Assembly (NCBI GenBank): GCA_945901155.1
Contig: CAMDKO010000016.1
Location: forward strand, 1-40,359
Source: Pedobacter schmidteae
GTDB lineage: Bacteria; Bacteroidota; Bacteroidia; Sphingobacteriales; Sphingobacteriaceae
Direction of reading: 5' to 3'
Length of the DNA: 40,359 nucleotides
The notes under the pieces are model-generated. The model saw only the letters and a program-made list of their open reading frames with translations. It was not told the origin of the DNA and did no database searches. Both the position numbers and the translations under genes were made by a program. Below, in pieces: positions 1 through 40,359 of this stretch. How positions within the stretch are numbered: position 1 is the stretch's first letter; every line of letters begins with the position of its first letter.

Positions 1-93
1 TTTATTTTTTTATTTTTTTAAAAATAATAATAAAAAATTCATCTGAAATTCATCTTCGGCTTCCAACTTTAATATATATTCATAACAAATACT

Positions 94-702
94 ATGGAAG
101 CACTAGAAATTCAAATGACTGATTCAACTGCAGTTTTAAAACCAGATAGAAGAAAATTTCGATTATCTGAAGACAAATTGGTAGAGGCATTGAAAAATAT
201 GGATAGAGGAGCAATGAACTCCCTCTACAAAATGTATTCCGACTCCCTTTATAGGGTAATTTCTACCATTGTAGTCATAGAAGAGGTTGCTCAAGACCTA
301 TTACAAGAAACTTTTATAAAAATATGGAATTCCTTTAAACAATATGATCCAGGAAAAGGAAGATTATATACCTGGATGGCAAGGTTAGCCAGAAATCTTT
401 CTATTGACTATTTGCGGAGTGTCAACTATAGAAATTACACAGTTAGTGAAGATCTTTCTGAAGTAACACAACAAATTGATCAGGCCTTTCATGTATCTTT
501 TAATCCAGAACTTATTGGTGTAAAGGATATGACTCGTATTCTGAACGAAGAACAGAAATTGGCACTTGACCTGATTTATTTCAAAGGGTATACTCATGTA
601 CAGGCTGCTGAAGAACTGCATATTACTGTGGGTATCTTGAGGTCACGCTTGCAGTCATCCATTACTGTATTGCGAAAAACATACAATAGAGACCAATGTT
701 AA
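94..702 (+). CDS. ECF-type RNA polymerase sigma factor
   Basis: This encodes a 202-residue alternative sigma-70 factor that would direct core RNA polymerase to a specific promoter set. Region 2 lies at about residues 35-110, with the core-binding stretch EEVAQDLLQETFIKIW followed by the promoter-melting segment GKGRLYTWMARLARNLSIDYLR. Region 4, the -35 binding helix-turn-helix, lies at about residues 150-197 (EEQKLALDLIYFKGYTHVQAAE). The length fits Bacteroidota ECF/SigK-like factors. The ATG at 94 gives a full-length N-terminus; a second ATG at residue 8 is also possible. No anti-sigma factor gene follows, which is unusual for SigK-like factors, although the regulator could be encoded elsewhere. 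The family call is firm; the regulon cannot be inferred. Confidence 0.93.
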   Translation: MEALEIQMTDSTAVLKPDRRKFRLSEDKLVEALKNMDRGAMNSLYKMYSDSLYRVISTIVVIEEVAQDLLQETFIKIWNSFKQYDPGKGRLYTWMARLARNLSIDYLRSVNYRNYTVSEDLSEVTQQIDQAFHVSFNPELIGVKDMTRILNEEQKLALDLIYFKGYTHVQAAEELHITVGILRSRLQSSITVLRKTYNRDQC

Positions 703-779
703 ATTAGGCCTGACCAATTATTTTATTCGTATTTATTGCTTCATACTATCTGGCCTGATGGTTATTTTCAGCTTGCTTG

Positions 780-843
780 GATATGCATAAACTATCATGC
801 TTGTTGTAGAGTGATGGCGAGCATAAATTCAATCATGCATATC
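780..843. repeat. Nested inverted repeat (possible hairpin) in intergenic region
   Basis: The 289-nt gap 703-991 has no convincing gene. It contains a 9-bp perfect inverted repeat, GATATGCAT at 780-788 and ATGCATATC at 835-843. Nested inside it is a second pair, ATGCT (797-801) and AGCAT (820-824). A transcript could fold into a two-level stem. There is no T-tract immediately after it, so it is not a classical intrinsic terminator for the sigma factor gene. Function is unknown. Confidence 0.45.
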
Positions 844-991
844 AAAATTATCGTTTACTTTTGAGAATTATTTCAGAATAGATTATTGGTCAATTCCCTT
901 TAATGGGTTGGCTTGGAGTAAAAAATAGTAAATTGATTTTTTATTCACGGGTTAATATCAGTGGTTTAGGTATGAAACAAATTTTTAGATA

Positions 992-1549
992 GTGAGACCT
1001 CTCTTTTTTCTTGCTTTTATCTTCTTTTCACATACCGTTCTTGCTCAGAACGAAATAGCCATTGAAAATGGGACTGAATACAATGCTGTTAAAATAAAAC
1101 CATTCCTTCACGCCCTGCATGAGCAAAATGAGTATGTAATTGCATTTCGTGTGGTGCTTCCTTCAACATCGCAGGGACTTAAATCCGACTATTTTATTTT
1201 AACGCGCCTCGGTAATGATGTACAGGCCTTCAGGTATAAAGATGAATTAAAAAAGCTGAGCCTAAGCGATCAATCGCTTGAACTACTATGGGAAAATTTG
1301 ATTCAGAATGAACTTTTTACTATAAAAGATGAAAAGGAATTATCCAATTTCTGTCCTAAAAAGTATGATGTTTATCATTCCTATTCCTATGAATTCACAC
1401 TGATTTCAAAAACTAGGATGAAAACACTATCTTATTACTATCCAGAACATTATGATGAGGTGTGTTTTGGGATGGCTGAACGGAAGAAGATCATTAATGC
1501 AGTTTCTGCTATTGATTTGCTTGCACTAAAAGATGGATTAGTTCATTAA
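992..1549 (+). CDS. Secreted hypothetical protein
   Basis: This is a 185-residue protein that I do not recognise. The N-terminus, RPLFFLAFIFFSHTVLA followed by Q, is a typical Sec signal peptide with a likely AlaXAla-type cleavage near residue 18, so the product should be exported. The mature part is mixed alpha/beta in appearance, with several Tyr-rich strands and no cysteine-rich or catalytic motif. The start is GTG at 992. An ATG at 972 is in another frame and stops after six codons (MKQIFR), so either GTG is the real start or a small frameshift has separated an original ATG from the signal peptide. It stands alone, 22 bp upstream of another small ORF. Function unknown. Confidence 0.65.
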   Translation: MRPLFFLAFIFFSHTVLAQNEIAIENGTEYNAVKIKPFLHALHEQNEYVIAFRVVLPSTSQGLKSDYFILTRLGNDVQAFRYKDELKKLSLSDQSLELLWENLIQNELFTIKDEKELSNFCPKKYDVYHSYSYEFTLISKTRMKTLSYYYPEHYDEVCFGMAERKKIINAVSAIDLLALKDGLVH

Positions 1550-1571
1550 TTAAATAAAAATCATAAGCTTT

Positions 1572-1787
1572 ATGATAGATGGAATAAACTTTATTACGGA
1601 TGAGAGAGGGAATACTAAAGCTATTCTGCTCGATCTCAAACAATTTAAAAAAGATAATGTGAGTGCAACTTCTATTTTAAATTCACTTTCTGATCTGCAG
1701 CAATTGATCAATGATGCTGGGGTAGAAAAAGAGGCTCCCAATACCTGGGAGTTAGCCAAAGAGAAATTAAAGGGATTAAAAACTTAA
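1572..1787 (+). CDS. Small Phd/YefM-antitoxin-like protein, no toxin partner visible
   Basis: This is a 71-residue acidic/basic mixed protein starting at the ATG at 1572. The first 25 residues (INFITDERGNTKAILLDLKQF) have the pattern of the N-terminal strand-turn-strand of many Bacteroidota Phd/YefM-like antitoxins: a short beta hairpin with a D-x-G turn, then a hydrophobic strand and a helix. The remainder is helical and charged, ending KEKLKGLKT. In classical modules a RelE/ParE toxin gene follows within a few bases; here only 160 bp of noncoding DNA and then accA follow. It is therefore either an orphan antitoxin or a general small regulator. The assignment rests on pattern recognition only. 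Confidence 0.5.
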   Translation: MIDGINFITDERGNTKAILLDLKQFKKDNVSATSILNSLSDLQQLINDAGVEKEAPNTWELAKEKLKGLKT

Positions 1788-1882
1788 AATTTCTGTTTTT
1801 TTAACATGTCCTGATTATTTTCAAATAGAAAACCAGCTTATTAACAATTGTTCTGTGCTGTAATCGATACATTTTAAAATTG

Positions 1883-1912
1883 TTGAAAATAGCTTTATTT
1901 GGGATAGCTTTA
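1883..1912 (+). promoter_or_regulatory. Candidate Bacteroidota-type promoter for accA
   Basis: TTG at 1883-1885 is followed after 19 nt by TAGCTTTA (1905-1912), which matches the Bacteroidota -7 consensus TAnnTTTG at all but the last base. It ends 35 nt before the accA start, a suitable distance. A 10-bp palindrome, AACAATTGTT (1843-1852), lies just upstream and might be an operator. Confidence 0.4.
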
Positions 1913-1947
1913 ATTTTCCTAATTTAGCACAATCATTTAGATAGCCA

Positions 1948-2904
1948 ATGAGTACAACATTTGATTTTGAAAAGCCTATTGCAGATTTGCTATTGCAGAT
2001 TGAAAAGGTTAAGCAGGTCTCTGAAAAGACAAAGGTAGATATGGGTGCAACCATTGCCGAGCTAGAAGCAAAGCTCGATTTCACCAGACATGAAGTTTAT
2101 TCTAATCTTACTGGATGGCAGAATGTTCAGATATCCAGGCATCCTGATAGACCTTATACCCTGTCCTACATAGAAATGATCTGCGATGATTTCATAGAAA
2201 TGCATGGTGATCGTACTGTAAAAGATGACAAAGCTATTGTTGGTGGTTTTGCGAGTATTGGTGGACAAACCGTGATGGTCATTGGTCATCAAAAAGGGGT
2301 GAATACCAAGATGCGTCAATACCGTAATTTTGGGATGTCTAATCCAGAAGGTTATCGAAAGGCACTTAGGTTAATGAAACTTGCCGAAAAATTCAATAAA
2401 CCGGTCATTACATTTATAGATACTCCTGGGGCATATCCCGGACTTGAAGCTGAAGAGCGTGGTCAGGGTGAAGCCATTGCAAGGAATTTGCTTGAAATGT
2501 CTGTTCTGAAAGTTCCAATACTTTGTTTCATTGTTGGCGAAGGTGCATCAGGCGGAGCTTTGGGGATTGGAATCGGCGACCGTGTATATATGCTTGAACA
2601 CACTTGGTATTCTGTTATTTCACCAGAGTCCTGTTCATCTATTTTATGGAGAAGCTGGGACTTTAAAGAGAAAGCTGCGGATTGTTTAAAATTGACAGCT
2701 AACGATATGTATTCTAATAAGCTCATCGATGGAATAATTAAAGAACCTCTCGGTGGGGCTCATCATAATCCTGAGCAAATGGCAAAGACTATCCAGACAA
2801 AGATCATAGAGGACCTTAAATTGCTTCTTAAACAAGATATAGACCAAGTTATAGCAGATAGAATCGAAAAATTCTGCGCAATGGGTGTTGTGGTAGAATC
2901 CTGA
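1948..2904 (+). CDS. accA: Acetyl-CoA carboxylase, carboxyltransferase subunit alpha
   Basis: AccA pairs with AccD in the carboxyltransferase that moves the carboxyl group from carboxybiotin-BCCP to acetyl-CoA, giving malonyl-CoA, the committed step of fatty-acid synthesis. The 318-residue length is normal. The N-terminus has the usual helical segment ([17 protein letters not shown]), then the conserved [25 protein letters not shown]. The crotonase-like core carries [41 protein letters not shown] and the oxyanion-forming glycines in [15 protein letters not shown], followed by the [14 protein letters not shown] segment. It is cytosolic and monocistronic here, as is common in this phylum, with accD elsewhere. 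The identification is essentially certain. Confidence 0.98.
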
Positions 2905-3074
2905 TCAGTTTAAAATAGGCTACAGTAATTATATTACTTGACTAAATAACCTGAGTTCGATTTAAGGAAGAATAAAAATACCATTTAAATTGATCTCATG
3001 ATGCGCTAGGTTTGTATTATTTGATTTTTGAAACCAATACCTGCGTTTTATAGCTTAGTTCAGTCCTTTCCTAC

Positions 3075-3136
3075 GGAGTATTTCCGGCAAGAAATCATAC
3101 TTTATGTCAGATTACCAATAGCCGGAAGATACCTCC
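3075..3136. repeat. Long imperfect hairpin
   Basis: GGAG (3075-3078) and TTCCGGC (3082-3088) face GCCGGAA (3121-3127) and CTCC (3133-3136). This gives a 7-bp perfect stem extended by an A/T-rich internal loop and a 4-bp outer stem, around a 32-nt loop. It is part of the structured gap after accA. Confidence 0.55.
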
Positions 3137-3144
3137 TTCGGCAA

Positions 3145-3287
3145 GGTTTATTTTACTCGGAGCTGCTGGTGCGCGCGTGCCGCGCGTTCCATAATATTTT
3201 ACAAGCACACGCGACACGCATGCGCTATCTACTGGCAGTGCGGTAATAGAACCATAGGTCCTATTAAATAAACCCGGGTGGCAGCTC
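3145..3287. repeat. Two crossing complementary pairs (pseudoknot-like)
   Basis: GGTTTATT at 3145-3152 is perfectly complementary to AATAAACC at 3267-3274, and GAGCTGC at 3160-3166 to GCAGCTC at 3281-3287. The order of the arms means the two helices cross, so they would form a pseudoknot or be mutually exclusive. The intervening segment includes the 3172-3186 hairpin. Confidence 0.45.
3172..3186. repeat. GC-only hairpin, 6-bp stem and 3-nt loop
   Basis: CGCGCG (3172-3177), loop TGC and CGCGCG (3181-3186) form a perfect GC stem, very unusual in this AT-rich chromosome. It sits between the crossing arms described at 3145-3287. Confidence 0.6.
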
Positions 3288-3354
3288 TATCTTTTTTGCA
3301 ATAAGAATTTCATGATATCTATTCAATCTCCCGTAAAAAAATAGGGCAGAACAC

Positions 3355-3385
3355 GGGTCTGGTATAACCGAAGAGACACAGACCC
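3355..3385. repeat. Hairpin with 7-bp stem
   Basis: GGGTCTG (3355-3361) pairs with CAGACCC (3379-3385) around a 17-nt loop. Flanking GCA (3346-3348) and TGC (3386-3388) could extend the stem across a bulge. There is no T-tract after it, so a simple terminator is unlikely. Confidence 0.5.
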
Positions 3386-3533
3386 TGCTTTCTAAAAGGA
3401 GAGAAAAACTTCAGTTTAAACTTAGCCCAGCAAGATTTTATATCGAACTCACATTAAATAGACCTAGCGAAAGTTGGAACCTCCTGACTCTGATGAAATT
3501 CATATTTCAAGCTTTCCATAAACACATTAAATA

Positions 3534-4559
3534 CTATTTCTTCCATTCAAATGTAGCAGGACTTAATCCTCTTTGATATTTTCCGAAACCAAACATGGTT
3601 GGATTGTACTGGCCAACTAGTTGAACGTTATTTTGTTCGGGAATTAGCTTTTCCAAACCAGTTCCCCAATAACAGGCATTCACAACTAATCTGCGTAGGT
3701 CTTCACTTAACAAATCAACTGAAGAACCCATTGTTGTAGTAAATATCTTTGCCTTTTTACCACTTGCTGAGTTATAGCTCTTGATCCATGCTACGGGCAT
3801 GACCGACTTTTCAAAACTCAACGGTGATGTAGGGGTCATTCCCATCGTGGTTTGGCCGAATATCAAAACCTGAGCATCATTGGGAAGCCCCAGAATGCCG
3901 TATACATCAGTTGGTGTCCAGATATCTTTTACTCCGTGTAAAATTGGATGATCTTTCACAAGCCCATTGACCAGTGCCCGCGTGCCTTCTTTAGCATGTA
4001 CGCCATGGTGATTAATCCATGTTTCACCAAACACCTGCTTTCCATAACCACCTTCCCAGCCTTTTACCTTACTGTTATAGCTGTATTTGGCATAAGGACT
4101 TTCCTTGTTGCGCGAATAATTGAATGCATGAGTGGAAGTCCGTAAGGCTACAATTGGTTTCCCAGCATTTGTGTAATCTATAATGTGTTTCATTTGTTCA
4201 TCGGGCAATTCCCTGAAGCGTAATAACATAACCATCAGGTCTGCTGTCTTAAGGTGCTCCAATCCTGGAATATTGGTCTGTAAATCCGGATTGATTTCAT
4301 TAGTCTTTGGATCAAGGGCAAATAAAACAGTGCATTTGAAACCATGGCGCTCTGCTAAAATTTTTGCAAGCATAGGTAAACCTTCTTCTGAACGATATTC
4401 TTCATCGCCACTTACAAATACAATATGCTTGCCTTTTCCAGGGCCTTCATTTCCTTGATATACAACCCATTGTGGGCTTTTTTGAGCGATTGCTAATCCA
4501 ATATTCATGAATAGGATCATCATGATTGCAAACAGTCTATATGTTTTTTTGTTCTTCAT
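3534..4559 (-). CDS. Exported ThuA-like domain protein
   Basis: This is a 341-residue protein with a Sec signal peptide (hydrophobic residues 9-24, ending GLAIAQ). The mature part is a single ThuA-like fold, a flavodoxin/glutamine-amidotransferase-like alpha/beta domain. It opens with HIVFVSGDEEYRSEEGLPMLA at about residues 45-65, includes LMVMLLRFRELPDEQMKHI and GKPIVALRTSTHAF, and ends with a region that reads as a closing strand-rich lobe. ThuA was named for trehalose utilisation in rhizobia, where it acts with the Gfo/Idh/MocA dehydrogenase ThuB on 3-keto sugars. Here it is the last gene of the island, 83 bp after the SGNH-cytochrome gene, and would act in the periplasm. A role in processing a 3-keto glycoside is an inference. 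Confidence 0.88.
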   Translation of the reverse strand: MKNKKTYRLFAIMMILFMNIGLAIAQKSPQWVVYQGNEGPGKGKHIVFVSGDEEYRSEEGLPMLAKILAERHGFKCTVLFALDPKTNEINPDLQTNIPGLEHLKTADLMVMLLRFRELPDEQMKHIIDYTNAGKPIVALRTSTHAFNYSRNKESPYAKYSYNSKVKGWEGGYGKQVFGETWINHHGVHAKEGTRALVNGLVKDHPILHGVKDIWTPTDVYGILGLPNDAQVLIFGQTTMGMTPTSPLSFEKSVMPVAWIKSYNSASGKKAKIFTTTMGSSVDLLSEDLRRLVVNACYWGTGLEKLIPEQNNVQLVGQYNPTMFGFGKYQRGLSPATFEWKK

Positions 4560-4642
4560 TTTTTTTAATTAACCAATCTGTTAGTGCTCTAATTGAAAAT
4601 TGACAGTTGATAGTTCAACTCGGGTAAATATCTGATTAGGGT

Positions 4643-7600
4643 TTATTTTTCTAAAGGATATTGTTTTAGTAATTCTTCAGGTAAATAAAAACCAGTTTTG
4701 TCTTGAACTGAAGCACGTGTGGCTTTAACCTTTTCTGCTGAGATAGCTGAAGCCTTATTCCCAAATGAATTCCTTACATAGGTTAATACTGCTGCAACTT
4801 CATCGTCATTGAGCATTCCTGCAAAAGGAGTCATTGGTACCTGTCCTGGGTATTTTTTACCAAGAACATCAATCGGGCCATAAAGGCCTTTTAAAACCAA
4901 TTTGATTAAACGTTCTTCACTTCCAGTAACCCATGTTGTGCCTGTAAGAGGGGGGAAGCCGGAGCTTTCTAAACCTTTTCCATTACTTTGATGACAGGTA
5001 TTGCAATATCCATCTCGGGCATAAATGGCCTTTCCTTTTACAAATAGATCGCGCTCATTCCCTTTCAGGTCAGTTAAAATTGGTTCTTCTTTTTTTACAA
5101 TGCGTTCAGATCCATTGAGGTGTGCAAGAGCTGTTTCATAGGCAGGAACCATCCATTCATCAAGAGGATGTTTGCTAGCTTCCGTTAAAATGGCAAGACC
5201 TTTATTTTTTTCTAACCAGGATGCGGTTACAATTGCTTCTAACCTTACTCTGCCATGAACATCTTTGGCAGCCTGAACAAGTAAGTTTGGCTGATCGGCT
5301 ACCTGATGGCCTGTATAGCGTAAAACTCGTATAGCAGCAGCGCGAGCTCTATAATCTTTTGCCTGAAGCAGTTGACGAAGTATTTTTTGGTCAACCTTAT
5401 TTAAGCCCCAACTTACCCATAATGCTTCTAGCAAATGGTGCTCATATCGAGGATCTTTTTTATCAAGTTTTGCTGCCCATGGAGTAATGGCAGCAAGAAC
5501 TTGTGAAATCGGCCTACCGCGAAGTTCACGTCGTGTTCTATATCGGGTACGATATTCAGGAAGTTTCAAGTTATCTAAAAGCTCATTGATACTTGCGCCT
5601 GCAACTTTAGCTGGTTTAACCAATGGTCTGGATGGATAGGTGATACGGTAAATTCGTCCATGAGAATGATCGCGAAGCGGGTCACGAACATTATGTTGCA
5701 TGTGGCCAATCAGCACATTATGCCAATCTACAACATATAGTGATCCATCAGGGGCAAATTCCATATCTACAGGACGAAAATTTCTGTCTTTAGATACCAG
5801 GAGATCCTGACGATGTTTACTTGCAAAGCCTGTTCCCTTATCTTCCATTGTATGTTCTTTAGTTCCTAAAAAACCAATGGTATTATTAATGAGCATATCA
5901 CCTTGTACCTCGTCTGGAAAATGCCGACTTGAGATAAATTCAAGCCCTGAGGTAGGGCGTACCCGATGTTTATCTTCAATCAGGTTTGTTGATTTATGAG
6001 TGGCAACACCATATCTTGGCTTAATAGAACCAGGCATCATCCAAAGAACATCAGGACCCGAGGTCTCGGCAAAGAAATTCTGTCCCCATTCATCAAAAGC
6101 AATTCCCCATGGATTTGGAATGGAAAGTTGGGCTGTACGCTCTAACTGACGGCGGGCAGGGTTGTATCTATAAAACCCGCCATTGGTTGCTCGAACTGGT
6201 CCATAAGAGGTTTCTACGTTGGTATGTAAAAAGACACCTTCACCCATATAAATTGCACCAGAAGGATCAGCAGTATAGGCATGGTGCGCATGGTGTGTGT
6301 CATGATCATCAAATCCACTTAACAAAATTTCTTTTGAATCAGCTTTATCATCCCCATTAGTGTCCTTAAAAAGTACCAGGTTGGTGCCTTGAGAAACATA
6401 AACCCCTTCAGGTGCAATTTCGAAACCTACAGGTAGATGAATTCCATCCAGGAAAGTAGTTTGTTTATCAGCCTTGCCATCTCCATTGGTATCTTCCAAA
6501 ATGATGATCTTATCATTAGGCCTTTTATCGCCGGGCTGCCAATGCGGGTAAGTGGGCATCGTAGCTACCCAAAGCCTACCTTTATTATCAAAGGATAACT
6601 GAACAGGATTCTCAATGTCTTTAAATTCAACTTCAGATGCAAAAAGATCGATTTTATATCCTGGAGGCAAATTAAATTTATCCAAGGCATCTTGGCCATA
6701 CAGGTACTCAAGACTACCGTTTTTCTCGGGATTAAAATTGGTTGCTACTTTAGGTAGTGCTGAGGTATTTTTATCAGCTGCATCCAGGTCCATTTTTTTG
6801 CCTTTATTCGCCATCCATATTGCCTGGTCTCTTATCAGTGTCAATTCTCTAATCTTCTTTATCTCAGCAGGGTAATTATCTTGCCCAAATGGATTATAAC
6901 GACGGCCATAAACATGAACACCATTTGGGATCTTGAGGTCATTATGCCACATCCAATTTTTTTCCTGAACGGCATCATGTACTAGTTTGCGCTTGGCTTC
7001 CATGGCAGGTATAACTTTCGATTTGCCAAAGATTCCATCAGCTAAAAGAGGACCAAATTTAGCATAGGCAGCATCTGTAAGTTGAGAACCATCAATAGTT
7101 TGAGCTTTCTCATTGGTATCATACCATTGTTTTGTGGGCGTAAAAACATTTAAATAATGAACCTTATTTTTTGCAGCAACTTCTTTCATTGCATTTGCAT
7201 AGAGCTCTAGATTGACATTTTCAGTTTTTCCATTCGGAAGGTCAAACTCTTTCGAAAGATCTTCGAAAGCGATTGGAGACACGATTGCAAGCTGTGGTGC
7301 GGATGTTCCGTTATACTTTTGTTTTAAGGTATGTTTGATGAAGGCATCTAGTTCGGCTTTATAGTTTTCAAGTCCTTTTGCGCCTTGAAATGACTCATTA
7401 TATCCAAAAAAAGCAATGATTATGTCTGCTTTGTGATTGCTTATCCAGGTATCCGGGCTATCATAAAAACCCTCACTATTTGAATTTTTTGCTAGTTCGG
7501 TTTGAAATTTTTCTGCTCCAGGGAATGCCCAGGGTAAAGCACGACTGGAATGTGCTCTGAATCCGGGAGTATCCCCTCCATCACACATATTACGAATGTA

Positions 7601-7822
7601 AAGCATGCTATCCGGATAACGAAGCTGCATTTCTGTTTCAAAATGACCATAATTCATCATTCTTGAACCAAGGTTGTTTCCAATTAAAATGATATGATCA
7701 CCTTTTTTAATTTTTAAGGCACTTGGATTTGATTGTGCAAACTTAAACGCAGTTAAGGCAATTAGCACGAATGTCAAGCTGTAAAGCAGTACTTTCAAAT
7801 TCTTTTTCTTAGGTATAATCAT
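4643..7822 (-). CDS. SGNH-like / beta-propeller / HEAT / cytochrome c fusion (PVC-type haem protein)
   Basis: This 1059-residue exported protein has an N-terminal membrane/signal segment (residues 10-29). An SGNH-hydrolase-like domain follows at about 38-270. The usual GDS serine block reads GNN (48-50), the third block is GYNES (140-144), and the DxxH block reads DGSQL (244-248), so both catalytic Ser and His appear replaced. A six-bladed propeller of the putative membrane-bound dehydrogenase type (related to soluble quinoprotein glucose dehydrogenases) spans about 380-760, with Asp-rich turns such as EDTNGDGKAD. HEAT-like helices follow (780-930), then cytochrome c with CNTCH at 940-944 and probable axial Met 997 (VPM). 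It is likely a periplasmic electron-transferring sugar oxidase or ligand-binding protein. Substrate unknown; domain calls are confident, function is not. Confidence 0.9.
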   Translation of the reverse strand: MIIPKKKNLKVLLYSLTFVLIALTAFKFAQSNPSALKIKKGDHIILIGNNLGSRMMNYGHFETEMQLRYPDSMLYIRNMCDGGDTPGFRAHSSRALPWAFPGAEKFQTELAKNSNSEGFYDSPDTWISNHKADIIIAFFGYNESFQGAKGLENYKAELDAFIKHTLKQKYNGTSAPQLAIVSPIAFEDLSKEFDLPNGKTENVNLELYANAMKEVAAKNKVHYLNVFTPTKQWYDTNEKAQTIDGSQLTDAAYAKFGPLLADGIFGKSKVIPAMEAKRKLVHDAVQEKNWMWHNDLKIPNGVHVYGRRYNPFGQDNYPAEIKKIRELTLIRDQAIWMANKGKKMDLDAADKNTSALPKVATNFNPEKNGSLEYLYGQDALDKFNLPPGYKIDLFASEVEFKDIENPVQLSFDNKGRLWVATMPTYPHWQPGDKRPNDKIIILEDTNGDGKADKQTTFLDGIHLPVGFEIAPEGVYVSQGTNLVLFKDTNGDDKADSKEILLSGFDDHDTHHAHHAYTADPSGAIYMGEGVFLHTNVETSYGPVRATNGGFYRYNPARRQLERTAQLSIPNPWGIAFDEWGQNFFAETSGPDVLWMMPGSIKPRYGVATHKSTNLIEDKHRVRPTSGLEFISSRHFPDEVQGDMLINNTIGFLGTKEHTMEDKGTGFASKHRQDLLVSKDRNFRPVDMEFAPDGSLYVVDWHNVLIGHMQHNVRDPLRDHSHGRIYRITYPSRPLVKPAKVAGASINELLDNLKLPEYRTRYRTRRELRGRPISQVLAAITPWAAKLDKKDPRYEHHLLEALWVSWGLNKVDQKILRQLLQAKDYRARAAAIRVLRYTGHQVADQPNLLVQAAKDVHGRVRLEAIVTASWLEKNKGLAILTEASKHPLDEWMVPAYETALAHLNGSERIVKKEEPILTDLKGNERDLFVKGKAIYARDGYCNTCHQSNGKGLESSGFPPLTGTTWVTGSEERLIKLVLKGLYGPIDVLGKKYPGQVPMTPFAGMLNDDEVAAVLTYVRNSFGNKASAISAEKVKATRASVQDKTGFYLPEELLKQYPLEK

Positions 7823-7868
7823 GTTTTTGGTGTTTATTTTAATTTATGGAGTTTCACCAGAAATTCAT

Positions 7869-8984
7869 TTACAATTTCAAATTTATTTTTTTACCTGTTT
7901 TAACTGCTAAATAGATCGCATCAATGATTTTTAGGTCTTTGAGGCCTTCTTCACCATCTACTGGTACAAGAGCTGTTTCCCCTGCCAAAATGATTCCCGC
8001 CATTTTTTCCATTTGTACTGTTTGGTGAGTAACATGAGGATGATTTAATTCACCTTTATTAGTACGGCCTTTGATTGGTCCATAACCGGTTGAAGGTTGT
8101 AACTCGGCAAAGCCTTTTTCAGCAGTTAAGAAAAAGCGATCTAGATTACTCATATTGTAGCTCGACAGGCAGGACGCTACCGCTCCGCCTGGAAAACCCA
8201 TTTGAAACTGTATAGTTTCGTCCACGCCTTCTTTGAATTTTTCAGGGTTAGTTTTGGTTTCCTGTGCAGTAACCCAAACAGGCTCTTCGCCTACCATATA
8301 ACGTGCACCGTTTATGGCATAAATGCCTATATCCATCATAGATCCCCCTCCGGCCAATTGCTTATTCAATCGCCACTGAGTAGGGTCACCAATTTTAAAG
8401 CCGCATAATCCCTGAAAAAACATAATTTTACCCAATTCCCCTTCTTTCCGCATCCGGATTACTTCTTGGGTTTTAGGTTCAAAGTGCATCCGGTATCCTA
8501 CAAGTAATTTGACATTTGCTTTCTTGCAGGCATCAATCATTTCCTGCCCTTCTTTGGCATTCAAGGCCATTGGTTTTTCGCAAATAACATGTTTACCGGC
8601 TTTGGCTACACGTATTACCTGATCGTGGTGCAGGGCATTCGGCGTTATGACGTAAACTGCATCAATATCGGGATTATCTTTAATGAGATCGAAATTCTCA
8701 TAATTGTAGCAATTTTTTTCTGGAATATTATACTTGCTTTGCCAGTTTTTTATTTTAGCGGGTGTACCACTAATAACCCCAACCAATTTAGCCTTTGCGC
8801 AGGCCTGCATGGCATCTGCTACCCTGGTGCCGTAACTGCCCAGGCCCATGATTGCAACCCGAAGAACTGGTCCTTCATAGGGCTGATTTAAAAAATCTGA
8901 GGCACTGGCAATTGCATTACCGGATACAGATAATGTGAGCACTGAAGCGCTAATTTTTTGCAAAAAATTACGTCTTGAATCCAT
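7869..8984 (-). CDS. Tat-exported Gfo/Idh/MocA family oxidoreductase
   Basis: This 371-residue NAD(P)-dependent sugar dehydrogenase-like protein starts with a twin-arginine signal (SRRNFLQK at residues 3-10, then a weakly hydrophobic stretch to about 29). It should therefore fold in the cytoplasm with bound cofactor and be exported, as known for glucose-fructose oxidoreductase. The Rossmann fold begins VAIMGLGSYG (43-52). The conserved EKP at 136-138 supplies the catalytic lysine, and the C-terminal alpha/beta domain has GGGSMMDIGIYAINGARYMVG, containing the expected Asp and Tyr. In the periplasm it would need a tightly bound nucleotide recycled by a second substrate. It lies 36 bp downstream of the 3-epimerase gene. 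The substrate is probably a glycoside or keto sugar of the island's pathway (inferred). Confidence 0.92.
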   Translation of the reverse strand: MDSRRNFLQKISASVLTLSVSGNAIASASDFLNQPYEGPVLRVAIMGLGSYGTRVADAMQACAKAKLVGVISGTPAKIKNWQSKYNIPEKNCYNYENFDLIKDNPDIDAVYVITPNALHHDQVIRVAKAGKHVICEKPMALNAKEGQEMIDACKKANVKLLVGYRMHFEPKTQEVIRMRKEGELGKIMFFQGLCGFKIGDPTQWRLNKQLAGGGSMMDIGIYAINGARYMVGEEPVWVTAQETKTNPEKFKEGVDETIQFQMGFPGGAVASCLSSYNMSNLDRFFLTAEKGFAELQPSTGYGPIKGRTNKGELNHPHVTHQTVQMEKMAGIILAGETALVPVDGEEGLKDLKIIDAIYLAVKTGKKINLKL

Positions 8985-9020
8985 AACAAAAGGTTTAAAA
9001 TATAGGTTTCAATGTTGGTA

Positions 9021-9869
9021 TTATTTAATTAAACTAGATCTTAAAAATTTTAATCCTTTGATCGCAATATCTTCTTGCGAAGGCTCAAATTGTCGCCAAA
9101 TTGAGGCCGCTTTAGCAATCATTTCAATATCCGGAATAAATGATTCAATAACTACATCTCCATCATAATTAATTTGATGAAGCGCTGAACTAATTTTGTT
9201 CCAATTGATCTGATCACCTCCCGGAGTTCCACGATCTGAACCACATGCATGGAGGTGTCCTAATTTACTGCCTGCATTTAAAATTGCCTGGTAAGGATCT
9301 TTTTCTTCAATATTCATATGGTACGTATCCAGTTGAAGCATTAATGCATCACTATTCACCTGATTAACCATTCTCATTCCTTGTTCACAGGTATTAATAA
9401 AATCAGTTTCATACCGGTTTAAAGGTTCAATGGCCATCTTAACATTCAACTGCTCCGCATAATCAGCTAGAGTTTTTAAATGTTTTGCAACTGTTTCCCA
9501 TTGTTTTGCATAATCTTCTTTACTCACTAATTCTGCCCTGCCAACTCTCGAATACAGGGGCCCAATCAAGGTATCACAACCTAGAGTAGGCATCATACTG
9601 AGCATACTTTTTAAATAATCAAAGCCGATTTGCTGTTCTTCAGGTGTTCCTCTTAAATCACGGCCCGGACCCATTGCAGCGCAAATAGTTCCGCATTTAA
9701 GGCCATTTTCATCCAAAGCTTTTCTGATCACCTGAGGATCAATGTGTGATGGATCTTCAATAGATATTTCTACAGAATCAAATCCCCATGCTTTAAACTT
9801 TGGGAAAAGGGATACACTCTCATTAGTAAAGGGAGATGTGAATAGAAATGTATTAATGCCGAATTTCAT
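9021..9869 (-). CDS. D-tagatose/D-psicose 3-epimerase family enzyme (TIM barrel)
   Basis: This 282-residue TIM-barrel protein has no signal peptide and is cytosolic. It carries all four metal ligands of the ketose 3-epimerases: Glu148 (AIEPLNRYETDF), Asp181 (LDTYHMNIEE), His207 (HLHACGSDR) and Glu242 (VIESF). As I recall the Pseudomonas cichorii D-tagatose 3-epimerase (E152, D185, H211, E246), the spacing of 33, 26 and 35 residues is identical, and the flanking motifs are family-typical. It would epimerise a free ketose at C3 through an enediolate on a divalent metal. It lies between the second propeller-cytochrome gene and the exported Gfo/Idh/MocA gene. The start codon is preceded almost directly by a 14-bp tandem repeat array, which makes up its translation initiation region. 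The preferred sugar is unknown. Confidence 0.93.
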   Translation of the reverse strand: MKFGINTFLFTSPFTNESVSLFPKFKAWGFDSVEISIEDPSHIDPQVIRKALDENGLKCGTICAAMGPGRDLRGTPEEQQIGFDYLKSMLSMMPTLGCDTLIGPLYSRVGRAELVSKEDYAKQWETVAKHLKTLADYAEQLNVKMAIEPLNRYETDFINTCEQGMRMVNQVNSDALMLQLDTYHMNIEEKDPYQAILNAGSKLGHLHACGSDRGTPGGDQINWNKISSALHQINYDGDVVIESFIPDIEMIAKAASIWRQFEPSQEDIAIKGLKFLRSSLIK

Positions 9870-9873
9870 TTTT

Positions 9874-9985
9874 ATAAGTTGTAGGTTATAAGTTATAGGT
9901 TATAAGTTATAGGTTTTAAGTTATAGGTAATAAGTTATAGGTTATAAGTTATAGGTAATAAGTTATAGGTTATAAGTTATAAGTT
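9874..9985. repeat. Tandem repeat, 14-bp unit x 8
   Basis: Eight head-to-tail copies of ATAAGTTATAGGTT fill 9874-9985, with only one- or two-base changes between units; the first has GTAGG and the last ATAAGTT. On the coding (-) strand the array ends 4 nt before the 3-epimerase ATG, so it forms the whole leader between that gene and the upstream cytochrome gene. It has no spacers, so it is not a CRISPR array. Copy number may vary by slippage. Confidence 0.95.
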
Positions 9986-10008
9986 GAGTTAGTGAAAATT
10001 ACTCATTT

Positions 10009-13000
10009 TCACTCTTTTTTCTTTAAAGTGGCCATGTACTGAATAATATCTGCCAGTTCTTGTTTTGTCATGGTTTCGTGTAGGCCTTCAGGCATCAATG
10101 ATTCAGTCATAGCCTTAATCGTTTTAATATTATTGGTATAGATTTTCTGATTTATACCTCCTGGGAATTTAAGTTCTATTTCTGTTTTAGTTCTGCTGGA
10201 AATAATTCCCATCAGGCTTGATCCATCCTTCATATCAATTTGCCAGGTTTCAAATCCAAAACTTACTCCTGCAGAAGGATTCATAATAGCATCAAATAAA
10301 CCTTCTTTAGGTAATTTTGAGCCAATTTCTGTCAGCCTCGGGCCAACATTATACCCTTCTTGGCCAACTTGATGACAAACAGTACAGCTTCTTTTGAAAA
10401 CTGCAGCTCCATTTTTTGTATTTCCTGTTAAAGGAAGTAATTCATTCCATGCGATGGATTGCTTTTGTTTGATATTTTTTATGGATTCCGGTAAAAATGT
10501 TAAAGATTCATCAACAACAGCCTTTCGTCTGCTTTCCTTTAAACCAGCAACAAAATATGGAATAAGTTCTACAGGAGCTTTTTTGGAACGTAAAAGTTCA
10601 AGTGCGCGGTCTTCACCTGCTCTACTTTTTCCAATTTTTTCAGCTGCGTTTTGCCGTACTTCCATATTCTCGGTATTCTGAAGGCTAATTTTTTCCAATA
10701 GGGCTATTGATTCGGTATTTCCTACACTGCCAATAGCATTCAGAATCGCATTAATTTGGTTCTTATCGTTACTAACCAATATTTTATTTAGAAGGTCAGC
10801 TCCTTTTAGCTCGAGTAATAACCTTGCTGCATCAATACCAATAGGTTCTTTAGCTTTAGCTATAACCATAGCTAAAAGGTTTGAATTTTCGCTTTGAAGT
10901 TCGTATTGTCTAACCAAGTCAAGGTAGTCGGCTTGACCTGCGGTAGCATGGATTACGGTCATTAAGGCTTTTTTTGCATTGGGAGATTGTAGGGTCGCTT
11001 TGCTGTCTAAATGATGTAAGGCCAATCTGTTAAATTCAATATTGCCGCTCGAATTATCGTCAATCATTTTTAAAAGGATTTTTGATTTTTCGGGCCCCGT
11101 TTGAAAGTCAAAAGCACGGAAATACCTTAATCTTGACTGCATAGCATACTGATTATCAGATGCTAGATTAGCAAGAAATGGTAGTGCCAATTCGGTACGG
11201 GAACGCCATATTATATCTCTTCCTGCCGCATTTGCTAATGGGTTTTCATTTTTTTGTAGATAAGCCTTTAAAAATTGATCCCATTGTCTATCTGCACCTA
11301 TACCCAGGGCCTCTAAATACCATCTGTCAGTACCATCATATTGACTGGCAAGTAGTGCCCATAACTGAGCGGCTTGGTCCGATTTATTATGTCTGAGTGC
11401 TATGATACATTCTCTTCTTACTTGTGGGTCTTGATCATTCACTAATTTTTTGATCAGTGGAATCATGTCCGATTTTAATTGTCTGGCCGCTCTTAATCCT
11501 GTTATTCGTAGGTCTGGATTAGTATCTTTTAAGGCTTCATTGATATATTTTTCACCCTTTGGCATTTTTGCCAATACCCAAAATGCTCTGGCACGCATCC
11601 TTGGGTTAGCTGCTTTTCTCCATAATTTTTCCAGTTCAGGAACTGCCTCTTTTCCCATCTCATGCAAAGCTATCCAGGCATGCCTTCTTACTGCAAGATT
11701 TGGATTTAAGAGTGCATTAATTGCACCAGCAGGGGTATCGTAATTTTGTTTTGTGATTTTATAGGAAGAAACGTCGGGGGCAATTCTGTATATGCGTCCC
11801 CGCTGTAAATCTCCAACTCGATGTCCACCTACTCCAGGATCATACCAATCAGCAACAATCAGAGAACCATCAGGAGCAATACTAACATCTGATGGACGGA
11901 ACCATTGGTCATTCTCTCCTTTTAAGATATTAACTATACTCGCGGTATATCCTGCTCCATTTTTCATGGTAGGATAGGATCTTACCACATTTGGACCCGG
12001 ATCGGAGTGAATTATTTGGTTTTGAAAGACTTTTGGTAGTAAGTTGCCTTCATAAAGTAAAATACCTGTAGGTGAACCAGCTCCTGTCTGTAAAAGATTG
12101 GGTACCACCCCAGGATCGTTGAGATGCCAATGGCGTAATGGGATAGAATCCTCCAGATTTGTTCTTTTTGCCTGCCAGCTTGCGCCGGTAACTTCATCTT
12201 TATAGCCATAATTGCCATATTCCATCACATAATTGATTCTTACACCTCGGTTTCCGTCATCGTCATTATCACTTTGCCAGATAGTTCCGTAACTATCTAC
12301 TGCAAGCTCAAAATTATTTCTGAAATTATGCCCAAGGCATTCTACATTAGAGCCATCTGGGTCAGAACGGAAAACCATTCCCTCACGATACTTGCCGGGT
12401 CCAATTTCATCACCATCTTGATCTAGAACAACCTTGTTGTTTTTATCTTTTAGCGTTTGTCCTGAATTGCCAAAATTGAAATATAATTTGCCATCAGGCC
12501 CGAAAGTAAAGGAGTGCATTCCATGATCATGTTGAACACCTCCAATTCCCTGGAAAAGTATCTCCTTGCGATCGGCTTTATCATCGCCGTCATCATCATG
12601 AAAAACCCAAACGTATGGACTTTGAGATATGAAGACTCGATTTCCCAAGACAGAAATACCTAATGGGGCATTAATCTCAGGACCCTGGTAAAACACTTTG
12701 CTTGTTTCGAGACTCCCATTTCCATCCTTATCTTCCAATATTAGGATCCGGTCACCTTCAGTTTTTGGCTTGTTATTGTTAATTTGGAAACGATAATTAT
12801 ACGCTTCAGTTACCCAAACTCTACCGCGTTCATCTACATCAATATTTGTTGGGTTAATTAAGGTAGGTTCTGTTGCCATGGTTTGGATTTTCAAACCGGC
12901 GCTAATTACAAGGCCTTTTAAGGCATTTGAAGATAAACGTTTCTGATTTTCAGTAAGCAAGGTGTCGGCCAGGTTGTAAACCTGATGCGAACTAGCTGAA

Positions 13001-13074
13001 CTACAAGCTTTTATTATAATTATAGTGGTTATTATTAACAAAGTCAGTACTATTGATTGCAGGTTTTTTTTCAT
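10009..13074 (-). CDS. Lipoprotein beta-propeller / HEAT / cytochrome c (PVC-type haem protein)
   Basis: This is a 1021-residue protein. Residues 8-22 are hydrophobic and end in a lipobox IIKAC with Cys24, so it is a membrane-anchored lipoprotein facing the periplasm. A putative membrane-bound dehydrogenase-type propeller covers about 45-430, with IDVDERGRVWVTEAYNY, repeated acidic DxDGD loops and SPDVSI-like blade ends (VSIAPDGSLIVADWYD). HEAT-like repeats cover about 450-860. The C-terminal Pirellula/Verrucomicrobium-type haem-binding domain has CTVCH at 897-901, then GPRLTEIGSKLP and a beta-rich tail with MKDGSSLMGI. It is one of three propeller-cytochrome paralogues in the island. It probably passes electrons from a periplasmic oxidation to the respiratory chain; the substrate and any cofactor (PQQ or none) are not determinable here. 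Confidence 0.92.
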   Translation of the reverse strand: MKKNLQSIVLTLLIITTIIIIKACSSASSHQVYNLADTLLTENQKRLSSNALKGLVISAGLKIQTMATEPTLINPTNIDVDERGRVWVTEAYNYRFQINNNKPKTEGDRILILEDKDGNGSLETSKVFYQGPEINAPLGISVLGNRVFISQSPYVWVFHDDDGDDKADRKEILFQGIGGVQHDHGMHSFTFGPDGKLYFNFGNSGQTLKDKNNKVVLDQDGDEIGPGKYREGMVFRSDPDGSNVECLGHNFRNNFELAVDSYGTIWQSDNDDDGNRGVRINYVMEYGNYGYKDEVTGASWQAKRTNLEDSIPLRHWHLNDPGVVPNLLQTGAGSPTGILLYEGNLLPKVFQNQIIHSDPGPNVVRSYPTMKNGAGYTASIVNILKGENDQWFRPSDVSIAPDGSLIVADWYDPGVGGHRVGDLQRGRIYRIAPDVSSYKITKQNYDTPAGAINALLNPNLAVRRHAWIALHEMGKEAVPELEKLWRKAANPRMRARAFWVLAKMPKGEKYINEALKDTNPDLRITGLRAARQLKSDMIPLIKKLVNDQDPQVRRECIIALRHNKSDQAAQLWALLASQYDGTDRWYLEALGIGADRQWDQFLKAYLQKNENPLANAAGRDIIWRSRTELALPFLANLASDNQYAMQSRLRYFRAFDFQTGPEKSKILLKMIDDNSSGNIEFNRLALHHLDSKATLQSPNAKKALMTVIHATAGQADYLDLVRQYELQSENSNLLAMVIAKAKEPIGIDAARLLLELKGADLLNKILVSNDKNQINAILNAIGSVGNTESIALLEKISLQNTENMEVRQNAAEKIGKSRAGEDRALELLRSKKAPVELIPYFVAGLKESRRKAVVDESLTFLPESIKNIKQKQSIAWNELLPLTGNTKNGAAVFKRSCTVCHQVGQEGYNVGPRLTEIGSKLPKEGLFDAIMNPSAGVSFGFETWQIDMKDGSSLMGIISSRTKTEIELKFPGGINQKIYTNNIKTIKAMTESLMPEGLHETMTKQELADIIQYMATLKKKE

Positions 13075-13099
13075 GCTTATTTTCTATTTATAGTCAGAT

Positions 13100-13882
13100 T
13101 TATTGTTTGATCATGATTTTGCGATATTCAACCTTCATTGGAGGACCAACATGTACTTGAATACCTAAGACTCCTTTTGACTTTCCATTAACCTTGTCAT
13201 TATCAGTTACATCACTCATTAAAATACCGTTTATATAGTGTTTTAAACGATTCCCTTTTGCCACTAAGCGACACGTGTTCCAATCTTCACTTTTTATTTT
13301 TTGTAATAATGCATCCTTATCTCCTAAAGACCCGTCAACACTGAGGTCAGTCCATGCGTTGTTTTTGATTTTTGATTGAACGGATTCTTGCGCATTCTCT
13401 GCATTTTGAGCTTTTATCGTTGTTATTTGTCCGCGATAAGCCAAAGTTGTTCTGCCACGCTCTTCATAATTTTGTCCGGTATAATTATGGGCTCCATCAA
13501 TATCTAGCTGGTATCCTTTAACAGCAAATGGAAGATCTTTCAGTTCTTCACTCCGGTAATTGATTCCACTATTACCTGCCTTACTGATCTTAAACTCTAA
13601 TATAAGCTCAAAGTCAGCAGGTGTTCCGCCACGCCAGAGCAAAAAAGAATTACGTTTGAGTAAAGTAGAAGGTGTGATTTCTCCAACAATGCTTCCATTC
13701 TCTACCCGCCAGTAGGTTGAATCACCTTCCCAGCCCTTTAGGCTTTCTCCATCAAATATGGAAACAAATCCCTTTTGAACGATACCGGTATGTTCAGCCA
13801 CTTTATAGCTGACAAGGATTAAGGATAGAGCAAGAATACCTGCCATGAAGAATCCCTGTAGTGTTTTAATCTTTTTGTACAT
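13100..13882 (-). CDS. DUF1080 (3-keto-disaccharide hydrolase family) protein
   Basis: This 260-residue concanavalin-like jelly-roll protein has an N-terminal hydrophobic segment (residues 11-26) that is a signal peptide or anchor. The family hallmark FVSIFDGESLKGW starts near residue 39, followed by YWRVENGSIVGEI, the FELILEFKISKAGNSGINYR strand pair and the terminal LGIQVHVGPPMKVEYRKI. Members of DUF1080 have been shown to hydrolyse or hydrate 3-keto-glycosides and are now often named 3-keto-disaccharide hydrolases. It lies 25 bp upstream of the propeller-cytochrome lipoprotein gene and 69 bp downstream of the cytosolic Gfo/Idh/MocA gene, a partner type able to make 3-keto sugars. It is likely periplasmic. 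The family call is firm; the exact substrate is inferred only as a class. Confidence 0.92.
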   Translation of the reverse strand: MYKKIKTLQGFFMAGILALSLILVSYKVAEHTGIVQKGFVSIFDGESLKGWEGDSTYWRVENGSIVGEITPSTLLKRNSFLLWRGGTPADFELILEFKISKAGNSGINYRSEELKDLPFAVKGYQLDIDGAHNYTGQNYEERGRTTLAYRGQITTIKAQNAENAQESVQSKIKNNAWTDLSVDGSLGDKDALLQKIKSEDWNTCRLVAKGNRLKHYINGILMSDVTDNDKVNGKSKGVLGIQVHVGPPMKVEYRKIMIKQ

Positions 13883-13951
13883 GATTATCAGCTATAAAAT
13901 GGATGATATAAGGTTTTGAATGTATATTATGTTCTATTCTTTATTTTAAGG

Positions 13952-15094
13952 TTAGATGTTTTTCCAGCTTCTTGAATTTGCAGAATCAATTACCGCTTCA
14001 CATACTTTTTGAGTTTCTAGAGCCTCTTTAAAGGTTGGAGAGCAGGTCTCACCAGTTTCCAGACTTTTCAGAAAATCAGCAACCTGATGCACAAATGAAT
14101 GTTCATAACCAATTGAAAGGCCGGGAACCCACCATTTGTCCATATAAGGCTGATCGCCATCAGTTACATGAATGGAACGCCAGCCACGAACAATTGAATC
14201 ATCTGCATGATCAAAATATTCCAAACGATTTAGGTCGTGCAGATCCCATCGAATAGAAGCATTTTCACCATTTATTTCAAAAGTGTACAATGCCTTATGT
14301 CCCCTTGCATATCGCGTAGATTCAAACAGCCCCAGAGATCCGTTGTTGAAGTGACAATGAAAAATACAGGCATCGTCAATTCCTACTTTTTCTTTTTTAC
14401 CGGTCAGCTGATGCATGCGTTCCTTAACAAAAGTTTCAGTAAGTGCAGAAACATCTTTAATCCCTCCATTTAACCAAATAGCGGTATCAATACAATGTGC
14501 GAGCAGATCACCCGTAACACCAGATCCTGCAGCATCAATGTCTAGGCGCCATAAACCTTCGCCGCCCTGAGGCAGATCAGCATTAATTGTCCAGTCTTGC
14601 AGGAAGTTAGCCCTGTAATGAAATATTTTGCCCAGTTTGCCCGAATCAACAATTTGTTTAGCCAAGGTAACAGCGGGAATACGGCGATAATTATACCAAA
14701 CTGTATTGGCTACACCTGCTTTTTCAATCGCCTCTACCATGGCTACTCCTTCAGCTAAAGTCCTTGAAAGAGGCTTTTCGCATAAGATCATTTTGCCAGC
14801 CGCCGCCGCAGCGATAGCAATTTCGGCATGCATATTATTGGGTGCACAAATGTCAACCGCATCAATATCGTTACGTGCAATCAATACTTTCCAATCTGTT
14901 TCAAATGATTCATAACCCCATTGTTCAGCAAATGCCTGAACTTTGTCCTTACTGCGGGAGCAAACTGCTTTTAAAACCGGACGATAGTCCAGTTCAGGAA
15001 AAAAATCACCAACTCGTTTATAACCGTTTGAATGGGTTCGGCCCATAAAGCCACATCCAATTAAACCGATTCTTAATTCTTTTTTATTAGCCAT
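13952..15094 (-). CDS. Cytosolic Gfo/Idh/MocA dehydrogenase, probable glycoside/anhydrosugar 3-dehydrogenase
   Basis: This 380-residue NAD(P)-dependent dehydrogenase lacks a signal peptide. The Rossmann motif GCGFMG is at 13-18, the catalytic EKP lysine motif at 106-108, and the C-terminal active-site block [13 protein letters not shown] at 196-207. The layout around residues 133-170 ([13 protein letters not shown], then FLQDW) and near the C-terminus ([13 protein letters not shown]) resembles, from memory, levoglucosan dehydrogenase and related glycoside 3-dehydrogenases more than inositol dehydrogenases. It would oxidise the C3 hydroxyl of a pyranoside to a 3-keto sugar. It lies 30 bp downstream of the TIM-barrel gene, consistent with one transcript. 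The family is certain; the 3-dehydrogenase role is likely, the substrate unknown. Confidence 0.92.
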
Positions 15095-15124
15095 CGTTAT
15101 ATTCTGAAAAATTAAAATTATTGA

Positions 15125-16150
15125 TTAAGACCAGCTGTTCAAATTGCGAACTTTGATCATTGCCGCCAAAATATCATTCCATGTCTTTTGCTCATTCAGC
15201 ACGGCATTTGGAAACATGCAACCATCCCAGCAAATGTGTTTAAATGCTTTTGTGAGTTCAGCGTTTTCATTCCGAAGCCAATGTCCTGCATCTACAGCAA
15301 TATCTAATTTACCGTTAGGGTCTGTTGCTTGGCAATGTCGGCCAGTTTTATCGTGCGATCCTGATCCATAAGCGGTTCCATCATTTTGAGCCACATGAAA
15401 ATCAATGGTCCATGGACGTAAAGCAGCTGTTAATTTTTTAAGCCCCTCTGTCAGCGCTTCACGGTCATCCCATTGATAATCGGTAGGTAATATGCGATGC
15501 TCTGGTGCATTGTATCCTAGTAGATATAAAAAAGTATGTGACATATCTGCTTGAAAGCCAATATTTGGGCGATCTACAGCCTCCAGCGTGTCGAGCATTG
15601 CTTTCCAGCTATGCATTCCGCCCCAGCAAATTTCACCTTCGGCAGCTAATTTTTCGCCATAATCTGCGGCAACATCACAAGCTTCACGGAAAGTCTGAGC
15701 AATGAGTTTGGTATTATTTACCGGATCTGCAGCCCAGCTTTCAACACTACTGGCAGAATCAATTCGGATAACGCCGTATGGGCGAACACCCATATCCTTT
15801 AATTTTTGGCCATAAATACATGATTTACGTACCTGATCCACAAAGTTTGTACGATCTTCTTTGGTACCCATTGCTGGTCCGCCCCAAATTGGTGCAACCA
15901 AACTGCCAATCACTAAATTGTGTTTACTTACCTGATCAGCCAATCTTTTAATGCCATCCTGATCATCTAAGTTTATTGAAGGGTCAAAAAGACCAACATC
16001 AACTCCATCAAACTTAACTCCGTCAACTTCTGCAGCTGCGGTCATTTCTAGCATTTTTTCTAATGAGATCGGTGGTTCTGAATCAGGACCTTTACCCACA
16101 ATACCAGGCCATGTGGCATTGTGAAGTTTTGGATAAGAATTCTTAGTCAT
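15125..16150 (-). CDS. Sugar phosphate isomerase/epimerase-type TIM-barrel protein
   Basis: This 341-residue xylose-isomerase-like TIM barrel is cytosolic and without a signal peptide. The start is set at the ATG at 16150 ([14 protein letters not shown]); a TTG two codons upstream is less likely. Probable metal ligands are Glu173 (EGEICWGG), Asp202 (GFQADMSH) and His252 (DFHVAQND), with a late DAGHWLR segment. It is longer than the 282-residue epimerase in the same island and only distantly similar. In known levoglucosan-type pathways, TIM-barrel proteins of this broad class catalyse beta-elimination or hydration of the 3-keto sugar made by the neighbouring dehydrogenase. Its position between that dehydrogenase gene (30 bp) and the cupin gene (20 bp) fits such a role, which remains an inference. 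Confidence 0.9.
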
Positions 16151-16170
16151 ATTCAAAAAGTATATAAAAA

Positions 16171-17376
16171 TTATAAAATAAGATCCGGATTTTCTGGACC
16201 AAAATGTTTGAGTATTACAATAGGATCTGTCTTGGATGGGTTGCTGATGCGAACCCCCTCTAATGCCGCTTTTTCACTCACAAAGAATTCATCGTTAGTC
16301 AGTTGACCATAACGGATCAGCGCAGGAGTTTCGATATCCCAAACCCCGAATTTTCCATGTCCCTGCATCACGATCATCCCATAACAGGCGCTATCTTTGA
16401 TGAGTACGGTTTGCCCCGGTAAAACAGTGAGCTCTTTTGCACTAAATGCTGCAGACCGATAGCATACCCAATTTTCGATATATCCTTCAGCCTCCATTTC
16501 TTTAAGTGGTTTTACGGGCTTTGGCATCATGAAACGAGTTTCCAAAATATTCGGATTCACATTTAAGTCCCAATCAATAACTTCCATTAATTGGTCATAG
16601 TCTCCAATTCTATCTTTGGGAGTTCCATTCCACAATAATTCTTCAGGGATGATCGCTTCATTCACCAATGATTGGTACATCGCAAAAACATCGGATGCTT
16701 TTTGAGGTTCATAGGTACACATACTTCCCGGTGCATGCAGCATTCCTGGAGGAACATCCCACCCGGTTCCCGGTTCTAATTTAAATGCCTGTGAATAGGT
16801 TGTTAGCTTATTATCGCCCTTGGTGAAATTAACCAAGCATTCGCGAATTTGCGCTTTAGTGGTACCTGGTGCAATCCCAAAAAAGGTATATGGAAAATCG
16901 CCACCATGATTATTTAGTTGAGGCGGAAAATAATAGGCTTCAGGCTTACCTTTCTGACCTATTTTAGCAGCATGTTCATCATTATGATGAATATGATGAG
17001 GAAGTGGCCCCATATTGTCAAAAAACTTGGAATACATGGGCCAACTTTTATGCTCATTCCATAAACGATTTCCAATTACTTCACCTTTAAGCTCATCTAT
17101 TGCATCTTTCAATAAAAATTGTTCTTCTTTACCACCTTCATTGAAAACTACAGGGCTTAATCCTTCGTTTTTGCCAGTCAAAGGACCATTTTGTGCGGGT
17201 GTTGTAGAAGAAAGCCAACGTTCATCAATGCCTCCTCTTTGGCCTCCCAATACATAATAATCATCCGGGTGTAACTTAATCCTTCTTCCAGGTACACAAA
17301 ATGAACGTGGTACCCAGGTAGGTGCTAACCTCAATATCCCTTTTCCTTGTTCTAATGCTTTCTTTGCTAAACTCAT
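16171..17376 (-). CDS. Cupin protein with phosphomannose-isomerase-like metal site, function unknown
   Basis: This 401-residue cytosolic protein has a probable cupin metal site: His128 and His130 in [11 protein letters not shown], Glu147 in PEAYYF and His214 in [10 protein letters not shown]. The arrangement H-x-H ... E ... H recalls class I mannose-6-phosphate isomerase. A second beta-rich half follows (about residues 300-400), with [24 protein letters not shown]. The N-terminus has [14 protein letters not shown]. Automated tools may label such proteins homogentisate dioxygenase-like or simply cupin. It sits between the DUF4432 epimerase-like gene and the TIM-barrel gene with short gaps, so an isomerase or lyase acting on the same free sugar is plausible. 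I do not recognise a characterised orthologue. Confidence 0.8.
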
Positions 17377-17423
17377 ATTCTAATTTGAATGTTAATTAAG
17401 GCTTAAATCGGGTTGTTATCAGC

Positions 17424-18449
17424 CTATTTATTAGTTATTAATTCTATTTCTAATGCATAATTTCTTGTCTCTCCCGGAGCCAGTTGAATTAATTCATTCT
17501 GACGCCTAGCCTGACTTTGTCCGATTGGTGAATTTGTTCCAGGCTCAAGTCCTACTACATATTCACCTTTTCCAAAATGCTGCCAGTTGGTTAAGCATGG
17601 TAATTGTTTTTTCTGAAATTTTAAGTTGACTCGTAATCCAAGTTTGGAATTTTCAAGTCCGCACGTACAAAATCCATCATCATCTGCTTGAGGATCAATG
17701 AAAGCAACTTCCTCTCCACTACCTTGATGATCATCGAGTGGAGGCAAACATTTCTTGAAATCATTTTCTTCGCGGAATATTTTATTTGGATTGCCATCTC
17801 GTGGCTTCCATGTGCCATTCCAAAGTATTTTTGTGCCTTCATCAATTAAAGGCCAGCCAAAATTACAATGATATAAAAGCATGTGTGCTGCATCTGTATT
17901 GCCTCTATTGATCACTTCATCATGAATACGGATCACTGATTTTCCAAGAGTTGCAGCAATGGTACGTCTCAGTTCCAGTCTGCTGCCAAGTGCCTGCGAC
18001 TGTCTGATAATTCCCGTTATACTCATATCCATTTTCCCTAATATGGGATCTGGCTGTATGATCGACTCAATTTCGGCAGGAATATTGCTAATCTCACCAT
18101 GAATACCACGTTCACCAAATTCATCGCTTTCTGGCCCGCCAACATGACTTAATCCGCAAGTAACTAGCAATCCACCTCCAAAAGTTTTAAGCCAGCTTGT
18201 GCTTTTATCAGACATAGGCTGAGCAGAAGTAATTCCTGAATGGCTCAACCAGGCCAGGCTATGCTCATTATAAAAGGTATCGGCAATATCCATAGCACGA
18301 TCAATCACCACTTTAAAGCGTAATCCGGTTCCGGTATTGATCCATGCAATGCGGGTACCACGACCTGCACCATTATCTAATACCGAGGTTTCAATACCAC
18401 CCAACTGGGCGTTATTAGATAGTTTATTATGCCATGCTTGATGTATCAA
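17424..18449 (-). CDS. DUF4432 aldose-1-epimerase-family protein
   Basis: This 341-residue protein belongs to the galactose-mutarotase-like supersandwich fold in its DUF4432 branch. It shows the family pattern RGTRIAWINTGTGLRFKVVIDRA early on, GGGLLVTCGLSHVGGP near residue 93, the central HMLLYHCNFGWPLID with the probable catalytic histidine, and VGLEPGTNSP near the C-terminus holding the expected glutamate. No signal peptide, so cytosolic. No in-frame ATG is available near the N-terminus; the start is TTG at 18449, preceded by AGGAG about 9 nt upstream, a Shine-Dalgarno match uncommon in this phylum. It would interconvert anomers or bind a sugar released by the pathway. It lies 18 bp downstream of a propeller-cytochrome gene. 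The precise sugar is unknown. Confidence 0.88.
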   Translation of the reverse strand: MIHQAWHNKLSNNAQLGGIETSVLDNGAGRGTRIAWINTGTGLRFKVVIDRAMDIADTFYNEHSLAWLSHSGITSAQPMSDKSTSWLKTFGGGLLVTCGLSHVGGPESDEFGERGIHGEISNIPAEIESIIQPDPILGKMDMSITGIIRQSQALGSRLELRRTIAATLGKSVIRIHDEVINRGNTDAAHMLLYHCNFGWPLIDEGTKILWNGTWKPRDGNPNKIFREENDFKKCLPPLDDHQGSGEEVAFIDPQADDDGFCTCGLENSKLGLRVNLKFQKKQLPCLTNWQHFGKGEYVVGLEPGTNSPIGQSQARRQNELIQLAPGETRNYALEIELITNK

Positions 18450-18467
18450 ACTAAGTTCTCCTGATAA

Positions 18468-21173
18468 TTATTTAATATTCTTTGGCTTATAGATTGCATG
18501 ATCTTTAGTTGATCCTGACATCAAATAGGCCATCAAATCTTTCAGTTCTTCCTTATTCAAGCCATTGATCATGCCAGAATACATGGAAGATACATCCGAA
18601 ATTCGTGTTCTTACCACATTTACCTTAAGCACCTCGCGCAAGGTTTGTGGAGCAAATGGATTCTGAGAAATATAATATTTTTCTGAGTCTTCATTTTTAA
18701 GTCTACCTATGGCTACACTTCCATCTTTCTGATAGAAAGCGGTGTATGCATATTGATCAGATATTACTTTATTAGGTTCAAGAATCGACTCTAAAATATC
18801 TCTAGCAGAAAAACGTGTTCCCAACTGAGTAAGTGAAGGGCCAACAGCACCACCTTCGCCTTTCATATTATGGCATGAAATACATTGGGTTGCGCTAAAC
18901 AACATTTTTCCTTGCTCGAAGTTTCTGTCTGTGGAGTCGTTCTGTACAAATTTTAAGGCTTCCTCTATTTTCCATGCTCTTCCAGGACCTTTAGGGCTTC
19001 CGGCGCTGGCTAGTTTCATGCCATTAGTAGTCAGTAATTCATTGCCCGAAATTTTATTATAGTATTCAAATTGCTTTTGAGGCAGATTAGCTAAAGCCAT
19101 TTTACGCGCTTTATCGATAAAGCCAATAAAACTATTTCCCCCTTTATATCCAAATGCGGTATAATACCATTTAAAATATTTCCCCCTTAATTCGGTTGTC
19201 CAGCCATTTTTTGCTTCACTTAATGCGGTTATGTAATAGATCTGTTGTGCTGGCGGTGTTTTAGCTAACATACCTGCAATATCAAGTCCGTATTGAGGAT
19301 TACGTAGAATTAAGTCTGAAGATTGCATGAAAGTTTTTTGGTCATCAACATCTAGTACAACTCCTTCAAGCAATGCAAGTGTTTTTTGAACAACTAAAGG
19401 GTCATCTAATGCTACCAAAACCTTACTGAAGGAGCGATTCAATTCATTGCTTTTTGCAGGATAAAATTGATTCAAATAACTACTTAATTTAGTTTTTTCA
19501 GCATCATGGGGTTTACCCATTCTTGAAATTAGTAACTCATAAGCTCTTAAAACATCTATTTTTTGAGATTCTGGCAATCCATTGAAGTTTATATACATCA
19601 ATGCATTGATCATTCTAACTTGTAAACCTCTGTTAGCAGTTCTGGCCAAAGCAATCATGGCTTGAGTACGTATTTGTGGGTCTTTTTCTAGGAATGCTTT
19701 TTCCTGCCATTGGCTAATAGGTTGGTGCTCCATGGCAATGCGGGCAGCATAGCGAATATAGCGATCAGTATTTTTTAGGTTTGGCCAGGCAAGAGCGATT
19801 GCTTTTGCATTGGGTGCTCCATGGAAGGTTTCTAATTGTCTTCTTAAATTTCTGGCCTGTAAAATATCTGCTGAGGGTTTTGAAACTATTGGATCATTAG
19901 GCAATTTGTTATCGCCATAATATACACGATACAGGTCTGAATCAAGTTTTCGGCCACCAGTTAAAAAATACATCGCTCCATCTGGTCCGATGATACCATC
20001 GGTTAAAGGGAGTGGTGCACCTGAAATAAATTCTTCGGCCGTTGCCTTATAAGAAGATCCACTAGGATTAAGTTGAACGGCATAAATTATACCAAAACTC
20101 CAGTCGAAAGCAAACAAGCCTTTACGATATTTTTCTGGGAAACGTGCATTATTACCACTAAAAAGACTGGTAGGAGAGCCTTGTCCGATGTTTAATATAG
20201 CAGGTAAATTATCGGGATAAGCTGGCGACCATTTGCTATTTCCTGTGCGCCATCCAAACTCGCTTCCGCTTGTAGAATGACTAATTCGTGTAGGCCTGTA
20301 CCATGGCATACCAAAATCCCATTCCATGTCAGCGTCATACACAAACATATCGCCAACTTCATTAAAGGCAAGATCGAATGCATTTCTGTAGCCGGCACTA
20401 ATTAATTCCCAGTTTGTTCCTTCAGGATTAATTTTTACGACGAAACCTCCAGGTGCATAACGATCATTTGCATGTCCGTTTGGATCTTTTATTAATGGGA
20501 ATAAATTATCTTCCTGCCAAGTTTCGGGTAGGCGATAGGCTTCCATCTTTGGAACATCTACATGATTTCCAGCAATCAGGTGAATAGATTTCTTATCAGG
20601 AGAAATTACCATACTGTGCGGTCCATGCTCACCACCGGGTGTAACCAGATCCTTTAGTAAGGATATTTTATCGTATTGATCATCATTATTGGTGTCCTGA
20701 AGGCGATAAAGGCCACTTCCTTTGGCCATTGAGGTATCGCTTTTATGGTTCACCATTACGTAAAGACTGTTAAATGCATATAATAAGCCTTGAGCATATC
20801 CCATTTTTATTTTTACTGAAGAGGTATCGCCGGCAATTTTTAGCTCTAATTTTTCAACGATTACTTTTGATTTAACAGCATCCGTTCCAATTGGTGGAAT
20901 TGTTAATCGGTATAAATATCCATATTGATCACAAGCAATCATTCTTCCCTTATTATCGAAGGTCATGGCAACCCATGAGCCATTTTTGCTCTCAGAAGGA
21001 CTATAAAGGTGTTCTGCATTAAAATTTGGCTGCAGCTTAAGCTTTTCAACTTTTGGATCTAATTCTCTGATCCGTTCCCTGGTAGTTTCCTTAACATTGT
21101 CAATAAAAGAGATCCCCAAAAAAAAGACGATCACCAGCAATCCTGCCAATTTTAAATACGTGTTCCGATTCAT
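18468..21173 (-). CDS. Beta-propeller / HEAT / cytochrome c protein (PVC-type haem protein)
   Basis: This 901-residue protein has an N-terminal hydrophobic segment (residues 9-24, KLAGLLVIVFFLGISF) serving as signal or anchor. A glucose/sorbosone-dehydrogenase-like propeller covers about 50-420, with GSWVAMTFDNKGRMIACDQ, GGEHGPHSMVISPD and YRNAFDLAFNEVGDMFVYDADMEW-type blades. HEAT-like helices follow (430-700). The haem-binding C-terminal domain has CISCH at 764-768, then GPSLTQLGTRFSARDILESI and a beta tail with KDGSVAIGRL. Compared with its two paralogues in the island it has no lipobox and no SGNH domain. It is probably periplasmic and membrane-tethered and takes electrons from sugar oxidation or binds the sugar. 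The gene starts 73 bp after the FG-GAP gene, so cotranscription is likely. Activity unproven. Confidence 0.92.
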   Translation of the reverse strand: MNRNTYLKLAGLLVIVFFLGISFIDNVKETTRERIRELDPKVEKLKLQPNFNAEHLYSPSESKNGSWVAMTFDNKGRMIACDQYGYLYRLTIPPIGTDAVKSKVIVEKLELKIAGDTSSVKIKMGYAQGLLYAFNSLYVMVNHKSDTSMAKGSGLYRLQDTNNDDQYDKISLLKDLVTPGGEHGPHSMVISPDKKSIHLIAGNHVDVPKMEAYRLPETWQEDNLFPLIKDPNGHANDRYAPGGFVVKINPEGTNWELISAGYRNAFDLAFNEVGDMFVYDADMEWDFGMPWYRPTRISHSTSGSEFGWRTGNSKWSPAYPDNLPAILNIGQGSPTSLFSGNNARFPEKYRKGLFAFDWSFGIIYAVQLNPSGSSYKATAEEFISGAPLPLTDGIIGPDGAMYFLTGGRKLDSDLYRVYYGDNKLPNDPIVSKPSADILQARNLRRQLETFHGAPNAKAIALAWPNLKNTDRYIRYAARIAMEHQPISQWQEKAFLEKDPQIRTQAMIALARTANRGLQVRMINALMYINFNGLPESQKIDVLRAYELLISRMGKPHDAEKTKLSSYLNQFYPAKSNELNRSFSKVLVALDDPLVVQKTLALLEGVVLDVDDQKTFMQSSDLILRNPQYGLDIAGMLAKTPPAQQIYYITALSEAKNGWTTELRGKYFKWYYTAFGYKGGNSFIGFIDKARKMALANLPQKQFEYYNKISGNELLTTNGMKLASAGSPKGPGRAWKIEEALKFVQNDSTDRNFEQGKMLFSATQCISCHNMKGEGGAVGPSLTQLGTRFSARDILESILEPNKVISDQYAYTAFYQKDGSVAIGRLKNEDSEKYYISQNPFAPQTLREVLKVNVVRTRISDVSSMYSGMINGLNKEELKDLMAYLMSGSTKDHAIYKPKNIK

Positions 21174-21246
21174 AATTTTGTCTACTATTATTTTAAAGTA
21201 TTTTAAATATAAAATTGATTTTTGAGATAGCGTTCAAATTAGTTGA

Positions 21247-22401
21247 TTATGGTTTCTCGTTAAAAAATATATATAAGCCATCCTTGCCTGCAACCACAAT
21301 ATCTTTTCTGCCAGTTTTATGCATATCAGCAATGGCGAAATAAATTCCTGTGCCCTTGCCTTCACCAAATGGGCCGTAACTAATCACGTTTTTTGTAAAT
21401 GATTCACCATTCCATTTAAAAAAATAAAGACCTGGAGATTCATTATCGCCCGCATCTTTACCATTGTGTGCACGATAACGTTTGCCGGTAATCAGCTCCA
21501 TTTGTCCGTCATTATCAATATCTGCCCATTCCATTGTATGAAACTGTGAATGGTATGGATCAATTGGGTGCTTGATAAATTTAAGCGATTTTCCATCTTT
21601 TTTCTGTTCATACCAATAAAGTCCATAGGAATGACCATGACCTGCAATTAAATCATTTAATCCATCCTGGTTTATATCTGCAACGATAATTGGAATAGAG
21701 GCATCCATTAAATTAAAGTCGGGGTGGAAGGTCCATGCTTTATTTTCCCGATTGTCAGGAGCCTCAAACCAGCCCTCAGTAACAATGAAATCACCCCTTC
21801 CATCACCATTGATATCGCCAAAACCTAAGCCGTGGCCATGCTTTTCAGCAACTTGCGTTTTTGTAAACTGACCTAATGCTTTTTTGTTTTTATCCCGTTT
21901 TAAGGTGTAATAAACCAAGGGGCTTCCTGGAGTATTGGGCACAATTTCATCAAATCCGTCTCCATCTACATCCCAAGCCCGAGTAGTTTCTATATTGCCT
22001 GTTAGTGCAATATCCACTTGTGCCCATTCCTGGTCATTGCCCGGATTTTTTCTCCATCGAAGCGTTTTGCTAAACCACCCACCGGTTATAAAATCTATTT
22101 TTCCATCGCCATCAACATCAAGAGGTATAGTCGAAAAATCATCGTAATATTCACCTACCCTTTCTATCTTCCCAATGAAATGACGATTTAAAAATGATGG
22201 CCCCTCATACCAATAGCTTCCTGACACAATATCCATATTTTGATCTCCATTCACATCAAAAACACCAACAGATTCTGCACTTTCTGATGCAATCAATTGC
22301 TTTTTGAATTTGAGTTCAGAAACAGATTGAAAAGAAAGTAATGGCAGAATTCCTAAACCAATAAAAACTTTTGTAAAATGAAATATCCCTCCTGAAGCCA
22401 T
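21247..22401 (-). CDS. Secreted FG-GAP/VCBS-repeat beta-propeller protein
   Basis: This 384-residue exported protein starts at the ATG at 22401 (MASGG); a TTG one codon earlier is unlikely. Residues 7-24 form a signal peptide (FTKVFIGLGILPLLSF). The rest is a seven-bladed integrin-like propeller. Calcium-binding DxDxDG loops recur at regular spacing: DVNGDQN, DVDGDGKID, DVDGDGFDE, DINGDGRGD, DINQDGLND, DIDNDGQME, and a degenerate DMHKTGRKD blade. Such propellers bind partner proteins or carbohydrates and have no catalytic residues I can see. It is the first gene after a 290-nt gap and may start a second transcript of the island. A scaffold or glycan-binding role in the periplasm is an inference. 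Confidence 0.88.
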   Translation of the reverse strand: MASGGIFHFTKVFIGLGILPLLSFQSVSELKFKKQLIASESAESVGVFDVNGDQNMDIVSGSYWYEGPSFLNRHFIGKIERVGEYYDDFSTIPLDVDGDGKIDFITGGWFSKTLRWRKNPGNDQEWAQVDIALTGNIETTRAWDVDGDGFDEIVPNTPGSPLVYYTLKRDKNKKALGQFTKTQVAEKHGHGLGFGDINGDGRGDFIVTEGWFEAPDNRENKAWTFHPDFNLMDASIPIIVADINQDGLNDLIAGHGHSYGLYWYEQKKDGKSLKFIKHPIDPYHSQFHTMEWADIDNDGQMELITGKRYRAHNGKDAGDNESPGLYFFKWNGESFTKNVISYGPFGEGKGTGIYFAIADMHKTGRKDIVVAGKDGLYIFFNEKP

Positions 22402-22691
22402 CAAAACTGAAATTATTTGTATTTATTGAATTATTTAATCGTGTTTTGTAAATGTCGTTTTTTGAATATCGGGTTTGATTGCCAAACATTCACGGGTAAA
22501 ATGTATTGAATTTCCGGTATTTGTATTTTATATAAATAAATATAGAATAAATTGGGAAAACAATATCAGGTGATTGATACCAAATGCAAAATATAGATTA
22601 AATTTTAACTGTCTGTCCTGACCTGTCAGGCTTTTAAAAAATCAGTAAGTTAAAAATGGTATGTCTTGCTACTATCCTCTAGGCTTTTCAA
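22402..22691. other. Largest intergenic gap inside the island, with a palindrome
   Basis: These 290 nt separate the DUF1501 gene from the FG-GAP gene, both on the - strand. They contain a palindrome, CCTGAC-CT-GTCAGG (22617-22630), flanked by an A/T-rich segment. No reading frame of note is present. The gap is a natural place for transcription to stop and restart, but I see no clear terminator T-tract on the - strand and no full match to the Bacteroidota promoter consensus. Confidence 0.5.
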
Positions 22692-24116
22692 TTATCCGAA
22701 CAATCTCATTTCAGCTTTCCCTAATCCGTCGGGAGTGGTATAAAATGGTCGCTTTTCTACCACATAATGCGCATCTTCAGCAATACCCAAAGCATGATAG
22801 ATTGTTTGATGGATCTGTTCAATCATGATAGGCTTTTCAACGGTTTTGCACGGACGTTCATCTGCTGTTTTGCCATAAACGCTTCCTTTTTTAATTCCTC
22901 CGCCAAACATTAATATCGAACATCCATCAGTAAAGTGGCGGTGCATACCGTAGTTTTTGATGTCATGAATAATGTCGGGCTGGGCTACCTGCTCTTCAAC
23001 CTTAAGATCGGGCCGGCCTTCAACCATCATATCTCTACTGAATTCACTAGCTAAAATGATCAATGTGCGATCCAGATGACCAGATTTTTCGAGATCCTTT
23101 ACCAATTGTGCAATTGGACCATCGATTTGTTTTTTCATGTCAATTAAGCGAGTATGCCCATTGTCATGTGTGTCCCAGCTTTTGAATGGCTCATATTCTG
23201 TGGTTACACTAATAAACCGGGCTCCTTGTTCTGTTAACCTGCGAGCCATCAAACAGCCTAATCCAAACTTGCCTGTATTGTAAATATCATAGCTTGCTTT
23301 GGGTTCTTTGCTGAGATCAAATGCGGCGGCCTCAGGCGATTTTAATAGCATGTAGGCCTGTTCCATTGACCGTCTTAATGATTCCTTTTGATAATCGCTA
23401 CCAAATTCTCCCATCGCACTGTTGCTCATCAAATCATTATATAGCTGGTTCCTTTTTTCAAACCTCATAGATGACATACCTAAGGGTGGTCTTACACTTT
23501 CAAGTCCGGCTGATGGATCAGGTATCAAGAAAGGACCGTATTCACTACCTAGAAAGCCTGCAGTATGGAAAGCTTTTAATTCTTCGCCTTCGCCCAAGGT
23601 AAACCGTTGACCTATATCAACAAAAGCTGGAATTACCGGATTCACAGATCCCAGCTCTTTTGCAATCCATGATCCTATATGTGGTGCAGATACTGACTGA
23701 GGTGGTTTATAGCAGGTATGCCAGTGGTATTGGTGTCGGGAGTGTAAAATATGTCCCATATCTCCGGCAACATACGAGCGGATCACGGTACCTTTATCCA
23801 ACATTGAACCAATAGATTCAAGTCCTTCTGAAAAGGAAACCCCATCCAGAATTGTAGGAACAGGCTTAAAAGTACTCAGTACATCATTTGCATTCATGCC
23901 CTTTGAAAAAGGAGTATATCTTTTTGGATCAAACGTATCGGTATGGGCCATTCCTCCAGCCATCCAAAGCAGGATGACCGTATCGGCTTTGGAATTTGTT
24001 CTCTTGCTATTACAAGATGACAATAAACTTGTTAGTGGAGCACCTGCCGCAAGTGCCGCAAGAGTAGCTGCACTGCTGTTTTTTATAAATTCCCGTCTGT
24101 TCCAATGATTATTCAT
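22692..24116 (-). CDS. Tat-exported DUF1501 protein
   Basis: This 474-residue protein has a twin-arginine signal (WNRREFIKNSS, RR at 7-8) and a hydrophobic stretch ending LLSSC with Cys35, so it may be a Tat-exported lipoprotein. DUF1501 proteins belong to the alkaline-phosphatase/sulfatase superfamily by fold. Seen here are WMAGGMAHTDTFDPK near residue 51, DMGHILHSRHQYHWHT and THDNGHTRL with candidate metal-binding His and Asp residues, the late block LIILASEFSRD, and the terminal GMHRHFTDG. Genes for DUF1501 and DUF1549/DUF1553 proteins are characteristically adjacent in Planctomycetes; here only 9 bp separate them. The biochemical role is not established; a hydrolase on sulfated or phosphorylated glycans has been suggested for relatives by fold only. 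Confidence 0.92.
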   Translation of the reverse strand: MNNHWNRREFIKNSSAATLAALAAGAPLTSLLSSCNSKRTNSKADTVILLWMAGGMAHTDTFDPKRYTPFSKGMNANDVLSTFKPVPTILDGVSFSEGLESIGSMLDKGTVIRSYVAGDMGHILHSRHQYHWHTCYKPPQSVSAPHIGSWIAKELGSVNPVIPAFVDIGQRFTLGEGEELKAFHTAGFLGSEYGPFLIPDPSAGLESVRPPLGMSSMRFEKRNQLYNDLMSNSAMGEFGSDYQKESLRRSMEQAYMLLKSPEAAAFDLSKEPKASYDIYNTGKFGLGCLMARRLTEQGARFISVTTEYEPFKSWDTHDNGHTRLIDMKKQIDGPIAQLVKDLEKSGHLDRTLIILASEFSRDMMVEGRPDLKVEEQVAQPDIIHDIKNYGMHRHFTDGCSILMFGGGIKKGSVYGKTADERPCKTVEKPIMIEQIHQTIYHALGIAEDAHYVVEKRPFYTTPDGLGKAEMRLFG

Positions 24117-24125
24117 GCCTAATAA

Positions 24126-26636
24126 TTAATAAATGATTTGAAATTCAGGGAGTAGCATAATAGCCCAAAAAAGATCTTGTATAGAATCAGTTGCGGGCTT
24201 ATCCCCTAATATTTTTTTTGCAAGCTTGAGTTCATCATCTTTCACTTCTCGTCCTAATGCTTGTTTGTAAACCTCTTTAATGATCAAATCGCCGCTCTTA
24301 TACTTTAATTTCCAGTTTTCTGCACCTTTCTTGAGCATTGAGTTGAATCTTTCGCCATTGGTGAGTTCAAGGGCCTGTAATAGATTTGCCTGCGACTCTC
24401 TGCTTGTAGAAACTGTTTCTCTATTTGGCCTGCCCAGAGCCGTCAAAAATGGATTATTTACAACTAGAGAGGCACGGTTGAATAGCAGACTAGATTGATT
24501 AATGGAAGGAGTAAATATCGGTTTGTATCGAATCATTGAATCTGGAAAAAGTGTACCAAAAAGTGCTGATCCGGCATCAGCAAACTGTTCTGCTGACATT
24601 CTTTTTCTTAATCTTCCGGTGAATTTGTATTCTTTGGCTATTATTTCATTTGGGTCTTTAAATCCTGCGGATGGTAGTTGGTAGGTGTTGGAGGTAGTGA
24701 TCATAAAGATCAATTCTTTAATATCCGACTTATTTTGCTGGAAATTAAAGGCCATCCAATCCAGCATATCTTGGCTCCAGGGCTCATTGTCCATCATATC
24801 TACTGGTTCAATAAAACCACGCCCCATAATTTGAGCCCACATTCTATTGACTAGCGTACGATATAATCGGCCATTTTGCGGTTTTACCATATTATCTGCC
24901 AACTGTGCCCGTTTAACCGATACTTTTGCTTTATTGTTAATGCTGCCCAGTTCCTTCCAGAGCATTCTGGCATCAGTATATTTGCCGGTGGGCTTATCGC
25001 AACGGTTTATTTCTAGCGTAGTATCAGCAAAAATATTGGCAAAAGCATAAGCATCTTCTAGCTTCCAGTCGCTTATAAAACTATTATGGCAGGATGCACA
25101 TTTTAAATTCAGCCCTAAAAAAACTTGTGATACGTTTTGTGCAGCCTGCATTTCAGTTCTTTGACTGGCATTTACAACGCCACGCCATTTAATACCTTCA
25201 ACAAATCCTTTAGAACGATCATCTTTAGGGCTAACCAATTCTTTTACAAATTGATCATAAGGCATATTTGATTGGATTGATTGATACAACCAATCGGTAA
25301 TGGCATAACGCCCATTTGTAATATAACCAGTACCGGTATAATCATTTCTCAGCGCATCATTCCAGAAGGTGAGCCAGTTGATTGCATAGTCATCTTTTCG
25401 ATCTAATAATTTTCTACTCCAGACCGCTCTTTTATCTGGCCTATTATCCTTACTAAATGCTTTTATATCTTCCTGACTTGGTAGTAAACCAATGATATCC
25501 AGAAATATTCTCCTCAAATAGGTTCTGTCATCAACCAGTTCAGGCCATTCAATTTTATTTTTTACAAAATACTGATTGGTCCAGCGATCTACCGGATTGG
25601 TATGGATACCCTGTGCGGGAGGAAGCGCCGGATTTCTGGGAGCAAGAGCAGCATTATTAAAAACTTCATTCTTATCTGGTCCGTCGGGCCATGGTGCACC
25701 TTTCTCGATCCAGTAATTGATTACAGCAATATCATTCTCACTAAGCTTCTTACCCTTAGAAGGCATTACCTCCTTGTGGCTAGAAGGCAGATTTATACGT
25801 CTGAATAGTTCACTTTCTGCCGCATTACCCGGAATAATGACCGGGCCGTTTTCGCCCCCCTTAAAAGCCATATTCTTGCGATCTAATCTTAGCTCACCTT
25901 TAATCTTTTCATCACCATGACATTTATAACAGTTATGGGCAAATATTGCTCTGACTTTTAAATTGAGTTCTGTTTCCTGCTTTAGGGTCAGTTTAACAGT
26001 ATCCATTTTGAAAGCTGCCAGATCAAAATTTGCAGTATTCGCATCCTCAAATTCTTCATTCCAGGGTAGGGTACTAGTCAGGTAATCATCGCCATGGGTT
26101 AATGAAGCTCCAAAATGCCCAGCGGCTAGTACTCCAAATGCGGTGATAAATAAGAAAATTCGATATGTTTTTATAAGTGAATACTGATTTTTTACTAGTA
26201 TTCTGTTCTGAATCTGCCAGACAATTATTCCTAAAAATGCTGCAACAATACCCAGCCATTGATGAATGCTTAAATTTGCGCTATAATCCCCATTTGTGGA
26301 GAGAAAATATCCTAGGAATGTAGAAACTAGTGCAGAAACCGTTCCTGCAATTACAAGTATTTGAATGCCAGGACGTAATGAGGAACTAAATTTTTTCAGG
26401 GTAAATAGCTCCATAAAAGCAGCAAAAAGGAGTAGTCCAACTGGGAAGTGAACCGCCATTGGATGAAGTCTTCCTAGAAATTGCCATAGCCAGAAATTTT
26501 CGATAGGTAGAGCAAGCAACGATGTTGATGGAGTAAATTCAGTATAAATAAACTTTAACAGAAGAATTGCCAGAAGGGTAATGCAAAGAATTATTGCCTT
26601 ATTTCCTGTAAAAGCTTTTTTAAGAATTTGTTTCAT
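24126..26636 (-). CDS. DUF2231 membrane domain / PSCyt1 / DUF1549 / DUF1553 cytochrome protein
   Basis: This 836-residue membrane protein has a cytoplasmic start and four or five transmembrane helices in residues 14-180. They include the DUF2231-type motif LGRLHPMAVHFPVGLLLFA (His58 and His63). A planctomycete-type cytochrome c (PSCyt1) follows, with CYKCH at 236-240 and EVMPSKGKKL (possible Met291 ligand). DUF1549 covers about 345-530 and contains a second haem motif, CASCH, at 513-517. DUF1553 covers about 590-835. The architecture is typical of PVC bacteria, where it is paired with DUF1501 as here. It is probably a membrane-bound electron-transfer or dehydrogenase component. Its gene lies 127 bp downstream of the ABC transporter genes. 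Substrate unknown. Confidence 0.92.
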   Translation of the reverse strand: MKQILKKAFTGNKAIILCITLLAILLLKFIYTEFTPSTSLLALPIENFWLWQFLGRLHPMAVHFPVGLLLFAAFMELFTLKKFSSSLRPGIQILVIAGTVSALVSTFLGYFLSTNGDYSANLSIHQWLGIVAAFLGIIVWQIQNRILVKNQYSLIKTYRIFLFITAFGVLAAGHFGASLTHGDDYLTSTLPWNEEFEDANTANFDLAAFKMDTVKLTLKQETELNLKVRAIFAHNCYKCHGDEKIKGELRLDRKNMAFKGGENGPVIIPGNAAESELFRRINLPSSHKEVMPSKGKKLSENDIAVINYWIEKGAPWPDGPDKNEVFNNAALAPRNPALPPAQGIHTNPVDRWTNQYFVKNKIEWPELVDDRTYLRRIFLDIIGLLPSQEDIKAFSKDNRPDKRAVWSRKLLDRKDDYAINWLTFWNDALRNDYTGTGYITNGRYAITDWLYQSIQSNMPYDQFVKELVSPKDDRSKGFVEGIKWRGVVNASQRTEMQAAQNVSQVFLGLNLKCASCHNSFISDWKLEDAYAFANIFADTTLEINRCDKPTGKYTDARMLWKELGSINNKAKVSVKRAQLADNMVKPQNGRLYRTLVNRMWAQIMGRGFIEPVDMMDNEPWSQDMLDWMAFNFQQNKSDIKELIFMITTSNTYQLPSAGFKDPNEIIAKEYKFTGRLRKRMSAEQFADAGSALFGTLFPDSMIRYKPIFTPSINQSSLLFNRASLVVNNPFLTALGRPNRETVSTSRESQANLLQALELTNGERFNSMLKKGAENWKLKYKSGDLIIKEVYKQALGREVKDDELKLAKKILGDKPATDSIQDLFWAIMLLPEFQIIY

Positions 26637-26714
26637 TGATTACCTCGAAATTTTAGTTTTACCTGGATCTAATTGATAGAACAAGTTACAATATAGGAAA
26701 TATGTTATTGCAAG

Positions 26715-26728
26715 CGTGTTGTACGTGT
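26715..26728. promoter_or_regulatory. Short direct repeat upstream of the cytochrome gene
   Basis: CGTGT at 26715-26719 is repeated at 26724-26728, separated by TGTA, about 80 nt upstream of the start codon at 26636. On the coding strand TATATTGT, a partial match to TAnnTTTG, lies between the repeat and the gene. A regulator site is possible but weakly supported. Confidence 0.2.
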
Positions 26729-26763
26729 AAAGTAAAAATCAATTTTCTAGAATGAGTGATTAT

Positions 26764-27696
26764 TTATTTCAAATACGCTTTAATAGTTGCTTTGGTAACC
26801 AATTGAAATGGAATCATTAACTCTTTTTCAACTTTTTGTCCTTGAGCAATCTTTACAGCGGTTTCAATAGCTCCGGCACCTTGTTTTTTGGCATCCTGAA
26901 AAACTGTAGCATCTAAATCACCTTTTTTGACTGCCTGTAGTGCATCCGCGATAGCATCAATACTTACCACCACTACTTTATCTTTCATTCCAGCATCCTG
27001 CAATGCTTTTACTGCCCCCAATCCCATTTCATCGTTATGTGCAAATATTGCATTAATCTTTGTTCCATAAGATTGAATCCAGTTTTGCATTAAGTCCATA
27101 CTTTTTGATCTATCCCACTCTGCTGTTTGCTGTGCAATAAGTTTCAGTTCGGGGTATTCTTTCAGAATCTCTTTTGCACCCTGCTCTCTTTGTATTTGCG
27201 CGGCCTGTCCATTTAAGCCCTGGATCATCACAATATTACCTTTCCCTCCCAGCTGTTCGGCAATGAATTTCATTGCAATTCTGCCAGATTCTAGATCATT
27301 CGATCCCACAAAGGCAGTTGGTGCTATTTTGGTAGCTGAGTTTACATTTACAATTGGGATGTTGGCTGCCAGAGCTTTGGCTACAGCAGGAGAGCTGGCT
27401 TCATATTCGCAAGGATTCAGAATAATAACATCCACTTTTTGTGCTATAAAACTCTCAATCTGTTCAATTTGCTTTAATGAAGAACGTTCGGCATCCACAA
27501 TAATCAATTCGGCACCTAGTTCCTGTGCTTTTTTCTGCATCTCATCATTGATATTTACAATGAATTCATTTTGCATGCTAAGCATGGATACGCCTATCAC
27601 TATGTTATTTTCCTTGTTTTTTTGGCTGTTAGTTGATTGATTACATCCTGCACACAGCGTTATTAATGCGATTAAAATTATATAAGAGTGTTTCAT
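26764..27696 (-). CDS. Sugar ABC transporter substrate-binding lipoprotein (RbsB-like)
   Basis: This 310-residue periplasmic-binding protein I (ribose/galactose-type) has a signal peptide with lipobox LCAGC (Cys18), so it is anchored in the membrane. The two-lobed fold shows IVIGVSMLSMQNEF near residue 31, the IESFIAQKVDVIILNPCEYEA segment, VAFVGSNDLESGRIAMKF, NAIFAHNDEMGLGAVKAL and VVVSIDAIADAL, all standard for the RbsB group. It would capture a monosaccharide or small glycoside and deliver it to the permease. It is the third gene of the importer, 9 bp after the permease stop. Exact ligand cannot be read from the sequence; pentoses, inositols and similar polyols are known ligands of the group. 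Confidence 0.94.
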   Translation of the reverse strand: MKHSYIILIALITLCAGCNQSTNSQKNKENNIVIGVSMLSMQNEFIVNINDEMQKKAQELGAELIIVDAERSSLKQIEQIESFIAQKVDVIILNPCEYEASSPAVAKALAANIPIVNVNSATKIAPTAFVGSNDLESGRIAMKFIAEQLGGKGNIVMIQGLNGQAAQIQREQGAKEILKEYPELKLIAQQTAEWDRSKSMDLMQNWIQSYGTKINAIFAHNDEMGLGAVKALQDAGMKDKVVVVSIDAIADALQAVKKGDLDATVFQDAKKQGAGAIETAVKIAQGQKVEKELMIPFQLVTKATIKAYLK

Positions 27697-27705
27697 TTAT
27701 TATTT

Positions 27706-28644
27706 TTAAGAATTTGATTTCTGGTTCAGGCTATCTAAAACCACTGCTCCGATGATGATGATTCCCATGACTATTTGTTGATAGTAGGATGTGACATTAA
27801 GTAAATCTAAACCATTATTTATTACCCCAATAAGTAAAACGCCAATTAAGGTGCCTACCATAGTGCCTCTACCGCCTGCAGTGCTTGTGCCACCAATAAC
27901 GACAGCTGCAATAGCATCTAACTCGAATCCAGCTCCTGCATTAGGCTGGCCAGTAGTAATTCTGGAGGCTAATAAAATACCCGCTAAACCTGCCAATAAG
28001 CCCGAAATTGAATATACAGATAATTTGACCCGATCAATATTAATCCCTGAAGCTCTGGCAGCTTGTTCGTTACCGCCAATAGCATAAATGTACCTGCCTA
28101 AGACCGTTTTACTGAGAATAATAGAACAGACTGCAAAAACAAGAATGAAAATTAGTATTAATATAGGAATTCCAAGAACTGTTCCGCTTCCTAAATAATT
28201 AAAAGAGTCAGACAGGTTAGATACCGGCCTTCCATCGCTAAGTATCAGGGCTAATCCTCGTCCTATGGTCATGGTACCCAGCGTGACAATAAATGGAGCG
28301 ATTTTGCTTTTTGTGATGATAAAACCATTGAAAGCTCCCATCAGCAGTCCTGCGAGTAAACCCATTACTATTGGAATCAAAACTGGGTAGCTATCAGGAT
28401 GGGCAAGCATTGCAGCTGTAACCCCAGTGACTGCAACTATAGAACCTAAGGAAAGGTCAATGCCTCCTGTAATAATCACAAACGTTACTCCGAAGGCTAG
28501 CAATGCATTGATTGAAACCTGAGTGACAATGATGGTCAGGTTTGAAACAGTTAAAAATTGCGGTGTAATCAGAGAAATTATAAGGCAAATAATGCCAAAT
28601 ACAATGAGTAAACCATATTGGCGAATGTTATTAATGTATTGCAT
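27706..28644 (-). CDS. Sugar ABC transporter permease (RbsC-like)
   Basis: This 312-residue inner-membrane permease has about eight to ten hydrophobic helices over its whole length. The family signature GGIDLSLGSIVAVTG is at about residues 60-74, and the cytoplasmic loop contacting the ATPase includes GINIDRVKLSVYSISGLLAGLAG. The segment VIGGTSTAGGRGTMVGTLIG near residue 250 is also typical of RbsC/AraH-type (CUT2) permeases. Its start overlaps the end of the ATPase gene by 14 bp, indicating translational coupling. It presumably forms the homodimeric channel for the sugar bound by the neighbouring lipoprotein. Confidence 0.95.
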   Translation of the reverse strand: MQYINNIRQYGLLIVFGIICLIISLITPQFLTVSNLTIIVTQVSINALLAFGVTFVIITGGIDLSLGSIVAVTGVTAAMLAHPDSYPVLIPIVMGLLAGLLMGAFNGFIITKSKIAPFIVTLGTMTIGRGLALILSDGRPVSNLSDSFNYLGSGTVLGIPILILIFILVFAVCSIILSKTVLGRYIYAIGGNEQAARASGINIDRVKLSVYSISGLLAGLAGILLASRITTGQPNAGAGFELDAIAAVVIGGTSTAGGRGTMVGTLIGVLLIGVINNGLDLLNVTSYYQQIVMGIIIIGAVVLDSLNQKSNS

Positions 28645-30121
28645 AGTGCATGATTTTTTCTTGACTTGCTTCCTGTTTATTTAGAATAGCTGTTTGTTTT
28701 CCTTTAGATAAAACCAGGATCCTGTCACTCATTCCCAAAATTTCAGGTAATTCTGATGAAATGATGATGACTGCTAATCCATTATTGGCCAATTGGTTAA
28801 TTAGCTTATAAATTTCATGCTTTGCTCCAATGTCAATCCCTCTAGTAGGTTCATCCAAAATTAAGAGAGCGGGTGAGGTTAATAAAGCCTTTGCAATCAC
28901 AATTTTTTGTTGATTCCCTCCACTTAAATTCATTACTTTTTGATTCAGGCCTGCAGCTTTTATTTTTAGATCGTCAGCCATTTGGGAAGAAACTTTTGTC
29001 TCTTTTTTAGTTTGAATGAATCCTCCTTTTGAATAGTTTTTCAAATTAGAGAGACTAATATTTTCTATCATTGACATTTCCGGAATGAATCCTAATGCTT
29101 TACGGTCTTCACTGACATAGGCTATGCCCTTTTCTATAGCATCTTTTGGAGATCTTATTTCTATTTTATGGCCTTTTAATAGTATTTCGCCGCTATCTAT
29201 TTTGTCTAATCCAAAGATAGCTCTTGCAATTTCGGTTCTGCCAGCACCCATTAAACCGGCAATTCCAAGTACTTCATGTGCATGTACTTCGAAATTGATA
29301 TTTTCAAACTTGCCTTTTTTACTTATACCACGGACCTCTAAAATTGCATTGCTCGGAACTCTGGAATCTGAAGAAAATAAGTTTTCAATTTCCCGACCAA
29401 CCATCAGTGAGATTAGGCTATTTTTATCCAGTTCGTATGTGTTTTTTGTAGCTATATATTGGCCATCCCTTAATACTGTTATTCGATCTGCAATCTGAAA
29501 GATCTCTTCTAGTTTATGAGAAATATAGATAATGCCTACTCCCTTACTTTTTAAATCATTAATTATTTTAAAAAGTAGTTCACACTCTTTATCTGAGAGT
29601 GCAGAGGTGGGTTCATCCATGATGATGACTTTTGCATGGTTAGAAATTGCCTTTGCGATTTCAATTAGTTGCATTTCGGCAATACTCAGCTGTTTTGCTT
29701 TGGTCTGAACATTTAGATTTAGTCCAATCAAATTCAGTATTTCTTCCGATTTTTTATCTATTTCTTGTTCATCAAGCCAAAACCTTTGTTTAAATTCTCT
29801 TCCTAAAAAAATATTTTGAGCGATCGTTAATTCAGGAACCATTAAAATTTCCTGATGGATCATTGAAATGCCTTTTTTTAGCATTTTATGAACATCCATG
29901 TTTTCAATGAACTCTCCGTTAAAATTAATTGAACCGGAATCTGGAAGGATAAGACCCATTAAAATTTTCATGAATGTAGACTTTCCGGCTCCATTTTCGC
30001 CCATTAGGGCATGGACTTCGCCTGGATAAAGGTCAAACTGAATATTATCCAGTGCCTTAATACCTGAAAAAGATTTATTTAGATCTTTTACGTGAATAAT
30101 TTTTTGATCAGATTCGGGCAT
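28631..30121 (-). CDS. Sugar ABC transporter ATP-binding protein, two tandem cassettes (RbsA-like)
   Basis: This 496-residue CUT2-type ATPase has two fused nucleotide-binding domains. The first has Walker A GENGAGKST at 41-49, the signature LSIAEMQLIEIAKA and Walker B VIIMDEPTSAL. The second has the usual degenerate Walker A, GLMGAGRTE, with an intact signature LSGGNQQKIVIAKAL and LLILDEPTRGIDIG. It powers uptake through the permease encoded next. As the most upstream gene of the island, it probably lies just behind the main promoter. No LacI- or AraC-type regulator gene is in the window. Confidence 0.96.
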   Translation of the reverse strand: MPESDQKIIHVKDLNKSFSGIKALDNIQFDLYPGEVHALMGENGAGKSTFMKILMGLILPDSGSINFNGEFIENMDVHKMLKKGISMIHQEILMVPELTIAQNIFLGREFKQRFWLDEQEIDKKSEEILNLIGLNLNVQTKAKQLSIAEMQLIEIAKAISNHAKVIIMDEPTSALSDKECELLFKIINDLKSKGVGIIYISHKLEEIFQIADRITVLRDGQYIATKNTYELDKNSLISLMVGREIENLFSSDSRVPSNAILEVRGISKKGKFENINFEVHAHEVLGIAGLMGAGRTEIARAIFGLDKIDSGEILLKGHKIEIRSPKDAIEKGIAYVSEDRKALGFIPEMSMIENISLSNLKNYSKGGFIQTKKETKVSSQMADDLKIKAAGLNQKVMNLSGGNQQKIVIAKALLTSPALLILDEPTRGIDIGAKHEIYKLINQLANNGLAVIIISSELPEILGMSDRILVLSKGKQTAILNKQEASQEKIMHYAIH

Positions 30122-30124
30122 GCC

Positions 30125-30140
30125 TATTCAAATTCGAATA
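30125..30140. promoter_or_regulatory. Inverted repeat just upstream of the importer ATPase start
   Basis: TATTC (30125-30129) and GAATA (30136-30140) form an inverted repeat around AAATTC, beginning 4 nt upstream of the ATG at 30121. It could be an operator or an mRNA hairpin affecting translation of the first island gene. Evidence is limited to symmetry. Confidence 0.25.
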
Positions 30141-30176
30141 TTTTGTTGGAGTTGAATGTACCGATTTGAAATTAAT

Positions 30177-30215
30177 AAAAAAAAATCCCCGCTAAATTTA
30201 GCGGGGATTTTTTTT
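30177..30215 (-). terminator. Strong intrinsic terminator of the DUF2723 gene
   Basis: ATCCCCGCTAAA/TTTAGCGGGGAT form a perfect stem (30185-30208) flanked by nine A and eight T residues, so it can work in both directions. It starts 21 nt past the stop codon of the DUF2723 gene (- strand) and insulates the ABC importer genes from it. Confidence 0.93.
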
Positions 30216-30235
30216 AGAAGGTTAAAGGATAATTC

Positions 30236-33200
30236 TTAGCGTTCTGTGCTAATGAATTTTGATTCAATAACTTTTAGGCGATCCTGCAATTTTTTATTCA
30301 GTTCTTTCTCCCCATTCTGAACAGTCAATTTTGCAAGTTCAGTCATCACATAAACTCCGAGTTGTACCTCACGAGTATTCAGGTTTTCCTTAGTTTGTGC
30401 TATGGCAGCAAGATAATTTAGCTGGTCTTCGATGTATTCGGCAGTATTAGCCACAATTTCATTGGCTTTCTTTACTTCTTTTAGTTTGTAAAGTAGATCG
30501 GCCATGTAGAATTTACGGATAGTAAAGTTTAGCGAATGATTTTTATCAGGCACAACTTCCATACATTTTAAAAGCGCTTTTTTAGCTTCTTCGGTTCGGC
30601 CTTCACGATACAGATTTTCTGCAAGAATGTTAAAATGATTGATGATGGTAAAGCTCATTCTTACTGATTCTGGATCAAGATAAGTGGCATTCTTCATATT
30701 GCCCCATTTAAACTTGGTCATCATATTGTTATACATCTGATCGGTGTTGGTCAGTTCAGCTTTCTCACCACTTGCAGTATCAAGCGCTGGCTTTTTAAGC
30801 GGAAGAAGTCGATAGGCAAAACCCTCGTTATATAAGTATTCACCTAGTCCCATATAATTATCATCCGGAACAGTGATAGCAAAATATATAGGACGTTTCC
30901 AGTCATTATGTGCAAGAATATCAATTAAAGCCAATTCTGTTTTTGTGACATAGTTTTTATTAAATGTCCATTCCATAGATGGCAAAATCAGATCTTTTTT
31001 ATTTGCAGAAACTGTTTTGCTGGCAATAATCTGATCTGGGTTAATGGTGATCTTGAAATTTTTTGTTGGTAGGAAGTTCTCTTTGCTTCCATCCTCATAG
31101 GTTGCTTTATCTGCATCATTATCAGAGGTCATGATGTCAAAAATATCTTTCAATTCAACTGCGCCGGCTGTGTTATAATCCTGATATCCCATTACATCTC
31201 TTACTCCCTGAACAAATTTTTCATCAGGCATAGTAATTGGAAGGGGGTCAGCCTGGTTTACTTTCTTTTTCATTTGTCTGATATACCAATCGGTTCCCAG
31301 AAGACTAAGGTTAACCACTCTCACATCGGGTCTGACATTCTCAACTTCCTGTGCATACCAGAGTGGGTAGGTATCGTTATCACCATAGGTGAATAAAATG
31401 GCATTAGGCGCGCAAGACTCAAGGTAATTGATTGCCATATCGCGGGCTGTAAACTTTGTGGAGCGGTTATGATCATTCCAGCCTTCTTTAGCCATTAAAA
31501 CCGGTGCGGCCAGTAATCCTATCATTGCGGCTAGAACAGCTGCTTTTGGAGCATTCAGTTTTTTGCGTAAGAAATCTGTTATTCCTGCCACCCCAAGGCC
31601 TATCCAAATGGCGAATGCGTAAAATGAGCCTGTATAGGCATAGTCACGTTCTCTTGGTTGAAGCGGATTTTGATTTAAGTACAGAACGATAGCTAGCCCT
31701 GTGAAGAAGAATAGTAGTGCCACAATTCCGGCATCCTTTTGATTCTGTTTAAAGTGCCATAATGCTCCGATAATTCCAAGAATAAAAGGAAGGAAGTAGA
31801 ACTTGTTATAGGCATTATTGCTTAATTGACTTTTAGGAAGTTCATTTTGTCCTCCCAATAACATATTGTCAAAGAAGCTTATGCCCGACAGCCAGTTTCC
31901 ATGAATATAATCGCCATGCCCCTGTTCATCATTTTGCCTTCCAATAAAGTTCCATGCAAAATAGCGGGTATACATGAAGCTGGTTTGATAGCTGATTAGG
32001 AATCCGAGGTTATTGAGGAATGTTGGCGACTGGTCTTCTTTTAAACCCATCCAGTCGCGATAAAAACCTACGTGCTGGGGGTCGTCGCTGTACATTCTTG
32101 GCAACAGGGTATTACGGTCGTGGACGCGTTCAAATTTCTGGCCTGCATTTTCATATTTCTCTTTTCCTTTGCGATAAATAATATCACCTTCTTTGTTATC
32201 AATAGGCTTTGAATCGAAGAATTGACCATAAAGTAAAGGACGGTCTCCATATTGTTCTCTATTTACATAGCTCAATAATGAAAATGCATTTTCTGGGTCA
32301 CTATTATTAAGAGTTGGATCTGCTTTTGCCCTGATTACGATCATTGCAAAGGAGCCATAACCAAAAATAATGAACACGATAGAGATTAGTGCGAGGTTCA
32401 GTACCCTTCTTTTTTCACGGATATTCAGAATGTATTCCAGACCAGCCAAAATGATCGCAGCAATGATTAATCCGGAGATTCCAGCTCCAATGGTCATTAG
32501 TGCCACAAAACATGTTATGGCCGTCAAAAGATGGGTTTTGCTTCCATTTATGCTGTAAAGTATTCCTGAAACAAGACTTACGATCAATAAAAAACTAAAG
32601 AATAAAACACCAGTTCCAAAATCAAGACCCAATGTATTTACAAAAAATAGATCAGAGTAAGCTGCAAATTTGATTGTGTATTGAACAATTCCATATTGAA
32701 TAAATGCCAGAATAATGATTCCAACAAGTAATGCCATTAGGGTTCCTGCCGAAGTTCTTGTTTTTGATCTTCTGAAATAGTAGACCAATGCAATAGCAGG
32801 AATTGCGAGTAAGTTCAGAAGGTGTACCCCAATTGAAAGCCCCATAACATAGGCAATAAATATCAGCCATCTGTCTGAGTAAGGTTCATCTGCATGCTGA
32901 TCCCATTTAAGGATTGCCCAAAAAACGATTGCTGTACAAAGAGATGAAAGTGCATAAACTTCTGCTTCAACAGCTGAAAACCAAAATGAATCTGAAAAAG
33001 TATAAGCAAGTGCACCAACTAAGCCAGAACCCATAATAGTGATCAGTTCCCAGTTAGAAAGATTCTCTCCATCTTTCCAAAGAACTTTTTTAGCCAGGGC
33101 AGTTATTGTCCAAAACAGGAAGAGGATCGTAGCGGCACTTGCCACTGCTGAGCACATATTTATCCAAAAGGCAACTCGGCTAGTATCATCGCCTGCAAGT

Positions 33201-33394
33201 AGTGAAAACACTTTCCCAAGCATCAAAAATAAAGGAGCACCTGGTTGATGAACAACCTGAAGTTTATGGGCAGAGGCGATGAATTCGCCTGAATCCCAAA
33301 AACTTGCAGAGGGTTCAAGCGTTAAAGTATAGACAATTAGGGCTGTTAAAAAGCTTAACCAGCCTAATAAATTGTTGATTTTGTTATAGTTCAT
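30236..33394 (-). CDS. DUF2723 (GT117-type) polytopic membrane protein with C-terminal TPR-like region
   Basis: This 1052-residue integral membrane protein carries a DUF2723 domain, the family related to the eukaryotic O-mannosyltransferase TMEM260 and listed as glycosyltransferase family 117. The first helix is followed by the GT-C-like periplasmic loop ASFWDSGEFIASAHKLQVVH, holding the acidic D and E expected for catalysis. About a dozen helices follow, then a large soluble part and a helical TPR-like tail (about residues 925-1040). The start is placed at the ATG at 33394 (MNYNKINNLLGWL), where the conserved region begins. An upstream in-frame ATG at 33484 would add 30 low-complexity residues abutting repeats. 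It likely glycosylates exported proteins; acceptor and donor are unknown. Confidence 0.92.
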   Translation of the reverse strand: MNYNKINNLLGWLSFLTALIVYTLTLEPSASFWDSGEFIASAHKLQVVHQPGAPLFLMLGKVFSLLAGDDTSRVAFWINMCSAVASAATILFLFWTITALAKKVLWKDGENLSNWELITIMGSGLVGALAYTFSDSFWFSAVEAEVYALSSLCTAIVFWAILKWDQHADEPYSDRWLIFIAYVMGLSIGVHLLNLLAIPAIALVYYFRRSKTRTSAGTLMALLVGIIILAFIQYGIVQYTIKFAAYSDLFFVNTLGLDFGTGVLFFSFLLIVSLVSGILYSINGSKTHLLTAITCFVALMTIGAGISGLIIAAIILAGLEYILNIREKRRVLNLALISIVFIIFGYGSFAMIVIRAKADPTLNNSDPENAFSLLSYVNREQYGDRPLLYGQFFDSKPIDNKEGDIIYRKGKEKYENAGQKFERVHDRNTLLPRMYSDDPQHVGFYRDWMGLKEDQSPTFLNNLGFLISYQTSFMYTRYFAWNFIGRQNDEQGHGDYIHGNWLSGISFFDNMLLGGQNELPKSQLSNNAYNKFYFLPFILGIIGALWHFKQNQKDAGIVALLFFFTGLAIVLYLNQNPLQPRERDYAYTGSFYAFAIWIGLGVAGITDFLRKKLNAPKAAVLAAMIGLLAAPVLMAKEGWNDHNRSTKFTARDMAINYLESCAPNAILFTYGDNDTYPLWYAQEVENVRPDVRVVNLSLLGTDWYIRQMKKKVNQADPLPITMPDEKFVQGVRDVMGYQDYNTAGAVELKDIFDIMTSDNDADKATYEDGSKENFLPTKNFKITINPDQIIASKTVSANKKDLILPSMEWTFNKNYVTKTELALIDILAHNDWKRPIYFAITVPDDNYMGLGEYLYNEGFAYRLLPLKKPALDTASGEKAELTNTDQMYNNMMTKFKWGNMKNATYLDPESVRMSFTIINHFNILAENLYREGRTEEAKKALLKCMEVVPDKNHSLNFTIRKFYMADLLYKLKEVKKANEIVANTAEYIEDQLNYLAAIAQTKENLNTREVQLGVYVMTELAKLTVQNGEKELNKKLQDRLKVIESKFISTER

Positions 33395-33486
33395 GGATTC
33401 AAGATCAATAATATTGCCCTCGAAATTACTGAAATTATTATTATTTGAGGTAGAAACAGATGAGTGTTTAACAGAAATTAACATGA

Positions 33487-33582
33487 AGGAGATTGGAGAT
33501 GTGAGATATGAGATATGAGATTGGAGATGTGAGATATGAGATGTGAGATTGGAGATATGAAGGATGAGGTATGAAGTATGAA
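33487..33582. repeat. Low-complexity GAGATATGA-type tandem repeat
   Basis: Irregular 7-8 bp units related to GAGATATGA, GAGATTG and GAGATGT follow one another from just upstream of the DUF2723 frame to about 33582. It forms the first part of the repeat-rich, gene-free gap 33485-33909. Confidence 0.85.
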
Positions 33583-33848
33583 GCAGAATCTATCTCAATA
33601 CTCTATACGCAATACTCAAAATTAGTTATCTGTTATCTGTTGTCAGTTGTCTGAGGCATGAGGTCTGAAAAAAGCAGTAAATTTCAATTAGCACTAAACA
33701 ATCTTTGTTCTTTGCTCTTGGTTCCATTTTCAGTTGTCAGTTGTCAGTTATCTGAGGTATGAAGTCTGAGGTAGGAAGTATGATTTATGAAAAAAGCAGA
33801 AAATCTCAAATTAGCACTTAACAGTCTTTAATCCTGGTTCTTGGTTCC
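33579..33848 (+). repeat. Dispersed intergenic repeat, copy A plus partial copy
   Basis: This segment shares long near-identical blocks with 34745-34926. A 30-nt exact match begins TGAAGCAGAATCTATC at 33579-33608 (equal to 34745-34774). A second block of about 70 nt runs at 33668-33738 (equal to 34855-34926 with a few changes), beginning with a run of A and GCAGTAAAT. A third, shorter copy of that block lies at 33790-33848. Stretches of TCAGTTG and TCTGAGG units separate the blocks. No gene is present. Confidence 0.9.
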
Positions 33849-33871
33849 GTTATCTGAGATGGCAGCAACCC

Positions 33872-33879
33872 TATGTTTG
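33872..33879 (+). promoter_or_regulatory. Possible -7 promoter element for the zeta-toxin gene
   Basis: TATGTTTG at 33872-33879 fits the Bacteroidota TAnnTTTG consensus and ends 30 nt before the ATG at 33910. No good TTTG or TTG box is found at the expected distance upstream, so the support is partial. Confidence 0.3.
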
Positions 33880-33909
33880 CTATAAGAGGAAAGTTCTCTA
33901 CCTTTGAGC

Positions 33910-34497
33910 ATGGAGGAAAAGAAGCTATACATAATAAGCGGTTGTAATGGTGCTGGTAAAACAACAGCCTCTTTCAACATACTTCCTGATCTTCTTAACT
34001 GTAAAGAGTTTGTAAATGCAGACGAAATAGCTAGAGGACTATCACCTTTTCAACCAGAAAATGTGTCAATAGAAGCAGGAAGATTAATGCTGAAAAGAAT
34101 AGATGAGTTAATAGGCTCAAATCAAGACTTTTCATTTGAAACAACACTTTCTACAAAATCATTCATAAACACAATAGAGGATGCCAAGTCAAAAGGCTAT
34201 TACGTTACACTTATTTTCTTTTGGCTTGAATCAATTGAATTAGCAAAGGATAGAGTGCGAAAAAGAGTTGCAGAAGGTGGGCACAATATTAAAGCAGATG
34301 TAATTGAACGTAGATATAAATCTGGTATAAAAAATCTTTTCAGATTATATTGCAATAAGGTTGATTCATTATTGATCTATGATAACTCAAAAGCAGAATC
34401 GGAATTGATTGCTGAAAAAGAAATTGAAGACGAATTATTTACAATACACAATATTCAAAAATTTAACTCATTAAAAATTATTTCGAATGAGCATTAA
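33910..34497 (+). CDS. Zeta-toxin-family P-loop kinase
   Basis: This is a 195-residue protein from the ATG at 33910; a TTG two codons upstream is less likely. It has a P-loop GCNGAGKTT at residues 11-19, the zeta-typical substrate-side segment FVNADEIARGLSPF, the SFETTLST motif with the Asp/Glu and Thr positions of the family, and VTLIFFWLESIELAKDRV followed by basic lid residues (RVRKRVAEGGH). Zeta toxins phosphorylate UDP-N-acetylglucosamine and block cell-wall synthesis; chromosomal relatives may act on other substrates. It overlaps a 48-codon ORF by 11 bp and sits in a repeat-filled gap flanked by copies of one intergenic repeat, suggesting mobility. Toxicity is not shown by sequence alone. 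Confidence 0.9.
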   Translation: MEEKKLYIISGCNGAGKTTASFNILPDLLNCKEFVNADEIARGLSPFQPENVSIEAGRLMLKRIDELIGSNQDFSFETTLSTKSFINTIEDAKSKGYYVTLIFFWLESIELAKDRVRKRVAEGGHNIKADVIERRYKSGIKNLFRLYCNKVDSLLIYDNSKAESELIAEKEIEDELFTIHNIQKFNSLKIISNEH

Positions 34498-34633
34498 AGA
34501 GAGAGAAATTCTGAAAGAAAAAATAAAAAGTGCTATTAAAATATCCTCTCAAAAATTAATTGAGAAGAAAAAAGCGCTTGGACAGAATTTAGTAATTAGC
34601 GAAGACGGAAAAATTAGAGTTGTTGAGCCTTAA
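34487..34633 (+). CDS. 48-residue protein overlapping the zeta gene, candidate antitoxin
   Basis: This short ORF starts at the ATG at 34487, 11 bp before the zeta gene ends, and stops at 34633. The protein is strongly helical and basic in its first 30 residues (MSIKEREILKEKIKSAIKIS), then ends LVISEDGKIRVVEP, a short beta-hairpin-like tail. That tail resembles those of small proteins usually encoded beside zeta-type kinases in Bacteroidota, where I recall them upstream rather than downstream. The overlap implies translational coupling. A role as antitoxin is inferred from size, charge, overlap and tail; there is no clear relationship to classical epsilon antitoxin. Confidence 0.6.
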   Translation: MSIKEREILKEKIKSAIKISSQKLIEKKKALGQNLVISEDGKIRVVEP

Positions 34634-34744
34634 AAAAGGGCAAACCCAACAGCGTGTAAATAATTTAACCTGCCGCAGGCGCAACACAGGGTACATCGTA
34701 AACATGTTGAAGGATGGGAGATATGAAGTCTGAGGTCTGAGGTC

Positions 34745-34926
34745 TGAAGCAGAATCTATCTCAATACTCTATACTCAAAATCAGTTATCAGTTATCAGTT
34801 ATCAGTTATCAGTTGTCAGTTGTCTGAGGTCTGAAGCATGAAGCATGAAGTATGAAAAAAGCAGTAAATCTCAAATTAGCACTAAACAGTCTTTGTTCTT
34901 TGCTCCTGGTTCTATTTTCAGTTGTC
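34745..34926 (+). repeat. Dispersed intergenic repeat, copy B
   Basis: Direct-orientation copy of the 33579-33738 segment: identical over the first 30 nt, then diverging in the number of TCAGTTA units (six at 34781-34822), then near-identical again from 34855. It lies on the far side of the zeta module from copy A. Confidence 0.9.
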
Positions 34927-35004
34927 TGAGGTATGAAGTCTGAGGTCTGAAGCAGAATCTATCCCAATACTCACTTCTATTGCTGCAACAAAAATGAATT
35001 TTCA

Positions 35005-35036
35005 TTTGCACTTTATAGTATATCCCACTATATTTG
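35005..35036 (+). promoter_or_regulatory. Bacteroidota-type promoter of tRNA-Gln
   Basis: TTTG (35005-35008), a 20-nt spacer and TATATTTG (35029-35036) match the Bacteroidota primary-sigma consensus TTTG-N19-TAnnTTTG closely. Transcription would start near 35043, about 30 nt before the mature tRNA. Confidence 0.75.
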
Positions 35037-35073
35037 CATTCCATTTCAAAAGGAGCTTCTTTTTGAACTTGAT

Positions 35074-35144
35074 TGCCCGATAGTATAATGGTAGTACAAC
35101 TGTTTTTGGTGCAGTTTGTCTAGGTTCGAATCCTGGTCGGGCAA
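35074..35144 (+). tRNA. tRNA-Gln (anticodon TTG)
   Basis: The cloverleaf is complete. The acceptor TGCCCGA pairs with TCGGGCA, and the D-arm contains AATGGTAG. The anticodon stem ACTGT/GCAGT closes the loop TTTTGGT with anticodon TTG. The T-arm CTAGG-TTCGAAT-CCTGG is canonical. Discriminator base is A, and CCA is not encoded, so it must be added after transcription. It has its own promoter upstream and a terminator hairpin about 40 nt downstream. Confidence 0.95.
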
Positions 35145-35181
35145 CTAATTAAAATTTCGAGTTTCGGAATTGCACACTTAA

Positions 35182-35206
35182 AAATCGCATTGCGATTTAT
35201 TTTTTT
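35182..35206 (+). terminator. Intrinsic terminator of tRNA-Gln
   Basis: AAATCGC (35182-35188), loop ATT and GCGATTT (35192-35198) form a 7-bp stem, followed by A and seven T residues (35200-35206). Its position between the tRNA and prs suits termination of the tRNA transcript. Confidence 0.8.
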
Positions 35207-35267
35207 ATAATATAATTGTGTCCTTTTAGGCATTAATCCTAAATTATTAGTTCGAAATCTCAAAAAA

Positions 35268-36212
35268 ATGGCCCTATCCTTCAATCCTATAAAGTTATTT
35301 GCTGGTTCTGGAACACTAGAGCTCGCTAAGAATATTGGTGAAAGTTATGGTATTAAACTAGGCGATATTTCTTTATCGAGATTTAGTGATGGTGAATTTC
35401 AACCTCATTTTAATGAAACTGTTCGTGGTTGTGATGTCTTTCTGATACAATCTACCAATCAGCCCAATGACAATCTTGTTGAACTTCTTTTGATGATTGA
35501 TGCGGCTAAAAGAGCTTCAGCTCATTATATTACTGTCGTTGTTCCCTATTTTGGATTTGCAAGACAGGATAGAAAAGATAAACCACGTGTTGCCATAGGA
35601 GCTAAATTAATGGCTAACCTGATTACTGCTGCAGGGGCTCACAGAATAATGACAATGGATCTTCATGCTGCTCAGATTCAAGGTTTTTTTGATATACCTG
35701 TTGATCACCTAGATGCATCTGTCATATTTGTTCCGCATATTAAAAGCTTGAATCTTCCAAATCTAACTATTGCATCACCTGATATGGGTGGTTCATACAG
35801 AGCAAGAACATTCGCGAAATTTTTTAATGCAGAGGTTGTTATCTGTGATAAACAAAGAAAAAGAGCTAATGAAATTGAATCTATGTCTATTATTGGTGAT
35901 GTTTCCGGTAGGGATGTAGTTCTTATGGATGATATTTGTGATACCGCCAGAACATTGGCTAAGGCTGCTGAACTAATCATGGAAAATGGTGCCAATAGTG
36001 TCAGAGCAGTTTGTACCCATCCTGTTTTATCAGGCGATGCTTATAGAACAGTTGAGGGGTCGGCTTTAACAGAGTTGATTGTTACAGATACCATTGCCTC
36101 TGTTAAATCAAGTCCTAAGATTAAAGTATTATCAACTGCAGATCTTTTTAGTAGAGCCATTGCTAATGTTAATGAGCATGGATCAATCAGTGAGTTGTTT
36201 AAGATAGAATAA
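35268..36212 (+). CDS. prs: Ribose-phosphate pyrophosphokinase (PRPP synthetase)
   Basis: This 314-residue cytosolic enzyme makes PRPP from ribose 5-phosphate and ATP, for purine, pyrimidine, NAD, histidine and tryptophan synthesis. Landmarks are KLFAGSGTLELAKNIGESYG at the N-terminus, SRFSDGE, the catalytic flexible-loop region YFGFARQDRKDKPR, the metal and ATP site MTMDLHAAQIQGFFDIPVDHL, and the PRPP-binding loop VVLMDDICDTARTL near residue 223. The loop residues ARTL replace the more common AGTL/GGTL, a minor variation. It uses the ATG at 35268. Followed by rplY after 93 bp, an arrangement often seen in this phylum. Confidence 0.98.
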   Translation: MALSFNPIKLFAGSGTLELAKNIGESYGIKLGDISLSRFSDGEFQPHFNETVRGCDVFLIQSTNQPNDNLVELLLMIDAAKRASAHYITVVVPYFGFARQDRKDKPRVAIGAKLMANLITAAGAHRIMTMDLHAAQIQGFFDIPVDHLDASVIFVPHIKSLNLPNLTIASPDMGGSYRARTFAKFFNAEVVICDKQRKRANEIESMSIIGDVSGRDVVLMDDICDTARTLAKAAELIMENGANSVRAVCTHPVLSGDAYRTVEGSALTELIVTDTIASVKSSPKIKVLSTADLFSRAIANVNEHGSISELFKIE

Positions 36213-36226
36213 ATAAAGGAATCAAT

Positions 36227-36241
36227 ACCCGATTATCGGGT
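36227..36241. repeat. Small perfect hairpin in the prs-rplY gap
   Basis: ACCCGA-TTA-TCGGGT forms a 6-bp stem with a 3-nt loop, 15 nt after the prs stop codon. There is no T-tract after it, so it might be an RNA-processing or weak attenuation site rather than a terminator. Confidence 0.4.
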
Positions 36242-36305
36242 CTAGATTAAAAAGAGTAGAATGTTAGATTTTCTAACAGCTAAATACAAATAAAAATAAA
36301 TAATT

Positions 36306-36881
36306 ATGAAATCAATTGCTATTAGCGGTTCTCCAAGAGAGAACGTAGGGAAAAGAGATGCAAAAGAGCTGCGTTATCAGGGATTAGTTCCTGCAGTTCT
36401 TTATGGTGGAAAAAATCAGATCCACTTTTCTGTGTCTGCGGCTGATTTGAAAGCTCTGGTGTACACACCGGATGTTTCATTCGTTGCTTTGGAAATTGGT
36501 AGTGTGAAAGCACAGGCCATTATTCAGGATGTTAATTTTCATCCATTAACTGACTTACCTTTACATGTTGACTTTTTAGAGTTAGATGAAAAGAAACCAG
36601 TTGTTATGCAGATTCCTGTAAAACTAACCGGAACTTCACCAGGTGTTAAAATTGGTGGTAAGTTAATTCAGAAATTACGTAAACTTCGTGTTAAAGCTTT
36701 GCCAAAAGATATGCCTCAAAATGTTGAAGTAAGTATCACCTCACTTGAAGTTGGTAAATCTGTTGGTGTTGGAGAGTTGAAATTCGATAACTTTAAAATC
36801 ACAAACAACCCTGAGGATACTATCGTTTCAGTTACAATGTCTCGTGCTTTAAAGCAAGCTGAAACCGATGCTAAAAAATAA
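36306..36881 (+). CDS. rplY: Large-subunit ribosomal protein L25, long Ctc form
   Basis: This 191-residue 5S-rRNA-binding ribosomal protein is of the two-domain L25/TL5/Ctc type. The N-terminal L25 domain (residues 1-95) opens MKSIAISGSPRENVGKRDAK, and the C-terminal beta-rich domain (100-185) contains the PVVMQIPVKLTGTSPGVK strand region. The short E. coli L25 has only the first domain; the long form is usual in Bacteroidota. It ends AETDAKK. A strong terminator follows at 36902-36935. Confidence 0.97.
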   Translation: MKSIAISGSPRENVGKRDAKELRYQGLVPAVLYGGKNQIHFSVSAADLKALVYTPDVSFVALEIGSVKAQAIIQDVNFHPLTDLPLHVDFLELDEKKPVVMQIPVKLTGTSPGVKIGGKLIQKLRKLRVKALPKDMPQNVEVSITSLEVGKSVGVGELKFDNFKITNNPEDTIVSVTMSRALKQAETDAKK

Positions 36882-36901
36882 TTTGCATTAATTTTTTGAT
36901 C

Positions 36902-36935
36902 AGCAGCGCAGGAAAAACCTGCGCTGCTTTTTTTT
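36902..36935 (+). terminator. Intrinsic terminator after rplY
   Basis: AGCAGCGCAGG (36902-36912), loop AAAAA and CCTGCGCTGCT (36918-36928) form an 11-bp perfect stem followed by a run of eight T. It lies 20 nt after the rplY stop. Confidence 0.95.
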
Positions 36936-36983
36936 ATAATTCAATTAGCTTTTTTTCAAAGCTTTCTGCCATATTTGTTCTTC

Positions 36984-37544
36984 ATGAAGTATTTGATTGT
37001 AGGCTTAGGTAATATCGGACCAGAGTATGCCGACACCAGGCATAATATTGGTTTTATGGTGGCTGATGAATTTGCCAAGCAAGCGCATTCTTCCTTTTTT
37101 AATATGCGACTTGCATATTATACGGAATTCACTTACAAAAGCAGAAATATTTATGTGATTAAACCTACTACTTTTATGAATTTGAGCGGTAAGGCAGTAA
37201 ATTATTGGATGCAAGAGCTTGGAATTCCTAAAGAAAACGTAATAGTTGTTGTTGACGATCTGGCCTTACCATTTGGTACGATTAGGCTAAAGCCTAAAGG
37301 TAGTCCTGCAGGCCATAATGGTTTAAAGAGTATTGAAGCTATGCTTGAAAGTGCAGATTATCCAAGATTACGCTTTGGTATCGGAGATAACTTTCCAAAA
37401 GGAAGGCAGGTTGATTTTGTGCTGAGTGGATTTGATCCAGATGAGCAAAAAGAACTTCCTGCACTTATTGATCAATCTATTGAGTTTATTCAAAGTTTTG
37501 TTACTGCCGGCACTGAACTAACAATGACCCGTTTTAATAAGTAA
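36984..37544 (+). CDS. pth: Peptidyl-tRNA hydrolase
   Basis: This 186-residue cytosolic enzyme releases peptides from stalled peptidyl-tRNAs. The start is set at the ATG at 36984 (MKYLIVGLGN); a TTG three codons upstream is less likely. The catalytic histidine is in YADTRHNIGFM (His20), with KPTTFMNLSGKAV and the aspartate motif VVVDDLALPFGTIRLKPKGSPAGHNGLKS all conserved, and the FGIG strand near residue 130. It follows the rplY terminator by about 50 bp and is probably transcribed separately. Confidence 0.97.
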   Translation: MKYLIVGLGNIGPEYADTRHNIGFMVADEFAKQAHSSFFNMRLAYYTEFTYKSRNIYVIKPTTFMNLSGKAVNYWMQELGIPKENVIVVVDDLALPFGTIRLKPKGSPAGHNGLKSIEAMLESADYPRLRFGIGDNFPKGRQVDFVLSGFDPDEQKELPALIDQSIEFIQSFVTAGTELTMTRFNK

Positions 37545-37589
37545 ATACTAGTTTTCTGAAAACCCAAACCGAATTTATTGAACATTCAA

Positions 37590-37937
37590 ATGAAAATTTA
37601 CGGTATACCTAATTGTAATACGGTCAAAAAAACCCTCGATTGGTTCAAGCTTAATCAGTTGGATTATGAATTTCATGATTTCAAGAAGCTGGGAATCAGT
37701 AGTGAAAAACTAGAAGAATGGGCAGATGAGCTAGGCTGGGAGACATTTCTGAATAAGCGTGGAACTACTTGGAAAATGCTTGATGCTGAAATTCAAAGGT
37801 CTATTGTTTGTAAAGCAGACGCATTCAAGCTGATGCAGGTTAAACCCAGTATTATTAAACGACCAGTAATTGAAACAGTTTCAGGAACAATAATTCTTGG
37901 ATTCAATGAAGAGCAGCTTTTAGAGCTTCTTAAATAA
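37590..37937 (+). CDS. ArsC/Spx-family protein (YffB-like)
   Basis: This 115-residue thioredoxin-like protein starts at the ATG at 37590 (MKIYGIPNCNTVKKTL); a TTG four codons upstream gives a longer version. The single N-terminal cysteine in PNCNTVKK (Cys9) corresponds to the active-site Cys of ArsC/YffB proteins, and the family's KRPVI motif is near residue 87. It lacks the CxxC of Spx. Members are glutathione- or thiol-dependent reductases or regulators; true arsenate reduction is not assured. It lies 45 bp after pth. Confidence 0.9.
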   Translation: MKIYGIPNCNTVKKTLDWFKLNQLDYEFHDFKKLGISSEKLEEWADELGWETFLNKRGTTWKMLDAEIQRSIVCKADAFKLMQVKPSIIKRPVIETVSGTIILGFNEEQLLELLK

Positions 37938-37995
37938 TTGAATTATATTAATCCTTGCAATTTCAACAATTCTCTATTAACAATAAATAATTTAC

Positions 37996-39993
37996 ATGAA
38001 TAAACTAAAATTTTTATCGCTTCTTATTGCGGTTATTTGCCTTGTTACTCCGATTGCGGCACAGACGGTTAATCAGAGTGGAGCAACTGTCAATAACTAT
38101 AATTACAATGACGCGTTCAGTCCGTTATTTTATACAAAAAATGGAAATGATTATAGATCTTCTGGTGGTCAGCCTGGTCCAAGCTATTGGCAAAATCGTG
38201 CTGATTACAAACTATCTGTTAGATTAAATGATCAGACGAATGAAATTTCAGGCACTGAAATTATAACCTACACCAATAATAGTCCTGATAAATTAGGTTT
38301 TATTTGGATGCAGCTTGACCAGAATTTGTTTAAGAATGATTCAAGAGGTAATGCCATTATTCCACCAACAGGAAGTCGTAATGGTGCCCACGGACAGCAG
38401 TTTGATGGTGGGTATACGATCAAATCTGTAAAATTAATTTCGGTTGAAAAAGGCAAAACTATTGAGTTGTCAGTTGAATTCTTAATTCAAGATACCCGGA
38501 TGCAAATCTACCTTCCTTCTGCAATTTCAGCAGGCGGTGGGCAGTTAAAGCTAAAAATTGAGTATTCGTTTATCTCACCCGACTATGGTTCTGACCGGAT
38601 GGGTATTTTAAATACTAAGAATGGTAAAATATTCTCAGTTGCTCAATGGTACCCAAGAATGTGCGTATATGATGATGTTTTAGGTTGGAACACGCTACCA
38701 TATACAGGTCCTAGTGAGTTTTATCTCGAGTATGGTGATTATGATATCAGTATTACCGTGCCATCAAACCATATTGTGGTGAGTTCGGGTGAACTTACAA
38801 ATCCTCAGGATGTATATACTCTTGAGCAGCAAAATCGCTGGAAATCTGCTGCTCAAAGTGATAAAACAGTGATTATTAGATCTTCCTCTGAACTTGCTAA
38901 TCCAAAATCTCGTCCAACAGGCAAGCAGGAACTAACCTGGAATTTCAAGTTAAAGAATGCGCGTGATGCTGCATGGGCTTCATCTGCAGCATTTATTATC
39001 GATGCTGCAAGAATGAATCTGCCTAGTGGTAAAAAGTCAATGGCTATTTCTGCATATCCTGTAGAAAGTGATGGGGTGGATGCTTGGGGTCGATCAACAG
39101 AATATACCAAAGCATCAAATGAATTTAATTCTAATAAGTGGCTTGAATTTCCATATCCGGCTGCCACTAATGTAGCTTCGGTTGCTGGAGGTATGGAATA
39201 CCCTGGTATTGTTTTTTGCGGTGCAAGCGCTAAGTCAGGTGCACTTTGGGGAGTTACTGATCATGAATTTGGTCATACCTGGTTTCCAATGATCGTCGGT
39301 TCTAATGAGCGGTTATTTGCATGGATGGATGAGGGCTTTAATACTTTTATAAATTCTTTAGCTTCAAAAGATTTCAATGGCGGTGAATACAATCCAAGAA
39401 CTATGGATATGCATAATTTGGGTAATATAATTACAAATGATGCTTTTGAACCAGTTATGAGTAGTCCCGATAATATGAAAGAAAGGAATATTGGTGTACT
39501 GGCTTATTATAAGCCTGCCATTGGATTAACTTTATTACGTGAACAGGTAATTGGTCCCGATCGGTTTGACAGAGCATTTAAGACTTATATTGAGCGTTGG
39601 GCTTATAAGCACCCAACTCCGGATGATTTCTTCCGTACAATAGAGAACGTAGCTGGTGAAAATCTGAACTGGTTCTGGAGAGGCTGGTTTATAAATAACT
39701 GGAAACTGGATCAGGCTGTTACAGATGTAAAATATGTGAAAAATGATCCTGCCCAGGGTGCTTTGATTACTATTGAAAATCTTGAGAAAATGCCTATGCC
39801 GGTTATCCTAGAAATAAAGACAAAGAGCGGTAAGGTAAGCAGACTCAAACTTCCTGTTGAGGTTTGGCAGCGAAATAAACAGTGGACATTTATTTACCCT
39901 TCAGTTGAGGAGATCATATCTGTTGTTTCAGATCCTGATAAGGTATTACCTGATTCTAATTCATCCAATAACAGCTGGACTTCAGGTAAATAA
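37996..39993 (+). CDS. Secreted M1-family metallopeptidase
   Basis: This 665-residue protein has a Sec signal peptide ([20 protein letters not shown], residues 4-23). It contains the M1 zinc site HEFGH at 423-427 with the third ligand Glu446 in MDEGF, 19 residues after the second His. A WFP segment follows the motif as in other bacterial M1 peptidases. The exopeptidase GxMEN motif appears as GGMEYPG near residue 395, with Tyr in place of Asn, which occurs in some subgroups. The upstream part is the usual beta-sandwich domain and the C-terminal part is helical then beta-rich. It likely trims peptides in the periplasm or outside the cell. The gene is monocistronic with a terminator-like hairpin downstream. 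Confidence 0.93.
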
Positions 39994-40016
39994 TAGATTT
40001 TTTAAACTCCTCCAGG

Positions 40017-40036
40017 TAATTTCCTATAGGAAATTA
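40017..40036. repeat. 20-bp perfect palindrome
   Basis: TAATTTCCTATAGGAAATTA reads the same on both strands, 24 bp after the M1 peptidase stop codon. It could be a protein-binding site or part of the transcript end. There is no T-tract directly after it. Confidence 0.6.
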
Positions 40037-40080
40037 ATTTTAAAATATATTGATGATTCGTCTGATCTGCAATAATCTTC

Positions 40081-40117
40081 AAAAAACCCGCTTTTAATAT
40101 GTATTGAGGGGTTTTTT
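40081..40117. terminator. Probable bidirectional terminator between convergent genes
   Basis: AAAAAACCC (40081-40089) and GGGTTTTTT (40109-40117) form a stem with A- and T-tracts on both sides and a 19-nt loop. It separates the M1 gene (+) from the partial gene (-) at the window edge, and both transcripts could end here. Confidence 0.65.
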
Positions 40118-40170
40118 GATTTAGTTGCATCAGATAATTGTAGTCTATTAGGCTTAGATATTGATACCCA

Positions 40171-40359
40171 TTAGGAAGACTCCTCTGTTTTGACATAAGC
40201 AAGATGATTGAGTACAGCTCTTAATTCTCCATACGAAACATCATCGCCTAAAGCATTTTTAGTTTCGGCGGTACCTTTTCCAGGATGTTGAATAATGAAA
40301 GCCATGATCTTTGCTACTTTCAATTTTGACACGATTTCGAAAACCGATATCTCGCCTGA
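40171..40359 (-). CDS. C-terminal part of a gene cut by the window edge, unknown product
   Basis: An open frame runs from the right window edge to a TAA at 40171-40173 and encodes 62 residues without interruption; the true start lies outside. The visible C-terminus contains KLKVAKIMAFIIQHPGKG, a short turn, then DDVSYGELRAVLNHLAYVKTEESS, which reads like a helix-turn-helix or winged-helix segment, but I cannot assign a family. The bidirectional terminator just beyond its stop supports it being a real gene convergent with the M1 peptidase gene. Confidence 0.6.
   Translation of the reverse strand, partial: SGEISVFEIVSKLKVAKIMAFIIQHPGKGTAETKNALGDDVSYGELRAVLNHLAYVKTEESS

Follow-up and report, generated by a model that had tools for sequence, protein, structure and literature searches.

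A nested repeat with IS982-type ends and a palindromic core related to Flavo-1 lies downstream of accA in Pedobacter schmidteae

The window analysed here, a stretch of 40,359 nucleotides of Pedobacter schmidteae DNA, contains accA, the identity of which was confirmed by PF03255, and an intergenic gap that separates it from a convergent open reading frame at 3534-4559. A preliminary description of this DNA had drawn attention to a GC-rich, self-complementary segment at 3060-3400 within the gap. The segment is indeed richer in GC than the window as a whole (0.434 in 3025-3397 compared with 0.381), and all the helices that had been listed are present: a long hairpin at 3075-3136; a pure-GC hairpin at 3172-3186 (CGCGCG-TGC-CGCGCG); two helices proposed to cross in a pseudoknot, ggtttatt (3145-3152) with aataaacc (3267-3274) and gagctgc (3160-3166) with gcagctc (3281-3287); and a 7-bp stem of gggtctg (3355-3361) and cagaccc (3379-3385). 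Compared with dinucleotide shuffles, the segment folded with z-scores of −3.5 on the plus strand and −4.1 on the minus strand, and none of 100 shuffles was as good on either strand. The helices were thus correctly located, but not the limits of the feature, which is larger and occupies 2949-3454. An Rfam search gave no family match in the segment, the sole gathering-level match in the window, which is also the sole ARAGORN match, being a tRNA-Gln (TTG) at 35074-35144.

The segment represents a single copy of a three-layer nested repeat, for which we infer the order of nesting set out below. When positions 2905-3530 were used as a query (E ≤ 0.001), the search for further copies that had been suggested at the outset yielded 12 places in the window's own genome (G000), the longest other copy being 91% identical over approximately 506 bp and several others spanning only 25 bp. 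Of 60 genomes, the window's own included, 14 gave a match; 11 of these belong to the genus, represented by 20 genomes, and in the remaining three no match exceeded 34 bp. An exact 22-base motif from the core occurs in at least 118 stretches in named genomes, and the carriers among the 80 matches listed include MAGs titled Daejeonella, Bacteroidetes, Bacteroidota, Sphingobacteriales and Sphingobacterium thalpophilum. Searches of plasmid, phage and viral collections gave no match. The element is also present after accA in G002, G008 and G011; G007 does not have it there and carries other sequence, and thus does not provide a clean empty site. Directly outside the element, a stretch of about 50 bp (3466-3517) matches many places in G007, G008, G009, G017 and G019, and is therefore another dispersed repeat.

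The outermost layer is defined by 17-bp terminal inverted repeats (TIRs; ACSTGAGTTCGATATAA), located from the aligned ends of copies at 2949-2965 on the plus strand and 3438-3454 on the minus strand. Both TIRs are retained in 64 of the 87 long copies and one TIR in a further 21. The window copy is flanked by the 6-bp direct repeat TAAATA on its left (2943-2948) and right (3455-3460) sides, and target-site duplications of this size are enriched over the 93 end pairs considered: exact 6-bp duplications occur in 10 pairs compared with 2.5 expected (maximum of 6 in 300 shuffles), and exact 7-bp duplications in 11 compared with 2.3 (maximum of 6). A 3-bp duplication, our initial reading, was replaced by the 6-7 bp one; at the simplest boundary an exact 3-bp duplication is absent in 66 of the 93 end pairs.

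The TIRs begin 5'-AC and are common to an IS982-family element. We searched the 20 genus genomes with PF13612, which we take to be the IS982 transposase domain, and found intact genes only in G004 and G008; the search of the window's own genome found none, and no open reading frame of 80 or more amino acids, and hence no transposase reading frame, lies between 2949 and 3454. In G008 the intact gene sits between the same inverted repeats, approximately 1,050 bp apart, while in G004 one such end was seen with the intact gene and an additional decayed copy lies behind a perfect TIR. Ends shared with a transposase-bearing IS982-family element of a congener make the outer layer a newly found IS982-type miniature inverted-repeat transposable element (MITE). 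No parent insertion sequence with the same interior was seen, the IS982 copies sharing only end sequence (33 bp at most) with the consensus. According to a review passage (PMC7335449), IS982 ends start with 5'-AC and are accompanied by direct repeats of 2-60 bp. One such MITE is already known from Cardinium: the passages on MITECca01 (PMC9769881) describe an IS982-derived MITE that resembles the present element in being short, in lacking a transposase gene, in its IS982-family ends and in its many copies in a Bacteroidota genome, a likeness drawn from the published description. MITECca01 is approximately 240 bp long, in contrast to approximately 455 bp here without the innermost insert, and according to the same passages it derives from a parental insertion sequence, whereas the element in the window has a foreign palindromic core. 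TIR-bounded relatives of approximately 190-330 bp also exist: some have a partial core, and others form a distinct family, about 205 bp long, with a different interior. Members of this second MITE family, which has the same IS982-type ends, were seen in congeners at L228 1689-1893 and at L233 1956-2145 and 3219-3444, and some of its copies directly adjoin a copy of the larger element.

Positions 3166-3234 (edges approximate) are missing in most aligned copies. This insert consists of two inverted copies of a palindrome of approximately 25 bp that has 17 matches in the window's own genome, the query included. The pure-GC hairpin at 3172-3186 is one REP unit of this inverted pair; it exists as described, but belongs to the insert and not to the repeat as found in most copies. 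On contig 17 of the same genome (L385 4880-5613), a frame-broken, RAYT-like gene lies between inverted REPs, its match to Y1_Tnp of 22.5 bits falling slightly below the Pfam cut-off of 23. REP pairs associated with a RAYT transposase are termed REPINs. The insert resembles these in being an inverted pair of a genome-recurrent 25-bp palindrome with a RAYT-like gene between such units; it differs in that the frame of this gene is broken here, and the likeness to REPs is confined to the insert and does not extend to the element as a whole.

Between the outer ends and around the insert lies the palindromic core (3025-3397), which a covariance model of the core, R1, matches with 297.1 bits on the plus strand and 62.6 bits on the minus strand. 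Read on the plus strand, it is bounded by an inverted repeat, P1 (3025-3044 and 3378-3397), within which two facing hairpins, HpA (3075-3136) and HpB (3282-3349), are joined by a middle stem, P2 (3145-3153 and 3266-3274). In an alignment of 44 of the 57 core references, this nested structure of 60 pairs is 91.3% paired compared with 38-54% when slid, P2 itself being 86.5% paired, and contains 53 double-change cells compared with 20.7 in shuffles. From the same alignment RNAalifold recovered just HpA, to which it added a lower stem, and the upper part of HpB; P1 and P2 were not predicted. For a larger alignment, 312 chained hits were reduced to 192 unique copies with at least 200 columns, then by score to 161 and by identity to 159, and the 101 copies with at least 350 columns were used for a tree and for branch counts. 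On this tree compensatory changes number 12.3 in HpA compared with 4.6 in a within-branch null (null maximum 11) and 12.0 in HpB compared with 6.1 (null maximum 12). No excess over the null was found for P1 (0), P2 (0) or the TIRs (4.0 compared with 4.5). When all pairs were tested for covariation against a tree-aware null, the result was not significant, although helix pairs took first, sixth and eleventh place among 105,791. The crossing helix of the supposed pseudoknot (3160-3166 with 3281-3287) can be set aside: 71.9% of its cells are paired in the 44 copies compared with 72.9% in shuffles, and it shows 1.0 compensatory change on the tree compared with 1.6 in the null. Compensatory changes in excess of the null are thus seen in HpA and HpB but not in P1, P2 or the crossing helix. 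The 7-bp stem is perfect in the window copy, but its consensus, read by eye, pairs GGGACTG with CAGACCC and has a central A-A mismatch.

The helices differ from their surroundings in how they have changed. On internal branches we counted 0.53 changes per column for HpA, 1.12 for HpB, 1.10 for P2 and 1.27 for P1, compared with 4.49 for the outer arms; overall the helices have 3.5-8.5 times fewer changes than the outer arms on internal branches and 1.6-2.9 times fewer on terminal ones (for HpA, 4.2 compared with 9.3). Helix constraint is thus stronger on internal branches, the fold having been kept in the propagating lineage while single copies decay. The earlier suggestion of a decayed repeat element was therefore right as to the repeat, which exists as many dispersed copies with TIRs and direct repeats, and right as to decay only for single copies. 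The TIRs change at 3.0 per column on internal branches, more than the 0.5-1.3 of the core helices, although alignment at the ends is less sure. A plain MITE would not be expected to behave in this way, since a transposase needs its TIRs.

Relatives of the core occur beyond the genus. At E ≤ 0.001, R1 matched 39 genomes among the 301 of the family, 13 (of 20) from the genus and 26 from three other genera; the weakest of these score about 30 bits and may be palindromes arising by chance. In the stronger relatives the ends TTTTGGAAAGCA...TGCTTTCCAAAA are conserved, as are unpaired motifs, CGGGACT and AACCGAAG among them. A stricter limit of E ≤ 1e-7 leaves 24 sites, of which 11 are matched in both orientations owing to the palindromic nature of the core. 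Alignment A2, which was fitted to R1, has 238 double-change cells compared with 91 in shuffles; the fitting, and the inclusion of 11 of the 24 sites in both orientations, bias this figure towards structure. No IS982 TIR was found near 20 of 21 core relatives checked, and the last had only 5-mismatch matches. The core without IS982 ends is thus found in other genera and elsewhere in the window's own genome. In another genus, L298 (385-1537) carries four core copies in tandem, approximately 290 bp apart.

The preliminary description had recognized no known class. This holds for the window copy, which falls below the Flavo-1 (RF01705) gathering score of 42 bits, and Rfam searches of other element copies at E up to 5 gave only matches far below the cut-offs; it does not hold for close relatives. 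Four core relatives, all matched by R1, exceed the Flavo-1 cut-off (L303, 52.0 bits; L292, 63.3; L338, 50.3; L339, 45.5). Across the phylum, 44 of 296 genomes contain Flavo-1, many of them with at least 15 matches, and in the window's own genome it exceeds its cut-off at five places. Two of these, L338 and L339, are R1-type double elements, and the three solo places have no R1 match at E ≤ 0.1. These intermediates relate the core to Flavo-1: the hairpins are of the same design, but Flavo-1 is a single hairpin of approximately 76 positions, whereas the core has two facing hairpins, a middle stem and bounding repeats. Twenty Flavo-1 copies from two genomes consist of a hairpin of about 80 bp with flanks that by eye are apparently unrelated. 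In 37 canonical copies we counted 768 Watson-Crick cells, 2 G-T, no A-C and 1 other, despite many different base pairs; these copies are top scorers, which exaggerates the rarity of G-U, and 20 of the 37 come from two genomes, two loci that duplicate sampled sites having been excluded. Selected RNAs usually tolerate G-U, and its near-absence in Flavo-1 therefore fits a palindrome acting at the DNA level.

Taken together, we favour, with a probability of roughly 0.75, a nested non-autonomous mobile element. An IS982-family transposase, whose insertion sequences share its ends, would most likely have moved it in trans, with the palindromic core, a diverged relative of Flavo-1-bearing elements, as cargo. 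Because the core exists elsewhere without such ends, the composite probably formed through the flanking of a core by IS982 ends and would then have multiplied in the genus; the inverted REP pair would have inserted later, at the tip of P2 in the window copy. The fold would have been maintained in propagating lineages most likely as DNA, because both strands fold alike and the wobble pairs of neither strand are consistently favoured. Weighing against this reading are the lack of a PF13612 match in the window's own genome and its presence in just 2 of the 20 genus genomes, the score of the window copy below the Flavo-1 threshold, the other sequence at the G007 site, the many end pairs lacking an exact 3-bp duplication, the non-significant all-pairs result and the excess of G-T over A-C cells in HpB described below.

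One rival holds the core to be a functional structured noncoding RNA, in line with the placement of Flavo-1 in Rfam, carried as the passenger of a MITE. Covariation in HpA and HpB and retention of the architecture across genera would suit such an RNA, as would the standing cells of HpB, where G-T outnumber A-C by 34 to 14 in the 44 copies, as expected of a plus-strand RNA. The corresponding counts are 13 and 13 in HpA, 11 and 21 in P2 and 22 and 35 in P1, so that standing wobble cells lean to the plus strand in HpB and to the minus strand in P1 and P2. A minus-strand RNA, prompted by the A-C cells of P1, was abandoned since the remaining helices show no such lean in their branch changes. Starting from Watson-Crick pairs, changes to G-T and to A-C are of similar number in HpA (24 and 27), HpB (54 and 49) and P2 (16 and 15), with 24 and 45 in P1. 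Without a consistent RNA-strand preference, with P1 and P2 lacking compensatory change, with the pseudoknot failing and with Flavo-1 nearly devoid of wobble pairs, we consider the noncoding RNA originally proposed improbable. In Flavobacterium psychrophilum, according to a passage of PMC9723704, Flavo-1 hits show no preference between sense and antisense orientation and many of them fall outside transcribed regions, which also speaks against it.

It is equally improbable, in our judgement, that mutation alone makes the pairing perfect, template switching within imperfect palindromes copying one arm onto the other so that covariation signifies no function. The Watson-Crick-only covariation of Flavo-1 is what such copying would leave, and template switching has been proposed to create and maintain hairpins (PMC8794818, in the part consulted). 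However, arm correction alone predicts no contrast of the kind seen between HpA and the outer arms on internal and terminal branches, and the unpaired motifs are likewise conserved across genera. A host role as transcription terminator or insulator at gene ends is least likely of all: simple ORF calling placed a gene on either side of 77 copies, 39 of them between convergent, 30 between tandem and 8 between divergent genes (convergent versus divergent, binomial P 5.5e-6 from these counts alone; 2 further copies overlap an ORF), but avoidance of promoters by any insertion yields the same bias, and the hairpins have no T-run outside their arms.

Flavo-1 might itself be a DNA element instead of an RNA: the hairpin unit of a mobile palindromic repeat, found singly, in facing pairs bounded by inverted repeats of their own, in tandem arrays and captured inside IS982 ends, with Watson-Crick-only covariation reflecting a hairpin that serves, as DNA, to propagate the repeat. 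We put this forward tentatively, as somewhat less probable than its negation. In the titles, abstract openings and passages of the open-access literature searched, we found neither the composite element nor a DNA reading of Flavo-1, which appears as a table row in the part of PMC2864571 consulted and as a mention in that of PMC9029176. On the favoured reading, layered mobile DNA would explain a structured gap, and an Rfam family of unknown function would be linked to a mobile palindrome; it also suggests a testable caution, that covariation without wobble pairs may flag DNA palindromes filed as RNAs. Among the copies of the element, L036, L067 and L183 have lost the left half of the core and retain the left TIR with the same junction, so that a truncated form seems to have spread.
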